DNA of 64,000 bases from Dioscorea cayenensis subsp. rotundata (taxonomy: Eukaryota > Streptophyta > Magnoliopsida > Dioscoreales > Dioscoreaceae). Numbering within the stretch: position 1 is the stretch's first letter; every line of letters starts with the position of its first letter. Below are positions 1 to 64,000 of this stretch, one piece after another. The notes beneath the pieces are model-generated. The model did not search any database, was not told the origin of the DNA, and saw nothing but the letters and a program-made list of their open reading frames with translations. The position numbers and the translations under genes are program-made. The stretch spans positions 27,583,916 to 27,647,915 of the forward strand of contig NC_052489.1 of assembly GCF_009730915.1 (NCBI RefSeq). The letters run 5' to 3'.

Positions 1-302
1 TGATGTACTAGTCTAGCATGTTGAGAATCATAATCAGCACTGCTTTACATCTAACTTTCAAAATAGATTCCACATGCCAGACAATTTTGATGAGAAGAGT
101 GAATCAATCTCAAAACATGTCAACCTACTCGACAAGAATTTGAACAAAAATGTTACTAATCAGATAACTCATGTCCTGAAATTTCAGTATAGAAAATCAA
201 TGCTGGCCTGTTCACCAATCTGCACTTACTATCACTAAAAATCGGCATTTGGACATGTAATTGACATCATTAACTGTGCTAAAGATCTTTAGTGAGACAT
301 AC

Positions 303-1362
303 ATTTGGCGGTATTGGCTCTTGCATTGTGTTTTGATAACCCTCTGAAGGCGGAATAATAACTCGACGAACTCCCCCTACTCTCATCGATCTCACTGCAG
401 CTTCAATGCCTGAAATGACCTGTAATAACAATATTTTAAAGATCACATTATCAGTATCAAAACATCACAACACAGTAAACTGATAAATTAATGCACTAGT
501 TCAATAAGAGCTTCAAGGAAAAACCATGATGTAAATATTTATCTACACACTAGTTTGCAGATTAGGGTTCAAAATTCAAAGAAGAATGAAAGCAATAAAA
601 ATTAACTCCATCCATCCATTATTAGGCCTTAATGCCAAGTGAATTTACCAGAACTCAAGAATGTGGTTAATTTTTTTTTTTTCCTTTGTTTTTTTACCAA
701 GTGAATCAACACATAGCAAACATAGAATTAATTATCTGGCAAAGTCTAACCTTTCCAGAGCCAAGGACGAAGACAAAAGGGACAGGATCACCTGCCTCAT
801 CCTTATGATCATAAGTAGAATCAAAACGCCAGCCTTGCTTTGCTGCCAACCTTCCATAATAATGGATTGCAATCTAAATTACAAACAACAACAACAACAA
901 CAACTAGTGAACTAAATCTTGGTCTACTCGTGTGGGATTTGTTTGAATTCATGAAAAAATGGAAGGGAATAAATTTAGAACCTTTACCCATGAATTTTCT
1001 CATTCATCAGCGACAATTCAAACAAATCATTACTAAGTCATGAAAAATTAGAAAGAAGGCCAGCTAAATGCTTAAAAAAGGACCTGATCGCCATCAATGG
1101 GTAAATCACCGTGGCCGATGCGTAGGTCCAAGGCCTTGACGCCGCCGGAGGCGGGGAGTTGGACGAAATCGGAAAGGGAGGCATGAGAGGATGATGAGGC
1201 GAGGAAGGAGGAAGGAAGGAGAATGGCAATGGAGATGAGAGCTGATCTTCTCGAAGAGATGAAGGTAGGGATGATGGTTAGGGTTTTGGGAAGAGAACGG
1301 TGAGCGATTGGGAGGTGGTGAGATGGAGAACAGGATGAGAGTGCGCACACGGAGGCGCTCAT
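303..1362 (-). CDS. FKBP16-1: FKBP-type peptidyl-prolyl isomerase, chloroplast lumen (FKBP16-1-like), partial
   Basis: Three exons are visible on the minus strand: 1084-1362, 751-873 and 303-419, joined by GT-AG introns in phase 0 (93, 41 and 39 codons). The first exon encodes a transit peptide with a twin-arginine stretch (SSRRSALISIAILLP) followed by a hydrophobic segment ending near SHA, the usual layout of a Tat-imported thylakoid-lumen protein. Exon 2 gives IHYYGRLAAKQGWRFDSTY and exon 3 gives GIEAAVRSMRVGGVRRVIIPP, the FKBP fold with its GxxGGxRR segment. Family knowledge: lumenal FKBPs catalyse or chaperone prolyl isomerisation; FKBP16-1 is linked to photosystem assembly. The last exon(s) lie beyond base 1, so the protein is incomplete here. 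Assignment to FKBP16-1 rather than another lumenal FKBP is from memory of the sequence. Confidence 0.88.
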
Positions 1363-1460
1363 CCTTTCCCGGCCTGAAAAAAAAAAATACTTTTTTAAAT
1401 AATAATAATAAATAAATGAGAGTGAAAAATATATTATTTAATTAAAAAATTAAATGATAC

Positions 1461-1532
1461 CGCCGTCTGTGGGGATCGAACCCACGACCACGTGGTTAAA
1501 AGCCACGCGCTCTACCACTGAGCTAAGACGGC
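1461..1532 (-). tRNA. tRNA-Lys (anticodon UUU)
   Basis: The reverse complement folds as a complete cloverleaf of 72 nt: acceptor stem GCCGTCT/AGACGGC, D arm TAGCTCAGTGGTAGAGC containing box A, anticodon stem CGTGG/CCACG with loop CTTTTAA (anticodon TTT), T arm GTGGGTTCGATCCCCAC containing box B, and discriminator G. No intron. It sits about 100 bp upstream of the FKBP gene on the same strand and is expected to be transcribed by Pol III from its own internal promoter. Confidence 0.96.
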
Positions 1533-2279
1533 TTATGATTAATTATTTTCATTATGTTTTTAAAGAAATCACCAACTAGAGTTTATGAGTTTCTAACATT
1601 CAATGGCAACCCTTTATGAGTTCTGGCCATAATATATATAGCTAGAGACGTACGTACACAAACGGGACTCTCCCTTGCAAATGGAATCCATGCAAGTAGT
1701 TTTTGACTTTGAATCAAAAATCCCGCATCAAGCTATGTTCTTAATTACAAAAAGAATCATTTTAAAGTTTGGAAAGCAGTACTACATGTGAATGGAATAA
1801 ATACCACAAGAAATAAAAGCAAACCTTTAGACAAAATTGGTTCTGTAATTAAGCATCTCTATAATTCTTTTCTTTTTCTTGAAGTAACTGCATTTTTTTG
1901 CCTTGAAGATTTGGAACCATGGAAAATGGCCACCAGGCTGAGAATTATCAAGATAACGAGGAATAAATCAAAAGGCCCCCACCCGCACTTACAAAACACA
2001 AAGAATAACATATCTGTATCTAAGATAGATAGCTAATGCCATATATATATATCTCCATTCTCCACCATGCATGCCTGCTTGCATGCATTTGTTTAGCTTT
2101 ATTGTTTTCAGAAATCTAAAACAAGATAAAGACAGAAACAAACAAAGCACAATTTGGAAAAATAAATTTAAAGGAAGAATCAGATGCCTTACTTTAATCG
2201 ACGTGTATTCAATTCCTTCCTCTTGTTCTACGAATTCCCATTACCTTTATTCATTATTCATTGTTTATTATTCATCTAT

Positions 2280-2370
2280 CTCTCTCTCTCTCTCTCTCTC
2301 TCTATAGATCAGATATATATATATATATATATATATGTGTGTAACCATATATATATATATATATATATAG
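2280..2370. repeat. microsatellites (CT)n and (TA)n in front of the PP2 gene
   Basis: A (TC)n run at about 2280-2304 is followed by two (TA)n runs (about 2312-2336 and 2346-2370) ending 36 bp before the PP2 start codon. The (TA)n tracts overlap the place where a TATA box and 5' UTR would be expected, so repeat length could affect expression; that last point is inference. Confidence 0.8.
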
Positions 2371-2405
2371 TTCAACACCTTCGCACTGATTAATTAAATT
2401 CAATC

Positions 2406-3192
2406 ATGTCGGGGTCGTCCCATTACAAGCCTGCAGATGCTGCTGATAGACAAAAATATATTAGCAAGGTAGTTCAATTCGTACCTCGTCAATCCCCATT
2501 CATCTTCTACTACGTACATGCGAAAGCTAGGAATTCATGTTTTTTAGCTAATGTTAATTTATAGGACGCGAATGGCGTCATCACCATCAAGCCACGAGGA
2601 TTGAATGTAATATGGGGCGCCGACGAACGATATTGGAAAATTGATACAAAGTACGTATACTATATATGATTCTATTTCATATATACATAATACATGCATG
2701 CATGCATGATCAAAAACGTTAAATTAAACATATATTTATATATGTTTGAGTAGTACTGTTACGTATTTATTTATTTTGGGTGCATGGGGTGGTAGGAATG
2801 ACGATAGTGCTGCTGAGTTGGTGCAAGTGTGTTGGTTAGAAGTAACTGGAGAGATTCAGGTGAAAGATTATCTTGAAGCAAAGAAGGAATACAAACTGAT
2901 CTTCAACGTGGAGCTGAAACCGGATGCGTTTGGATGGAAGGAAAGCCCTGTGCATTTCATGGTAAAGCCAGGTACAAGAGGCCGTATGTGGAAGAGGTGT
3001 TATCTGGGTTCATCACCAAAAAATACAAATAAGATGGATCCCTTTCAAGCTTCAAGGGATGACAAAGATCCAGGTCTCAAGTTCAAAGTTGCAGAAGATG
3101 CTAAAACCGTTTACTTTGGTATGTTTGAGATATGGAATGGAACATGGAAAGGAGGTTTGAAAATCATTAATGTTGAGGTTAAACCCGTGTGA
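2406..3192 (+). CDS. phloem protein 2 (PP2)-like lectin
   Basis: Three exons, 2406-2468, 2565-2650 and 2796-3192, joined by GT-AG introns, give a 181-residue protein. It begins MSGSSHYKPADAADRQKYISK, then carries the PP2/Nictaba domain: GLNVIWGADERYWKI, AELVQVCWLEVTGEIQ, YKLIFNVELKPDAFGW, and a C-terminal WNGTWKGGLKIINVEVKPV. This is the A-type layout, with a short N-terminal extension and no F-box. PP2 proteins are phloem or cytoplasmic GlcNAc-binding lectins, often stress induced. No signal peptide is seen, consistent with a cytosolic or phloem-mobile protein. The start codon was chosen because it is the only ATG in frame with the exon-2 phase and is followed by a normal A-type N terminus. 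Confidence 0.9.
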
Positions 3193-4500
3193 ATCCCAAC
3201 AAAGATATATACATGAAGGAAGAAGAAGAAGACAAGATCCATGATTAATATAATTGATGATGCTTGCTAGCTCATCAAGTTGCAGATCTTTCTTATATAT
3301 TCTATATATATATATATATATATTTGACTTGTGCTTGTGTACGTGTAGCGTATTAGAGTTCCTGAAATAACAGAGGATTCCTCTCCATGCATACAGTATA
3401 CTATATATCTGTGTGTATCTCTAATTAATACATATTTATCTTTATATGTATTTTTCATCTTCAACGTTTTTTTTTTCACAGTTTTCAAGCAGAATTATGT
3501 ATGCAGTTAATCAGAGCTTTTTATTTATTTTTCACTACTCTAGTTTCATAACATTTTTGACAATTAGTAGATGACAAGAATTAAGGGAAATCAGAGATAT
3601 TTATAGATTTGGAATTAATACTTCAAATATATTGTCATGGTTGCTTGTGCTTCTGCTGATTTTTTTAATTTTTAATTTAATTAAAGTGTTACGGAAAAGA
3701 TAACATGAAGCATGATGGTTTTGCAATGTCTCATATATCCTTTTGAGGAAGGCATCAAACTAACTTAAATTAAAATATATGAAAATAAATCTTTTATCTA
3801 ATATTTTTATAAAAAAATCTATTCTATTAGGTACATGTGTACTCGTATATATGATTTATAATTAAATAATGTATAAATAGTTGGGTTATATTAAAATAAA
3901 GGAATATCTAATCGGTTTTAATTAAAAAAATAGCTTTAGTTAAAATAGGATAATATATATAATTTAGTAAAATATAAAAGAAATTTATATAAAAACATAA
4001 AAATCATTTGCATCCCCGAAAACTAATCAGATGTAAAAAAATACCTGAAAACTAATTAAATAAAAGTAAAACAAAATAAAAAGGGGTTATGAGCTATTCG
4101 TAAAAATTGAGATTGTGGGAGTGAAAAATAAAATTAAAAAAAAAACTGTATTTTCGAGGGGAATGAATTTATTTATTTTTATTTAATAAATATACAAGGA
4201 AAATCCAGAGATGTACTGCTGCTGCAGATACTAAAAAAAGGATAGCAAATTTTGGCAAGTCCTTAGTTTTTAAATATTAATTTGATTTAAAAAGGCATTA
4301 AAAATTAAAAGAAGATAGTTTGTCATTTGAATTCAATCCCAATTTAAAATTTAGAATATTTAAAACTTAATTTTAGTTATATTAGAATTCAAATTCTCTA
4401 ATATCTCAAATTCACATATCCACTATCCATATATACATATACAGATATATATATATATATATATTTCATATTATTTCTTGACAAAAATACAGTTCTGAAG
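3193..4500. other. AT-rich intergenic stretch
   Basis: 3' UTR of the PP2 gene, an (AT)n run at about 3303-3323, then A/T-rich DNA with poly-A/poly-T blocks and a second (AT)n run at about 4444-4464 that probably lies in the CCCH promoter. No coding, tRNA or transposon signature recognised. Confidence 0.6.
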
Positions 4501-5334
4501 ATGGATCCAAATCACTTCAATCAACCCTTTGCTTTCAACCACCACCAGCAATTCTATAACAATAATCCTCAACAAACAATCCTCACCGGTGACAACATGC
4601 ATAATAATCTCACCGCCACCGGCAACTATGGTGGTCTGCACCGGACTCCGGCTCCACCGTTCCGGCCACCGTCAACGACGATGGAAGTGGCTGGGAACAA
4701 CACTGCTCGTTTTCCACCACAACTTCCCAACAACACCAAGAAACAACGCAACTCGTTTTACAAGACCGGTCTCTGCAACAAATTCCAACAGTATGGCACG
4801 TGCCCGTACGGTGACACGTGCACGTTCGCCCATGGTTTTGCTGAGCTTCGCAAACCAAACCCGAACCCGAACCCAAACCCAAACCGAAACTCGAACTCGG
4901 GCTTGTGTTTCAGTTTCATGAGAACTGGGTTTTGCAGTAATGGGAACACTTGCCGGTACTCACATATGAGACCGCAGCCTGATTTTGCTCCTAGAGTTCC
5001 TTTTAACCCACGGCCTTCTTTGATGATGAATCATGCTCATCCTCTTACAAGTAATTTACTTTCCATCTGTAGTTAAAATAATTTTTAATTTTTTTTTATT
5101 AATATGTTATATATATATGATGTATAATTTCATGGTGCAGGTGGTGAGGCTGTTGTGGTTCCAATGGGCATTCAAAACACTGGTGTGAGTACTATGAATA
5201 TCAATCCAAATCCAAGTACAGAGATCAAGAATTCTTCAAATCCGAGTAGAAAGATCAAGAATGGCGTTAAACGTAGTCTGCTGTTCAAGACTGGAAGGAA
5301 GATAGTCAACATCTATGCAGATTGGACACATTAA
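4501..5334 (+). CDS. tandem CCCH zinc-finger protein
   Basis: Two exons, 4501-5050 and 5141-5334, give 247 residues. The N-terminal 85 residues are Asn/Pro/His rich and of low complexity. Two fingers of the form C-x8-C-x5-C-x3-H follow: [20 protein letters not shown] and [20 protein letters not shown], separated by an unusual run of Asn-Pro repeats ([10 protein letters not shown]). The C terminus ends in [12 protein letters not shown], a short motif I recall from plant C3H39-type proteins. Such proteins bind RNA or DNA and commonly act in stress-related mRNA turnover or transcription. Intron phase 1 joins ACA-A|GT cleanly and the frame closes. Which subfamily it belongs to is less certain than the presence of the two fingers. 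Confidence 0.88.
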
Positions 5335-5481
5335 TTTGTGTGTTTCTGGATTTGTTTAATTAGCAGAATCCGTGGTTAATTTGTTGTCTTGTTTAGTAAT
5401 GGGATATTCTCTTCTGTGTAAGATTTTATTCATTCGAATTTCTTTAATAATAATAAAAAAATCATTGTGCGATATAATTGT

Positions 5482-5484
<3 letters not shown>

Positions 5485-5529
<45 letters not shown>
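5485..5529. repeat. (AT)n microsatellite
   Basis: About 22 uninterrupted AT dinucleotides. It abuts the 3' end of the antisense LINE fragment and may have grown from that element's simple-sequence tail. Confidence 0.95.
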
Positions 5530-5533
<4 letters not shown>

Positions 5534-6115
5534 AAAGTGGATAAAGCGATTTGATCGAAGCAATGAGAAAACAGCAGAGACAACCTCGATGCAGTGAAGC
5601 AGAAGAAGAACAAGGGGGTACAGCACAAAGAGGACACTACACCAGAGGTGTGACAGTCCACAACCAACGAAATAAAAAACAACTGAAACAAACACCAAAG
5701 AAACACCCACGACCAGGAGCTGAGGAGACGAAGACCATCAAGAGATAGCAGAGGTCAGCTCAGCAGGACCTAGGAGAGTCACTCACTACAATGAAGTTGT
5801 GTCGAGCCGCTGGCGAGGTCTGCAGATCTGGCGCTCAAGAAGTCGAGGGAGTGCTTGACAGACTGAATGGAATCACTGGAAACTTATTGAGTCGAGTCTT
5901 TAGCTGCAGAGCACCAATTAAATAACATATGAGAAATATTAAAAATAATTGATACAGTGGAAATGCAGGTAAGATTAAAGATACGATTGTTCTTTTCCAG
6001 CCAGATATTTCAGAAAATTGCTCTGGTAATAAGGTCCCAGAAAGTGCGGCACACGCACATCTAGAGAAGGAATCCAAGTGGACCAAATCTGCTCAGTAGA
6101 GTATGGGAGTGAGTG
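5530..6115 (-). mobile_element. 3' end of an L1-type LINE (decayed)
   Basis: On the minus strand, about 6050-5890 translates as FWDLITRAIF, a stop, then NIWLEKNNRIFN followed by IIFNISHMLFNWCSAAKDS. This is the tryptophan-rich segment downstream of the zf-RVT region that closes ORF2 of plant L1 LINEs (usual form FW.LIWR.IWKERNNRIF). The rest, 5890-5560, matches the LINE 3' tail style, with runs such as FFFCF and LLFSHCFDQIAL, and the copy ends in an A/T tail merging with (AT)n. Only the last few hundred bases are present, as expected for 5' truncation at insertion, and at least one stop interrupts the frame. Confidence 0.7.
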
Positions 6116-7045
6116 TAGGTTTAGGGTACTCATAAAAAAAGTAATTGTATCATTTAATTCATTGTATTGGTGAAATACTTAAGAAAAAGATTAAATAGCC
6201 CCGTGTAGGATGTTATCTCTTACATTTACTTTTTTTATTACAATAAAATATTCAGATTTATGGTGTTAGCGGAAATCATATAGGTTTATGTGACTTATAA
6301 TATGATAAATTAAGTCGTATGATTGCTATTAACTCTAAAAACATAGTGACATTATTATAATAAAAACTATACATAAGATATTTAATTGTAATTTTTCATA
6401 GTTCGGTTCATAGTTCCGAAATACTAATGTAAGAAGAAATAGAGGACTGGTTTAGATTCTTTACTTTAAAAATTTGAATTTCTTTTATGAATTCCTTTCA
6501 CTTCTTATCTCTGATTAAGTGAGTATGATCCAGGATTTTCATTAGTTATGATCCATAAAAAATAGTAATAAATCACATTTAATTCATTAAGGGGAAAAAT
6601 ATATAAAGCAGAAAGGGGACTAAAAACAACAGTAAAAAGAATAATGTATTCATAATAATTTGAAGCATTCCAAGTCCTATTTGGATTAATTAATCAATTG
6701 AGTATGATACTTTTCAGTTACACAGATGATAATAATTTACCAATCAGTAACTTTGAAAAGGTTAGTGTTAGCCTTTATGCTAATAAATGTGGTTTATCCA
6801 CTTAAAAAAAATGTTAGTGTTAGACAATCAAGTATAATGTATTTGTTCTTTGTAAATCAAGGCGTATTAGAGTTGTTTAACAGTTGTCATGGTTTACTTT
6901 GTTTTAGCGTTTTGATTAAATTTATTTCTGCAATTCTGACATCTTAACCTATGTGCTTACAAAAATCTTAAGTTGTGCTAAGGAAAATCAAACATCAATT
7001 TACAGAAAAGCATCAGTTTTCAGTTTTTTTTTTAAATTTAATCCA
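6116..7045. other. AT-rich intergenic stretch
   Basis: No supported gene. A short open frame at 6726-6947 is compositionally ordinary noncoding DNA with no recognisable domain. The last bases (7046-7054) are the left target-site copy of the neighbouring Mutator-like element. Confidence 0.5.
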
Positions 7046-7054
7046 ATTATGGTT

Positions 7055-7188
7055 GAGTAATGCTATATGAGGCGAAGACAACACACGAACCAGCCACACG
7101 ACTGATGTGGCTGGTTACGTGGATTTTCTTTTTTTTTTTTATTTTTTTTATAAAAAAAAAGTAAAAAGGGGAGAAACTCTCTATCTCT
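7055..7188 (+). repeat. left terminal inverted repeat of the MULE
   Basis: Matches the reverse complement of 12822-12947 with few differences. Within it, AACCAGCCACA and TGTGGCTGGTT form a perfect 11-bp inverted repeat around a 7-bp loop, so each end can itself form a hairpin. A poly-T/poly-A block and GTAAAAAGGGGAGAAAC follow before the GC-rich part begins. Confidence 0.9.
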
Positions 7189-7557
7189 CGGGGTTCTCTC
7201 TATCTAGAAATTAGGGCACCGCTCCCGCCGCTTCCTTCCCCCTCTCTCGGCCGTCGTTCAGGCCGCCTCCTCCTTCCTCGCTCTCGGCCACTTCACTCCT
7301 CCGCTCCCTGCCGCTTCACTCCCCCGTGTCTGGTACTCGTTCTGACCGCTCTCTTCCCTGGCTCGGTCCCGGTACCCGTTATGACAGCTCTCTTCTTTGT
7401 CCCCGGTTCCGGTACCCATTCTGACCGATCTCTTCCCTCCCCCGCTCCCGGTATCCGTTCCGGCCGCCGCCCCTCTCTCGTTTGGCTTTGAAGAGAAACT
7501 AGGGCATAGATCGGCCCTAGTTTCTGTCTCTCTCGTGCTCTATCATGTGGGACTCTC

Positions 7558-7599
<42 letters not shown>

Positions 7600-7745
7600 G
7601 TGTGGCTCTGTGCTCCCGGCCGCCGCTTCCCTTCCCCGCTCCCGGTACCCGTTCCGGCCGTCGCCCCTCTCTCGTTTGGCTTTGAAGAGAAACTAGGGCA
7701 CAGATCGGCCTAGTTTCTGTCTCTCTCGTGTGGAACTCTGTTTCT
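7189..7745. repeat. left GC-rich subterminal region with 90-bp direct repeat
   Basis: Pyrimidine/GC-rich DNA composed of CCGCTCCCG, TTCCGGCCGCC and CTCTCTCG-type words, in sharp contrast to the AT-rich surroundings. A block of about 90 bp (about 7446-7540, from CTCCCGGTATCCGTTCCGGC to TTTCTGTCTCTCTCGTG) recurs at about 7641-7728 with a handful of changes. Subterminal repeats of this sort are typical of plant DNA transposons, where transposase or host factors bind them. Open frames here are compositional only. Confidence 0.75.
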
Positions 7746-8024
7746 CTCTTTCGTGTGGCTGGTTCTCTGAATTTCTTGGCACAAAAGCCCGGCTCGCCTT
7801 GAAATCAGGTACAAAGGCAATGATGCCCTAAAAATTTCTATCCTGCCTTCGTCTCTCTACAACGATGGCATAGTGGCTTGGATGGCCTAGTAGGCAACCG
7901 CCACTGTTATTGTTGTAGAGGGAGGGGGAAGGATGGGAGAACATCATTATTGTTGAATCTGAGCCTCTGTTTTAAATCTGTTGGTTGATATATTTTGTTG
8001 CATCATGTATTTCTTTCTGTCGAC

Positions 8025-8067
8025 GTGGCTGGTTCGTGTGTTTGCTTCGCCTCATATAGCATTACTC
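8025..8067 (-). repeat. internal copy of the MULE end sequence
   Basis: The reverse complement of 8025-8067 starts GAGTAATGCTATATGAGGCG and matches the outer ends for about 41 bp, then diverges. With the left end at 7055 it would bound a 1.0-kb mini-element, but the bases after 8067 (TTACTCTTT) do not repeat the ATTATGGTT target site, so 7055-8067 does not look like a separate insertion. Confidence 0.8.
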
Positions 8068-8302
8068 TTACTCTTTAGTAATGATTGTCTTGGCCATGAT
8101 GATTTGCCCTATAAAAGAGTATAGAAATTGGGTGGCGTGGCAACTTTAGTTGCAGCCCTTGATTCATGTTTATCCATGCAATAGAACAGTGGGGCCAGAT
8201 CTGAGCCTTTTTATTCTTCTGAACTGTTTGTTTGTTTGCTATTTTTTTATATCTATCAAGCTTGATGTAACCTGCAGATGGACACCAGAGAAGCTGTAAG
8301 TT

Positions 8303-8427
8303 ACATTGCTAGTAAGTTATCAAGTTCACTAACTTGTTATTGAAGATTTTCATTCGTCTTTTGCAGCAACTAAATATTTAAATTGCTAGTAAGTTATCAA
8401 GTTCACTAACTTGTTATTGAAGATTTG
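8303..8427. repeat. 46-bp direct duplication
   Basis: ATTGCTAGTAAGTTATCAAG through TTATTGAAGATTT occurs at about 8303-8348 and again at about 8382-8427, separated by about 33 bp, nearly identical. Inside the MULE, within the apparent intron region of the gene-like segment. Confidence 0.85.
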
Positions 8428-9596
8428 CATGATTGTTTCCTGTTTAATTCAGTAATATTTGTGTTCAATGTTGGCAAGTTGTTTGCTTTATCATATTGGA
8501 TGTTATTCTGAAGAAGGATAGTAATGCTGGTCTGATGCCTCAACTTTTCTGCTCAACTGACTACATGTGGTTATTGATAGTTTCTATTGCCCTAGTAAGC
8601 ATCCTTTGTTTTGTTGAATTTATATTAAATTTTGTAAGCCAATCCTTCAGGCTAAGTGTTAAAAATGGTTCAAAAATACGTGTACACTTCTGCTAGTTCT
8701 CTTGCACCAGTTTCTGTTGCACCAGTTTCTGTCATGCTGACATAACATTTTGAGGTCAAGTATTACTGGTGGACAAAATTCTTGTCACGTTGGTTTCATC
8801 GTATATAATGTGAAATTTCCTCACTTACACTCTTTCAGAAATTGCTGGTTGCCAACCCATGATGTGGAAGTAGTTTGGTTTTTTGTGTATTCACCTACAA
8901 TGGGCTTTTTTTAAAAGAATTTGTTTTCTGTTCTTTCAGGGCTTGTTGTAGTGATCAGTTTGAATTATAATTATGACTCAATAGTTTACACAAAATGAGA
9001 GTCCCCCTCTCATCCCAACTTTGTTCCAATTTTTCCAATAGTAGTCTTTGATGGAATCAAAGTCTTGTGAATTGAATTTCTCACAATGTGTTCAATGTTC
9101 CCCACTCCATGCTGCTTTGCTAATCAGTGTATTCCATGAATTTGGATGTCAGGTGCTCCTGAAAGGAAGAATATGAGTCCACAATTGTGAGTTTTTTTTT
9201 TAATTAAAATTGATGGCTTAAATAAATGATCCTTTTAATATATTGGTTGTCTGGATTCACCGGCAATGATAGGTTTTTGGCAAGAGATCCTTCGATTTAT
9301 TTTTGTATCAGGAAATTGAACAATAAGAAATTTCTCTCCTTTGCTTCAACCGTGATGTTTGGCAACTTTGGACAAAAGAAGGGATTCAGCTTGCAACCTA
9401 ATAATTATTTCTGAAGAACCACGGTTTGGATGGATTTTAAATACTCCAGAAGAGTTCGGGGTTTTTTTGTAATAAATTCTAATTTATTCTGAATAACTTG
9501 CAAAGTTTTGTGTGCAATGTTACTGCTATCTGATAAATGCATCATCCTTCTATGATTGAATGCTATTGCATTTTGCTTTTCTTGATGTGTGTACAG

Positions 9597-9839
9597 CTCT
9601 CAAAGGACAGGCTTGGTTGGAGTGAAACGCTTGCCAAAGTTGTTATTTGGGCAGCCTTTCATTTGCAGGTGAGCGCCATCTTTAACTCTGTACGTTGTTG
9701 TTATTTCATGGGTATCTCTAATAGAACTATTTTGTAGGGAGCAACTGCAATGTTTGTGGCAGCAGCTCTTGCTTCAAAGCAACCTGAACCTGCAAATTTG
9801 ATTTCTGCAAATGTTGTTCCATGTGAAGAAGCAAGTTAA
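9597..9839 (+). pseudogene. spliced gene-like 3' tail inside the MULE (possible captured host fragment)
   Basis: Two segments read as consecutive exons with clean splice sites: 9597-9668 (LSKDRLGWSETLAKVVIWAA, then FHLQ) and 9738-9839 (GATAMFVAAALASKQPEPAN, ending PCEEAS and a stop). AG precedes both, GTGAGC follows the first, and the frame is continuous across the junction. Further exon-like pieces lie upstream (for example AG|GTGCTCCTGAAAGG at 9151 and ATGGACACCAGAGAAGC at 8279) but do not join in one frame. The protein is not a transposase and I do not recognise it. Position between MULE ends suggests capture of a host gene fragment with its introns (Pack-MULE). Confidence 0.5.
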
Positions 9840-10117
9840 CATGGGTGATGCAACTGCATCAGCTGAAGTTCTTCTGATTTTATGAATTTTTGTCAAATAG
9901 AAAATTTATGTATTCTTTTAGTAGGCATCTGGTTAAATTCATGGAGATCAAGAACAACATGATTTTTAAAATTTTTTTTTTTTTTAAATTGGTTGTTGGG
10001 CAGTCATCAATGTTAAATTCGTATTCAAAGTTGGTCCATTGTGATGTCCAGGTTAAATTTGTATTCATCAAATTCAAGTATATTCTCCAACCATGGAAGC
10101 ATGGACACCTTTACATC

Positions 10118-10375
10118 CTACAAAATCAAACAACATCCCTCCATCAAACATAAGCAACATACATGCTATAAAATCAAACAACATGTCTTCAGTAAAAATA
10201 AGCAACACATACTACAAAATCAAACAACATGTCTTCATTAAAAATAAGAAACACATACTACAAAATCAAACAACATCCCTTCATTAAACATAAACGACAC
10301 ACATGCTACAAAATCAAACAACATGTCTTCATTAAAAGTCAGCAACAAAAACTACAAAATCAAACAACATCCCTT
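10118..10375. repeat. 46-48-bp minisatellite, about six copies
   Basis: The word CAAAATCAAACAACAT recurs about every 46-48 bp (for example near 10121, 10169 and 10215), each copy followed by CCCTTCATTAAACATAAGCAAC or GTCTTCATTAAAAATAAG variants. Two sequence types (CCCTTC and GTCTTC) alternate irregularly, indicating unequal exchange among two variants. Open frames across it are a by-product of the repeat. Confidence 0.9.
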
Positions 10376-10769
10376 CTTTTACTCCATGAACATGAACACG
10401 AATACGAATACAAAAATTATTCCTTGCGCTATATAAGTAACTTGCACCACAATACGATTCCCTGAAAAATTAAAAAGGATAATACATCACAAAATCATAA
10501 AACCAAAAATCTTAAAAATACAAAAATAAATATGTACATCTTGCAAATCACCTTAATTAGAGATCATTGCATTGGCTTGTAAAACCTAGAGAAGAACTGT
10601 GATGCATGTCCAGATTGATCGATATAGAATTTGAATTCACCTAAGAAAAGAGATTACAATCAAACAAATCATTATTTGAAATTAAATTTGTCAAATACGT
10701 ATAAACAATCAAACAACACACATTAATGACAATTACAAGACAATTACCACACTCTCTTGTGTGCAATGA

Positions 10770-11959
10770 TCATCTTGTATAAATTTTTGAGCTAATGCAT
10801 CTCCCCTTGTTTGTGGCTTCTGAAAATAATAACATGGATGTTATACAAGAAAAAAAAACATCGGACAAAAATAAAGAACTAGTGAATATGATACAACATA
10901 AAAATACCTTTTTCTTGTTTCTAATTATTATTTCTTCAACTTTTGATTTCTTCCTTTTTGATGGTGGACGACCCTTACTCCGTACCTTTAAAGGTGTTAG
11001 AAATTTTTGGTGTGGCACATTAGTCTCCTCCGACAACTTAGGTTTAAACTTTTCATTTGAAGTTGTGTTGTCCATCAAAATACCAATTGCCCATGATGAT
11101 TTACACCGACAAACGGAGCAAATGGCATGTCATACTTATTCGTCAAGTATGTTGTATCAAAAAGAAATTACATCACCAAAGGCTTCATAAGCCGCTATAG
11201 ACCTCGCATCCGCCCAAAAAACATTTCTCAAACGACCTTCCTCATCCATGTCAATCAAATGGAAAAATTTTGTGTTTCTTTGTTGCATGCGAGAAAATAT
11301 TTTCCAAGTGCCACGGCATCACCAACACCAAAGCCTAAATCGCCTTTGCTTTGCAATATAATTCCTACAATCTTTCTCGAGTGTATGTTAAATTTTTCAT
11401 AACCCCCACTTTCAACCGCCAAGGAATGAAAAATTTTTTTAGCTTGAAAGCTTATTCCTGCTTGGTCGTTTAATTCAAGCCTTCTTTTGACATATGTATC
11501 AATTTTATTGCACTTTTGGAAACGAGCTTTTTGTGGGCTAAGTGCATGATTATGCTCCAAATTAACACTTGAAATGGTAAATCGCCCATCATTGCTAACA
11601 ATGACATTAATTTTGGCCGGACAATTTACTTTGGTGGATAGCCTTGGGTTGAATGAGTTTTTTGAAGTAGATATTCGTTTGCCACCTCTTGAACATGCTA
11701 GAGTGTAATATTTCAATTTTCCATCATCACCTAATCTAGTGCTTCTTTTGGTGATGCCGAATCCTTCATCCCGCGCGTACTTGATATACAATTTATAAAC
11801 TTCTTCTTCGGAATCAAGTATTATACCGGCCTCCGGCACAATATTTTCAACTAAATTCAAATCTACCGGTTTTTCTTTGGCATGTATTTCATAACTTGAA
11901 CATCCAACTTCCACATCATCTTTTCCTTGCTCATTACACCCAAGTATCACTTCTTCCAT
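10770..11959 (-). pseudogene. FAR1/MURA-type MULE transposase relic, internally deleted
   Basis: The 5' part (11959-11255, 234 codons) contains a FAR1 DNA-binding domain: EEVYKLYIKYARDEGFGITK, YYTLACSRGGKR, CPAKINVIVSNDGRFTIS and the zinc-ligand HNH in NLEHNHALSP. Just downstream, in other frames, come LIDMDEEGRLRNVFWADARS and NKYDMPFAPFVGVNHHGQ, the start of the MULE transposase domain. The sequence then jumps to VRSKGRPPSKRKKSKVEE (about 10990-10930), the tail found near the C terminus of FAR1-related proteins. The catalytic core and SWIM finger are therefore absent, and the frame is broken by stops and shifts. Family knowledge: FHY3/FAR1 transcription factors derive from such transposases; the surrounding TIRs and TSD show this one is still part of a transposon. 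Confidence 0.85.
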
Positions 11960-12349
11960 GTTCGTGCTTTAAGTAGACTTCTAAACAAAAATTAGACAAA
12001 CAATAAATTTACAAATTACGCAAACAATAAACACTCACATTTTTTTAGCTTTTGATCAAAATTAACAATTTAATCACCCACCATGATCTCTTTATAAATC
12101 AAAATAATAAGTACAAACTTAATCACCCAACATGATCTCTTTATAAACCAAAATACTTGTAACTAATTGTGTTTCCTGCACAATACTAATCAGAAATTTT
12201 TTATAATACAATCTTAATCATGATGATCTCTTTATAAACCAAAATACTTGTACCTAATTGTGTTTCATGCAAAATACTAATCAGAATTTTTTTTTTAAAT
12301 ACAAACTTAATCATCATAATACTAATCACTAATCAGAAATTATACCTTT

Positions 12350-12800
12350 GATGTAGCGGCCGGGAACGGGGGAGTGAAGCGGCCGGGAGTGGGAGAGGGA
12401 ACGGGGGAGTGAAGCGGCGACTGGGGCGACCGGGAGTGGGAGAGAAGGGAGCGGCGGGAGCGGCCACCGGGAGTGGGAGAGGGAAACGGTGGGAGCGGTG
12501 ACTGGGAGCCGGAAAGGGAAGCTGCGGGAGCCGCCACCGGGAGTGGGAGAGGGAAGCGGCAACTGGGAGCTGGAAAGGGAAGCGACGGGAGCGGCGGGAG
12601 TGGCGGGAGCGGAGCGGCCACCGGGATGGGAGAGGGAAGTGGCGGGGAGCGCAGACCGGAGAGGGGAATACCGGGAGCCGCAACCGGGAGTGGGAGAGGG
12701 AAGCGGCGGGAGCGACAGCTGAAGCGGGCAGCGACGGGAGCGGCGACCGGCGACCGGCGAGGGAAGCAACGGGAGAAGCCACCGGGATTGGGAGAGGGAC
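12350..12800. repeat. right GC-rich subterminal repeat array
   Basis: A dense array of 20-30-bp words related to CCGGGAGTGGGAGAGGGAAG with GCGGC or GCGAC spacers, at least ten copies, on the opposite strand sense to the left subterminal block. The purine-rich strand is the plus strand here, while the left block is pyrimidine rich, so the two form a long imperfect inverted relationship. The Pro/Arg/Ser-rich open frames on the minus strand are products of this composition. Confidence 0.8.
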
Positions 12801-12821
12801 TCACGTGAGAGAGAGAGAGAA

Positions 12822-12947
12822 TGAGATAGAGTGTTTCTCCCCTTTTTACTTTTTTTTTTAAATAAAAAAAAAAGAAAATCCACGTAACCAGCCACATCAG
12901 TCGTGTGGCTGGTTCGTGTGTTTTCTTCGCCTCATATAGCATTACTC
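12822..12947 (-). repeat. right terminal inverted repeat of the MULE
   Basis: Inverted partner of 7055-7188, with the same internal hairpin (AACCAGCCACA ... TGTGGCTGGTT). Followed directly by the second 9-bp target copy ATTATGGTT at 12948-12956. Confidence 0.9.
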
Positions 12948-13161
12948 ATTATGGTTGGTTGGATGGTAAAACATAGCATGCATTTCCTTTTTTTCTTTTT
13001 TAGATTATGATTTCATTCATTCTTATTATTATTGCACATTTAACTCATCTGGTCCATCGACAGAGCTCTGTAGCAAATGCACAAAATATAACAATTAGAT
13101 AAAACTTCCAAATAAAACATATCTCACATTTTTGTTTGCTAATATTTTTTTTTAATTATGA

Positions 13162-13632
13162 TGTTAGATTTTATATTTTGGTACTAGTGGATTCTATGTA
13201 GGCTTAGGGGTCTTATACCAAAAAGTCTCAAAACTTAGTGGCTCAACCCCTGTACCTATATATAAACCCATTATACTTCTATCACACAACCAATGTGGTA
13301 CTATATTTTTAACACCCTCCCTCAAGTTCAACTCAGTCGAACTTGCTCAGACTTATACACTAAAAATCTGTTTACTAAGACTTGTTTACTACTTTGTGTC
13401 TCAGAAGTCCTACACACATGGACTTGTATACTATTTGTATCTCAGAGATCCTACTTACATAGATTTGTACACTACTTGTGTGATACCATGTTAGATTTTA
13501 TATTTTGGTACTAGTTGGCCCCATATAGGCTCTATATGGATTTCTTACACCAAAAAGTCTCAAGACTTAGTGGCTCAACCCTTGTATCTATATATAAACT
13601 CATTATACTGATGTGGTACTATATTTTTAACA
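13162..13632 (-). mobile_element. TRIM (terminal-repeat retrotransposon in miniature)
   Basis: Two direct repeats, 13162-13314 (153 bp) and 13489-13632 (144 bp), each begin TGTTAGATTTTATATTTTGG and end TTTTTAACA, the TG...CA form of short LTRs. They enclose only about 174 bp. Read on the minus strand, TGGTATCA immediately follows the upstream repeat, matching the start of the tRNA-iMet primer-binding site, and a purine run GAGGGAGGG immediately precedes the downstream repeat, as a polypurine tract should. Flanking bases TATGA and GATGA are an approximate 5-bp target duplication. There is no coding capacity, which is normal for TRIMs. Differences between the repeats suggest an old insertion. 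Confidence 0.82.
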
Positions 13633-14177
13633 GATGAAATATGAACCAATCATATCAAAACATGTACAAATGTGGAGTTAATACTTCAACATACCATACG
13701 TTCATCTTGCATGAGTGATCTTATACAAAAACTCCGATGTCAATAAACCAAAAAATTGTTGGCTTATGTACGTGCCAATATCTAGAGAAGCATATATTTG
13801 AGGAACATGGGAGATTTTTTGTTTTTTAATCAACAAACCGAATATCCATTTCATAACCAAAAGATTTTTCCGAAATTCATATAATAAATTAATAATCACC
13901 CAAAATTATGCCAATCAATCATCACAAGGTAAAAACAAAAAACAACAATAAATGTTGTGAGATCTAACTAAAATTTTATTTAAAAAAAACACTAGTTCTA
14001 GTTCCAAATACATTTCATACTCATTAATTGGCATTAACTTTGTTTTTCCTTTTCAAAACCATCAATATGAAGATTTCAAATTATTTTAAATGATCATTAA
14101 TTAATGAGCTAGAAAATGTCACTAAAATTTGTACAAACAGCAATATTTTTTTCCTTTAAAGAATCCCAAAGAGGAGA
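13633..14177. other. intergenic / 3' flank
   Basis: AT-rich DNA between the TRIM and the stop codon of the TIGR01589-domain gene, holding at least the 3' UTR of that gene. Nothing else recognised. Confidence 0.5.
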
Positions 14178-16187
14178 TCACTGCATGAAATACTGAGATG
14201 ATGATGGAATATCAACACCGTTATTACTGAAATTTTGCACCCCAGAAGCATGATTTGAGGCTTTGGCTTCATTCCCAGGTACACCTAAAAGATAATTATC
14301 AAATGTAAACATTGAGCTCTTAGAATCAATGTAACAAAAAGAAAAAAAATCCATAGTAGAAGCTTGAGACAACAAACCATTGACTGCTTGCCAACTGAAG
14401 AACTGATCAAAAGAATGAGGTTGGCCCAAAAAACCATCAACTGTTGTTGGCATATTGAATTGTTGTTGTTCCATCAATCCCAAGTTGTTGGAGGTTGAAT
14501 ATGGTGCAACTGAAATTCCTTGTGGCCTAACATTAAACTTACTGTAATTTGGAGGAGCCTGATTTATAAACCCATATTCATGTGCAGGAAAACCCAAGGG
14601 TGGTGCACCAGCACTAAATGAAATTTGGTCCATGCCATTCATTCCTTGACACACTTGCATGTTTCCATTCTGGCTTGATGGGATTCCATTGAAACCATTC
14701 CCATTTTCCATTAAAGAACCCCAAGTCCCTCCATTGCATAGTGCATTACCCGGTGTTACTAAGGCTGGTGTTTGTTGAGCAACATTGGATGCATTTTGAG
14801 CTTCTGGAACAAGATGTATAAAAGAAATGAATCCAAAATTTATATACTTCATATTAAATATGTCAGAATAAAATTCTTGTACACTGCTGCTACTAGTGTC
14901 TATACCTTTGGCCTCAATTACTGCGGCAGTGAGTTTGTTGAACTCCATGCATTGCTCCATCAGTATTAGTCTCAAATAATATTCTTTAAAGAAGATCTGG
15001 TTGTTGTCTTCTAACTGTTGCCAAACTGATAAAAGAAAACACATAAAGATATCAAAATTCAGATGGACAGTCATGACAAGGTTGATTCTAGTGCATAAGT
15101 TTCTCACTAATATGGATTTCAAGCTAATGCTAGTTAACCAAGGGGGAATGTTTTGTTAATTTCAAAAGTTCAATTTCACTCTTTTGTTGAAATCCTATTA
15201 CATAATTAGAAGAAAAGTTCTTGATTTCACTTGGCTAATTACATTCTAAAGGAGATGGAAGGTATTTTTCAGTAGGGTAATAAATAGAGAATCATTAATT
15301 AAAAGCTAATTCCACACCATGCTTATGTCTGAGCTTCAATCAAGACTAGTGTTAATTATAACCATAAAAATAAATTGTGCAAAAAGTTAATGAAAATACA
15401 AGAAAAAAATGATGGTTGATTACCTAGGTGGGTAAGAAGAGGATTAATCCCTTTATCACGGTGGAGTTCATCAACTGTTTCTCCCTCGTTCATATACTTT
15501 TGAAGGCAACATTCAATGAGTGTTTGTATCTGAAATTAAGATAAGAAGATTTGAGTTGCAACACTAAAGATTTACCAAGATAATTATCAAGAAAAAAGTT
15601 TCAGAGATAACACAGATAGAGAGACATATTTGAACTAAGATTGGTTGCGAAAAGTGTTACATGAATACTTTACACATTGATTTTATGGCTCTGAGTCTGA
15701 GCTCACTCATTGGATTTCACAATGTAAATTTTAGTTTTGAATAACATCTTGGATGATGACAATCATGCTATAAAATAAAATGTTTGGTTCTACATATTAG
15801 GTCAACTGTCCATAGTTATCATATATTATTATAAACAAGTGTCTATATACATGCATGGATTCGTGTACATATATATATATGCCTATGCATGTAGAATTTA
15901 TGAAAGTTGTGCCATCAATGTAAAAAGGTATAAAAAAATTCTCAAGATCAAAGATAACGTCCAGCTAAAAAAAATAACTAGAGAAGCAAGCTACTTATGT
16001 ATTAATGCAGCATCATAACTTATTTAAGAATAAATAATAAAAACAGAACATACTTTTAAAAATATATAGCAAAGATTGTACAAGGTATACTGATCTTTTA
16101 ACAAGATGAACATTCATAGATTAAGTTGAAAGGGTGTCTTACATGCTTCAGATCTTCCATTGTTGGAAAACTCACTACTTGATTCAT
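14178..16187 (-). CDS. plant-specific TIGR01589-domain protein
   Basis: Four coding exons: 16143-16187, 15424-15529, 14906-15025 and 14178-14803, giving 298 residues. The first three encode the plant-specific domain: MNQVVSFPTMEDLKH, IQTLIECCLQKYMNEGETVD, then VWQQLEDNNQIFFKEYYLRL followed by ILMEQCMEFNKL. I recall this as the TIGR01589 family (IQ.LIE.CL..YM...E.V, VW..LE..N..FF..Y..RL). The remaining 200 residues are rich in Asn, Gln, Gly, Ser and Pro and look disordered. No enzymatic motif is present; the family function is not known to me, and a nuclear regulatory role would be a guess. All junctions are GT-AG with matching phases. The first exon is tiny (45 nt), so the 5' UTR must be further upstream, in the duplicated region to the right. 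Confidence 0.85.
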
Positions 16188-16236
16188 GGTTGTGGTGAAA
16201 TGCTTAATGACTCAAATATATGTCCAACAGAGATAT

Positions 16237-19200
16237 GCCTGCATGATGAATTTTTCATATGTTTAATTCCGAAGGGTTCTTGAATATTGATAAACACAAC
16301 AAAGAAATAACAAAATTTAATACATTTCCCACATAACATCATATTTGAATATATATACTATCGTACAATATTAAAACTACAATGTCCAATGTGTTTGTAT
16401 TTGTGTGTATCTATGCAAATGCATCAAATGCCAGGTTAGATTATCACATGATTTTTTTTAATAAAAGTAGATAGACCACTTATTTATTGAAATTAATCAC
16501 ATAATTTCATTGTTCAAGAGAATAAATTTGCAAAATAACATATGATGCAGCAGAGAATGGTTCCATAAATTATAATATATATATATATCTTGACATCTAA
16601 TTATCCAATCGGTGCCCCCATAAAATCCTTAATTAAATGCTACCCTAAGGAACATCAAAAGTATTAACGTTTACAATCTAAATCAAAAAACAACAAAATT
16701 ACACAACTACTTAGGAGAAGAAAAAAAATTAGATGTTCTTTGTCCTTTGAAATTTTCTGGAAAGAAAAAAAATCAATCCGTTTGTTTTTGATAAATCAGT
16801 AATTTTGCTCTTCATAAAGCATTCAGATTCTTAATAATTCAATAATTAGAAAAATAAGGCAATCAATAATGCAATCAAAGCATTATCCCAAGACCACTAT
16901 AAAGAAACATGAGAACAAGAAAAAGAAAAAGCTTACCTCTACAAGAAACTTCCATCATAATACTTCTTTATCAAAATCAAGAATCAAACCTCACTAAGGA
17001 GAAATATTTTTTTTTTAACAATTCAATAATAATCAAGAAGGCAATCAATGATGCAATAAGTTGTGATTTATTTATTTTTATCAAAGCATTGATCTCAAAA
17101 CCACTAAAAAAACACTAAAAATAAAATAAAATAAAGAATAAAAAATATCAAGCACCTAGGAAACCAAGATCAAAATTAAAAGCTTACCTCTTTGAGAAAC
17201 TTCAACGAGATGCTTCGCTTTATTGAAATCAAGAATCTAACACCACCAAAATCTTGATTAAAATCAGGATAAAAGTGCTATAAGTAAGAAAAGATCATGA
17301 AAAAGAATAACAACTTCATTAACCACGCACTGATATATTAATAAGGAGCACCCAAAATTGACATGCATAAAATCTTATATAGAGTTATAAATCATATAAA
17401 TCAAATCCTATTAAGACTCAAACTTATTAGTTTTCCTCAAACTTGGAGTGTATAACTATACTCACACTATTTCATATTTATTGTGTGCCTCTATTTTAGG
17501 GTTTGGCGAAAGATTCATAGGTAAAAGTGGAGGAAAATTAAAATTTAAGGAGAGCAAAAGTGTTTCCCGCTTTCTTAATTTTGAAATTATTTTAATTCGA
17601 GTTGGAAACTAATATTTGAGTTAGATTTAAAAGAGTTATTTAAAAAATAATAATCAATGAACTAATTGATTAAAAAAATTTCAAATTATTCTAATTTGCA
17701 CGATAATGTTTATTTTTGGGGAACATGTGGTTTATAGAGTTATTAATTGGTGGTTAAACATGTATTTTGTTGTCAAATAATTTTAATTGAATTTAAAGTT
17801 TGCTTTTTTAATGAAATAGAATTAAGGTTGTATAAAATTGAAATGCAATGATAGAAATGAATATGAGAATTACGTGTGTACGTGTGTGTGTAATGATACA
17901 AATAAAATTTCCAACTAATTAAAAGAGAAATCATACTGTTAAAAAAGTTTAAAATATAATTTGATAAAAATCCCTATAATTTTGATATAATATAAACAAT
18001 ATTTTCTAATTGCAAAGAGTTTAATTAGTTGGGATTTCACAAATTTACTTTAAACTATATTAATTATAAAACAAATGTGTTTTTAATTAATATATATTAT
18101 ATACCTACATGATGAATTCTTGATAAGGTAGGTACATAAAAATTAGAGGAAGTCTCAATTCCAAAGGGCTTTTGTTGAATATTGATGAAATCAAAGAAAG
18201 AAAACATCAGTATTGTCATATATGTATATATACCATTGCATAATATCAAAACTATAATATGAGGTGTTTCGTGCATGCATAAATATACACAAATATATAA
18301 AAAAATTATCATGTCAAACCTTAATTAGACGCTACCCTAAGAGGTGTTCTATAGTTTTTTGAAAATTTTTGAAAAAAAATTAGTTTGATATAGACAAATC
18401 TATGATTTTGTTTTTCATCCCGTAATCAAATTTTTAATGATTCCATAATAATCAAGAAGGCAATAAAACGATGCAATCAAAGTATTAATCCCAAAATCAC
18501 TATAAAAACGCATTAAAAAATAAGGAAAAAAATTTAGCTCTCAAAAAGCCAAAGAACAAGAAAAAGAGCTTACCTCATCTGCAACCTTAAAAGATTTTAT
18601 TGAAATTAGGAATGAAATTTCATCTCTAAGAAACACAAAAATTTATATAATTACAAGTCCTACCAAGACTCAAACTGATTAATCATACTCAAATTTGAAA
18701 TATATATTTAAACTGAAAATATATCCTCTTTTCACTCAATTTGAATTTTAAATAAATGCATGATTATGAGCTTGTATTTTGGGTTGACCGTTGACCTCCA
18801 ACATGTATATGAAGTGCCTCTCATTTCGATCTCGAGTTTGAAACCTCTTAAGCACAATGAAAAAAATAAAAAGATGTTTGTCGCTAATTTGCCAATATAT
18901 ATATTTATATATACCTCTCATTTGATTTGGTCAAAATGAGACTCTAATTGGTTTAAATGTGGAAAAGTAGAGGAGAAATAAAATTTAACTGGAGGAGTAA
19001 GGAAGTGCTCAAGTCCCGTTTTCCCGCTATTCATTTATTTTAATTCAAGTTCAAAGACAACTTAATTCACTTGGGATAGATTTAAAGGGGTTGCTTTTAA
19101 AATTAATAAACTAATTAATTTTAAAAAAAAAATTAAAGTTGGTTGTAATTTGTATTTATATAATGTAGTTTTCTAGTAATATGTGTTTGAGTATGTAACC

Positions 19201-19456
19201 CCTCGTAAAATAATTTTAATTGAATTTGAAGTTTGTTTTTTTTTAATATAATAGAATTATGTTTTTTTTTTTTGGGTAAATTGAGATGCAATAATAGTAA
19301 TGCATAGGACAATTAACTATATAATGACGCAAACAAAATTTCCAACTAATAAAAAAACAAATCAAAATGTTAAAAAATTTTCTAAAAGATATATATATTT
19401 TTTATTGTATAGAGTATAATCAGTTTGGATTTCACAAATTTATTTTAAACTATTTT
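16237..19456. repeat. tandem segmental duplication of the 5' leader/promoter region
   Basis: Block A (about 16237-18069) and block B (about 18102-19456) are diverged direct copies. Shared landmarks in the same order: CATGATGAATT (16240, 18107), TTGAATATTGAT (about 16282 and 18175), GATTTCACAAATTTA (about 18031 and 19429), ATAATTTTAATTGAATTT (about 17779 and 19210). Within them a shorter unit ending in a minus-strand splice donor (plus-strand GCTTACCT at 16931, 17182 and 18568) is present three times, so the upstream exon appears triplicated. No coding sequence is seen. The copies are well diverged, so the event is old. The arrangement would supply alternative first exons or promoters for the minus-strand gene at 14178-16187 (inference). 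Confidence 0.75.
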
Positions 19457-19557
19457 CAATAGCCACAATTCTGAAAAGGCTGAATAAATTGACTGAACAA
19501 AGCTGATATTGAATATCAGAACATCAAAGAAAACATGCAACAAAATATCATAAAATT

Positions 19558-22500
19558 TCAAAAATCAGTAATGTAGTTTTCCGGCTTAAACCAGAGGGAG
19601 AAATCAATCCCCTTGTTCTTCAGATTCTCAGTAGCAGTACCTATCCTCTTCAAGAGCTGCATTTTTTAATTTTAAAGCAATGAACACCAGACAAGAAGAA
19701 CAATCTATGTATTGTAGAACATTACCACAAACCTTTCCATGAAGCCGACCGTTCGAAACCAAAACAGACCGATCAAAAACTGTGAACTTTCCGCCATCCA
19801 TGCGTGTGACAATGCCACCAGCTTCTTCGACTAACTATTTCAGATAATGTGAATTATACAGCATTAGAGATGTTTGAGTATAAAAGTTTAATCACATTCA
19901 GATAACAATGGACATACACCTAAGTGACAAGACATAAACATTGGACTCACCAAGACACCAGCAGCCATATCCCATGGCTTCAATCGATACTCCCAGTAAG
20001 CTTCTACAATTCCTAGGGCCACATGTGACATATCCACGGCGGCGGCACCAAGTCTCCTAACACCCTGTTCATGGCATTCAGAAATCAGGACCTACTAGTA
20101 AACATGATAGTGTCTCCTTCATAGATGTAGATATATGGGTTTGCATACCCTGCTGATATCGGTGAATTCCTTGAATAAATTTATGTTGGTTTCCCATGCG
20201 TCATCATGATCATATCCAAAGCCAGTTACTAGAAGAGAACGCTCCACCTGAAGAGAGTGGTTGAATCATATTTACAGATTATGCAAGTCAATCAGTAACT
20301 TGCAAGAATAGGTTTTATCATTGTCGCTATTGTTTAACCTTGAAAATGTAATTCAAACCAAACAAATAGCTCCAAAGTCAGCTATAACAACAAAGAACCA
20401 AAGCATATAAAAGATGGAAACAAGCTTGAACCTAATTTTGGAAAAATAGATGGTGCCAGCAATTCAATCTGAATCCTGGAACTTCAGATACTTCCAACTA
20501 GAAGTCTTCGTTAAGGTAAGTCAGCATCTCATGAATGGAATGAAGGGAGAATAAAATATTTGTAACTAATTTATCTAAAAATTTCTTTACCATCCTTGTT
20601 GCTTAAAAAAAAAGTAGATAAATGGAAAAAATCCTAAGTCAACGGATCTAGTTCACCCTTTCAAAGGCAACTAACTAAATATAACAGCAGCTGAATACAA
20701 TCAGCTAACATTTGGCATGCAAACTACCTTGTATTGTGCCTTCCAATTAACAAGAGACGAGAAAAGAGTGAAGACAACTAAAAGAGTATTTCTAGCAGTA
20801 TAAGTTAGAGATTGCTTCATAGAAAATTATGATATACCTCTTCAGTCTTACTAACATGAATCTTTTGCCCATTACAAAATGCACCACCACCTGCAAATGC
20901 CATTATTTAACTCACTATAATTCAACAATTAACAAGGACATATTAGTTTGCAATCATAAGTTCTCACCAGATATTGCACAAAATGTGCGAGTATTCCAAC
21001 ACATTGGGCCACCCACAAACTCCACCTAAGAAAAGGGAAAGTTGTCTTGTAAAACAACAGAAAACTAAATTCCATTTAAGGTGGCCAAAGAGATCACACC
21101 TCTGAGGCCCTGCATCTCATTCATTTCTATATAAGTGAAACAATAGACAATCAAATTAGAAAGGAAAGGTTGGGAATACCACAGAGGCAGCAGCTGGTTT
21201 GCCACGAAAGAGAACTCCTACTGATACAGCAAAGCTAGGGTAACCATGTGCAAAATTTGTAGTGCCATCTACATAAAAAATGAACAAACTCTCACTCACA
21301 ATGAAAATGCAAAACATCTATTCAGAAACAATAACTACAGGTGAATCATTTGCAAGAATGGAAGACTGGCATAACTCAAAACAAGTGCAGTGTAAATTCA
21401 GATACAATATCAACTTATCAATGAATATTCGACTGATCATCAATTATGTTACGTGATTTCATAGTCATCCGTAACATAAATGTAGATTTTTCTGGAAGAA
21501 CACATAGTTGTGTCAAATAGAGCATGTGCTTCGTGACTCAGCAGGTTGTTAGACTGTGACAATGGGTTAGGACAGGACAACCATTCTACTGGGCTGGCTT
21601 TGTCAAGTGTTTGTAATCTGACAATCAGAGACTGACATTCTAACATATGTATTTGACAAGAGAAAGGATTGACTATGTTACTTGAGGCAAGTAATTTTTC
21701 TTCTAACTTTTGCATACATTAGAAATGGAAACCTTTCCACTGGTTCAATTAGTGATTAATAATTGAACTTTCAGACACCAATGCTACTAGGAGGTCATGG
21801 CACAATGCTTCTAACACCATATTGAATCCTTCTACTTTGGTATAACTTTGTTTGCCAAATGTGAGAACATAATTTCACAACTAAAACCACTCTTTCAACA
21901 AGTAAATAGGCTGTCTTAATAACTAACGCAAAATTCAACAATTTCTTTATTAGTCATTTCTTATCTGTAGAAGAGAATACTGATCTTATCAGAAAATGTC
22001 AACAAAAACAAGTACTTTTAAATTTGTTACAACAAGTGCCAAGTAATCAAACCTAAAGGGTCGATACACCAAAGATATTCAGACTTTGGGTTCCCAATAA
22101 AGCCACCTTCCTCCCCAAGAATAAGATGGTCACTGAAGTTTTTTCTTACCACTTCAAGTATAGCAGATTCACTGGATTTATCTGTGCTGCATGTATGGCA
22201 GTGCTAACAAAAATTCAATGTAATCCAAATTTAAAACCAGTATTCAAATATTGAGAACTTATTCGGAAACTTAAATGTTGACAAGCAATCCAAAATCATG
22301 CAGAGCAATCTCACTGCCAAAAGAAATGGCAATTTCACAACAAAAAAAATTAATGGAAACATAGTATAGCAATAAAATGGCATGAGAATATACACATTTT
22401 TTTGGCTCGTAACAAAATGACATCTATGTGATGGCCATCATGACTCATTCCATGAACAAAAATTTAGAATACATCTCTCCTAAATGTTGAATCATGTAGA

Positions 22501-23760
22501 AAATAATGGCAAGTATCAGAGCATTCAAAATTGCCCAAAAATTTCTAAAGCAAACGTGTGTATGTTACTGTTTTGTAAATAAATCGGCAGACCCAGTTTG
22601 AGTATAATTTTCCAATTTAGAGCCCACTATCATATTCGACAATGAGAGAAGAGTAGCTAGTGAGGAGCAAGCATTTCCAATAAAGTATAAGCAAGGTCAT
22701 AGCCAGCAATAGTTCTCCATAAGAGAATGTTCATCAATTTTAGATGCACAGAAATGGTTCACTATTCATTCTTTCTTTGAGGAACTTCCGCCTTACTATT
22801 ACTAAACCATAAGCTACGATGGCTATCTAAGGAAACAGCACATATAAGCAGCATAAACAGGACCGAGCGTTGTTCTTAAAACTAGGTGATTGGTGATTGG
22901 CACGTTTAAGAATAAGCAAATGCAATGTTACTAAAAGCTTACTACCTTATCCATTATAAGTCTGCATCAATTGATGGAAGAAAAAGAATTATCCCAAAAG
23001 TAATATCAAAATTCGGTTATAAGCAGGACAGATGAGGCTATCTTACTCTGTGACCAAGTCAGTGATCCCCTTGTAATTAATATTCCGAGGCTTATTTACA
23101 GCTTCCATCACAACCTGCAAGACAAAACCCTAATTAAGTGAAAAAATGATGATGTGTTACAGAATCACAAAAAGATTGGAAAAAGGTTATCATTCTCTCA
23201 CTCCAAGTAAAGCATTGTGTGATCCTTCATCAATACACTAATTTGTGACGTAAAGTAGGTAATTTTAACACAAAAAAAAAAAGGAATGTTTTGATATCCA
23301 AACTACATCAAATATTCAAACAAAAGAAGCAATCTTACAATGCTTTCCCAAATAATGAAATACCAAATGTCTCCATACTCAGGATAAGGAGAATACCAAA
23401 TTGCAATCTAAGCATAGATTTTCGGTTCTAATCCTAACAACTCATAGCAAACAAAGAATGCCAGTAAAACTCGGAGAATACCTCTGCGCCAGTATTGGCA
23501 GCGGTCTCCACAACCTGGAGAAGGTGATCCGGGGGAATCAAGCCAGTTGATTGAGCTCCCACCTTCGGGTACTGTTTCTCAGTGGCAAAATCGGACAACG
23601 CCGCTCTTGCTCGAGTACTGCCCATAATTCCCCCAAAAGAGTGCAACCTTCTCCAATAGCGGCCATTGTTCAAGCTTATGACAGGAAGAGAAGGTGCAGG
23701 GATTGCCGAAACCCTTGGTCTGAGAGAGATTTGGGTGGAAAGGGAGAGAGCTCTAGCCAT
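19558..23760 (-). CDS. IMPL1: inositol monophosphatase-like protein, chloroplastic (IMPL1)
   Basis: Ten exons on the minus strand: 23482-23760, 23047-23114, 22053-22186, 21180-21268, 20968-21025, 20838-20890, 20149-20247, 19951-20064, 19733-19834 and 19558-19656. They total 1095 nt and encode 364 residues with every junction GT-AG and in phase. A Ser/Arg-rich transit peptide of about 60 residues precedes the phosphatase fold. Metal-binding and catalytic motifs are intact: the Glu-rich loop ILGEEGG, DPLDGTTNFAHGYPSFAVSV and the C-terminal WDMAAGVL. The ending KNKGIDFSLWFKPENY matches my memory of Arabidopsis IMPL1 and not IMPL2 (histidinol-phosphate phosphatase). The enzyme dephosphorylates inositol 1-phosphate and related sugar phosphates in plastids using Mg2+. 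The large introns of 0.8 kb (21269-22052 and 22187-23046) hold only AT-rich DNA. Confidence 0.95.
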
Positions 23761-24129
23761 TGCTCGTGTGGTGTTTGCGGAATTGCCTCAAAGAGATTCA
23801 CTTCGCTCTTTGAGCGCAGCCTCAGCTCGCGCTAACAAACATCTCCAACCCAACCACAACGAGATAAGTCATGTCTTGAGTCCATATATATATAGTTTAT
23901 TTGAAATGTTAAAAATTTAAAACTTAAAACAATACTGAAATATAAAGATCTGTTTATAATTTATTGTTAAATATAAGTGAATAAAGTTCATGGTTTATCA
24001 AGTGCACAGACGGGAAATGCATAGGTATAGAGTTAATATCTCTCACACATGTTTTTACCATCGTCTTGTATAAGTTGAAGTTTAAATTTATTTTATTGAT
24101 TAAATATAAATATTCTACACAGGAGATTC

Positions 24130-24375
24130 GGTGTCAATTGACAAAAAGTAAAAAAAAAATTATTATATTGAAGGTCATATATTGATTTTGAAAAATACAA
24201 CAAGTGCAAAACGTGTTCACGCGTTCTTATATTAAGAACCTTTTTATCGTACTTTGTGCACGAAAGACCTGTCACTATCCATGCATAGTATATTTTGTAT
24301 GAGTGAAATATGAACACCCGACCTCTCATGTAGAAGTGAATGCTTTATCCATTAAACTAACCCAATGTTGGCGGA
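24130..24375 (-). mobile_element. tRNA-derived SINE (probable)
   Basis: On the minus strand TAGTTTAATGG (24359-24349) fits the Pol III box A consensus, and about 35 bp on, GGTCGGGTGTTCATATTTC resembles box B. There is no acceptor stem, so it is not a tRNA gene. An unrelated body runs leftward to an A/T-rich end near 24130. The box A is one base different from the one in the SINE at 47395. Confidence 0.5.
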
Positions 24376-25076
24376 TAAAATATTTTTGAGAGAGATGAAT
24401 GGGTAACTCAACTTTATTAATCAATCATACACCACTAATATTAGACTAATAGATTAAAAATATATATTTAAAAAAAAATATGTATGTAAGAAATAAGAGA
24501 AAAAAAATAAATACAGCTAGTAACGTATCGTAATAAATTAAATTATTATAATTGAGATTGAAAGTGAGATCCTTCCCTTTATATTTGTATTCTCTCAAAA
24601 TGATCAGTTGATTATTCTCTAGTACTCTACTTTAAGTAAGTATATGTTTTGAACTAATTATGTAAATTATTTGTATTTTGGTGATAATTATTTCTTTATA
24701 TGAATTAATATCCTGATTATATATGTTTAAAATAATATATCATCGTTTTGAATTGTATATTTACTTTATTTTTTAGTGTAAAAATACTAAAATTATTTTT
24801 CCCATTCTTAAATCTTCCCAACAATCTCACCCCACTAGCTACAAATACAAGACAACGGTGCAAAAATATTAATAAACATCAGGTGGAATAAAGCAAATCC
24901 TTTTCTTACATATTAAATTTAACAAGGATATGCATCATTAAGTTTGTTATTCATTCATTAATTAAGTAATCCAAAATATAACCTTCTTTAAAGCTTTTTC
25001 TTATTCTTAAAATTGCATTACCACTCTGTCAATCAACATAAAGAATTTTGATTTTGGTTACAGGCTGTGTTAGATG

Positions 25077-25107
<31 letters not shown>

Positions 25108-25902
25108 CAACACGTACACATGTAATTCAAATGAAAGTGATCTATTGATCATATGGAATCAAACAAAAAGGCCTGAAAAAAATAAAATTAGATTTCTCAT
25201 CTTTCGGTTCATCAACTCAAAAAATTCAAAACCAACTCAAACTCTCTAACCACCACATGGCATGATGAAAGTAAAAATACCCACACATGCGTGCCTGATT
25301 CCTCTTTTTATTTTTTATATATAAACTTACGTCCATAATCACCACCACATATATTAGCCTATTATTTTCACATAATTAATTAAATCCTTGTAATAATATT
25401 ATAACTTATATTGTCTTGTCTTTGAAAGAAAGAAATAACAAAGGAAGAAGCATGGGGAGTTCCAAACACAAAACACAGTCAAACTCAATTTGAACATCAA
25501 ACTTAATTATTTGGAATATTAGTGACAATTAATATTGGATCAGTTGAGACCTACATAAGACTTGCCTGTCCATCCACCATTAATTATATTTGCCGCAACA
25601 ACTCCATTTCCTTGAAACTCCCAAACTCTCATCAATATATATATATATTGAGAAATTAATAATAAATAAATAAAGTAATATGAAAAAGAGAAGCCAAGAA
25701 ACGCGGTACAAGCGCCACCTATGCATGCCTAATAACTTCAGGACGAGACGTCTCGTCGAAGAAAACGAAACGCGTTTTTATATTTAATAAGTTGTAATTT
25801 TGGATGCCGGCCTTCAAATGTATATAAATATCCATCCATATTCTCAAACCATGAATATAAGCTTTCTATCATCTTCTTCTCTTCATCCAATCATCTCACA
25901 AT
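24376..25902. other. AT-rich intergenic stretch
   Basis: Holds an (AT)n run at 25081-25107 and the promoter of the CYSTM gene. The promoter part includes ACGTCTCGTCG-type CG-containing sequence near 25742-25760 and a TATATAAATA box at about 25820-25830, some 75 bp before the start codon. No gene recognised. Confidence 0.5.
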
Positions 25903-26361
25903 ATGAGTCAGTTTGATCACCACCAGACTCCTCCTCAAGGTCTTTCTTTTTTCTTTTTTCTTTTTCTTTTTTTACCCATAATATATATATATATATGTGT
26001 GTGTGCTAATATTAGTATTATTTATTTATTTATTTATTTTTTTAATTGCATATATATGTAGTTTATCCACCACCTACAACTGCTTATCCTCCGCCGGGAC
26101 AAGTGGCACCACCAGCTCCGATGGGTTACCCGGTGAGTGATGACGTCGGCGTTGCTGCTCCATACCAGCAATCGGTGCCCATGGAAACTAAAAGCCGTGG
26201 TGATGGTTTCTGGAAAGGATGGTGAGTTATATATATATATATAATGGTAGTTTTATTTTATCAAGTTGTTGATTATTTATTTTATGTTAATTGGGAAATT
26301 TATTTTGAAATGCAGTTGTGCTGCCCTGTGCTGCTGCTGTGTGTTGGATATGTGTGTCTGA
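25903..26361 (+). CDS. small Pro/Tyr-rich CYSTM protein
   Basis: Three exons (25903-25939, 26062-26221, 26316-26361) give only 80 residues, which would be missed by simple open-frame scans. The N-terminal half is Pro/Gln/Tyr rich (PPPTTAYPPPGQVAPPAPMG) and the C terminus is GFWKGCCAALCCCCVLDMCV, the cysteine-rich transmembrane (CYSTM) module. Such tail-anchored proteins sit at the plasma membrane and are linked to stress resistance; the Cys cluster is thought to be lipidated or membrane embedded. Intron phases 1 and 2 fit, and the last exon is 46 nt. A TATA box lies about 75 bp upstream. Confidence 0.92.
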
Positions 26362-27295
26362 GTGGCAAAACAGGAGATATATATATATATATATATTTAT
26401 GTTCTCATTGTTCTTGTGTTTGTAATGTTAACTTGTATTTGTATGTGTTGTTAATTTGTTGTTGTATGTTGTTGTTCTTGTAGACAGTAATTCTTTGTAA
26501 ATTAAAAGAGAGCTTTCTCTATCTATGTTTATATATATATATATATATTTTTATTTATATTATGAAAAATTTTCGCCATAAGATCAACATCATGAAACCT
26601 ACATTTACCTGCCACGTTGTCCCGCATGCTTGCAAGATGAGGAAATGAATAGCTTCATTGGCAGCAAAAGTCAAACTATCAACTTCTGCTCCGTAGAGAA
26701 GTAGTGCATATATAATTAAAACAAGGTGAAGTACCTGAATGGCTTTTTTAGTGGATCATGACATCAATGATATAATATATATATATATATATATATATAA
26801 AGAGAGATGATAAAGATGAAAGACCAAAAGTAAGAGAGAGAGCTCCAAAATTAGCTGAGGTGGTTCAACAAACAGTTGATAAGAGTCCAAAGTTTTCAGC
26901 TAGCTAACATGATGTGCAAAGACATTGGCTTACCATTTACCAATTTCAACCAACCACCATAGAAAGGTATTCCTGTTATTTGCCTGTTTTTATTATTTTT
27001 TTAATCCACTTGCTAATCAAAATATTTAATTAATAGGAAAAATTCGACACAAATATATATAAGATAGTATTGTATTTGGTCATAATAATATTAATTAACT
27101 TTAGATCTTCAAATTCAGCCCTGTCCATTATTAACAGCCCAAGGACCAAAGTCTTTGGGCCATCCCATTGATTGGCTTAAGACCCAGTCCATCTGAATAT
27201 TTATATTTATATATATCATAAACTCAGTCGGAGTAAAGTATTGAAAGACCTCTTCCAGAAGATTTTTTTTTTCATTTACAATTCAAACTCAAAAT

Positions 27296-27560
27296 TATAG
27301 TTTATTGACTAAAATTTTTTTTTTTTTTAACAAAGTCGGGCTACAAAGCAAAAAAATAAATAGGTGCGGAGTACGTGCACCAGTTATAGTGGCTTGACTG
27401 ATCTTCTAAAGATAAACTCCCCATCATGTAATTTTAAAAGGGAGAACGAGAGGTATTTTTTACACATGACTCCCACATGAGACACAAAAAAATGAATTAT
27501 AATTTGAGATATTTAAACACATATAGACCTAATCCACAGTTTATGACAAACTTTTACATT
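27296..27560 (-). mobile_element. SINE copy, same family as 47395-47610
   Basis: The reverse complement contains TCTCATGTGGGAGTCATGTG and, further on, GGAGTTTATCTTTAGAAGAT then CAGTCAAGC, in the same order as GGTCACATGTGGGAGTTATG and GGAGTTATCTCCAGGAGATC then AGTCAGC in the plus-strand copy at 47395. It ends in TTTGTTAAAAAAAAA, an A tail. Heads with boxes A and B are poorly preserved here. Confidence 0.5.
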
Positions 27561-28410
27561 TTGGACCCACCTATTACTCCCAATAATATTATCTTACATA
27601 TTATTTCACGGGAATAAATTGGATTGCAATTGTCTTTTCTTTTGATATCATATCAAACATCATATAAGCACATAGAAAAATCTTATATAAATTTGATTAT
27701 AGGACATAAATCTTTCTGTTCTACTGTTGCAACATCAATATCTATAAAGTTTGAAAAGAGAGAGAGAGAGAGAAGCAAACCTTGACCTTAATGAAAGAAA
27801 GAAATCTATGGAAATGAGAGAAAGAGAAGGAAATGAGAAAGAAATAAGAAAACAAGAGGAAAGCCATGTGCCACCATCTAGTAGTCATTAATCAAATTGG
27901 AAAGAAAGGTGGTCCTCTATTCCTTCTGGTCTGTCCTCATGTCTCAATGCTTGTCAACCCCATGATACCACAGACACAAAGAACCACCATGCCTAAAGAC
28001 AAGCACCTTTGTCTTTCCCTTCAGGATTCCTTTCTATTATATATAATAGTCATAATAATATAAAGGCAATTAACAAATATTATGACCTTTCTTTTTTTCA
28101 AAGGATTGTTCAATGGATCATGTTACCTGTTTGCTACGTACGTAGAGGAGAAAGATTCATATATAATATATATAACGTACCATGCGTAATTAAGTTGGTG
28201 ATTATATATACCCTTTAAAATATTGTGTGCTCAAAACTCTCTTTTGTAGGACTCTTGAGTTTGTTTCAACTTTTTCTCCTTTCTACTAAAACATTATTGA
28301 TATTATTTATTTTTTAATGTATTAATCTTGCATGAAGTTGTTTTGCAATGCGAAGTTTTTTATGAATATTGGTATATATATTATATATGGTATTGATATA
28401 GTACTTAAAG
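27561..28410. other. intergenic stretch with purine-rich segment
   Basis: A GA-rich tract (27756-27862) is followed by about 200 bp of more balanced composition (27863-28060) with an inverted repeat AAAGACAA / TTTGTCTTT near 27996-28017. It could belong to a noncoding transcript, but I see no open frame with a domain and no known miRNA. Confidence 0.35.
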
Positions 28411-28677
28411 CATCATCTCGCGGGACGTTCGTAGATAGCGTCACGGCAGCATGAACTTTAATAAGTGATCGACGATCGCGATTGATTCGATTCATCGCTC
28501 TGAGATTTATCGGATTGTTGATTAAAAATCATCGCAGTCCCTGCTTTTTTATCGATTTTATGAATAGTCGCGACGATCGTTCTTGTTACGTAGAATGGTG
28601 TCACTGGTTAGTTTAATCCAGCTGCATATCAACGCTCACATATTACGAATCATGAGCGTAGGCAGAGTGACGTCATC

Positions 28678-28680
<3 letters not shown>
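28411..28680. other. isolated CpG-containing segment of unknown origin
   Basis: About 270 bp with many CG dinucleotides (ACGTTCG, TCGACGATCGCG, GTCGCGACGATCG, CGCTC...GAGCG) stands out against flanks that have almost none. It contains short inverted pairs such as GATCGACGATCGCG against CGCGACGATCG and CGCTCA/TGAGCG, and ends directly in a (TA)n run (28681-28722). No open frame, tRNA-like box pair or known family was recognised. Confidence 0.4.

Positions 28681-28722
<42 letters not shown>
28681..28722. repeat. (TA)n microsatellite
   Basis: About 21 TA units directly after the CpG-containing segment; it may mark the 3' tail of an unrecognised retroposed element. Confidence 0.95.
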
Positions 28723-28725
<3 letters not shown>

Positions 28726-30479
28726 TTTGCAACTAATAGGGTGATGATGCACAGATAATTCTCAATTAGTTGTTTTCTCCCAAAAGCTCTATTTGTCATT
28801 CAGTGTATTCTCTTTCTCACCGTTGTCTCTTTTAATCCTCTGATATTTTTTTAAAGTAATTTTTTTCTTATTTAATTTTATTAGAACATCTCGATATTTT
28901 TATATATGCTCTTTCTTTGTTTTTTATTAGTGTTTTTTCTTATTAATATATTTTTATGATTTATTAATACTTATTAAAAAAAACTAGTGATAGTCCATAG
29001 GCTAAGTAGCTCATAAAGCCTATCAGACATCAAGAATTTTCTCCACCGTTTCTATAAAAGACCAAAGAATCTATAAATAGTGTTTTCTTTATTTAAAATA
29101 GGTGATTAAACAGCTAATTATTTTAGGGTATTAAAATAAATGTACAAATTAAATAATACAAGGTCACAAAACAGCAAGGCCACAATGTCTTATTAGCAAA
29201 GCTAAAAATTTCATCCCTATGATTAGGCCATCTATTTAATGGTTTTTTTATTTAATTGTCTTGCAAAAAGACATACAATTTACTTTTTTTAAAATATTTT
29301 TATGGAGTTATTTCATGTGTTTTTATGAATAAAATATTCCGTCAAAGAATTAAATTCTTTTTAAGATCTATCAAAATTGTTCTTGTCTTCCAACTGAGTA
29401 ATGTTCATGAACTTTCAATTTAAAAAATCATAGATATTACTGTGAATAAATCAATATGGTTTAAGGACCAAAAATATAAATTCAATTGCAAATAAAGAAT
29501 TATTGTAAGATACCATACAAGTCTAATACTAAAACCTTCTCGAGTGATCATCCATCATAATATTTTCTCCTCGCATATGTTTGTATGTATATATCTATAT
29601 ATATATACATATATAGTAAGTTAATAGTCTCAATTAGTTGGAGTTGGTTATATAAAATTTTTCCCTTTTATATTGCTTTATCAAGTGCTAGAAGGCTAAA
29701 TAAACTAAACTTATATATATATAATTTTGTAAAATTTCAACTAAATACTTTATTTAGTCTACCTCTACTTTTCTATGATCCTCAATCTAAAAAACTCACT
29801 TTTATTATGAGGACATATGCTAATCATTTAATAACATATTCATATATACCATCTTAAATAATTTTTTTTTTTAACTTACACAATTTATTTTAAATAAATT
29901 TATTTTTTAGTTGGTGGTTATTCCTATATAATAACACCTGATGTGTGCATATTACCTTAAACAATTTTTTTTAAATTTGTTAATAATAAATATTAATTTT
30001 AATTTATTTTAAATAAATTTATTATTTTATCGGTCATTCTTGATAACATCTGACACACGTACATGTAAATGTAATTTTTAAGAAAAAAAAAAAGAAATTG
30101 TTGAGAGAGAGAGAGAGAGAGCAAAGTCATTGTCACAAGGAGCTGTAGCAAAGGGACCAAAACCCATCATTAAAAACTGTGATACATATTATTGACAAAC
30201 ATAATTAATAATGGTGCAAGAAATTAAGGGAAGGAGAGATCATATAAACACTGAAGTTGCATTTACAAAGAAAGAGAAAGAGAGAAAGAGAGAAAGAAAG
30301 GAGAGATGAAAAGGGAGCTCCTCAACCCACAACCACCCTCCATGCATGGCTCGTGAGTTAGAGCTTGCTTCTTTCTTTCTCTTTCTCTCTTTCTCCTTTT
30401 TTTCTCTTGTGTTTTCATTGAAACACCATCTATATATTCAGATAAATCCCTCTATTTGTTCTTCAATTCATTGTTTTTT

Positions 30480-30692
30480 GTTTTGAGAGGTTGAAGCTGC
30501 CAGCATGATCTGATCCTTATAGTTTTATCCTCTAATTCCCATGCTCTCTTCATATATATATATATGTGTGTGTGTGTCTTTAATTAAGTCTCATTGTTTT
30601 TAATTGTTCCTTCTTCAAGAGCATGGGTTTTGTTTCATATATATGATGATCAGGTCATCTTGCAGCTTCAATCACTCATCAACAAAATCATC
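30480..30692 (+). ncRNA. MIR167: miR167 precursor hairpin
   Basis: The mature miRNA lies on the 5' arm at 30492-30513 and begins TGAAGCTGCCAGCATGATCT, the invariant miR167 sequence, with the GA ending seen in some family members. The 3' arm at about 30659-30680 (AGGTCATCTTGCAGCTTCAA) pairs with it through the whole duplex with few mismatches, and pairing continues outside (GAGGTTGAAGC with GCTTCAATCACTC). The loop region is about 145 nt, long but normal for plant MIR167 genes. TATAAACA at 30244 is a plausible TATA element for the primary transcript. miR167 directs cleavage of ARF6 and ARF8 mRNAs and so tunes auxin responses in flower and root development. Short open frames here are not protein genes. 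Confidence 0.95.
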
Positions 30693-30859
30693 ACAAATTT
30701 TACATGCATTCACTCCATCATGAACAGGTACTGATCATCATCATAAATCTTTAGCTTTCTTCTTTAAATTTTTTTTTTAAACTTTTCATTAGTTTCTTCA
30801 ACATGCATGCACTCATTGATTTCTAATTATCTCTATTAGCTCTTGTTTTTGTTCTTCAT

Positions 30860-30860
<1 letters not shown>

Positions 30861-30894
<34 letters not shown>
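30861..30894. repeat. (ATG)n trinucleotide microsatellite
   Basis: Eleven TGA/ATG units about 170 bp downstream of the miR167 3' arm, probably still inside the primary transcript region. It explains the poly-His frame on the minus strand. Confidence 0.95.
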
Positions 30895-31536
30895 CAGCAT
30901 ACACATATAGCAGTATCAGAGAATAAAAAAAAAAAGGAAAAAAAAAAAGGATATATATGTGGAACTTGTGTGGGGTATTATTCACCATCTCCACATCTTC
31001 TGTCTGAATAGTTATCATCAAAACATCCATCAATCTTTTGGTTTTGGTATTGTTAACAACCCAAGGATCATTTAATTTCAACTGTCCATTAAAATTAATT
31101 AGATTAATTGGTTGTTGTAATGTGGAAATCACTGGTGGACCACAGTATCATTACACATCCATGTGTGCATGTCTGCCCATTTGTGCTCCTCTCTTAATTT
31201 CTACCTTCATCTCTTCACTAATTCTTCATCAATTAATCAATCATTAAAGAAATATATTCATCAAATCATGAAATGTTTCAGTAAAAAAACTTATATATCA
31301 TCAATTGAATCCATGACTGTAGCTTCTAAGGTGGGGGGCAGAACATAGACCATTGCATTGATAGTATCATCCATCACTGTCCCCCACTTCCAACGGTCAT
31401 TAATTCCTAATTCTGCACATTGTTCTTCTTTCTTTCTTTTTTCTGAATTCCAGTACATGCAAACCATAAAATAGCATTAATTCATGAATCCAAATGTTCA
31501 TCAATAACTTGCTGCATTCATTGTCACTTGTTCAGA

Positions 31537-31540
<4 letters not shown>

Positions 31541-31573
<33 letters not shown>

Positions 31574-31802
31574 GTATGTATATGGTTTATCCATTAATGT
31601 TGCTTGAAAAAAAAAGGCAATGCAAAGCATAGAGTATATATGTAATATGACAGACCTTAAGAAAATATTTATAAGATCCGGATGTTGGTACTTAACTGTG
31701 ATAAGTCCATAATGGTTGTTTCTTTTATGCCTTCAATGTATGCAATCAGGCCATGTGGTTCCTCTCTAAGAATGTCTAAAGCCATGCCTTTTGGAATCCC
31801 AT

Positions 31803-31842
<40 letters not shown>

Positions 31843-31914
31843 TCTCTTTCTGTCTATCACAAACTACTGTTTCTTTCATGTCTTTATAAAGCATCTTCAA
31901 CTGTGTACTTGCTC

Positions 31915-31951
<37 letters not shown>
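31541..31951. repeat. cluster of microsatellites: (TA)n/(TATG)n, (CT)n, (AT)n
   Basis: (TA)n followed by (TATG)n at about 31541-31581, (CT)n at 31804-31838 and (AT)n at 31916-31951. No gene between them could be supported. Confidence 0.85.
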
Positions 31952-31952
<1 letters not shown>

Positions 31953-34656
31953 CATCTTCATCTTTGTTAGATTTAACTGCCGTGTGTGTTTGTGTGTTTG
32001 TGTATACATAGTGTTTCCTTTTTATAACATAGCTTAATCATAGTTTCATATATGGAGAGTTTTCTTTTTATTAATCATGAGGAAGTGAAAATTATCATTA
32101 AAATTGTTTCTTTTTTTTTAATTTGGATGAAGATGGGCAAACGAAAAGTGAAATCCAGAGTGTTTATTTTCTTGTTGAAATTAAAACATAAGCGTATTTT
32201 AACTTCATCACATGGCGAAAATTGAGATATATATATATAATTTTATTTATATTTTTATTAGATATTTTTCACCAAAAAGAATCGAAAAATGAAAGAATTA
32301 AAAGTATAACTTAGTGGTTTTCTACTTTGCTTATGTTTAAGAGGAAATCTCTCCAGCATAATGTAATAAAAAAATTAAAAATAATACTTGTCATTAATTT
32401 ATAAAAAAAGAATTCTAAAAATAAAAGTAGGTTAAGGTGCTCATTTGTTTGATTCATAGAAATGATACTTTTATATGAAATAAAATAAAAAAAATGTACA
32501 TTTTTCTTAATTGTGTTCACAAATAAACCATTAAAAATATTTAAAATAAATAGATTTATTTTCTAATTGTTTTTTTAATAGATGACAACAAACAATCTTT
32601 ACTTTTATTATGACATGCATAAATGTGAAGCATAATTACAAATTCACCATACATCTATATTTTTACTGTATGTAAGTTTTGGGTTTCAATTTTGAGTTTT
32701 CTTTTAAATTAGCATCTTATGTAAGGGTTTCAATATTAATAGGTTAAACTGCTATAGTCTATAGGTCTAATTTTCTCATATTTTTCTCTCCAAAACAAAT
32801 ACGGCAAATACGGATTAAAAGAAACAAATCATAGCTAAAATAGAAGCAGGAGAAACTCTGAAATACAGAGGAAATATGGAAGTTGACTTCCTCCTAAACA
32901 GCTTGAAGTGCTATAAATCATTCTTATTCCCAACATTGGCCCACTTACTTGCAAACACAAACTGCAAGTGCTCTTACAAAGTTCAGTGGATTCACATCCC
33001 TCATCATTTTACAAATATTATATATAAACTTAATGAAAAATTTAACCTTATTCTAACAACTTCCACCTCTCAATCACCTAATCCTGAAAGTGACTTTTCC
33101 TCTTATTTCTCCTCCTCTATAAAGTAATGCATGTCTTTAATCTAAACAATAAAATCCATCTTTTAAGTGCCTGAACTTTAGGCTTTAGACAATGAATTCC
33201 AAGAATTGATGCTAAGATTTGCACACTTTAAATTTTTTTTTCTTAAAAACAAACATTATTTAATTTAGCACTTTAAGGATGGATTCCAATCCTAAAGTCC
33301 ACTATTTGTAATAAATTATCAGTGTATAAAAGTCTTCAAGAACAACCATCATTCATGCTTAGCCAATACATATCAATATAGGTTTCAATCTTTTATGTTT
33401 CATTTATTTATTTGATAATGATCTATATCTGAATCTATCTATCCATTTAATTAGTGTGATTGAATTAATTAAGTTCTAGTTACTGAAAAATGATAAGAAT
33501 TACTGCAAAATAAGGATGAAAAGATTCAGAAATTTCAATGTCTGGTCCAATCTTTGAAGCTGATTGATGAGACATTTGCCAAATGATGTGCGGTTTATGT
33601 ACGTCTCGTGTCTTGTTTTGGTCGGACGTTGTTAATAACCATTGACAATTCTAACATTCATCAAGGACTCAAAAGTTTAGAGATTAATTAAAATTTAATA
33701 TTTGTTTCTTTTATTGTAAATTTGTAATCCCTCTTATTATATATATATATATATATATTCCAAGTTCAATGAGAAGAGAAAGATAATTTTTTAAAGAATG
33801 TTTTTTAATTGGTTTCTGACTATATTTTACTGGGTATAAAATCAAATATGGTATTACATATATGCATAGTTTACCAGGTGAAAAATTAATATTTGATCAA
33901 ACCTGTGCAGACATGTGAATGCAAATAATAATTTTTATAGGGGTATAAACGCATAAGATTAAGAAAATAGACATCAAGACATAACAACACAGCAGAAGAT
34001 TCAAGCATATCTGCAAATTTTCCTTTAGCTGCAACATCAACATGTCATACCATGTCAAATTGATGAGTCACACCATTTTATAGACAATTGCATTATGAAG
34101 GTTCTGATAATCAAAGAAAAATCATTCACACTGATGACTTCGACATAATCATGACCCGACACATTTCGTATGAACAAGACATAAGAGAGTATTTCATAAT
34201 GCATGAAGAAAACAGCAGCTCGAATGATATATTTCATCTCGAAGAGGAAGTGATTCCTGAGCTCGAGCTAAATGTTTTTTCTTATACTCAAGACGTGACG
34301 TACAAATGGAGCTTGAGCTCGAGGATTGAGTAAATTATATCCTAATATCGGCTTTCGGTACTTTAAGTGCTAAGGAAATGCCATAACTTGAGACACAGAA
34401 AACTGTAAGAACATTGGCTTGTTGGATGACTGACCTGTGCATTGCCACCGCCGCACAAAACCATTTTATTGCTGCAATGTGGCAGTAGAGAGGATTAATC
34501 ATGCGCCGAACCCAGTTGACTCTAGATTCGTCGTTGATTCTATATAGGCCATTGTGCAGAAAAAAGTAGTTGCCCTCTTACAGTGACATAAATTTATTCT
34601 ACAGAGCTCAACTTGCCGGCAAGCTGATGCATGATTGATAATGGTGTGAATCCTGT
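31952..34656. other. long intergenic stretch, no supported gene
   Basis: AT-rich throughout except 33940-34650, which is more balanced and includes the 3' UTR of the NAL1-like gene. A frame at 34088-34333 (81 codons, acidic, with HEENSSSNDIFHLEEEVIPE) and one at 32876-33127 (83 codons) have near-coding composition, but neither shows a domain, splice partners or a family I recognise. Confidence 0.4.
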
Positions 34657-37411
34657 TCATTTTGGAGAACCATTGCTGAATGTGGGTTCTGTGCGCTGTC
34701 GTTTAGGTTCTCGATCCCCCAACTGCAAAGAAAAACAAAGGTCTTCATCTGAGGAGTTCCTTAGTGCAGAGAGAGACTTCAGTTCAGAATTATCATCATG
34801 GTTTCGGTGAAGCGGGGATTGGATGAAGCTTGGAATGAACTGGTGCTCTTCCACATTGTTTGTGGCCACCAAATTATCAACATGAAATTCAGCATGCGTA
34901 AAAGGAGGAATCAATCCAGAACCTGAAGCATCATCAACCGGTAATTGTTGAATCTTAAGACCGAGAGATTCATATGCTTCTTCAGGCTTTTCTTTCGGCA
35001 GAGTTGGGGATGACTCGCCAACTGTAGAATCAACTCCTGCTGAAGCAATTCTTTGCTCCTGCAAAGCTTCTTTATTCATGAAATTTCAATCAAGTAAAAT
35101 TGAGTTAGATTTTGTCACTGAGATTGGGTATCTGTTTCTGTTTGTCATAGAGGTATCACAAAAAGTACAAACCTTCAAGTCCAGCACTAGTTGTTATGAG
35201 ATCAAGTTCCAAAAGATCAAGAAGTCGACCCAGATCAACTCCGCTTGTCCAATTTTCGGGTCCATGGCCACTTTTAAGCTTCAACCTTCCGCGGTTAGCT
35301 GTTCCTCCCCATATGATTCCAATCGGCTGTGGTTTTTCCCCGTCTTGTCCAGTCAAGATGATAAGGCTCCCGCTATCACCTTCCAAATCAAATGTCTGCT
35401 GGCTCTCACCCACGACCAGAAAATCAGTGAAAAAACATATCCCCTTCTCATCATTATATTCAAGAGCATACGCCATAACTGTCCCCGTTGTCTTGCCAGA
35501 GCTCCTTCCAACCTTCACTACCTGCCTCCCGATGAGGCTGTTGATGGGAGACTGCAAGTCTATGAGCTTGACATCTCCAATCTCACCAACCCCCATCACC
35601 AAAGTGGTAACATTTGATATGTCAAAGTCATCAGCAAACGGAATGAACGCTCCATCCGCTCGCACAAAAGTCTCTGCAGGTTTTTTCAAAGGTAAGGAGT
35701 ATGTTCGGGGATTAGAACATTGCTCAATAAAACATAAGAAAATACAAATAATGGAAAAAACTAGCAAATTAACAGTGAAATTAAATTTGAATATAAATAA
35801 TGATTAACAAATCAATTTGAAGAAGACTGCCGCTTAATAAAATCATTGGAAATTCTGACCAAAATTAATCAACACCTTGTTACTTGGAAACTATAGCAGT
35901 AAACTGAAAAGAGATTGATAAAGTTTGCACAAGGATAATAAAATAGACGTTTGATTTGACAATATAAGTTCTTAAGCTGTTTACAAGAGCTTTGGTACCT
36001 GGGTTTGTTCCGGCAAATATCCCATACCAAAGATCATCAGTAATAAAGGATGTTGCCCTCTCAACAGCGCCGAGATAGACTCCAGGACCAAGGTTAGGTG
36101 GTAAAGGATGAAACATCTTTTGGTTTGGATAATCCAAATCAACTGCCACATGTCTGTTTGTCAGAAAACCAACTTGTTTGTTGCCTGATCGGCTTTTCAC
36201 AATGGCACCCAATGTTCCATACGTCTCAAGACTTGCAACCTGACATCAGAAAATAAATCATAACACGCCGAGATCCAAACAAGTTCAGAGCCAATGGTTG
36301 ACAAACTTTTAATGGGGGACCAACAAATACATATATTTATTGGTAAAGAAGTTCATAAAGGGATTCCACCACCTCAATCCTAAGTGACATCAAATTTAGC
36401 TTAATAGTAGAGACTGTAGAGCACTAAAAGTATAACATAAAATAAAAGACATCAAACCAGCCCTGCCTAAACACATGATACAAACTCTAATATTTAAAAC
36501 TCCAGTTTGAATGTGGAACTAGTGCTTCCCTCTTTATAAGTTAAAAATGATTGTCTCCACTCCATGACTCAACTCTTTTCCTTATGAGTTGCCAACACGC
36601 AATTCCTATAAGTAATGTGGTGTAAGAAATTGAGTAAGTGGGCAGATATACAAACAAGTACCTGAGAACCAGAACCAATGCACGGATCACTTCCACGCAA
36701 GCCGTCCACAAGCTCATTGTACAGTTGTTCCTTTGGGGTTGGTGCAGGTGCCCCATAATAGGAGAACTCCACAACATCTACATCACACCACACACCCCCC
36801 GGTCCCTAATCAAGAGATAGTAAGGAGAAAATTAGTACTCAAGATAGCTGCTATTTGTATGGTACACCCCCAGAATAAAAAATGAAGAACCCTGCCTCAA
36901 GAGCAGATGGCAGGCACTGAATGTTGCTAAGCCATTGTCTGTGCACTTTCCGAGCAACAAAAACGAGAATTGCTGGTATCTTGGTTAATTCACCCTTCTG
37001 AATACGAAAGCCTATAGCAGTACCAAGACTATAACGCCGTAGGATCTTGCTGTGAAACGCTCTGATAGTCATCAAGTCAAGCAATGTGGTAGCCCGTTGC
37101 CCAGTTGGTAGCCGATCAAGATGTCCTGGTAGGACACCTTTCTGAAGGTTACCAAAGTAATTTGCTCGGCCTTCAGCAGCACCATGCAATAGAGTTGAGT
37201 TAGGCCATGAAAAATATGCAGCATTGCTTTCAGAGTGCTGACCGCCTGAAGTGAATGGTTGTAAGGACGGACTTGAAGAAGGAAGATTTGAGTGATTGCA
37301 TATGGTTCTCTCCATATCCAATGCTGATTCCTCTGATTGGGTTGATCCTGAGCAATTCCCTCGATTGTCTGACTGTCTCATCATTATATTATTCAATAGG
37401 ACTACATCCAA
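34657..37411 (-). CDS. NAL1: NARROW LEAF 1 (NAL1)-like trypsin-fold serine protease
   Basis: Five coding exons (36896-37411, 36662-36805, 35999-36239, 35173-35673, 34657-35069) encode 604 residues. After a Ser-rich N terminus comes the NAL1 core (AEGRANYFGNLQKG, LLDLMTIRAFHSKILRRYSL). The trypsin-like triad is His250 in GFLTNRHVAVDLDYP, Asp307 in FVRADGAFIPFADDFD and Ser401 in FDLEGDSGSLIIL. All three are exactly 16 residues after the rice positions I recall (234, 291, 385). The C terminus has a nuclear-type basic stretch, EPKRQRTE, and LCFSLQLGDREPK, which resembles an EAR-like LxLxL element. NAL1 controls leaf width, vein number and polar auxin transport, reportedly by degrading TOPLESS-type corepressors. 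Intron 1 starts with GC instead of GT (36895-36894). 5' UTR exons lie upstream to about 39720. Confidence 0.94.
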
Positions 37412-39720
37412 CTAATTGCAAAGAACTTGCAATATTCATGCCTGTCATTCAAGAAACAAAACCTGAAAACAAAGGGCCCAATCCTGCCATTAGTTTGCAA
37501 AATAGTCAGTAATTACGTGAAACAGTAGAAGAAAATTTTCCACAGGTAGGTTTTCAATGACATTAATGAACAAGGACAAGATAAAAATTTGAGGGATTTA
37601 CAATATTATAAAAAAGGAAAAGATACTTTAACCAAGTGAATAATTGTCAGGTTCTACCAATGTTCATACCAAAAAATAATTAAATAACTTCTGTTTCTAG
37701 TGTGAAATCACAGGTTTAATTCTATAAGCTAGAAAACATGAACATTGCTTTGCTTAATTCTATAAGTTGGAAAACATGAACATTGCTTTGCTAGAAAACA
37801 AACAACAAAATGTAAGCAATTCAATCAGTTCTTAGCGGACGTAACAAATATCATTTCTTGTTGTGTTGAGATGAAAGAGATTCACACACACATGTAAAAG
37901 TACTTATTAATGTCACATAGCTAAAAGACAAAAGAGAAGACACCAAAACTTCTGCTGAAACAAGTTAATGAGTAAAAATGCATATGGACAATTATATACA
38001 AGATGCTCCAAAAAATCTGGACCATAAAAAAAGCGCACGCAAGGACACAAACATCACCAATGCCATACTTTTTTTTGGCTTTTCTGATACATGTTACAAG
38101 ATAGCAGTATTTCGGAGATCGAACAGCTAAAAGGGGACAATTCAGGTATCAGGATCTGCAACTAATTTCAAATTTAAACAATACAAACAAATGAAGCGAG
38201 TATAGATTACAGACATAAAGCTTTTGAACCCTTTTGCTGTACAGAAAAGGACTTAAGCTACTGAAAGAAACAAAGCGAAGCAAGGTACAAGGTAACATCA
38301 ACACTAGGCCCTCATCATGAGAAGAAGCCCAATGGCTAAGAAGATTTGCGGCTTTTGATGATAGTATTATGGAATAAAGATGATAGATAACATCATTACA
38401 TCTTTTTCAAAGAGAAATTAAAGTAACAGCAGTGATAAATGAAAAGTAAGTGCTATTGTGATCTAGCAAGAGAGTCCCTTTTTCTCATGAGCATGGAACA
38501 ATAAACAAAAACAAAAAGGTTGAAATCTAAGTTGGAAACTATTCAAACTTTAATCAAAAAAGAAAACATTAAACTAAAATAATGAATGCAAGAGAGAAAG
38601 AAATGAAAATAATCAACAAATAAAAAGCAGCATGCCGATGAAGGAAATTACTACTATTTCCCCTCCACACCAAGAATTTTAAATGCATGGCAATTTTATG
38701 TATACTCATTAAGAATAGGATGATTATAAACTGGCATTAAAACTCATAAAAAGGGACTTCGGAACAACTTGACCTGCTAGTTGATGATTTTGTGAAGATA
38801 AAATGCAAGCTAATTATAACTACAAACAAAAAAAGATTTGACAATAATAAATAAAAAAAAACCCAAAAACTAAACCACAAACAACTTATGTAAAAATCAA
38901 GGAAGCACAAAGCAAACCTTGGTGAAATCTAATCTAGCATATCTTCAGGTTCACCAGACAGACGGGGGAAAGAGGCAGCAGAGCAAACTAAAAATCAAGG
39001 AAAGAAATCCAAAATCCAATCTTTCTCACTTTTCCAACTACAATGCAAGAGGGAAAAAATAGACAAATCACCCCAGGACCAACTATCAGCAAAACAAGCA
39101 ATCCAAAAACCAAAAGAGGGCACCACCTTGTAATTGATCCCAGCAACATAAACTCCGGAAGCAATAAAAAACAAACTCAAAATCCACAAAGCAACAAGAA
39201 GGAAAAGAAAAGAGAAGACCTGAGTGGCAAAAGAAATGCTGTATAGACCTCAGCTGAACACAATCAAATCAACATATCTGCACAAAAGAAAGCCACCATG
39301 ACTTGATACATAAAAAACAAAAAGATGAAAAAGAATACAACAAGAGGAGGATGAGGAGGAGCTCACCAGCAAAAAGAGAGAGGAAAAGAAAAAAAAAACA
39401 TGGTCTTCAAGGAGGGAGAGTGGTCTAAGGCCTTTCTCAGTGGGAGAGAAGACTCCAAAGATGCAATCTTTGCAAGGGGGTGGGGGCTTGGGGGATCTTG
39501 GCCACTAGGTGGATGGCTGCAGGAATCTTACTGTAGAGGAGCAACAGCAGCAGCCAGGCTGCAGAGCTGAAGAAAATGGAAAATGAAAATGGAAAATGGA
39601 AACTTGAGGGGGACCTTTGAACACCAATGAGCAAAAACCAGATGCGCTAGTAGGAAAAAGGCAGGAGCTTTTTCTCTTTTCCCAGTTTTCATTTCCCACC
39701 ATTTCCCAAATTCTCATTTT
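37412..39720 (-). other. 5' UTR and leader intron(s) of the NAL1-like gene
   Basis: No coding sequence. On the minus strand a likely first exon occupies about 39367-39720 and ends in a donor CTG|GTGAGC at 39367. Further acceptor-like sites precede the start codon. The intervening DNA is AT-rich with a 40-bp direct duplication (AAAACATGAACATTGCTTTG near 37732 and 37770). Short open frames in 38990-39720 lie in UTR or intron. Confidence 0.5.
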
Positions 39721-41002
39721 TCAATGAAAACCAATAAAGCAGAGATCACTTTTGGAATAAAGAAAAAGAAAAATTGTGGATGAAACTTAATCTGATTTAA
39801 TTGGGAATTTATTGGGGAGAGGCTTAATCAAAGTAGTGACTTGTCCTTTTGATTTTTCTAAACTTGTGGATGATAATATTAATATAGAGAGAGATATTAG
39901 AGCTAATTATGAGGTTTTAGTGATAAATTAAGATGAAATGATGTTTTGTTCTGTAGTGTAATAATTTTGTGATGGTCAAATAAGGCTATTTTTGTCGTAT
40001 TCATGGTTAAAGTGCAAGTTGGTGAGATTATGTTGTCAACATGATGGCAAGTGCTTTTCATGGGGGAGGGGGAAAACACATAAGAAATAATAAATGATTT
40101 AATTTATTATTTGGTAATTAATAAAAAAAAATTGTTTTGATGAATAGAAGGCAAAATAACAAATATATGCATCCAAAGAGAAAGAAGATAAGAGTCCCAC
40201 CAAATAAGGTGGAGTGATCTATACCTGCAATGACCTCTAATTGTATAATAGCCAGTGTCTCATCTTCTTGTTTTTTTTATTTTTAAAAAATAAAAAATAA
40301 AATAAAATTATATCAATGATATTTAATAAATTATTTATATATATACATAGTAGGTAAATGTTCAATAGCTGGAAAGATGATGCAATTTTATTTTGTGCGA
40401 GTGTGCTGTCAGGGAGTGCAGGCTATGCACGCTTACAGAGGGGGATCACAAAAAGGGGGCCCAGATGTGAAAGGAAAGAGAAAGAGAAAGAAGAATCCAT
40501 TGAAACAAAGATTATATTCTAATTAGAAGTGGCCACTAAGTGGCACTGCTCCCTAAAAGCATCACAGTTTAATGGAATAATTCACTACACCAGTTTAAGA
40601 GGAAAGAAATGAAGAGGAATCATCATTGTAACATAATCATAGAAGTAACAGTAACAACCCATAATTCTGATTAATGTTTTGATCATCTGAGAGTATAAAA
40701 GTTGTGGTTCAAACACTGGAATTTAAAACCAAGACAGGATAAGCATGATGATGCATAGCAACAGAAAATATACTTACAAAAAAGTTACCTAGAAGTTCTG
40801 TTGAAATACAGGACAGACTTCAACCATACATGTATAACCTACAACCTAAAGAAAAAAAAAACCAAAAAAGTAGTGAGAAATAGCAGGATCCTGTAGATCA
40901 TTCATTCCCAAAAAGAGCCTTCTCAACTTGATGCAAAATGATAGCAGAAACATATAATCACGTAAACAAAGTCTTCATGCACATTATGATACTTTGTAGT
41001 GA
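39721..41002. other. intergenic stretch
   Basis: Promoter of the NAL1-like gene and 3' region of the DCD gene. AT-rich, with a short GC-richer patch at 40400-40470. Nothing recognised. Confidence 0.45.
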
Positions 41003-43258
41003 TTAGTTCAGGTTAGGATTCATTTTAACCTGAAGAAAATCCTCAGAGTCAATTTTGCTTGAGTTGGTTTTGCTTGAGGCTTCACCCACAGATGGGTCTC
41101 CGTCACCTTTGCTTGTAGTGATTAGCTTTTCTTCACGCATTGAAGAATCCTTATCGACAACCACATTGATGGTATCTTCTACCTTGGCTTTCTGCCCTTC
41201 AGCATTCCTTTGATCAACATCATTGGAAATATTTCCATATTTTGCATCAGGCTGTATGAGTAAATTTCCATGGTTCGATACACAGGATTCTCGTTCCTCT
41301 TCTCTGCCATTCACATTTCCAGACTCTTCCTTACAACACTCATCATAGATTTTGACAGATACTCTTTCTGCACCCAAGTCAGAGAATGTCATCATATTCC
41401 TGTCATCAACTTCATTAGTCTTCTGAGCTTCACATTTCCTGTGAACAAGCACAATTGAGCTCTCATCAGCAAGCATATTGAATTTCTCCTCGGTCTTCTC
41501 TCCCAAATTAAGCTTTGTGGATGTCCAAGGAGAAATATTAGCTTCCATTGAGAGTATCTTCACAGTATCGTCTGACTTGACTAAATCCTTCTTATCAGTT
41601 CTGCCAGCATCACAGAGATCCCTCAACTCACAAGCAATTTTTCTTGCTTTACCAAAAGCTAAGCTACCTTGATTAGATTCAGGATATGACATTTCATTCC
41701 TATTTTCTACATAACTTGTTCCGGATGAATCACCAGCCTGCATACCACTATCTTGCCTGTCAATCTCCAAGATCTCAAACTCACCTGCACTTTGAGTTAA
41801 TCTATTTGAAAGTCTATTTTCTTTCAAAAATGGCTGCTGCTCTTCATCAAAGGATGGCCTTACCAATCTCCTCCTTTTATGCTTTCCCTTGTCACTAGAA
41901 TTATCACAAGTAGTTTTGGTCTCGTGCTCCACCTTGCAAGTTTCACTCCTTCGCTTAAAATTAAAAAATGGAACATCAGTATTATCTTTAGTAAATGCCA
42001 CATTATCTGATTCCAACTCAGCAGCAAATGCACTGTCACTAGTTTCCATCTGAAGAACACACTCCAATTGTTTGTAACCATGCTGCCGAAATGATTGCTT
42101 AGCTCCTTTCTTCTTGTTCCATTGATTTCTCCTTTGAGACAAAAGTTTCGCTAGTTGATCAAGTGTAACACTATTGTCTATCAGGTGTGCCCTGCCTTGC
42201 CTGTCTTGTGACGGATTCCAGGACAAGCGAGAAAAAACACTGGTCTTTCTAAAGGTATCTGAATTGAAAGGTTTTGCATAACTCGAACAATACTTATTAC
42301 CTGGCACTGGATTAGAAGGCCTCGATTTGTTGTAATCTCTTTCATAATCATTGTTTTCAAGAAAGTAGGACGAATAACCATACTCCATATCCGAAGTCTC
42401 CGCTATTGGGCTGCTTGACAAACTTGGATGTTCCATACTCCTAGGCAATCTTTCATCTATTGATAAAGGAATATAGTCAGAAGGTGTGAACTGCCTTTGC
42501 CAATGCTCTCTAGAAAAATCCTCTGGCTGGGTTGCAAAAGGATAGTCATGAAGCTTGCTTGGACTGAGCACCAAACCTGGCATTTCTTCAGCTTTGGTCC
42601 CAAACAAACCTGGCGCTGTGAGATGGTTCTGAGAGGCGGTCGAATTAAAGCGCACAGGAAAGGGTGTATTATTATGGTCTTGGACGTTAGAATTATCTAA
42701 TGAACTCATTCGATCTAGAATGGTTCTAGAGGGCTCATAAACTGAGGATAGACCTTCATGGGTTCTATGGCTATTAGAGAAATTCAGAGGCAGATAATCA
42801 TTAGAAGGCAAGTGATCCCTGAAGGGCTCATAAACTAGTTTCGGCAGATTATCACTAATTACCCTACCGGAGAGATCTACATTGGGGTAATCATTGTAAG
42901 GGAAGTTAGTGCCCTCTAACCTTTGCTTTGATGAAGAAGAGGGGCTTCTAAAATAAGGGCCTGGGGCAACTGGAGAAGATCTTACATGAGAAGCAAGTTC
43001 ATGAGGAACAGAATGACCAGAGGAAACTACAGTAGTAGAAGATTGTTTACCCACAGAAGCAGGAACATCATAGAAATCATGATGATGGAATTGGCTAACA
43101 GGAAAGCTTCTACCAAGAACACCATCAATATGAGTAGCTGTGTGAGTAAAATTTGGAAGTTCCCCCTCAGAAGCACATTGGACTGATGGGTGAAATCTAT
43201 GTTCATGTTTAACAACAGCCATTTGATCTTCTGAAGCTGGAGGATGTTCATAGTACAT
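41003..43258 (-). CDS. long C-terminal reading frame of the DCD gene, beyond an in-frame stop
   Basis: An uninterrupted frame of 751 codons from the first ATG (it is open back to 43324). It is in the same exon and same frame as the last exon of the DCD-domain product, separated by one TAA at 43325-43327. The sequence is hydrophilic, Ser/Asn/Glu rich and probably disordered, with YEHPPASEDQMAVVKHEHRF near the start, VTLDQLAKLLSQRRNQWNKK in the middle and KGKHKRRRLVRPSF as a possible nuclear signal. Plant DCD proteins often have such a long C-terminal extension. Preservation of 751 codons without another stop argues the region has been protein coding until recently or still is. It may be translated by read-through, from an internal start, or may reflect a sequence error at the stop. 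Confidence 0.7.
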   Translation of the reverse strand: MYYEHPPASEDQMAVVKHEHRFHPSVQCASEGELPNFTHTATHIDGVLGRSFPVSQFHHHDFYDVPASVGKQSSTTVVSSGHSVPHELASHVRSSPVAPGPYFRSPSSSSKQRLEGTNFPYNDYPNVDLSGRVISDNLPKLVYEPFRDHLPSNDYLPLNFSNSHRTHEGLSSVYEPSRTILDRMSSLDNSNVQDHNNTPFPVRFNSTASQNHLTAPGLFGTKAEEMPGLVLSPSKLHDYPFATQPEDFSREHWQRQFTPSDYIPLSIDERLPRSMEHPSLSSSPIAETSDMEYGYSSYFLENNDYERDYNKSRPSNPVPGNKYCSSYAKPFNSDTFRKTSVFSRLSWNPSQDRQGRAHLIDNSVTLDQLAKLLSQRRNQWNKKKGAKQSFRQHGYKQLECVLQMETSDSAFAAELESDNVAFTKDNTDVPFFNFKRRSETCKVEHETKTTCDNSSDKGKHKRRRLVRPSFDEEQQPFLKENRLSNRLTQSAGEFEILEIDRQDSGMQAGDSSGTSYVENRNEMSYPESNQGSLAFGKARKIACELRDLCDAGRTDKKDLVKSDDTVKILSMEANISPWTSTKLNLGEKTEEKFNMLADESSIVLVHRKCEAQKTNEVDDRNMMTFSDLGAERVSVKIYDECCKEESGNVNGREEERESCVSNHGNLLIQPDAKYGNISNDVDQRNAEGQKAKVEDTINVVVDKDSSMREEKLITTSKGDGDPSVGEASSKTNSSKIDSEDFLQVKMNPNLN

Positions 43259-43324
43259 TGGCCTGGCATTATGACCATATGAAGAGCCGTTTCCAAAAGA
43301 ATGTGAAGCATCAGCTGCAGTATA

Positions 43325-44161
43325 TTATGTATCAAGCAATGCGTCTTTTCCAATAGACTTGGTCTTAACAACACTAGATTTACTAATCAAATTCTGTGGT
43401 TCCCCTACATTAATCTTTTTTAAACTGAACAACCCAAGTAGCCTCATAACCTACAGCACAGAGAAACAGACATGATGACATTCGTTAGTTAATTGAAAGT
43501 AGAATATTGATTGTGCCACAGATTCATAAAAGGCTGAAACTTGAAAGGACAAAGACCTGTTTCAATGAAAGACCAAAGTGGAACTTGTTTAGTGTGTAGT
43601 AGTTCTCACGTATACAGTCGCCGAATTCACTTTCACATAGTGGTTTGCATGCCCAAATTCTCTTGAAAATAATCTGAATGTAAATGACATAAAGAAGAAT
43701 AGGGGTTATATGGAAAATGACTACTTGCACAAGAAGTCATCAACATGCAAACCCAAACATATTATAACTTTGACATCTAACTACCTCTGGTACATCAAAC
43801 TTAAAACAAGTAAATTTAACCACCATTATCCACCATATGTTTTCAAGAAGACTAAGACAAGTCAACAAAATTATACCTGAGCAGGGAACAGCATCCCTGA
43901 TGAGCGAAATGCATTAGGAATTATATTCATCGCACCATCAGAAGTTGCTTCAAACACCCCATAAAGCTTTCTTTCCTCATGTTCAAACAGAAATAGTAGC
44001 ATGCCAGCTTTAACTTCACTCACAAATTTTGCCTGTGACTGTGGAAGACCAAAAACACCACGCTTGAGACATTCCTTCTTTGTTGCACGGTTGGACATGA
44101 AAATTGCACCAGTGAGCGTAGAATCACATTCATAGGGATTCTTTTCCATATCATGCTCCAT
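43325..44161 (-). CDS. DCD (Development and Cell Death) domain protein, N-terminal part
   Basis: Three exons (43877-44161, 43557-43673, 43325-43450) encode 175 residues. The DCD domain is complete: TGAIFMSNRATKKECLKRGV, FGLPQSQAKFV, GMLLFLFEHEERKLYGVFEA, then IIPNAFRSSGMLFPAQ, ESEFGDCIRENYYTLNKFHF and MRLLGLFSL. These are the conserved F-G-L-P, LFL and PAQV elements of the family. DCD proteins act in stress, pathogen and hormone-induced cell death. The start was taken at 44161 because the preceding bases end in a splice acceptor (TTTTCAG) within a 5' UTR. In this sequence the frame terminates 40 residues after the domain, although the same frame reopens at once and continues for more than 750 codons. 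Confidence 0.85.
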
Positions 44162-45345
44162 GAAGGTCCTTGTGTAAGTGTTATCTTGAGCAAGAGATCA
44201 AATGCCTGAAAACTATGTGCAAGACTCAGGTGGAAATCTTGCAACTATACAACAACAGATAAAATTTAGCATGCAATGACACATCACTAACATAGTGCAT
44301 AGGTTACCAAGACCTGCATGTGTGCTCCTTATTTCACAACATATACAGGCACATTCTGAAGAAACACAAATCAGCAGGTACGCAAAGTCCATCTCACAGT
44401 AAAGTAAGCAAGGATCTCTAAGAATAAAATGAATTATAAAGAAATAAAAGACAGCTACAAGTAAATAAATTTCAGTGAATGATCCCCAGGCATGCAATGG
44501 GGAAACTTCAGACACAAATTCAAAATAAACATCATAAAGGCAAACTAAAGCAGTTGCAAGATATCATCCTTCAGTTTTCAATAAGGGTTACTTCTCATGC
44601 GTCAAGACAAGATGAAAAAGAAACACAAATGACTTAAACTAAAGAAACTCTCTAGCATAAATGGTTTGAAATATCCTCTGTTCAACATCTATCAATTAAA
44701 TCAAACCATCTTGTTGTGAAACTACCACACATAACATGAATGCAGCAAATGCAATGATACCATAAAAACAAACATCCACAAATTTCATGTGGATTTAATC
44801 TGCTCCCTTTCATCAAAACATACATATCATACTAAATAAATCGCAACAGATAAAAAGAGGCTGAAAACACACGCCCGATTAACATCAGTCATCGATGCTA
44901 AAGACATTGACACCGCCATTGATCCACACTATCAACCACTGAAACAAGCTACATCAACAACAAACCACATTAACAAAAATCAAACAAAACCTACAAAGAA
45001 ACACAAAAAAATACGAACAATAACGATCCGAATCAAACCCTAACACAACAAAACACAAGCAAAACCTCACAGATCTACCCGAAAACCCATCTTCTCCCCT
45101 CCAGTCATACAACAACCAATCAAAACCCCTAGATGAGTTTTTTGAACCAAAAAACAGCGATTACAGAGCAAAACATCCGCAAAACAACATCAAAAAAGGA
45201 AAAAATAGATGAATACCTAGCGGAGAAGCTCCGCGATGGATCGATTCATCCAATTTTCAATCTTTTTCTCCAGTTTTTCGATTTTCGGGACAAGTTCCAC
45301 AGAACCGAGAGAGAAACAGAGAGATATGGAAGGCGGCCGTTTCGA
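44162..45345 (-). other. 5' UTR and leader introns of the DCD gene
   Basis: Noncoding. A first exon is likely at about 45222-45345, ending in the donor CGCTAG|GTATTC at 45222, close to an (AT)n tract at 45360-45380 where a core promoter would sit. The remainder reads as intron DNA. Confidence 0.5.
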
Positions 45346-45670
45346 GGCACTCGCGTGTGTATATATATATATATATATATGAGAAAAGCGAAGCGGCTAC
45401 ATGACGCATTTATGGAAATTTACTAAAATATCCCTGTGACGATTTCCTTTTATTTTCAAATTATTTCTTGCATATCAACCCTTGTCAAAGATTGCAATTT
45501 TTTCTTGCGTATCTTTTCAACATTCTATTGACTTTGTATTATTATTTAATGTTCATACTGATACTGGCTAACATGCATTAAATTTTATTAAATAACGACG
45601 CTAATAATTTTTAAAAAATTTTATTTTCAAAACTTTTTAATATTTTTTCATGATAAAAAATAAAATATTA

Positions 45671-46225
45671 AACATTCTTCTTTATCTCGGTTTTCAAATT
45701 CAATATTTTTTTTAATGAAAACGATAAGGCATGATAAAATTCCACTGGATTATACCCCTGCACAGATCTTTAACGATAAACTCTACGCATTACAAATTGA
45801 GAGGCTTAAACTTAAAGACTTTTTCAATAGCAAGGCACAATAGAAACAATTAGCCTATATTCGAAATGTTAAAAATAACAAAATTGTCAGGTCAAAATAT
45901 GTTAATATGAAAGAAATAACATATTAACATCCTTCTTTATCCCGATTTCAAATTCAGTGTTTTTTTTTAATGAAAACAATAAGACACTGATAAAACCACT
46001 GGGACTATACCCCTGCACAAACCTCTGACAATAAACTCTACGGATTACAAATTGAGATCTTAAGATTTTCAATCGCAAGGCACAATGAGAATAGTTGGAC
46101 TATATCCTATTGTCAAAAATAACAAAATGGACAAATCACTATTTATGTGTGATCCAGAACTTGAACACTCAGTCTCTCACGTAACATTTTTAAACTTTGA
46201 CCGCTAGTTGTATTATTATTGGGTT
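45671..46225 (-). mobile_element. tRNA-derived SINE with tandemly duplicated 3' part
   Basis: On the minus strand ACTAGCGGTCAAAGTTT (near 46204) and GAGTGTTCAAGTTCTGG (near 46172) are box A- and box B-like and lie at SINE spacing. A body follows and ends in an A run at about 45961-45970. The body plus tail is repeated at about 45671-45890 without the head. Shared landmarks are ACTCTACG(C/G)ATTACAAATTG and TATACCCCTGCACA. The two units are direct tandem copies with about 10-15% difference by eye. Confidence 0.55.
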
Positions 46226-47394
46226 CAAACTAGAAAATTAACATAGTTTTTCTTCCATGTCACTAGTAAAATTACTAAGATTATATTTATTTTTTAAATA
46301 AAAACATATGTTTAAATGAATTCTTATAAAAAATTAATTTGATAAAAAAAAATTATATAAACTAACCAACTCTATTAGTGTTAGTAGGCGAGGTTTTGCT
46401 TTCGTTGAAACTGATATTTATGTGTTAAAATTGGAATAATGAGGATGTACAATATTTTCAACAGAATAATGAAATATATTTTCCATGACCATTCCATGTA
46501 TATATGTACTATATCTCATTTATTGACTATTGAATTTATATAAAGTCATTAAGTAAAATCCGAACTTACATTCAAGTTGGGGTAGTAACCAGTGAACCTC
46601 TTTTATTTCTCTCCTTTGATTGGGCTAGTTATCTAGAGGGAAAGATAGAAATCCTAGTGTTTCCAAAAATTAAATTAATTTATTAAAATAAAGGTGAAAT
46701 ATAACTAATTATAATTTAAATTTAATTTGTTGTTATCTGTCTGGAAAGCATAATTGACATCAAATAAAACAATAAAGTATGTCGAGTGAGAATAATAATA
46801 ATTATTATTTTTTTTCTTAATTTGGAAGCTGTCATCCACTCAAATCCCTTACTATACTTACTAAGATAGTTATGCTTTAAAAAAAAAAATAGATAATATC
46901 CGTGATTTTGGGAGAAGAAATCCTTCGAAACTATCACATTTTAATGGTCCCATTATTTATTTATATATTTATTTATGTTGACAAAATTGATAAGCATCAC
47001 ATTCACACCTAAATTCTCAAATAAAAATTTGGAAGAGATTCAGACTCTTGATCTTTCGCATGATAATTAATAGCACTATTATTTTATGTACAGTGATGGT
47101 GATTAATAATTTTAATTTTTTTAATAAAATAAATAAATTATATTAAAATTATACACAAGTTAGTTGATACCTCAACTTATTTGTGTCATTATTTTGTATA
47201 AGGATCAACCTATTCTTTTAATAAATACGTGTACATCCTAAAAAAAAAATAATGACACGGTTCCAATAGATTAAGAGGTTATAGATAATAGTTTTAATTT
47301 TGGATTAAAAAATATTTATAAAATAATTTAGTTGTGAAATTTACTTTTTAAAAAAAAATTATTATAGGATTTGTATAGGTCCAAATAAAAATTA
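46226..47394. other. AT-rich intergenic stretch
   Basis: Poly-A/T tracts and no recognised gene or element; followed by the SINE at 47395. Confidence 0.5.
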
Positions 47395-47610
47395 GTTAAG
47401 AACTAGTTTAACGGTAACTACATGTGGTTGTAATTGAGAGACATCGAATTTGAATCTCTAAAATTACAATTCATGTTTAGGGTCACATGTGGGAGTTATG
47501 TGTGAGAATTATCTTTTATTATTTACTCCAGGGTTATTGCACAGTGGAGTTATCTCCAGGAGATCAGTCAGCTTGTTAATTTTGTAAAAAAAATAAAAAA
47601 ATAAAAAAAT
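47395..47610 (+). mobile_element. tRNA-derived SINE
   Basis: Box A TAGTTTAACGG at 47404-47414 fits the consensus fully, and box B GAATTTGAATCTC at 47446 fits mostly. An unrelated body follows (GGGTCACATGTGGGAGTTAT; GGAGTTATCTCCAGGAGATC) and the copy ends in TTTTGTAAAAAAAATAAAAA, an A-rich tail. A second copy of the same body lies inverted at 27296-27560. It sits in the promoter region of the PPR gene, about 290 bp before the chosen start codon. Confidence 0.65.
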
Positions 47611-47901
47611 CAGTTGATATTTTTTTTATGCTAATAAATCCAAAATAATTTGGATATTCCCTCCAATGCCACCCACTTCTCAATCCTTAGCGGGAAGCGT
47701 GAGGTCCATATCCAAGTCTCTCCACTATCCAAGCAGCCATTGCCGCAGAGTGCCAAAGCTCTCCGTCTCACCGGAGCATCAGCAACTGTTCAACAAGAGC
47801 AACCCATGTCCTTGTAATGCTTCTCTTCTTGAAAATTTAGTATTTGGTTTGTAGTTTGGTATAGTTTGTTTGTTGATTCATTTCATTTGGTTTGTAGGTT
47901 G

Positions 47902-50900
47902 ATGAGCGAGGCTGCATTGCATTGTTGTTTGTCTAAAACGAGCATATTAAAGAAGAGTGGCAAGTATTCTTCTGATGGTAAGGGAAATCAGGAAAGCGTT
48001 TATCTTGATAAACATGGGAAATGGAGGACCTTTGATAAGAAGAAGCTTTCCAGGAAAAAGGGTAAATTTGTTCTACCATATGTGTGTTTTTTTTTTTTTT
48101 GTGAATTCTTGCTGTGAATATCATACTCTTTATATTTGGATGTTGGTGTGTTCATCCTTTTGATGCAGGACTCTGTGTAGTCTGCAATTGGTTTATCTAG
48201 TGTATTTTGTTGCCAAAATTTACTGAAATTGATAAAATTTTAGGGGATAAAGGTTACAAAGAATTGTAAGAGAGACTTGATTGGAATCTAGCAATAGAAT
48301 AATGATGAGTGGAAAAGATGGAGAAGAGTAAATGGAAGAAGCATATCATGTTGATCCAACAAACTTCTAAAGTTAATGTACTCCTTGTTATTGGATGTTA
48401 GTGTTGGTCCTACTGATTTTTTAGTGTGTTAGATATCTTATTCTTTACATTTCGGATGTTCATGTGTTTATCCTTATTGCATATTGTTGAAATCATGTTC
48501 ATCTATTTGATGTTGGTTTCTTAAGTAGCATTCTGGGTGCAGTGCTGTTTGAGGCACAGATTTTCACAAGAGAGGTGAAGATATAAAGAACATATTTTGT
48601 TGTAAAACTTCATGGCAATTGATAAAAAAGAATGAATCAAATGGTTCATATAGAGATTGGACTTGCTCGATTTAGTTTTTAGCTATTACGAAATCAGTTT
48701 GTTATTGTTTTGCTCCATTTACATGTAGGTGGTTCTTTGAGAGGAAGGGGATGGAAATATGGGTCTGGATTTGTGGATGGAATATTTCCAGTTCTTAGTC
48801 CTGAGGCTCAGCAGATACTGAAGTTTGTAACGAGGGAAGTGGATGGTAACAAAGTTTGTGGTTTACTTGATACACTGCCTCCTAGCCACTCCTTGTGGGA
48901 TGATCTCATTGATGTGTCTGTTCAACTCCGTCTTAGCAAGCGATGGGACCCGATAATTTCAGTAAGAATTCATCAAAACACTTCTTTATATGCATGTATA
49001 TCTTTCATCAATTTTTCTTTGGGTGTTTACAAACAATCACTTTTACTGCATATACGCATATATAAGCCTCTTTTATGCACTTCTCTGTGATAAATGCTTC
49101 ATGTGTGGCGAGTCTAAATGGGCTAAATTTTTTTTCACTATTTTCTTACAGTTGATCTCTTAATTTTCAACTAATTGTTGAAGATACCGGATAGCTCTAA
49201 CATTTTAGTAGTGCTTTTCAGGTTTGTGAATGGATGTTGCATAAAAGTTCATTCCGTCCTGATGTAATGTGCTACAATTTGCTCATTGACGCATTTGGCC
49301 AGAAATTACAGCACAAGAAGGCAGAATTAATTTATTTGCAGCTTTTAGAATCACATTGTGTGCCAACAGAAGATACATATGCTATTCTTTTGAAGGCTTA
49401 CTGTGCATCTGGATTGCTGGAGAAGGCTGAGGCTGTGTTCAGTGAAATGCAGAAGAATGGCATCTCTTCAGGTCTCTTGAGAAATCAGTCGAAATTAACA
49501 TCTTTTATCTGAATTTCATTTGATGATCTATTGAATCTATTCATTTCAACTTTAAATATTGAATTCATGCAGAAAACACATCCATGTTGCTCAGGTGTGG
49601 TTGTTTATAATGCTTATATCGACGGATTACTGAAAGCGAGAAAACCACAGAAGGCGCTGGAAATATTTCAAAGGATGAAAAACAGCAGATGCAAACCATC
49701 TACTGACACATATACAATGATCATCAATTTATATGGGAAGGTAAGCCTTTATTTAATTTTGTACAATTGCATTGAAAGTGAGATTCATTAAGACCTTTTC
49801 TGACAGGCAAACCAATCATTTATGGCTCTAAAAAATTTTCATGAAATGAGAACTGAAAAATGCAAGCCGAACATTTGCACTTACACTGCCCTGATTAATG
49901 CTTTCGCAAGGGAAGGACTTTGCGAAAAGGCCGAAGAAGTCTTTGAACAACTGCAAGAGGCTGGTTATGAACCTGATGTGTATGCATACAATGCACTCAT
50001 GGAAGCATACAGGCAATTAATTATTCATGCTGTGATTCTCTAGTACATTGTTTTGCAAACTTGAAGCGATTAATGACACTCAACTCGTGAAATGTGGCAG
50101 CCGTGCAGGTTTTCCTTACGGTTCTTCGGAAATATTCTCCTTAATGCAGCATATGGGATGTGAACCAGACAGAGCTTCTTATAACATTTTAGTCGATGCA
50201 TATGGTAGAGCTGGTCTCCATGAAGGTAAGTAGTATTGAAAACAAGCAAATTAGAAACAACATCATGATCAATTTTGTGAATCATGTTCCTCAATTGATG
50301 GCATTCACATAAGCCAAAACACTTGTTTACAGATGCAGAAGCTGTGTTCGAAGAACTAAAGCGACAAGGAATGGCACCAACAATGAAATCTCACATGCTA
50401 CTCCTATCAGCCTATTCAAAAACCGGCAACATCTCAAAGTGTGAAGATATAATGAACCAGATGCACAAGTCAGGCATCAAACCAGACACTTTCGCGCTGA
50501 ACTCAATGCTTAATGCTTATGGAAAAACCGGGCAATTTGAGAAAATGGAAGAGGTCTTAAGGACAATGGAGAATGGTTCATATGAATTAGATATCAGTAC
50601 TTACAACATACTGATTAACATCTATGGAAAAGCAGGATATCTGAGTAGAATGGAAGAGCTTTTTAAATCTATTCCTGATAAAAATTTGAAAGCTGATGTT
50701 GTGACATGGACTTCAAGAATTGGTGCATACTCTAGAAAAAAGCAGTATCAGAAATGCTTGGAAATATTTGAAGAAATGGTTGATGCTGCATGTTATCCAG
50801 ATGGAGGAACTGCCAAAATGCTTCTCTCTGCTTGTTCCAATGAGGAACAGATTGAACAAGTTACTACTATTATCAGAACAATGCACAAGGATGCCAAGAC

Positions 50901-50916
50901 TCTGTTCAATATCTAG
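47902..50916 (+). CDS. pentatricopeptide repeat protein (At2g35130-like)
   Basis: Seven exons (47902-48061, 48729-48961, 49222-49471, 49595-49740, 49807-50012, 50101-50225, 50333-50916) encode 567 residues. About ten P-type PPR motifs run from residue 140 to the end, such as PDVMCYNLLIDAFGQKLQHK, PNICTYTALINAFAREGLCE and PDTFALNSMLNAYGKTGQFE. P-type PPR proteins bind single-stranded RNA in mitochondria or plastids and support splicing, stability or translation. The C terminus is PPR only, without E or DYW editing domains. Intron 5 begins GC (50013-50014). The N terminus is uncertain: an upstream frame at 47666-47851, Ser/Arg rich like a transit peptide, could be joined by splicing, but I found no good junction. 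Confidence 0.9.
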
Positions 50917-51218
50917 GTTTTTTTTTTTCACTTGCTAGTCGTTCTCTGGAACATTGTGTTTCAACTGTCATTTTAATAATGTATATTTTGTTGTTTTTTT
51001 TTTAATTTGGGCATCAATACCATCTCCTCATTAACTTTATTTGCCTTCTCAGATGATTTTAATTTGTAAGGATGAGTTATTAAAAATCTCAAAAGCTATA
51101 AAAAGTTTTTTTTTAGCTGATAATCACTTGGCATACCAGATCTCTTATTTTTGATGTAAGGGAGTGTTTTGGTTGGATGTAATTGAAAATGCAGTGGATT
51201 TGTATTTATAAATCTTTA

Positions 51219-52555
51219 GGGGAGATGTTTGGTTCGCATGTAATCTTTCGGATTACGGGAATCAAAGTAGTATCTGGATAGATTACCAGTGTTTGGCATC
51301 TTGTAGCATCGGTAATGTTGACTGATAATGTGAGATTACGAAATAGTGAAATATTACCAAAATAAGATGATAATGTGATTACTGCACAAAAATAGGTGTC
51401 AAATCCAGGATTACCAATTTGGTGGTAATGTGTAATGTTTTGTTTTTCCAATTATGCCCTCACTCATTTAATTCAATTCCTTCTTACACTCTCTAATTTT
51501 TATTTTCCCTTATTATTTTTTTATATTATAATTTAATTATTTATTTATCTAAATACTCTAAATTAAGTTTTGTGAATTTTTATATGTAGAGGTATTTTGG
51601 TAAATAAAAAGATATTTTAAAAATTTGTACAAAAAATAATTTTTGATATTATAATTTAATTAATTAATTATGTAAATACTTTAAATTAAGTTTTTCAAAT
51701 TTTTATACGTAGGGGGTATTTTGGTAAATACACATGTATTTAAAAAATTGTAAAACATAATTTTTAATATCATAATTTAATTATTTATTTATCTAAATAC
51801 TTTAAATTATGTTTTTCAAAATTTTATACGTAGGGTGTATTTTGGTAAATACAAAGGTACTTTAAAAATTTATGGAAAAAATAATTTTTGATATTATAAT
51901 TTAATTATTTATTTATTTATCCAAATACTTTAAATTATGTTTTTCAAAAATTTTTATACATAGGGAGTATTTTTGGTAAATACAAAAGGTATTTTTAAAA
52001 AAATTATTAAAAATAAATTTTTGATATTATAATTTAATTATTTATTTATCTAAATACTTTAAATTAAGTTTTTTTCAAATTTTTCATATGTAGGCGTATT
52101 TTGGTAAATACAAAGGTATTTTTAAAAATTGTAAAAAAATAAATTTTGATATTATTAATTATTTATTTATTTATCTAAATACTTTTAAAATTATGTTTTT
52201 CAAAAATTTTTATACGTAGAGGTATTTTTAGTAAATACAAAGTTATTTTAAAAATGTGAAAAATAATTTTTAATATTATAATTTAATTATTTATTTATCT
52301 AAATAATTTAAATTATATTTTTTTAAAAATTTTATATGTAAGGGTATTTTGGTAAATTTGATATATTACTGAGGTGATTACCATGACTAACCAAACACTG
52401 GTATTGAAGATTACCAGAGAATATAAATTTTCAACCAAACATAGTAATTTCACATTACTGCAACATTCCTGGGACGTATAACATTCTCGATCACATTACC
52501 GCGGTAATCTCATTACTGGTAGTAATACGTTGATCACTGTGAACCAAACGCCCCC
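51219..52555. mobile_element. Harbinger-like MITE with TTA target duplication
   Basis: The left end GGGGAGATGTTTGGTTC and the reverse complement of the right end GGGGGCGTTTGGTTCACAG are inverted partners, flanked by TTA at 51216-51218 and 52556-52558, the 3-bp target site of PIF/Harbinger elements. Subterminal regions carry repeated GGTAATGTGA and GATTACC words on both sides. There is no transposase; the centre is filled by a minisatellite. Confidence 0.75.
51500..52360. repeat. minisatellite of about 121-130 bp, seven copies, inside the MITE
   Basis: The landmark GTATTTTGGTAAATAC recurs near 51591, 51716, 51837, 51967, 52095, 52221 and 52342, preceded each time by CTTTAAATTA(T/A)GTTTTTCAAA and TTTTATACGTAGG. 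Very AT rich. Copies differ by small changes and poly-T length. Confidence 0.9.
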
Positions 52556-52649
52556 TTAGAGTCAAATCAAGTGTTTGGTTAGATATATTTGTAATGTTAA
52601 ATCACAAAATTTTGTGTTTGAGTGTAAAAGGGATTTATAAATTTAAATT

Positions 52650-53310
52650 TTATTAAATAATTAATATAATATAATATATTAATTATATATTATATTATCA
52701 ATATTAATTACACTATAATTATATTTTATTTAATATTTTATAAAATATAATCGTGGTGTAATTAATTTTATAAATATAATTAATATATACTTAGTTTATT
52801 ATGATAAAATATAATATATTAATTATTTATTAAAATAATTAATATAATATAAAATAATATATCAATTATATACTATATTACTAATATTAATTACACTATA
52901 ATTATATTTTATTTAATATTTTATAAAATATAATTATGATATAATTAATATTATGAGTAATTAATATAATTAATATATACTTAATTTATAGTATAATTAA
53001 TATATTAATTATTTATTAAAACAATTAATATAATATAATATATGAATTATATATTATATTATTAATATTAATTACACTATAATCGCATTTTATTTAATAT
53101 TTTATAAAATATAATTATAGTGTAATTAACATAATTAATATATATTTAATTTATTATAATAAAATATAATATATTAATTATTTAATAAATAATTATTATA
53201 TCAATTATATATTATGTTACTAATATTAATTATACTATAATTATATTTTTATTTTAATATTTTATAAAATATAATTATAATGTAATTAATATAATTAGTA
53301 TATTAATTAC
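52650..53310. repeat. palindromic AT satellite, four copies of about 160-183 bp
   Basis: CACTATAATTATATTTTATT occurs at 52711 and 52894 and in variant form near 53075 and 53233 (spacings 183, 181, about 158). In each unit it is followed within 10 bp by its own reverse complement (ATAAAATATAATTATAGTGT), so every copy contains a near-perfect palindrome of about 56 bp. The tract is almost pure A/T. Confidence 0.88.
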
Positions 53311-54389
53311 TGGATGGGATTCACTGGATGAGATTTTGAAATTTGATCATTTTAGCTGAATTCCATAATCCCATGATTTTTGAATTTGAAAATATAATAG
53401 AGATTCAATTTCATTGAAACAAACAAATAATTTCTCAAATCCAAAAATTTTCAAATACAGATATTTTTAAATTCGGACAAATAAATAGTCCAAGGTGCTT
53501 ATGTTTTTCATGAGAAAGATGGGTTTAAATTTTAGCTCTAACGAATTGGAGTAATAAATGAGTTTGTGTTTTTGTTGAAATGACCTTTGAGAGAGTCTTG
53601 ACTTGGTATATTGCTTGTGACATTACTTATTATGTTAGCTTAACGTTAAATCCATAGGCTTAACCAGACAACGAAAATGAGATTTCGCAAATAGTTTAAT
53701 GATTATGTGTGTATTTTACCCAAAAAAAAAAAAGAAAAAGAAAAAAGCACCAGCTTTAAATTGATTTATAATGAAATACCAACTCCCGGGTTACACGTAT
53801 GGTTTGGACTTTGGAGGGTGGTTTTGAACATTATAACTCAATAATGTTGAAAGGAAGTGGTTTTGAATATTATTAAGTAATAAACAATTCATTTTAATTT
53901 CCCAATGAATTGAGTATCAAGTACTAGCAAGTTGCACCAATATAACTTGTTATTTATTCCCAAATGGGATTACCTTTAATCCACCACTAACAACATGACA
54001 CATGTCCCTTCCCGTTTGATATTCTTCAAACACCCGCTATCAAACGACAAATAATTAAAAATAAATATGAATTTACAACAATCATCATAAATACGAATTT
54101 CAAACACCCGCTATCAAACGGCAAATATTGTGAATTTCCCACATTCTTCAACCCTCCAATTTTTTTATTATTTAAATTTAATTATATATATATTAAAAAT
54201 ATTAATATAAATAAATAATTCTTGATATTTTTATTTTTATAAAATCAACCAAACTTAGTTAAAAATAAAATAAGTAAGTAAAAAAATGCATGAGTTATAA
54301 TGATTTAACAACCTCCTAAATATTCATTATATGGGGCAAGTTAACACACAGAACAATGTAATCGTGGAAGAATGAATAACACTGTTTTT
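53311..54389. other. intergenic stretch
   Basis: The first 170 bp may be the right flank of an element surrounding the satellite. A short direct duplication, CAAACACCCGCTATCAAACG, occurs near 54029 and 54101. Nothing else recognised. Confidence 0.45.
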
Positions 54390-54575
54390 TTCACATCAAA
54401 TGTATATTAAAAATCAGTTGAGAGTAAATAAACAAGTAAATAAATAATATTTTACATTACTAAAATCCAATAAATAATGTGCACATAATATTACTACAAT
54501 ACCGCGAACAGGGGCTTTGAACCCTCGCTTGTCTGGCAATGCATTACCATTTTACTTTACAAGTGGTGCCTACTT
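54390..54575 (-). mobile_element. tRNA-derived SINE or tRNA pseudogene
   Basis: On the minus strand AAGTAAAATGG (54557-54547) fits box A at 10 of 11 positions, and GGTTCAAAGCC (54523-54513) fits box B completely. Acceptor and anticodon stems do not pair, so it is not a functional tRNA. The sequence continues leftward without an obvious boundary; the end is a guess. Confidence 0.5.
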
Positions 54576-54850
54576 TTTTTTGTTAATTAAAAAAAATAAA
54601 TAAAAATCTAATTTTAATTAATATTAATTAAACCAGTTTATAAAAAAAAGAATTAACTAAACATCAAACACAAAGGCCCATTGCTTACCAAATACCAACC
54701 GAGGTTTGGTGCTTTGGTGGGGCTCATTCTGTTTGTTTGTGGATCCGACGTGGCATCGTACTAAAAATAAAATACACAATGAAAACACGAAGGCCCTGAG
54801 AACAAAAGAAGAGCTCGTAGGAAAAGCGGCGCAAAAGGAAGCTTTTGATC

Positions 54851-56316
54851 ATGGCTTCAAGGCTACTTTGGGCTTCCAGAGCCGCCTCTTACTTGCGGAT
54901 CTCGCCCTTTCACCGGGGTTTCTCTTCCGGTTAAACCTCATTCCTTCTTCATCTTCCATAAAAATTCAAGCTTTTCTTGTTTTTCTTTTTGATCCAATAT
55001 GCTTCCTCTTGTTGTGTATCCCCCTCTTCTTCTTTTGAGCTAAAGATTTGATCTTTTTATTGTTTTGCTTTTCGATATGATTCCTTGATCTGTTGTCTTT
55101 TGGCATTAGTTTTATGTTGAAAGATAGCTACTTGTTTGGAGTATCTATGTTTTGTTGTAATGGTGTTTTAGATCTAGGATTGCTGATTTGTTTTTTTTTT
55201 TTTTCATTTTTTCTATTGAGAAAACAGAAAGAGTAGGGTTGGATTTCTTGTTTTGATCTTTCTCTTTGTGAGTTCTTTTAGTCATGCTTAAAAAGTCCAA
55301 GTTTTTGAGGGATTTAGAATTATGTGACTGTTCAGACATGCTAAATACATAGAAATGTATGTGTTGTTGGTCCTGTTTCTGAGTGTCAATTTTCTTCTTA
55401 AATAATTTTTAAAGGTATATTTGTGATGGAATTAATGCTGATCCTGTGATTTATCTCATCTGTAGTTCTAATGTCCATTAAGTTTCATACATTATTTTTT
55501 TGCATGTTTACCTCAAAGTTACAAAATTTATTAATTATAACACTTCTGTTTCATTGTTTGAAGTTGTCAAGGATCTGAAATATGCTGACACACATGAATG
55601 GGCAAAGATTGATGGAACTTCTGCCACCATTGGAATAACAGACCATGCACAAGTATGATTTTGTTTTGATCAATAATTTGTAGTGATAGTGCAATGACCA
55701 CATAAGTCTTCTTCAATGTTCTTCTCTGTTTATGTACTTTTCATTGTGGTTGTAGTATAAACTTCAATGCATTTGCTGATAATCATGTATTTCTCTAGAG
55801 TGAAACAATGCTATGTTATTTTGATTATCAGGACCATTTAGGTGATGTTGTATATGTGGAATTACCTGCTGTTGGAGTTGCAGTTGAACAAGGGAAATGT
55901 TTCGGTGCAGTTGAGAGTGTTAAGGCAACTAGTGACATTAACTCTCCCGTCTCAGGCGAAGTCGTTGAAGTTAACACCGACCTGGATGGTTCTCCTGGTT
56001 TGGTGAGTATATATACATGATGTTTATATACAAAAGTTCGCATAACATAATGCATATGTTTCTCTGTTTATTTTATGACCTGAATTTTCAGTTATTATCA
56101 TGTTCTTGATTTGGCCTTTATCTTTCATGCTCTGTGATTTTAAATTTACTCAGCTGAAACGAGTAATTTCCATATAACTTCATTCAGGTTAATGGAAGTC
56201 CATATGATAAAGGATGGATTATGAAGGTCCAGATGAAGAACCCAGGTGAATTGAATAACTTGATGGACTCTGAGCAATATGTGAAATTCTGTGAGGAAGA
56301 AGATGCTAAGCATTGA
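54851..56316 (+). CDS. GDCSH: glycine cleavage system H protein, mitochondrial
   Basis: Four exons (54851-54929, 55564-55652, 55832-56002, 56188-56316) encode 155 residues, the normal length. An Arg/Ser-rich presequence ([20 protein letters not shown]) precedes the mature start near [15 protein letters not shown]. The lipoyl domain is intact: [20 protein letters not shown] and [20 protein letters not shown], with the lipoate-bearing lysine at about residue 87. The protein shuttles the aminomethyl group between the P, T and L subunits of glycine decarboxylase in the mitochondrial matrix, essential for photorespiration and one-carbon supply. All introns are GT-AG and frames close. Confidence 0.97.
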
Positions 56317-56937
56317 AAAATTATGCAGATGATGTTGAGGGAATTGTTCGGTTAAGAGTTTAATCACTTTTCCGGTTAAGCTTGGGCATAATAACAAGTA
56401 CCTTCTGGTATTATCAGCTTTTATTTTACAATTAAACAGTGTTGTGCTTCTTTCAGGGATATTGTTTAATTTCTTTCAAAGGAGGCCTTTCGCTTCCGTT
56501 TGTTATTCGAATGTGTTGGGCTCATGAGTATGTTGTTTCTTCTTCTTAATGATGAAATCTCTGTTTGCGAAACAATTCGAATATAAAGTACATTTACAAC
56601 ATGTAAAATGAGCAGATTCTCTGGTGCTTTTTGAGTATGTATATCTATACAAATACCTCTGAAAATCTATTGTTTTAACAATAAAACAAGAAAGTGAGGC
56701 TTGATGAGCAAATTGCATGCCTGCCTTTTCTTTGTTCTCTGATTTCACTAACTCATCTTTTTGCTAACAACTTTGAGTCTCAAGTGTGAGCAATGACTTC
56801 AGCTTACTGATTCTCATCGCCAGATTCCATGTTCCTCAAACCTTAGCCTCTTATGCAGAGTGCATGAGGAACTGAAGCTTTAAAAGATGCTTGCATTCAA
56901 AACATCACTGATGTAATTGATTTAATGTCTCTGATTG

Positions 56938-59916
56938 TCAACTAGAAGAAAGCAATGCTTCTTCAATCCTCCTTATGACAATGCTAAGGCTATGACCGCT
57001 CTCTAAGGCTTTAACAGCAGCTTTATGTGCTTGTTTATGCCATTTTAGAAGATTGTAGGACTGAAGAACTGACCACCTCGCCTGATTCGACATCTGCTAT
57101 ATTAAACATAAAAAGAAAATGAAATGTTAGTTGGGCATGAATAGTGCCCATGGAGACGTGTTTAGGTGGATCAGACATGGACCTCTGCAACAGATAATGG
57201 AGGTTGTAACAGAAGACAGATACTTCGGAATAAATTTTCATCATTTTCTCCACCTTCGGCCTCTCCATAAACAAGAGCCTCAGCTGCAATTCCAGCAAAA
57301 AGTACGATGCAGTACCTATGTATTGCACTATTAACATATCAGTTATCAACCAAAGCTTATACAGTAGTCTAAGAAGATCCATATCTCCAGTTCTCCATTG
57401 CACAATCTAGACACCTATTGTCATACAAGTAGATCATACAAGCAATTGCAATATACCTGTCAAAAGCTGTACCACTAAGACGGCCCTCGGCAAGTTCATT
57501 CTCCAACTTCTCATCCCAAAACTGTGTTCCAGCCTGTACAAGAAAAAAAGGTTAGTTAATTCCTTGCACACTAACTCTGAATGAAGCCTTTAAAAGGCCA
57601 AACCCAAATTACCTTGGCTGGATACACAACAGTGTTGTAATAATAAATATATTTTATAACTTCACAAATATCGGTCTAATATGTAGCTACTCTCACGCCG
57701 ATGAAATAATAATGACTGGTCAATGTAAGGGAAAAAGGCCTTTATCTTGCTTTGTCAGTAATTTGACCCATATGTACTGCCTCACTTGCTAATAGCAAGT
57801 GAGATAATCAACTGTCAAATAGTAAATAGTATGTGATCAAATTATATTAGGCTATGGCCAAAGCATTCATCAGAACTCACAAGCACGGGCTGATATTAGG
57901 CATGGACTGGTATGGCAAGATCACTAAACCACATCAATACTATTCAATGTATTCATAAACATAATGGGGAAAATACATAACCTGGCCCTGAATGCCCATC
58001 TGCATCGCCACAATTGGATCCAATATAACACCGCGTATTGGGCAACCCATTAGATATGCTGCAAATGCATGTGATGGGATAAAATCAGTTTAAATATAAT
58101 TCTACATGTGCTTTGATGTTTATATTCAACAAGATGAAATTAATTCAGAGAAGAAGTAAGAAGTTAGGAATTTGGTTAATAAAGTTTTAATTTAGTTAGA
58201 GCCTTAAAAAAAAATAAAGAAATAGTTAAATCTAGTTAGAGATGCTACCAGTGAGAAGATGCCCAGCTTCATGGACAAGCACTCGTCTTCTGTAAGGAGG
58301 CCAAATACATGAAATTTGAGCAAGACAACTACCACCAAGAAAAATTGCATCTACTGTTGCTAATGTTAATATGACTGCCAAATTAGGTCGGATGTCTATT
58401 CCTTGAGAAAGCAGAAAAGATACACCTCCAAGGAATGCAATCAGTACGGCCCTAGAGCTTCCAGAAAGACCCCACTTCTCTGGAGACAGCTTAGATGCTG
58501 AAGGAAATCATATGAATCAGTTAGTGGTGAAATACAACAAATACCAAGAGCGAAAATTTCTGATTGAAGTCTTGTGGATATAACTAGTGAAAACTATATA
58601 ATCATAATGCCATCGAATTAGCGAAAATAATCATGTGTGCAAGGAAAAGCATGCAAACTGCTGGTCTTACAATTGTAAGCCACAAATACAAAGCTTCCAA
58701 AGTAGAATAGGAAACAAAAATAATAAAGAGCCATGAAAAACCATACCTTCCAAACCAGTTGATTTTTTCAAAACAGTTGGAGTGACATTTCTTGTTCCAT
58801 CTATCACTGCAATAAAAACAGGTATAAAAAAAATTAATATTTCAAAGCTAAAACAAGCATACCACAAAATCGAGATCATATAATAAGGATTTCAGATTAA
58901 AGGAAAAAACCAAAAAAGCAGTTACATATGAATGCCAGCAACATGGTTTTACATATTCCAGATTGAATGAAAAACTAAAATGACAGTACCATATGAATGC
59001 CAGCAACATGAGTTTACATGAACTATTTTGCAAAATTGAATCCAATTTACAATAGATAATATTCAACAAAAGTCTTATGACATGATATTCACGGTAGGTT
59101 TTCTTTGTTCTAAATGCATGCATGCCAGGCATTCGAGATAAAAGTTCATGGCCAACCAAAACATGAACATAGCAAACTGTCTAAATGGTATTTTGCCGCA
59201 TGAGAAATCAAAGCAAAGGAACACATGAAACTACTTTGGAAGATGAACTTATACAGGGTAAATATATAAAGAAGCAAAATGAGAGGAGCCATTGCTCATC
59301 ACTGATCAAATCAGAACACATTATAAAGAAAAGCTAGAATGGAAAGTGCACACCTTGACATTCATCGTAATAATAAGAGAAGTATACCCTTCAAATGAAC
59401 AATTTTGCAGGAAACCAACCAAGCATACACTAATTAAGGGTTTATAAGTATACTGAAAAAGTCGACCTCTTTTCAGGAAAAAATATCAAAGCAACATCTC
59501 AACAAAGAAAAGAAACCAGTACCAATGTTCTTGCATTTGCCAAAATTGGGCAAGAATCCACGATCCTGGAGGAAAGAATAAGCACTCCCAACAAGCCTCA
59601 TATCATCCGCATTCAAGCAGGTGTCGAGCACCTCCCAATCCCTCTCCGATCCAGCAAACCCCGGCGAGTAAGTAGTGACCGAATTCACAGATGAAGGACG
59701 AGAAGGAGAAGGAGAAGATTGGAGCTGGAGTGCTTCCATGGATTTCAAAAAACGTAGAGCCCGAGCAAGGTCCTTATCTCGTACGGCGTCCTCATACTCG
59801 CGCCATTCCTTTAGGGCTTTGATGATAGGCTTCCATTGCCTTCTTTTGACGGAACTCTTGGGAATTGGGGACGAAGAGAGGGCCAAAGATAGAGGTGAAA
59901 AGCAAGACGAAGCCAT
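56938..59916 (-). CDS. M41-type (FtsH-like) peptidase domain membrane protein, chloroplast
   Basis: Seven exons (59523-59916, 58747-58806, 58249-58497, 57982-58058, 57457-57533, 57183-57315, 56938-57093) encode 381 residues. A Ser-rich transit peptide is followed by a charged region (WKPIIKALKEWREYEDAVRD), two membrane segments (AVLIAFLGGVSFLLSQGI and LAVILTLATVDAIFLGGSCL), then a peptidase M41-like part with the zinc motif HEAGH in VLVHEAGHLLTAYLMGCPIR, and FDRYCIVLFAGIAAEALVYG. The AAA ATPase module of true FtsH is absent. I recall this as a conserved plant chloroplast family of unknown substrate. HExxH is intact, so proteolytic activity is possible. The start is the MASSCFSPLSLALSS methionine; an in-frame ATG 38 codons upstream lies in a repeat-like leader. 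Confidence 0.9.
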
Positions 59917-60030
59917 TGATGGAGAGCGCGCGAGAGCGAGACAGAGAGAGGGAGAAGGGGAGGGGCTAAGGGAACCAAGATAGAGAAACAGAGTTGTCAC
60001 ATTTTTCACACAAGCCCATATATATTGCAT

Positions 60031-60883
60031 ATTTATATATATATATATATATATATATTTTTTTCATTGATATCCCTATAAGATATCATAATTTTAAGAA
60101 ACCATTCATTTTTTACTCATCCGTTTCATATTAATTATTACATTTGAGCTTTATGGCTCTCATTAAAAATTTTTAAAATATAAAATAAAAAATTATGATA
60201 ATATATTTTTATTTTTGTTAGAGTTATTTATTTTTATTAATAGGCATATTTTTTCTAAACTACAAGTATGGCAAAATTAAGGAAAAAAGATAATTAATAT
60301 TTATAGAACTCTTAAATGTGACATATAATTTTAAAAATTTATAAATATAAAAATTAATATAAAATAGAGGGAGTATGTGTTTCAGCCATTTTTAGATGTT
60401 TTTCATACTTCAAATAATAAAATTGATTAATATTTTAAAATTATAAATGCTTTTCATATAAAAAATGGAAAAAAAAACATCATATAATAAACAAAACAAT
60501 AAACAAAACAACAAATGAAGTTGCCACCTATTTGTAAAATTAACTAAAAACTTAGTATAATTTATCATATCAAACAATCAAATTAAATATTTTAGAGGTA
60601 AAATCATCATTTTTCTTTGATTATTGCCACACTTACAAAAAGAAGTCACGAGGTCAAATGAAGAAATTTTGAAGAACATATATATTTTTATTTTTTTAAA
60701 CATTTTATTGTTCAAAAGGCCAAATTTAAAAAAAAAAAAATCTAAACTTTCCATAAAAATATATATTTTTTTAAAGACAAAAATCCAAATGCTCTAAAGT
60801 CACAAATAAATCAAAAGATTCATGGGGTTGTCTATGCAAAAATCCTTTTATATTTAATTTTCATAAAACTAATTTTTAAAGTG
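60031..60883. other. AT-rich intergenic stretch
   Basis: Contains an (AT)n run at about 60032-60058 in the M41-like gene promoter and otherwise poly-A/T-rich DNA. No gene recognised. Confidence 0.5.
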
Positions 60884-61554
60884 GAAATTGCCAAAAAAAC
60901 CCTACAACTTTGCCAAATTGCCAAACAAACCCCCATAGTTTGAATGCCCAAAAACCCCTTCCTTTTCAACTCCACGATTTTTGAAACCCCAAAAGTACGT
61001 ATCGGCATTAAACGGAGTGTATTTAAAATTTTATGAATGAAAATGCCCTGACGGGAAGTCGTAGGGCTGCACCCATTTCGCGTGTGAGAGGAAGTGGGTG
61101 GGTTTTTCTTAGGCATTACAATTGCTTGTCTTCTCTCAACTCGCGACTCAGCTCAACTCGCGTCTCCAGCTCTTCTCTTCCCACGCGACTCTTCCCTTTC
61201 CACCGGCTCTCAAGAAGAAGTCCCGTGCAAGTATTCGACGATTTCGTCACTTTGCGATCTAAGGTATTCATTATGGTTTTTTTGTTAACTATTACATTAC
61301 GAAGAGACATTTTTCGGTTTTGGTTTGTGATTTTTGTTTTTGTTGGAAGACATTGAAGCTTTCGGGGGATTAATCAATTTGAGGGTTTTGTTAGTCTCGA
61401 GGGAGATGTCTCGGATAGGGTTTTTGTTTTGTTTTACATTTTCAAATCCGTGATATCTGATCGAAATAGTTTTCCGATTGTTGTGCTTTGTGTAATGTTT
61501 ATAATCTACGTTTACCCTTTCAGTTGATATGGTTGCGATTGTAAAAAAATGAGG

Positions 61555-61722
61555 TCTCCGTTTAAACAATGAGCTTTCTGGTTTAAGTTAGTTACGTCTC
61601 CGTTTAATTATTTGTATCTCTGCTTTAATAGTGTACGTCATCTGCTTAAAAAAATGATATCGGTGTTTAAGAGCCGAGTGTTAACCGTTTAACAAATTAC
61701 ATTTCCGCTTAACAATGTCGTT
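61555..61722. repeat. 21-bp GTTTAA repeat array, intron 1
   Basis: The TTTAA (or CTTAA) core begins at 61561, 61582, 61603, 61624, 61645, 61666, 61688 and 61708: eight units at a 21-bp period, one slip of 1 bp. A typical unit is TCTCCGTTTAATTATTTGTA. Only the CCGTTTAA part is well kept; the rest drifts. Confidence 0.9.
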
Positions 61723-61740
61723 TGTTATTGTCGCGAGCTT

Positions 61741-62561
61741 GTGATTATGGCGGTCAATCTAGTTAATGGGCGATGCTACTCGACACCCGAGTAGTGGAGA
61801 CCGCTGGGTCGAATTGAAAGTTCACATGATCCCTCGACACTCGGGAGATCATCCGAAGGACACCGTTCACGACAGTTTCATCGAGTTGGAAGCTGTATAC
61901 CAAGAGCGGGCCCTTCTTGACTCTCTATTGCAGAGATACGATAACCGCACCAATAAATTCAGGATCGGGGAAAGCATGCCGACTTTCGAGGGCTGAAGAT
62001 GTGGCAATCGTTCTTGGCTCGCGTTGCGATGGGGAGGCAGTCGTGTTTCAGAAGAAGAAAACACGGTCAACTTTCGAAGAGAGGTATTTATCGAAGACGT
62101 ACGAGAGACACGAGACTCCATCGGAGCACTCTTCGACGAACTCGTTGGGACGGAGGGAGAAGAGGAGAATTTTGCCAAACTATCGATGGTGTACCTCACG
62201 GTACAATCCTCTTCCCAAATACCTCCCTCGCTTTCGGTTCCTAACCGGATCGTTGATTATGTCGATGATCTACCGGAATGGGGCGCTACGCATGGGCGCA
62301 AGCGGCACTGAGTGGCTTATGGAGGACATACCACAAGCCGCTACCCGAGTGCAATCTAGATGCTGCGGGGAAGAAGACCAACACGGGTATGTTAAGGGTT
62401 GCACGGTGGCGCTTAACATCCGGGTTTTATGAGTCGACGAGGAACCGGAAAGAAAGTCCGTTTCACGAAGATCCCAAGGATCGTTTGTCTACGGTGAAAA
62501 ATACTTACCGGGAAGCAAGCGACTGATAGAGACGAGTTTGTCATCTCTCGAAGGAAAAGAG
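61741..62561 (+). pseudogene. plant mobile domain/DUF1985-like coding block, frameshifted
   Basis: Homology-like segments are scattered over all three forward frames: FIELEAVYQERALLDSLLQR and NKFRIGESMPTFEG (frame of 61766), RAEDVAIVLGSRCDGEAVVF and EWLMEDIPQAATRVQ (frame of 61917), and EVFIEDVRETRDSIGALFDE, NFAKLSMVYL and VDYVDDLPEW (frame of 62024). The motif order, LT.EDVA.ILGL..DG.. then a V.FDELV..EG segment and VDDL...Y.W, is that of plant mobile domain/DUF1985-type proteins carried by transposons; this is from memory. At least three frame changes make it a pseudogene as written. It ends at SSLEGKE|GTAATA, a good donor at 62562. Confidence 0.6.
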
Positions 62562-62598
62562 GTAATAATTCAAAAATATTTTTGTTTTAGCGTAGGCG

Positions 62599-62805
62599 TT
62601 AACGTTTAACCATATCATTTACTGCTTTAACTTTATTCATCTATCGTTTAACATTATAACTTACCGCTTTAACTTTGTTCGACTACCGTTTAAACTTTTT
62701 AGTTTAATGTTTAATTTGTTTGTTCTTATGCTTTAACACAATAGGTTATAACGTTTAAATATACTGAAAGTTACATGTGTAAATATAGTTTTTAATTGTT
62801 TAAAC
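62599..62805. repeat. 21-bp GTTTAA repeat array, intron 2
   Basis: TTTA cores at 62605, 62626, 62647, 62668, 62689 and 62710 are exactly 21 bp apart, followed by 62732 and 62754 (22 bp steps) and weaker copies to about 62805. A typical unit is TTACCGCTTTAACTTTGTTC. Confidence 0.9.
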
Positions 62806-62845
62806 TAAATAATTTCGCTAAGATTGTTTGCTTTACACATGCTAG

Positions 62846-63879
62846 TTTCTCGATCTGGTTCCGTGAATCTTGATGAAGAAGTATTTGTTCAGACGACCGT
62901 CGGTCGGATGCTATTGCTCCCGGAACCGCTTGCTCGAAAGCGAGATGAAAGGGCGACCTCTTCCTTGCGCTGCCGGACGCCGTTCTCCGCTTCGGGCCAA
63001 AAGCGCAGTCGTCCGAGGCGAGAGCCCTCCCACCCCGCCCGACCGTGGCTTCCCCCGACCGTGTCGGCCCCGACGTGGCGGCTCACGCGGCAGCTAGGCG
63101 AGGATGTCACTGCAACTCTCATGCGAGGCTTGCAGTTTTTGATGATCGGAGTTCCCTCGGCATTGTCGCTCGGTGGAGGCATTGGAAGGCGGTCACGATC
63201 GCGATCGATGCGCCTTCCCTTCAAACAAATGAAGCACCCGGGGACGGATACGCCCGTCGGAGTTCGACGAGCGAGGACATCATCGGGGTGACCCTTGAAG
63301 ACGGCCTCATTCAAGAAGCTTGCAAAAAGAGGAAAACAATAATGCCTCCGTCTCCACCGCGTGCGGTGACGATGAAATAATAAGCGGCACCATCGGCGGC
63401 GAGCACCATCGGCGGTGATGTTGTTAGCGTTGATGACATGCCCATCACGGTGAGGAGATTGAAGATGGCGCCCGAGTTTGCGCGGTGGAAAAAGATCGTC
63501 GACTACATTGTTGACGACATCATGCATCTGAGTGGAGCCGGGCCGACCGATGCTGGGCATCAAAGATGGACACAATCCATGAAGAAGAACAACCGAGACA
63601 ACGTTGTGTCTCGCGTTGATCTTTCGCTGCGTGGAATTCACCGTGGAACCAGCGGTCGACCGTGCTGCATCGAGGCGATACAATCCCACAAGAACAAGAA
63701 GCATGTAAGGAAGTGTCTCCCGTTGATCTTTGCCGTCGTGCCCCATTAAAGGAAGCGATAAAAAGTAGAAGAACTTGGGAAAGTCTTCATTCAAGAAGAA
63801 AAAAATACGTTGCCGATCGCGCCTCAATAAGTACGAGCGAGGAGTTGATAAGGATCTTCCTCAACTGCCCTATGGACAA
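62846..63879 (+). pseudogene. second GC-rich coding-like block of the transposon gene
   Basis: Flanked by an acceptor-like ACATGCTAG at 62845 and a strong donor GGACAA|GTAAGT at 63880, it behaves as an exon. GC-rich and CG-rich, with open stretches in several frames. Recognisable prose-like protein includes VSVDDMPITVRRLKMAPEFA followed by RWKKIVDYIVDDIM (63420-63520). I do not recognise a catalytic domain; a Ulp1-type protease would be expected further on in such elements. The 312-codon minus-strand frame across it is a product of composition. Confidence 0.45.
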
Positions 63880-63899
63880 GTAAGTTTGAAGTTTTTATG

Positions 63900-64000
63900 A
63901 TATTGTTTAAACTGTTTTAGTTACCATTTAAGTAGGAGCGTTAACGTTTAAAATTTACAGATAACATTTAACTTATAAGTGATACCCTTTAAATATTACC
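63900..64000. repeat. 21-bp GTTTAA repeat array, intron 3 (cut by window end)
   Basis: TTTA cores at 63906, 63927, 63947, 63967 and 63988, steps of 20-21 bp. Same unit type as in the two arrays upstream (GTTACCATTTAAGTAGGAGC, CGTTAACGTTTAAAATTTAC). Confidence 0.85.

Follow-up and report, generated by a model that had tools for sequence, protein, structure and literature searches.

A GYTTAA repeat spaced at about 21 bp in the predicted introns of a yam Mutator-like element: candidate docking arrays for an anti-silencing protein

The window analysed here is a 64-kb stretch of the yam (Dioscorea cayenensis subsp. rotundata) genome, and its right-hand end is occupied by a transposable element that continues beyond the window to the window-equivalent position 65983 (Table 1). 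Both primers of the D. rotundata sp1 marker (PMC5604175) have exact matches in this genome, one at a single site on contig C11 and the other, oppositely oriented, about 0.85 kb from it, so that the host is almost certainly white Guinea yam or a very close Dioscorea, a monocot. To the left of this element, an apparent host gene was seen by eye on the minus strand at about 58800-59915, and its start codon lies some 1 kb upstream of the element's end. The original prediction had described a transposon-borne gene with the same repeat array in successive introns, and had proposed a genome search for further copies. Both the gene and the copies were found. With a 501-bp query from the element, we obtained 1,639 first-look candidates, from which 40 were scored, giving at least 40 copies: the window copy and 39 others with 90-94% identity over the query. 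Ten copies were fetched, namely the window copy and nine of the 39 others. Apart from small variants, their ends agree on GTGGAAATTGCC at the 5′ side and AGTAATTTTCCC at the 3′ side, and the 3′ terminus of the element reads GTRAACAGTAATTTTCCC. Compared by eye, the two ends pair as an inverted repeat at only 8 of their 12 terminal positions, and there are no long terminal inverted repeats. Among the nine assessable copies (the tenth, with an undetermined 5′ end, was left out of the scoring), six, including the window copy, are flanked by a perfect AT-rich 9-bp duplication, which is a signature of Mutator. Furthermore, copy L027 harbours an N-terminal fragment of a MuDR transposase (PF03108, E 1.5e-7, above the cut-off) on the minus strand near its 3′ end, and related fragments of this remnant lie on the opposite strand in five of the ten fetched copies, the window copy not among them. 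The fetched loci hold N-terminal fragments only, and no full-length transposase of the window family was found in them. The element is a Mutator-like element (MULE).

Table 1. Features at the right-hand end of the window (window coordinates, except for the window itself)
Feature	Position	Strand	Remarks
Analysed window	C19:27583916-27647915	forward	584-Mb genome
9-bp target-site duplication ATTTTTAAA	60872..60880		identical 9-mer past the 3′ end of the element
Mutator-like element, 5′ 3.1 kb of 5,103 bp	60881..64000	+	boundaries common to fetched copies
Predicted intron 1 (leader intron)	61264..61762	+	donor conserved in 10/10 copies
Array 1	61560..61712	+	eight GYT(T)TAA cores (61560-61707), seven intervals, each 20-22 bp
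Exon, PMD/DUF1985-like N-terminal region	61763..62561	+	frame broken in window copy
Predicted intron 2	62562..62845	+	donor conserved in 10/10 copies; acceptor inferred
Array 2	62604..62804	+	GYT(T)TAA cores 62604 to 62798, mostly 20-23 bp steps
Exon, linker region of Ulp1-type gene	62846..63879	+	extent inferred; frame broken in window copy
Predicted intron 3	63880..64000, on to about 64100	+	donor kept in 9/9 copies having the region
Array 3	first G-core 63905, last 64048	+	in predicted intron 3, more degenerate

The gene carried by the element is of the Ulp1 type. Its first three splice donors, which the original prediction had rated as good, are conserved in every fetched copy that has the region, and a fourth donor, located past the window, has the sequence GGTAAG in 7 of 9 copies and is altered in the window copy. 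The acceptor of predicted intron 1 is probably a CTAG directly before the ATG at 61766. When a read-through of the majority sequence of the ten copies, made for search only, was used as a query, the N-terminal exon matched the plant mobile domain (PMD, PF10536) just below the cut-off (E 5.3e-8, 32.9 bits, cut-off 34.9) and DUF1985 well below it (E 0.0011, 19.3 bits, cut-off 35.1). A match to Peptidase_C48/Ulp1 (PF02902) above the cut-off (E 2.4e-8) was obtained for the last exons after two pieces from one copy had been joined as spliced, and the later Ulp1 piece by itself scored just under the cut-off (E 0.0011). In copy L027 the Ulp1 gene lies on the plus strand and the MuDR remnant on the minus strand, so that the two are in opposite orientations. 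The window copy's own exon open reading frames gave no significant match in Pfam, and by eye none of the ten copies has every coding exon open.

In the exons (61763-63879 and their counterparts in L011-L028), we observed that differences between copies cluster near CG and CHG sites, together with short scrambled indels. For two exons, differences per column were 0.087 and 0.138 at CG sites versus 0.049 and 0.074 elsewhere, and 0.083 and 0.152 at CHG sites versus 0.059 and 0.081 elsewhere. This clustering could stem from mutation driven by methylation or from miscalled bases in long reads of methylated DNA, and the broken frames may therefore be partly an artefact.

Within predicted introns 1 and 2, a core GYTTAA (GTTTAA or GCTTAA, also GYTTTAA) recurs about every 21 bp (20-22), and in predicted intron 3 it recurs less regularly. 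All three arrays lie where the original prediction had placed them. Array 2 is interrupted by occasional odd steps (7, 14 and 45 bp), and in array 3 the G-cores at 63946 and 64007 stand between the first and the last, in steps of 41 or 61 bp, with ATTTAA or CTTTAA variants in between. Autocorrelation, which had been proposed as a check of the 21-bp period, gave maxima at lags of 20-22, 41-42 and 61 bp. Relative to 500 dinucleotide shuffles each, arrays 1 and 2 reached z 5.5 (lag 42) and array 3 reached z 4.7 (lag 61). Judging from these peaks and from the core intervals, the repeat is real, but its period is 20-22 bp and not a rigid 21. The claim that each array starts just after a donor held for arrays 2 and 3 (about 42 and 25 bp) but not for array 1 (about 295 bp). 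Further arrays are found in the 3′ non-coding DNA outside the window, where cores 3′ of the gene run first in the same orientation as the gene and then in the opposite one. The inverted 3′ array (4680-4920 of locus L009, whose coordinates plus 60384 give window coordinates) is weakly periodic, with a best autocorrelation z of 2.3.

The enrichment of the motif was evident on both strands. On the plus strand of the 5.1-kb element we counted 25 GYTTAA against a mean of 4.3 and a maximum of 10 in 500 shuffles, and on the minus strand 13 against a mean of 4.0 and a maximum of 12 (500 shuffles). Dense arrays of one orientation sit in the non-coding parts, with 29 plus-strand and 15 minus-strand motifs per 2,756 bp (5.9 and 4.7 expected), and exons are at background level, with 1 and 0 motifs per 2,350 bp (0.8 and 0.9 expected from composition), some of the exon ends used in these counts being inferred. 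Because the number of motifs in the exons matches their composition, the earlier statement that the exon-like blocks lack the repeat is right in that they show no excess (1 versus 0.8 expected), but they are not depleted.

The same core and spacing were found in other elements. A second element, 76-79% identical to the window family, was present beside copy c17 (L011-L012), and its corresponding introns hold the same arrays. It starts at L011:8968, with about 2.7 kb separating it from the end of a window-family copy, and runs into L012; its arrays are in both orientations over a span of about 6.5 kb, and its 3′ end was not found in L011-L012. A further element, L037 (C1:24064-27107), harbours several GTTTAA arrays, whose units are spaced close to 20 bp apart, as well as a GC-rich insert. 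Its 3′ end (GTAAACAGTAATTTTCCC) resembles that of the window family (GTGAACAGTAATTTTCCC), and its interior is unlike. No open frame of at least 230 amino acids was found in L037, which is apparently non-coding; it is possibly a target-only family. The window family, the 76-79% identical family and the L037 element thus have in common GYTTAA at 20-23 bp. Nearest-neighbour motif spacing averages 21.0 bp in the window family, 20.2 bp in the third family and 21.3 bp in the second, for which the stretch counted may overrun the element as its end was not found. In the window family, all motif pairs at 28 bp or less are spaced by 20, 21 or 22 bp, the exceptions being single pairs at 7 and at 14 bp. 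Over the three unlike families, pairs closer than 29 bp lie 20-23 bp apart, with exceptions at 7 bp (three pairs), 12 bp (three pairs) and 14 bp (one pair), and GTTTAA with its overlapping words tops the count of 6-mers repeating 19-23 bp apart.

The arrays of the window family and the second family were aligned. With cores defined on the window family, 46/49 core positions were kept in intron 1 compared to 87/142 spacer positions (one-sided p 4e-6), 22/24 compared to 88/172 in intron 3 (p 8e-5) and 45/63 compared to 102/188 in intron 2 (p 0.01), all from one pair of families and from an alignment that may favour core-to-core matches. With cores defined on the second family, the values were 47/49 versus 86/161 for intron 1 and 52/58 versus 95/146 for intron 2, and just 22/36 versus 88/184 for intron 3. 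Pooled by base, conservation is higher within cores for A, T and G individually, and not clearly so for C (4/8 in cores, 33/77 outside). In intron 2, units of about 21 bp have been gained or lost between the two families. Within the window family, no clear core advantage was seen among the fetched copies: differences in core and spacer were 0.071 and 0.061 in intron 1, 0.041 and 0.041 in intron 2, 0.125 and 0.128 in intron 3, and 0.100 and 0.146 in the 3′ array. Selection on active lineages, with dead copies left to drift, would be expected to give such parity; the parity fits neutral decay after insertion and adds no support.

Furthermore, we searched the genome for triples, that is, three cores at 20-22 bp. 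In total, we found 26,242 (12,861 + 13,381), versus 254 (143 + 111) for the control, the same pattern read backwards. Among the matches listed, all from the first 2.8 Mb of contig C1, there are about eleven clusters, with unlike spacers; L037 is one of these loci. If this stretch is typical, a rough extrapolation gives about two thousand array-bearing loci. No triples occur in the remainder of the 64-kb window. Ten 10-kb loci adjoin the fetched copies, and nine of them are likewise free of triples, the tenth being the locus with the second element. The triple-free loci contain further MULE transposase genes, at L020:3915-6681 and L028:988-1968, in which the reading frames stay open over long stretches. 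Both encode a MuDR DNA-binding domain, the one in L020 also a SWIM zinc finger, and neither locus contains a GYTTAA triple. The original prediction had considered that the introns arose from one repeat. This derivation was rejected, as arrays also lie 3′ of the gene and in the apparently non-coding L037.

Contrary to the earlier remark that no described family has this feature, VANDAL transposons carry tandem VANC-binding motifs in the introns of VANB and VANC (PMC5735166). We compared the yam element with such systems using the available portions of PMC5735166, PMC10398659, PMC2528002 and PMC13317346. In Arabidopsis, VANC21 binds YAGTATTAY, which forms dense arrays of one orientation in the introns, intergenic regions and terminal non-coding DNA of VANDAL21, and the targets of VANC6 carry AGTTGTCC or AGTTGTAC (PMC5735166). 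VANC proteins, which have a DUF1985 domain, cause their target elements to lose DNA methylation, and the repeats have been gained and lost (PMC5735166). This anti-silencing of transposons was tested in Arabidopsis (PMC5735166, PMC10398659). VANDAL21/VANC21 and VANDAL6/VANC6 are like the yam element in being MULEs, possibly in carrying a DUF1985-type region, in having tandem short motifs in introns and other non-coding DNA, and in the variable number of these motifs (PMC5735166). The available text of PMC5735166 mentions no two-turn spacing, in contrast to the near-fixed spacing of about 21 bp in yam. The yam motif is GYTTAA and not YAGTATTAY or AGTTGTCC/AGTTGTAC, and it is common to three unlike families, whereas related Arabidopsis families differ in motif. 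Because of this sharing, we did not file the yam element as a member of the VANDAL21 type. Moreover, its host is a monocot. A broader survey of Ulp1-VANC coevolution (EMBO J 2022) is reportedly titled for eudicots.

A second group of similar elements is formed by those with Ulp1. A 2026 review terms VANC genes that bear Ulp1 KIU genes, and describes hypomethylation by KIU-carrying VANDALs of their own kind (PMC13317346). In the KI-MULE or KAONASHI arrangement, Ulp1 is opposite to mudrA (PMC2528002), and the yam element likewise has its Ulp1 C48 domain within a MULE and opposite mudrA. KAONASHI elements are described as anti-silencing VANDAL members (PMC13317346); the yam element differs in its monocot host. 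The Ulp1-carrying MULEs of rice, melon and grapevine also share a captured Ulp1 domain, but intron motif arrays are unmentioned for them in the available parts of PMC2528002 and PMC13317346. By analogy, the yam element has the overall KAONASHI or Ulp1-VANC anatomy of VANDAL-type MULEs. CACTA (En/Spm) elements, too, have short subterminal repeats in non-coding DNA, which are bound by the element's transposase. Those repeats lie near the element ends, whereas the yam arrays lie mainly in introns and 3′ non-coding DNA, and CACTA is another superfamily, the yam element having a 9-bp duplication. We found no published account of such yam arrays in the literature searched, in which subscription journals are thinly covered. 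New in comparison to known VANC systems are the one motif with nearly one spacing over three families, the tightness of this spacing and the monocot host.

The original prediction had placed the cores on one face of the DNA as possible sites for a binding protein, and this appears to be the best reading, since cores are kept while spacers diverge between the families and since the spacing is near two helical turns. We think it probable, by analogy with Arabidopsis, that the arrays are docking sites for an anti-silencing DNA-binding protein of the element family itself. The protein would most likely be the PMD/DUF1985-Ulp1 product (KAONASHI, VANC-like) of the very gene that houses the arrays, and it may sit cooperatively on the GYTTAA cores, on one helix face, every two turns. 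Like VANC in Arabidopsis, it would then clear DNA methylation from the element or prevent it there, allowing the element's genes to be expressed; selection would keep the cores in active lineages, and spacers would drift and units be gained or lost. This reading is favoured by the layout, which is that of the VANC21 sites of VANDAL21 (tandem motifs of one orientation in introns, intergenic and terminal DNA; PMC5735166), by the MULE identity together with Peptidase_C48, a PMD/DUF1985-like gene and Ulp1 opposite mudrA, and by the triples, abundant genome-wide (26,242 versus 254) and absent at the two other MuDR transposase genes. Against it stand the single shared motif, unlike the coevolution described in Arabidopsis, the within-family parity, the below-cut-off PMD/DUF1985 scores, the absence of an all-open copy among the ten, the scarcity in exons that only equals composition, and the intron 3 value on second-family cores (22/36 versus 88/184).

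A different binder would account for much of the same evidence, as core conservation and helical spacing imply protein binding without naming the protein. It might be the MULE transposase, another protein of the element or a host transcription or intron enhancer factor, serving transposition or expression, and the presence of arrays in the 3′ non-coding part and over much of the apparently non-coding L037 would suit it. A Mutator transposase is expected to bind at the element ends, but the arrays lie inside the element, at distances of hundreds of bases to kilobases from them, and the two other MuDR transposase genes found in the flanks lie in loci without triples. In addition, the Ulp1-type gene has the arrays along its introns, a placement also seen for VANC targets (PMC5735166), and we regard another binder as rather unlikely. 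Lower still we rate the idea that the repeats have no function, having expanded in AT-rich introns through slippage or unequal exchange and spread with the transposon. The tandem units, the gain or loss of steps of about 21 bp in intron 2 between the two families, the equal decay of core and spacer within one family and the lack of depletion in exons beyond composition are all in line with it. Slippage alone would not hold a six-base core in otherwise unlike units, however, and families that are 76-79% identical keep cores more than spacers, for A, T and G each though not clearly for C, with the same core and nearly the same spacing recurring where spacers are unlike. As cores are kept and spacers drift between the two families, slippage as the main account was rejected. 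Most improbable of all, in our estimate, is that the spacing reflects nucleosome positioning or 21-nt small RNAs instead of a sequence-specific binder. The 20-22 bp spacing itself speaks for it, but nucleosome phasing predicts a periodicity of about 10 bp, and motif pairs 8-11 bp apart are absent in the three families counted. Divergent spacers would also be expected to leave small RNAs a poor unit-to-unit match.

A wider proposal, which we put forward tentatively and with some doubt, is that GYTTAA every two turns may be one shared anti-silencing address in yam, read by a cooperative PMD-Ulp1 protein in several unlike families, including non-coding ones, at perhaps two thousand loci. The arrays of L037, which come without coding capacity, fit a target that needs just the protein in trans. 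A single protein acting in trans could then open much of the MULE population of the genome, and a common, spacing-coded variant of VANC in a monocot would replace the family-private motifs of Arabidopsis. Should several families share an address, the idea that each family has a private motif in order to spare the host needs revision. A near-fixed two-turn array from a monocot would allow core, spacing and copy number to be altered one at a time, and would thereby make it possible to test how such a protein recognises long targets against the background of the host genome. How the genome lives with a roughly hundredfold excess of triples over the reversed-pattern control becomes a concrete question.

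Regarding the flanks of the fetched copies, we observed that the 9-bp 5′ flank of the c17 copy (L011) is the same as the 3′ flank of the c15 copy (L017), TAAAAATTA. The match may be coincidental, the DNA being AT-rich, or it may have been left by an exchange between copies.
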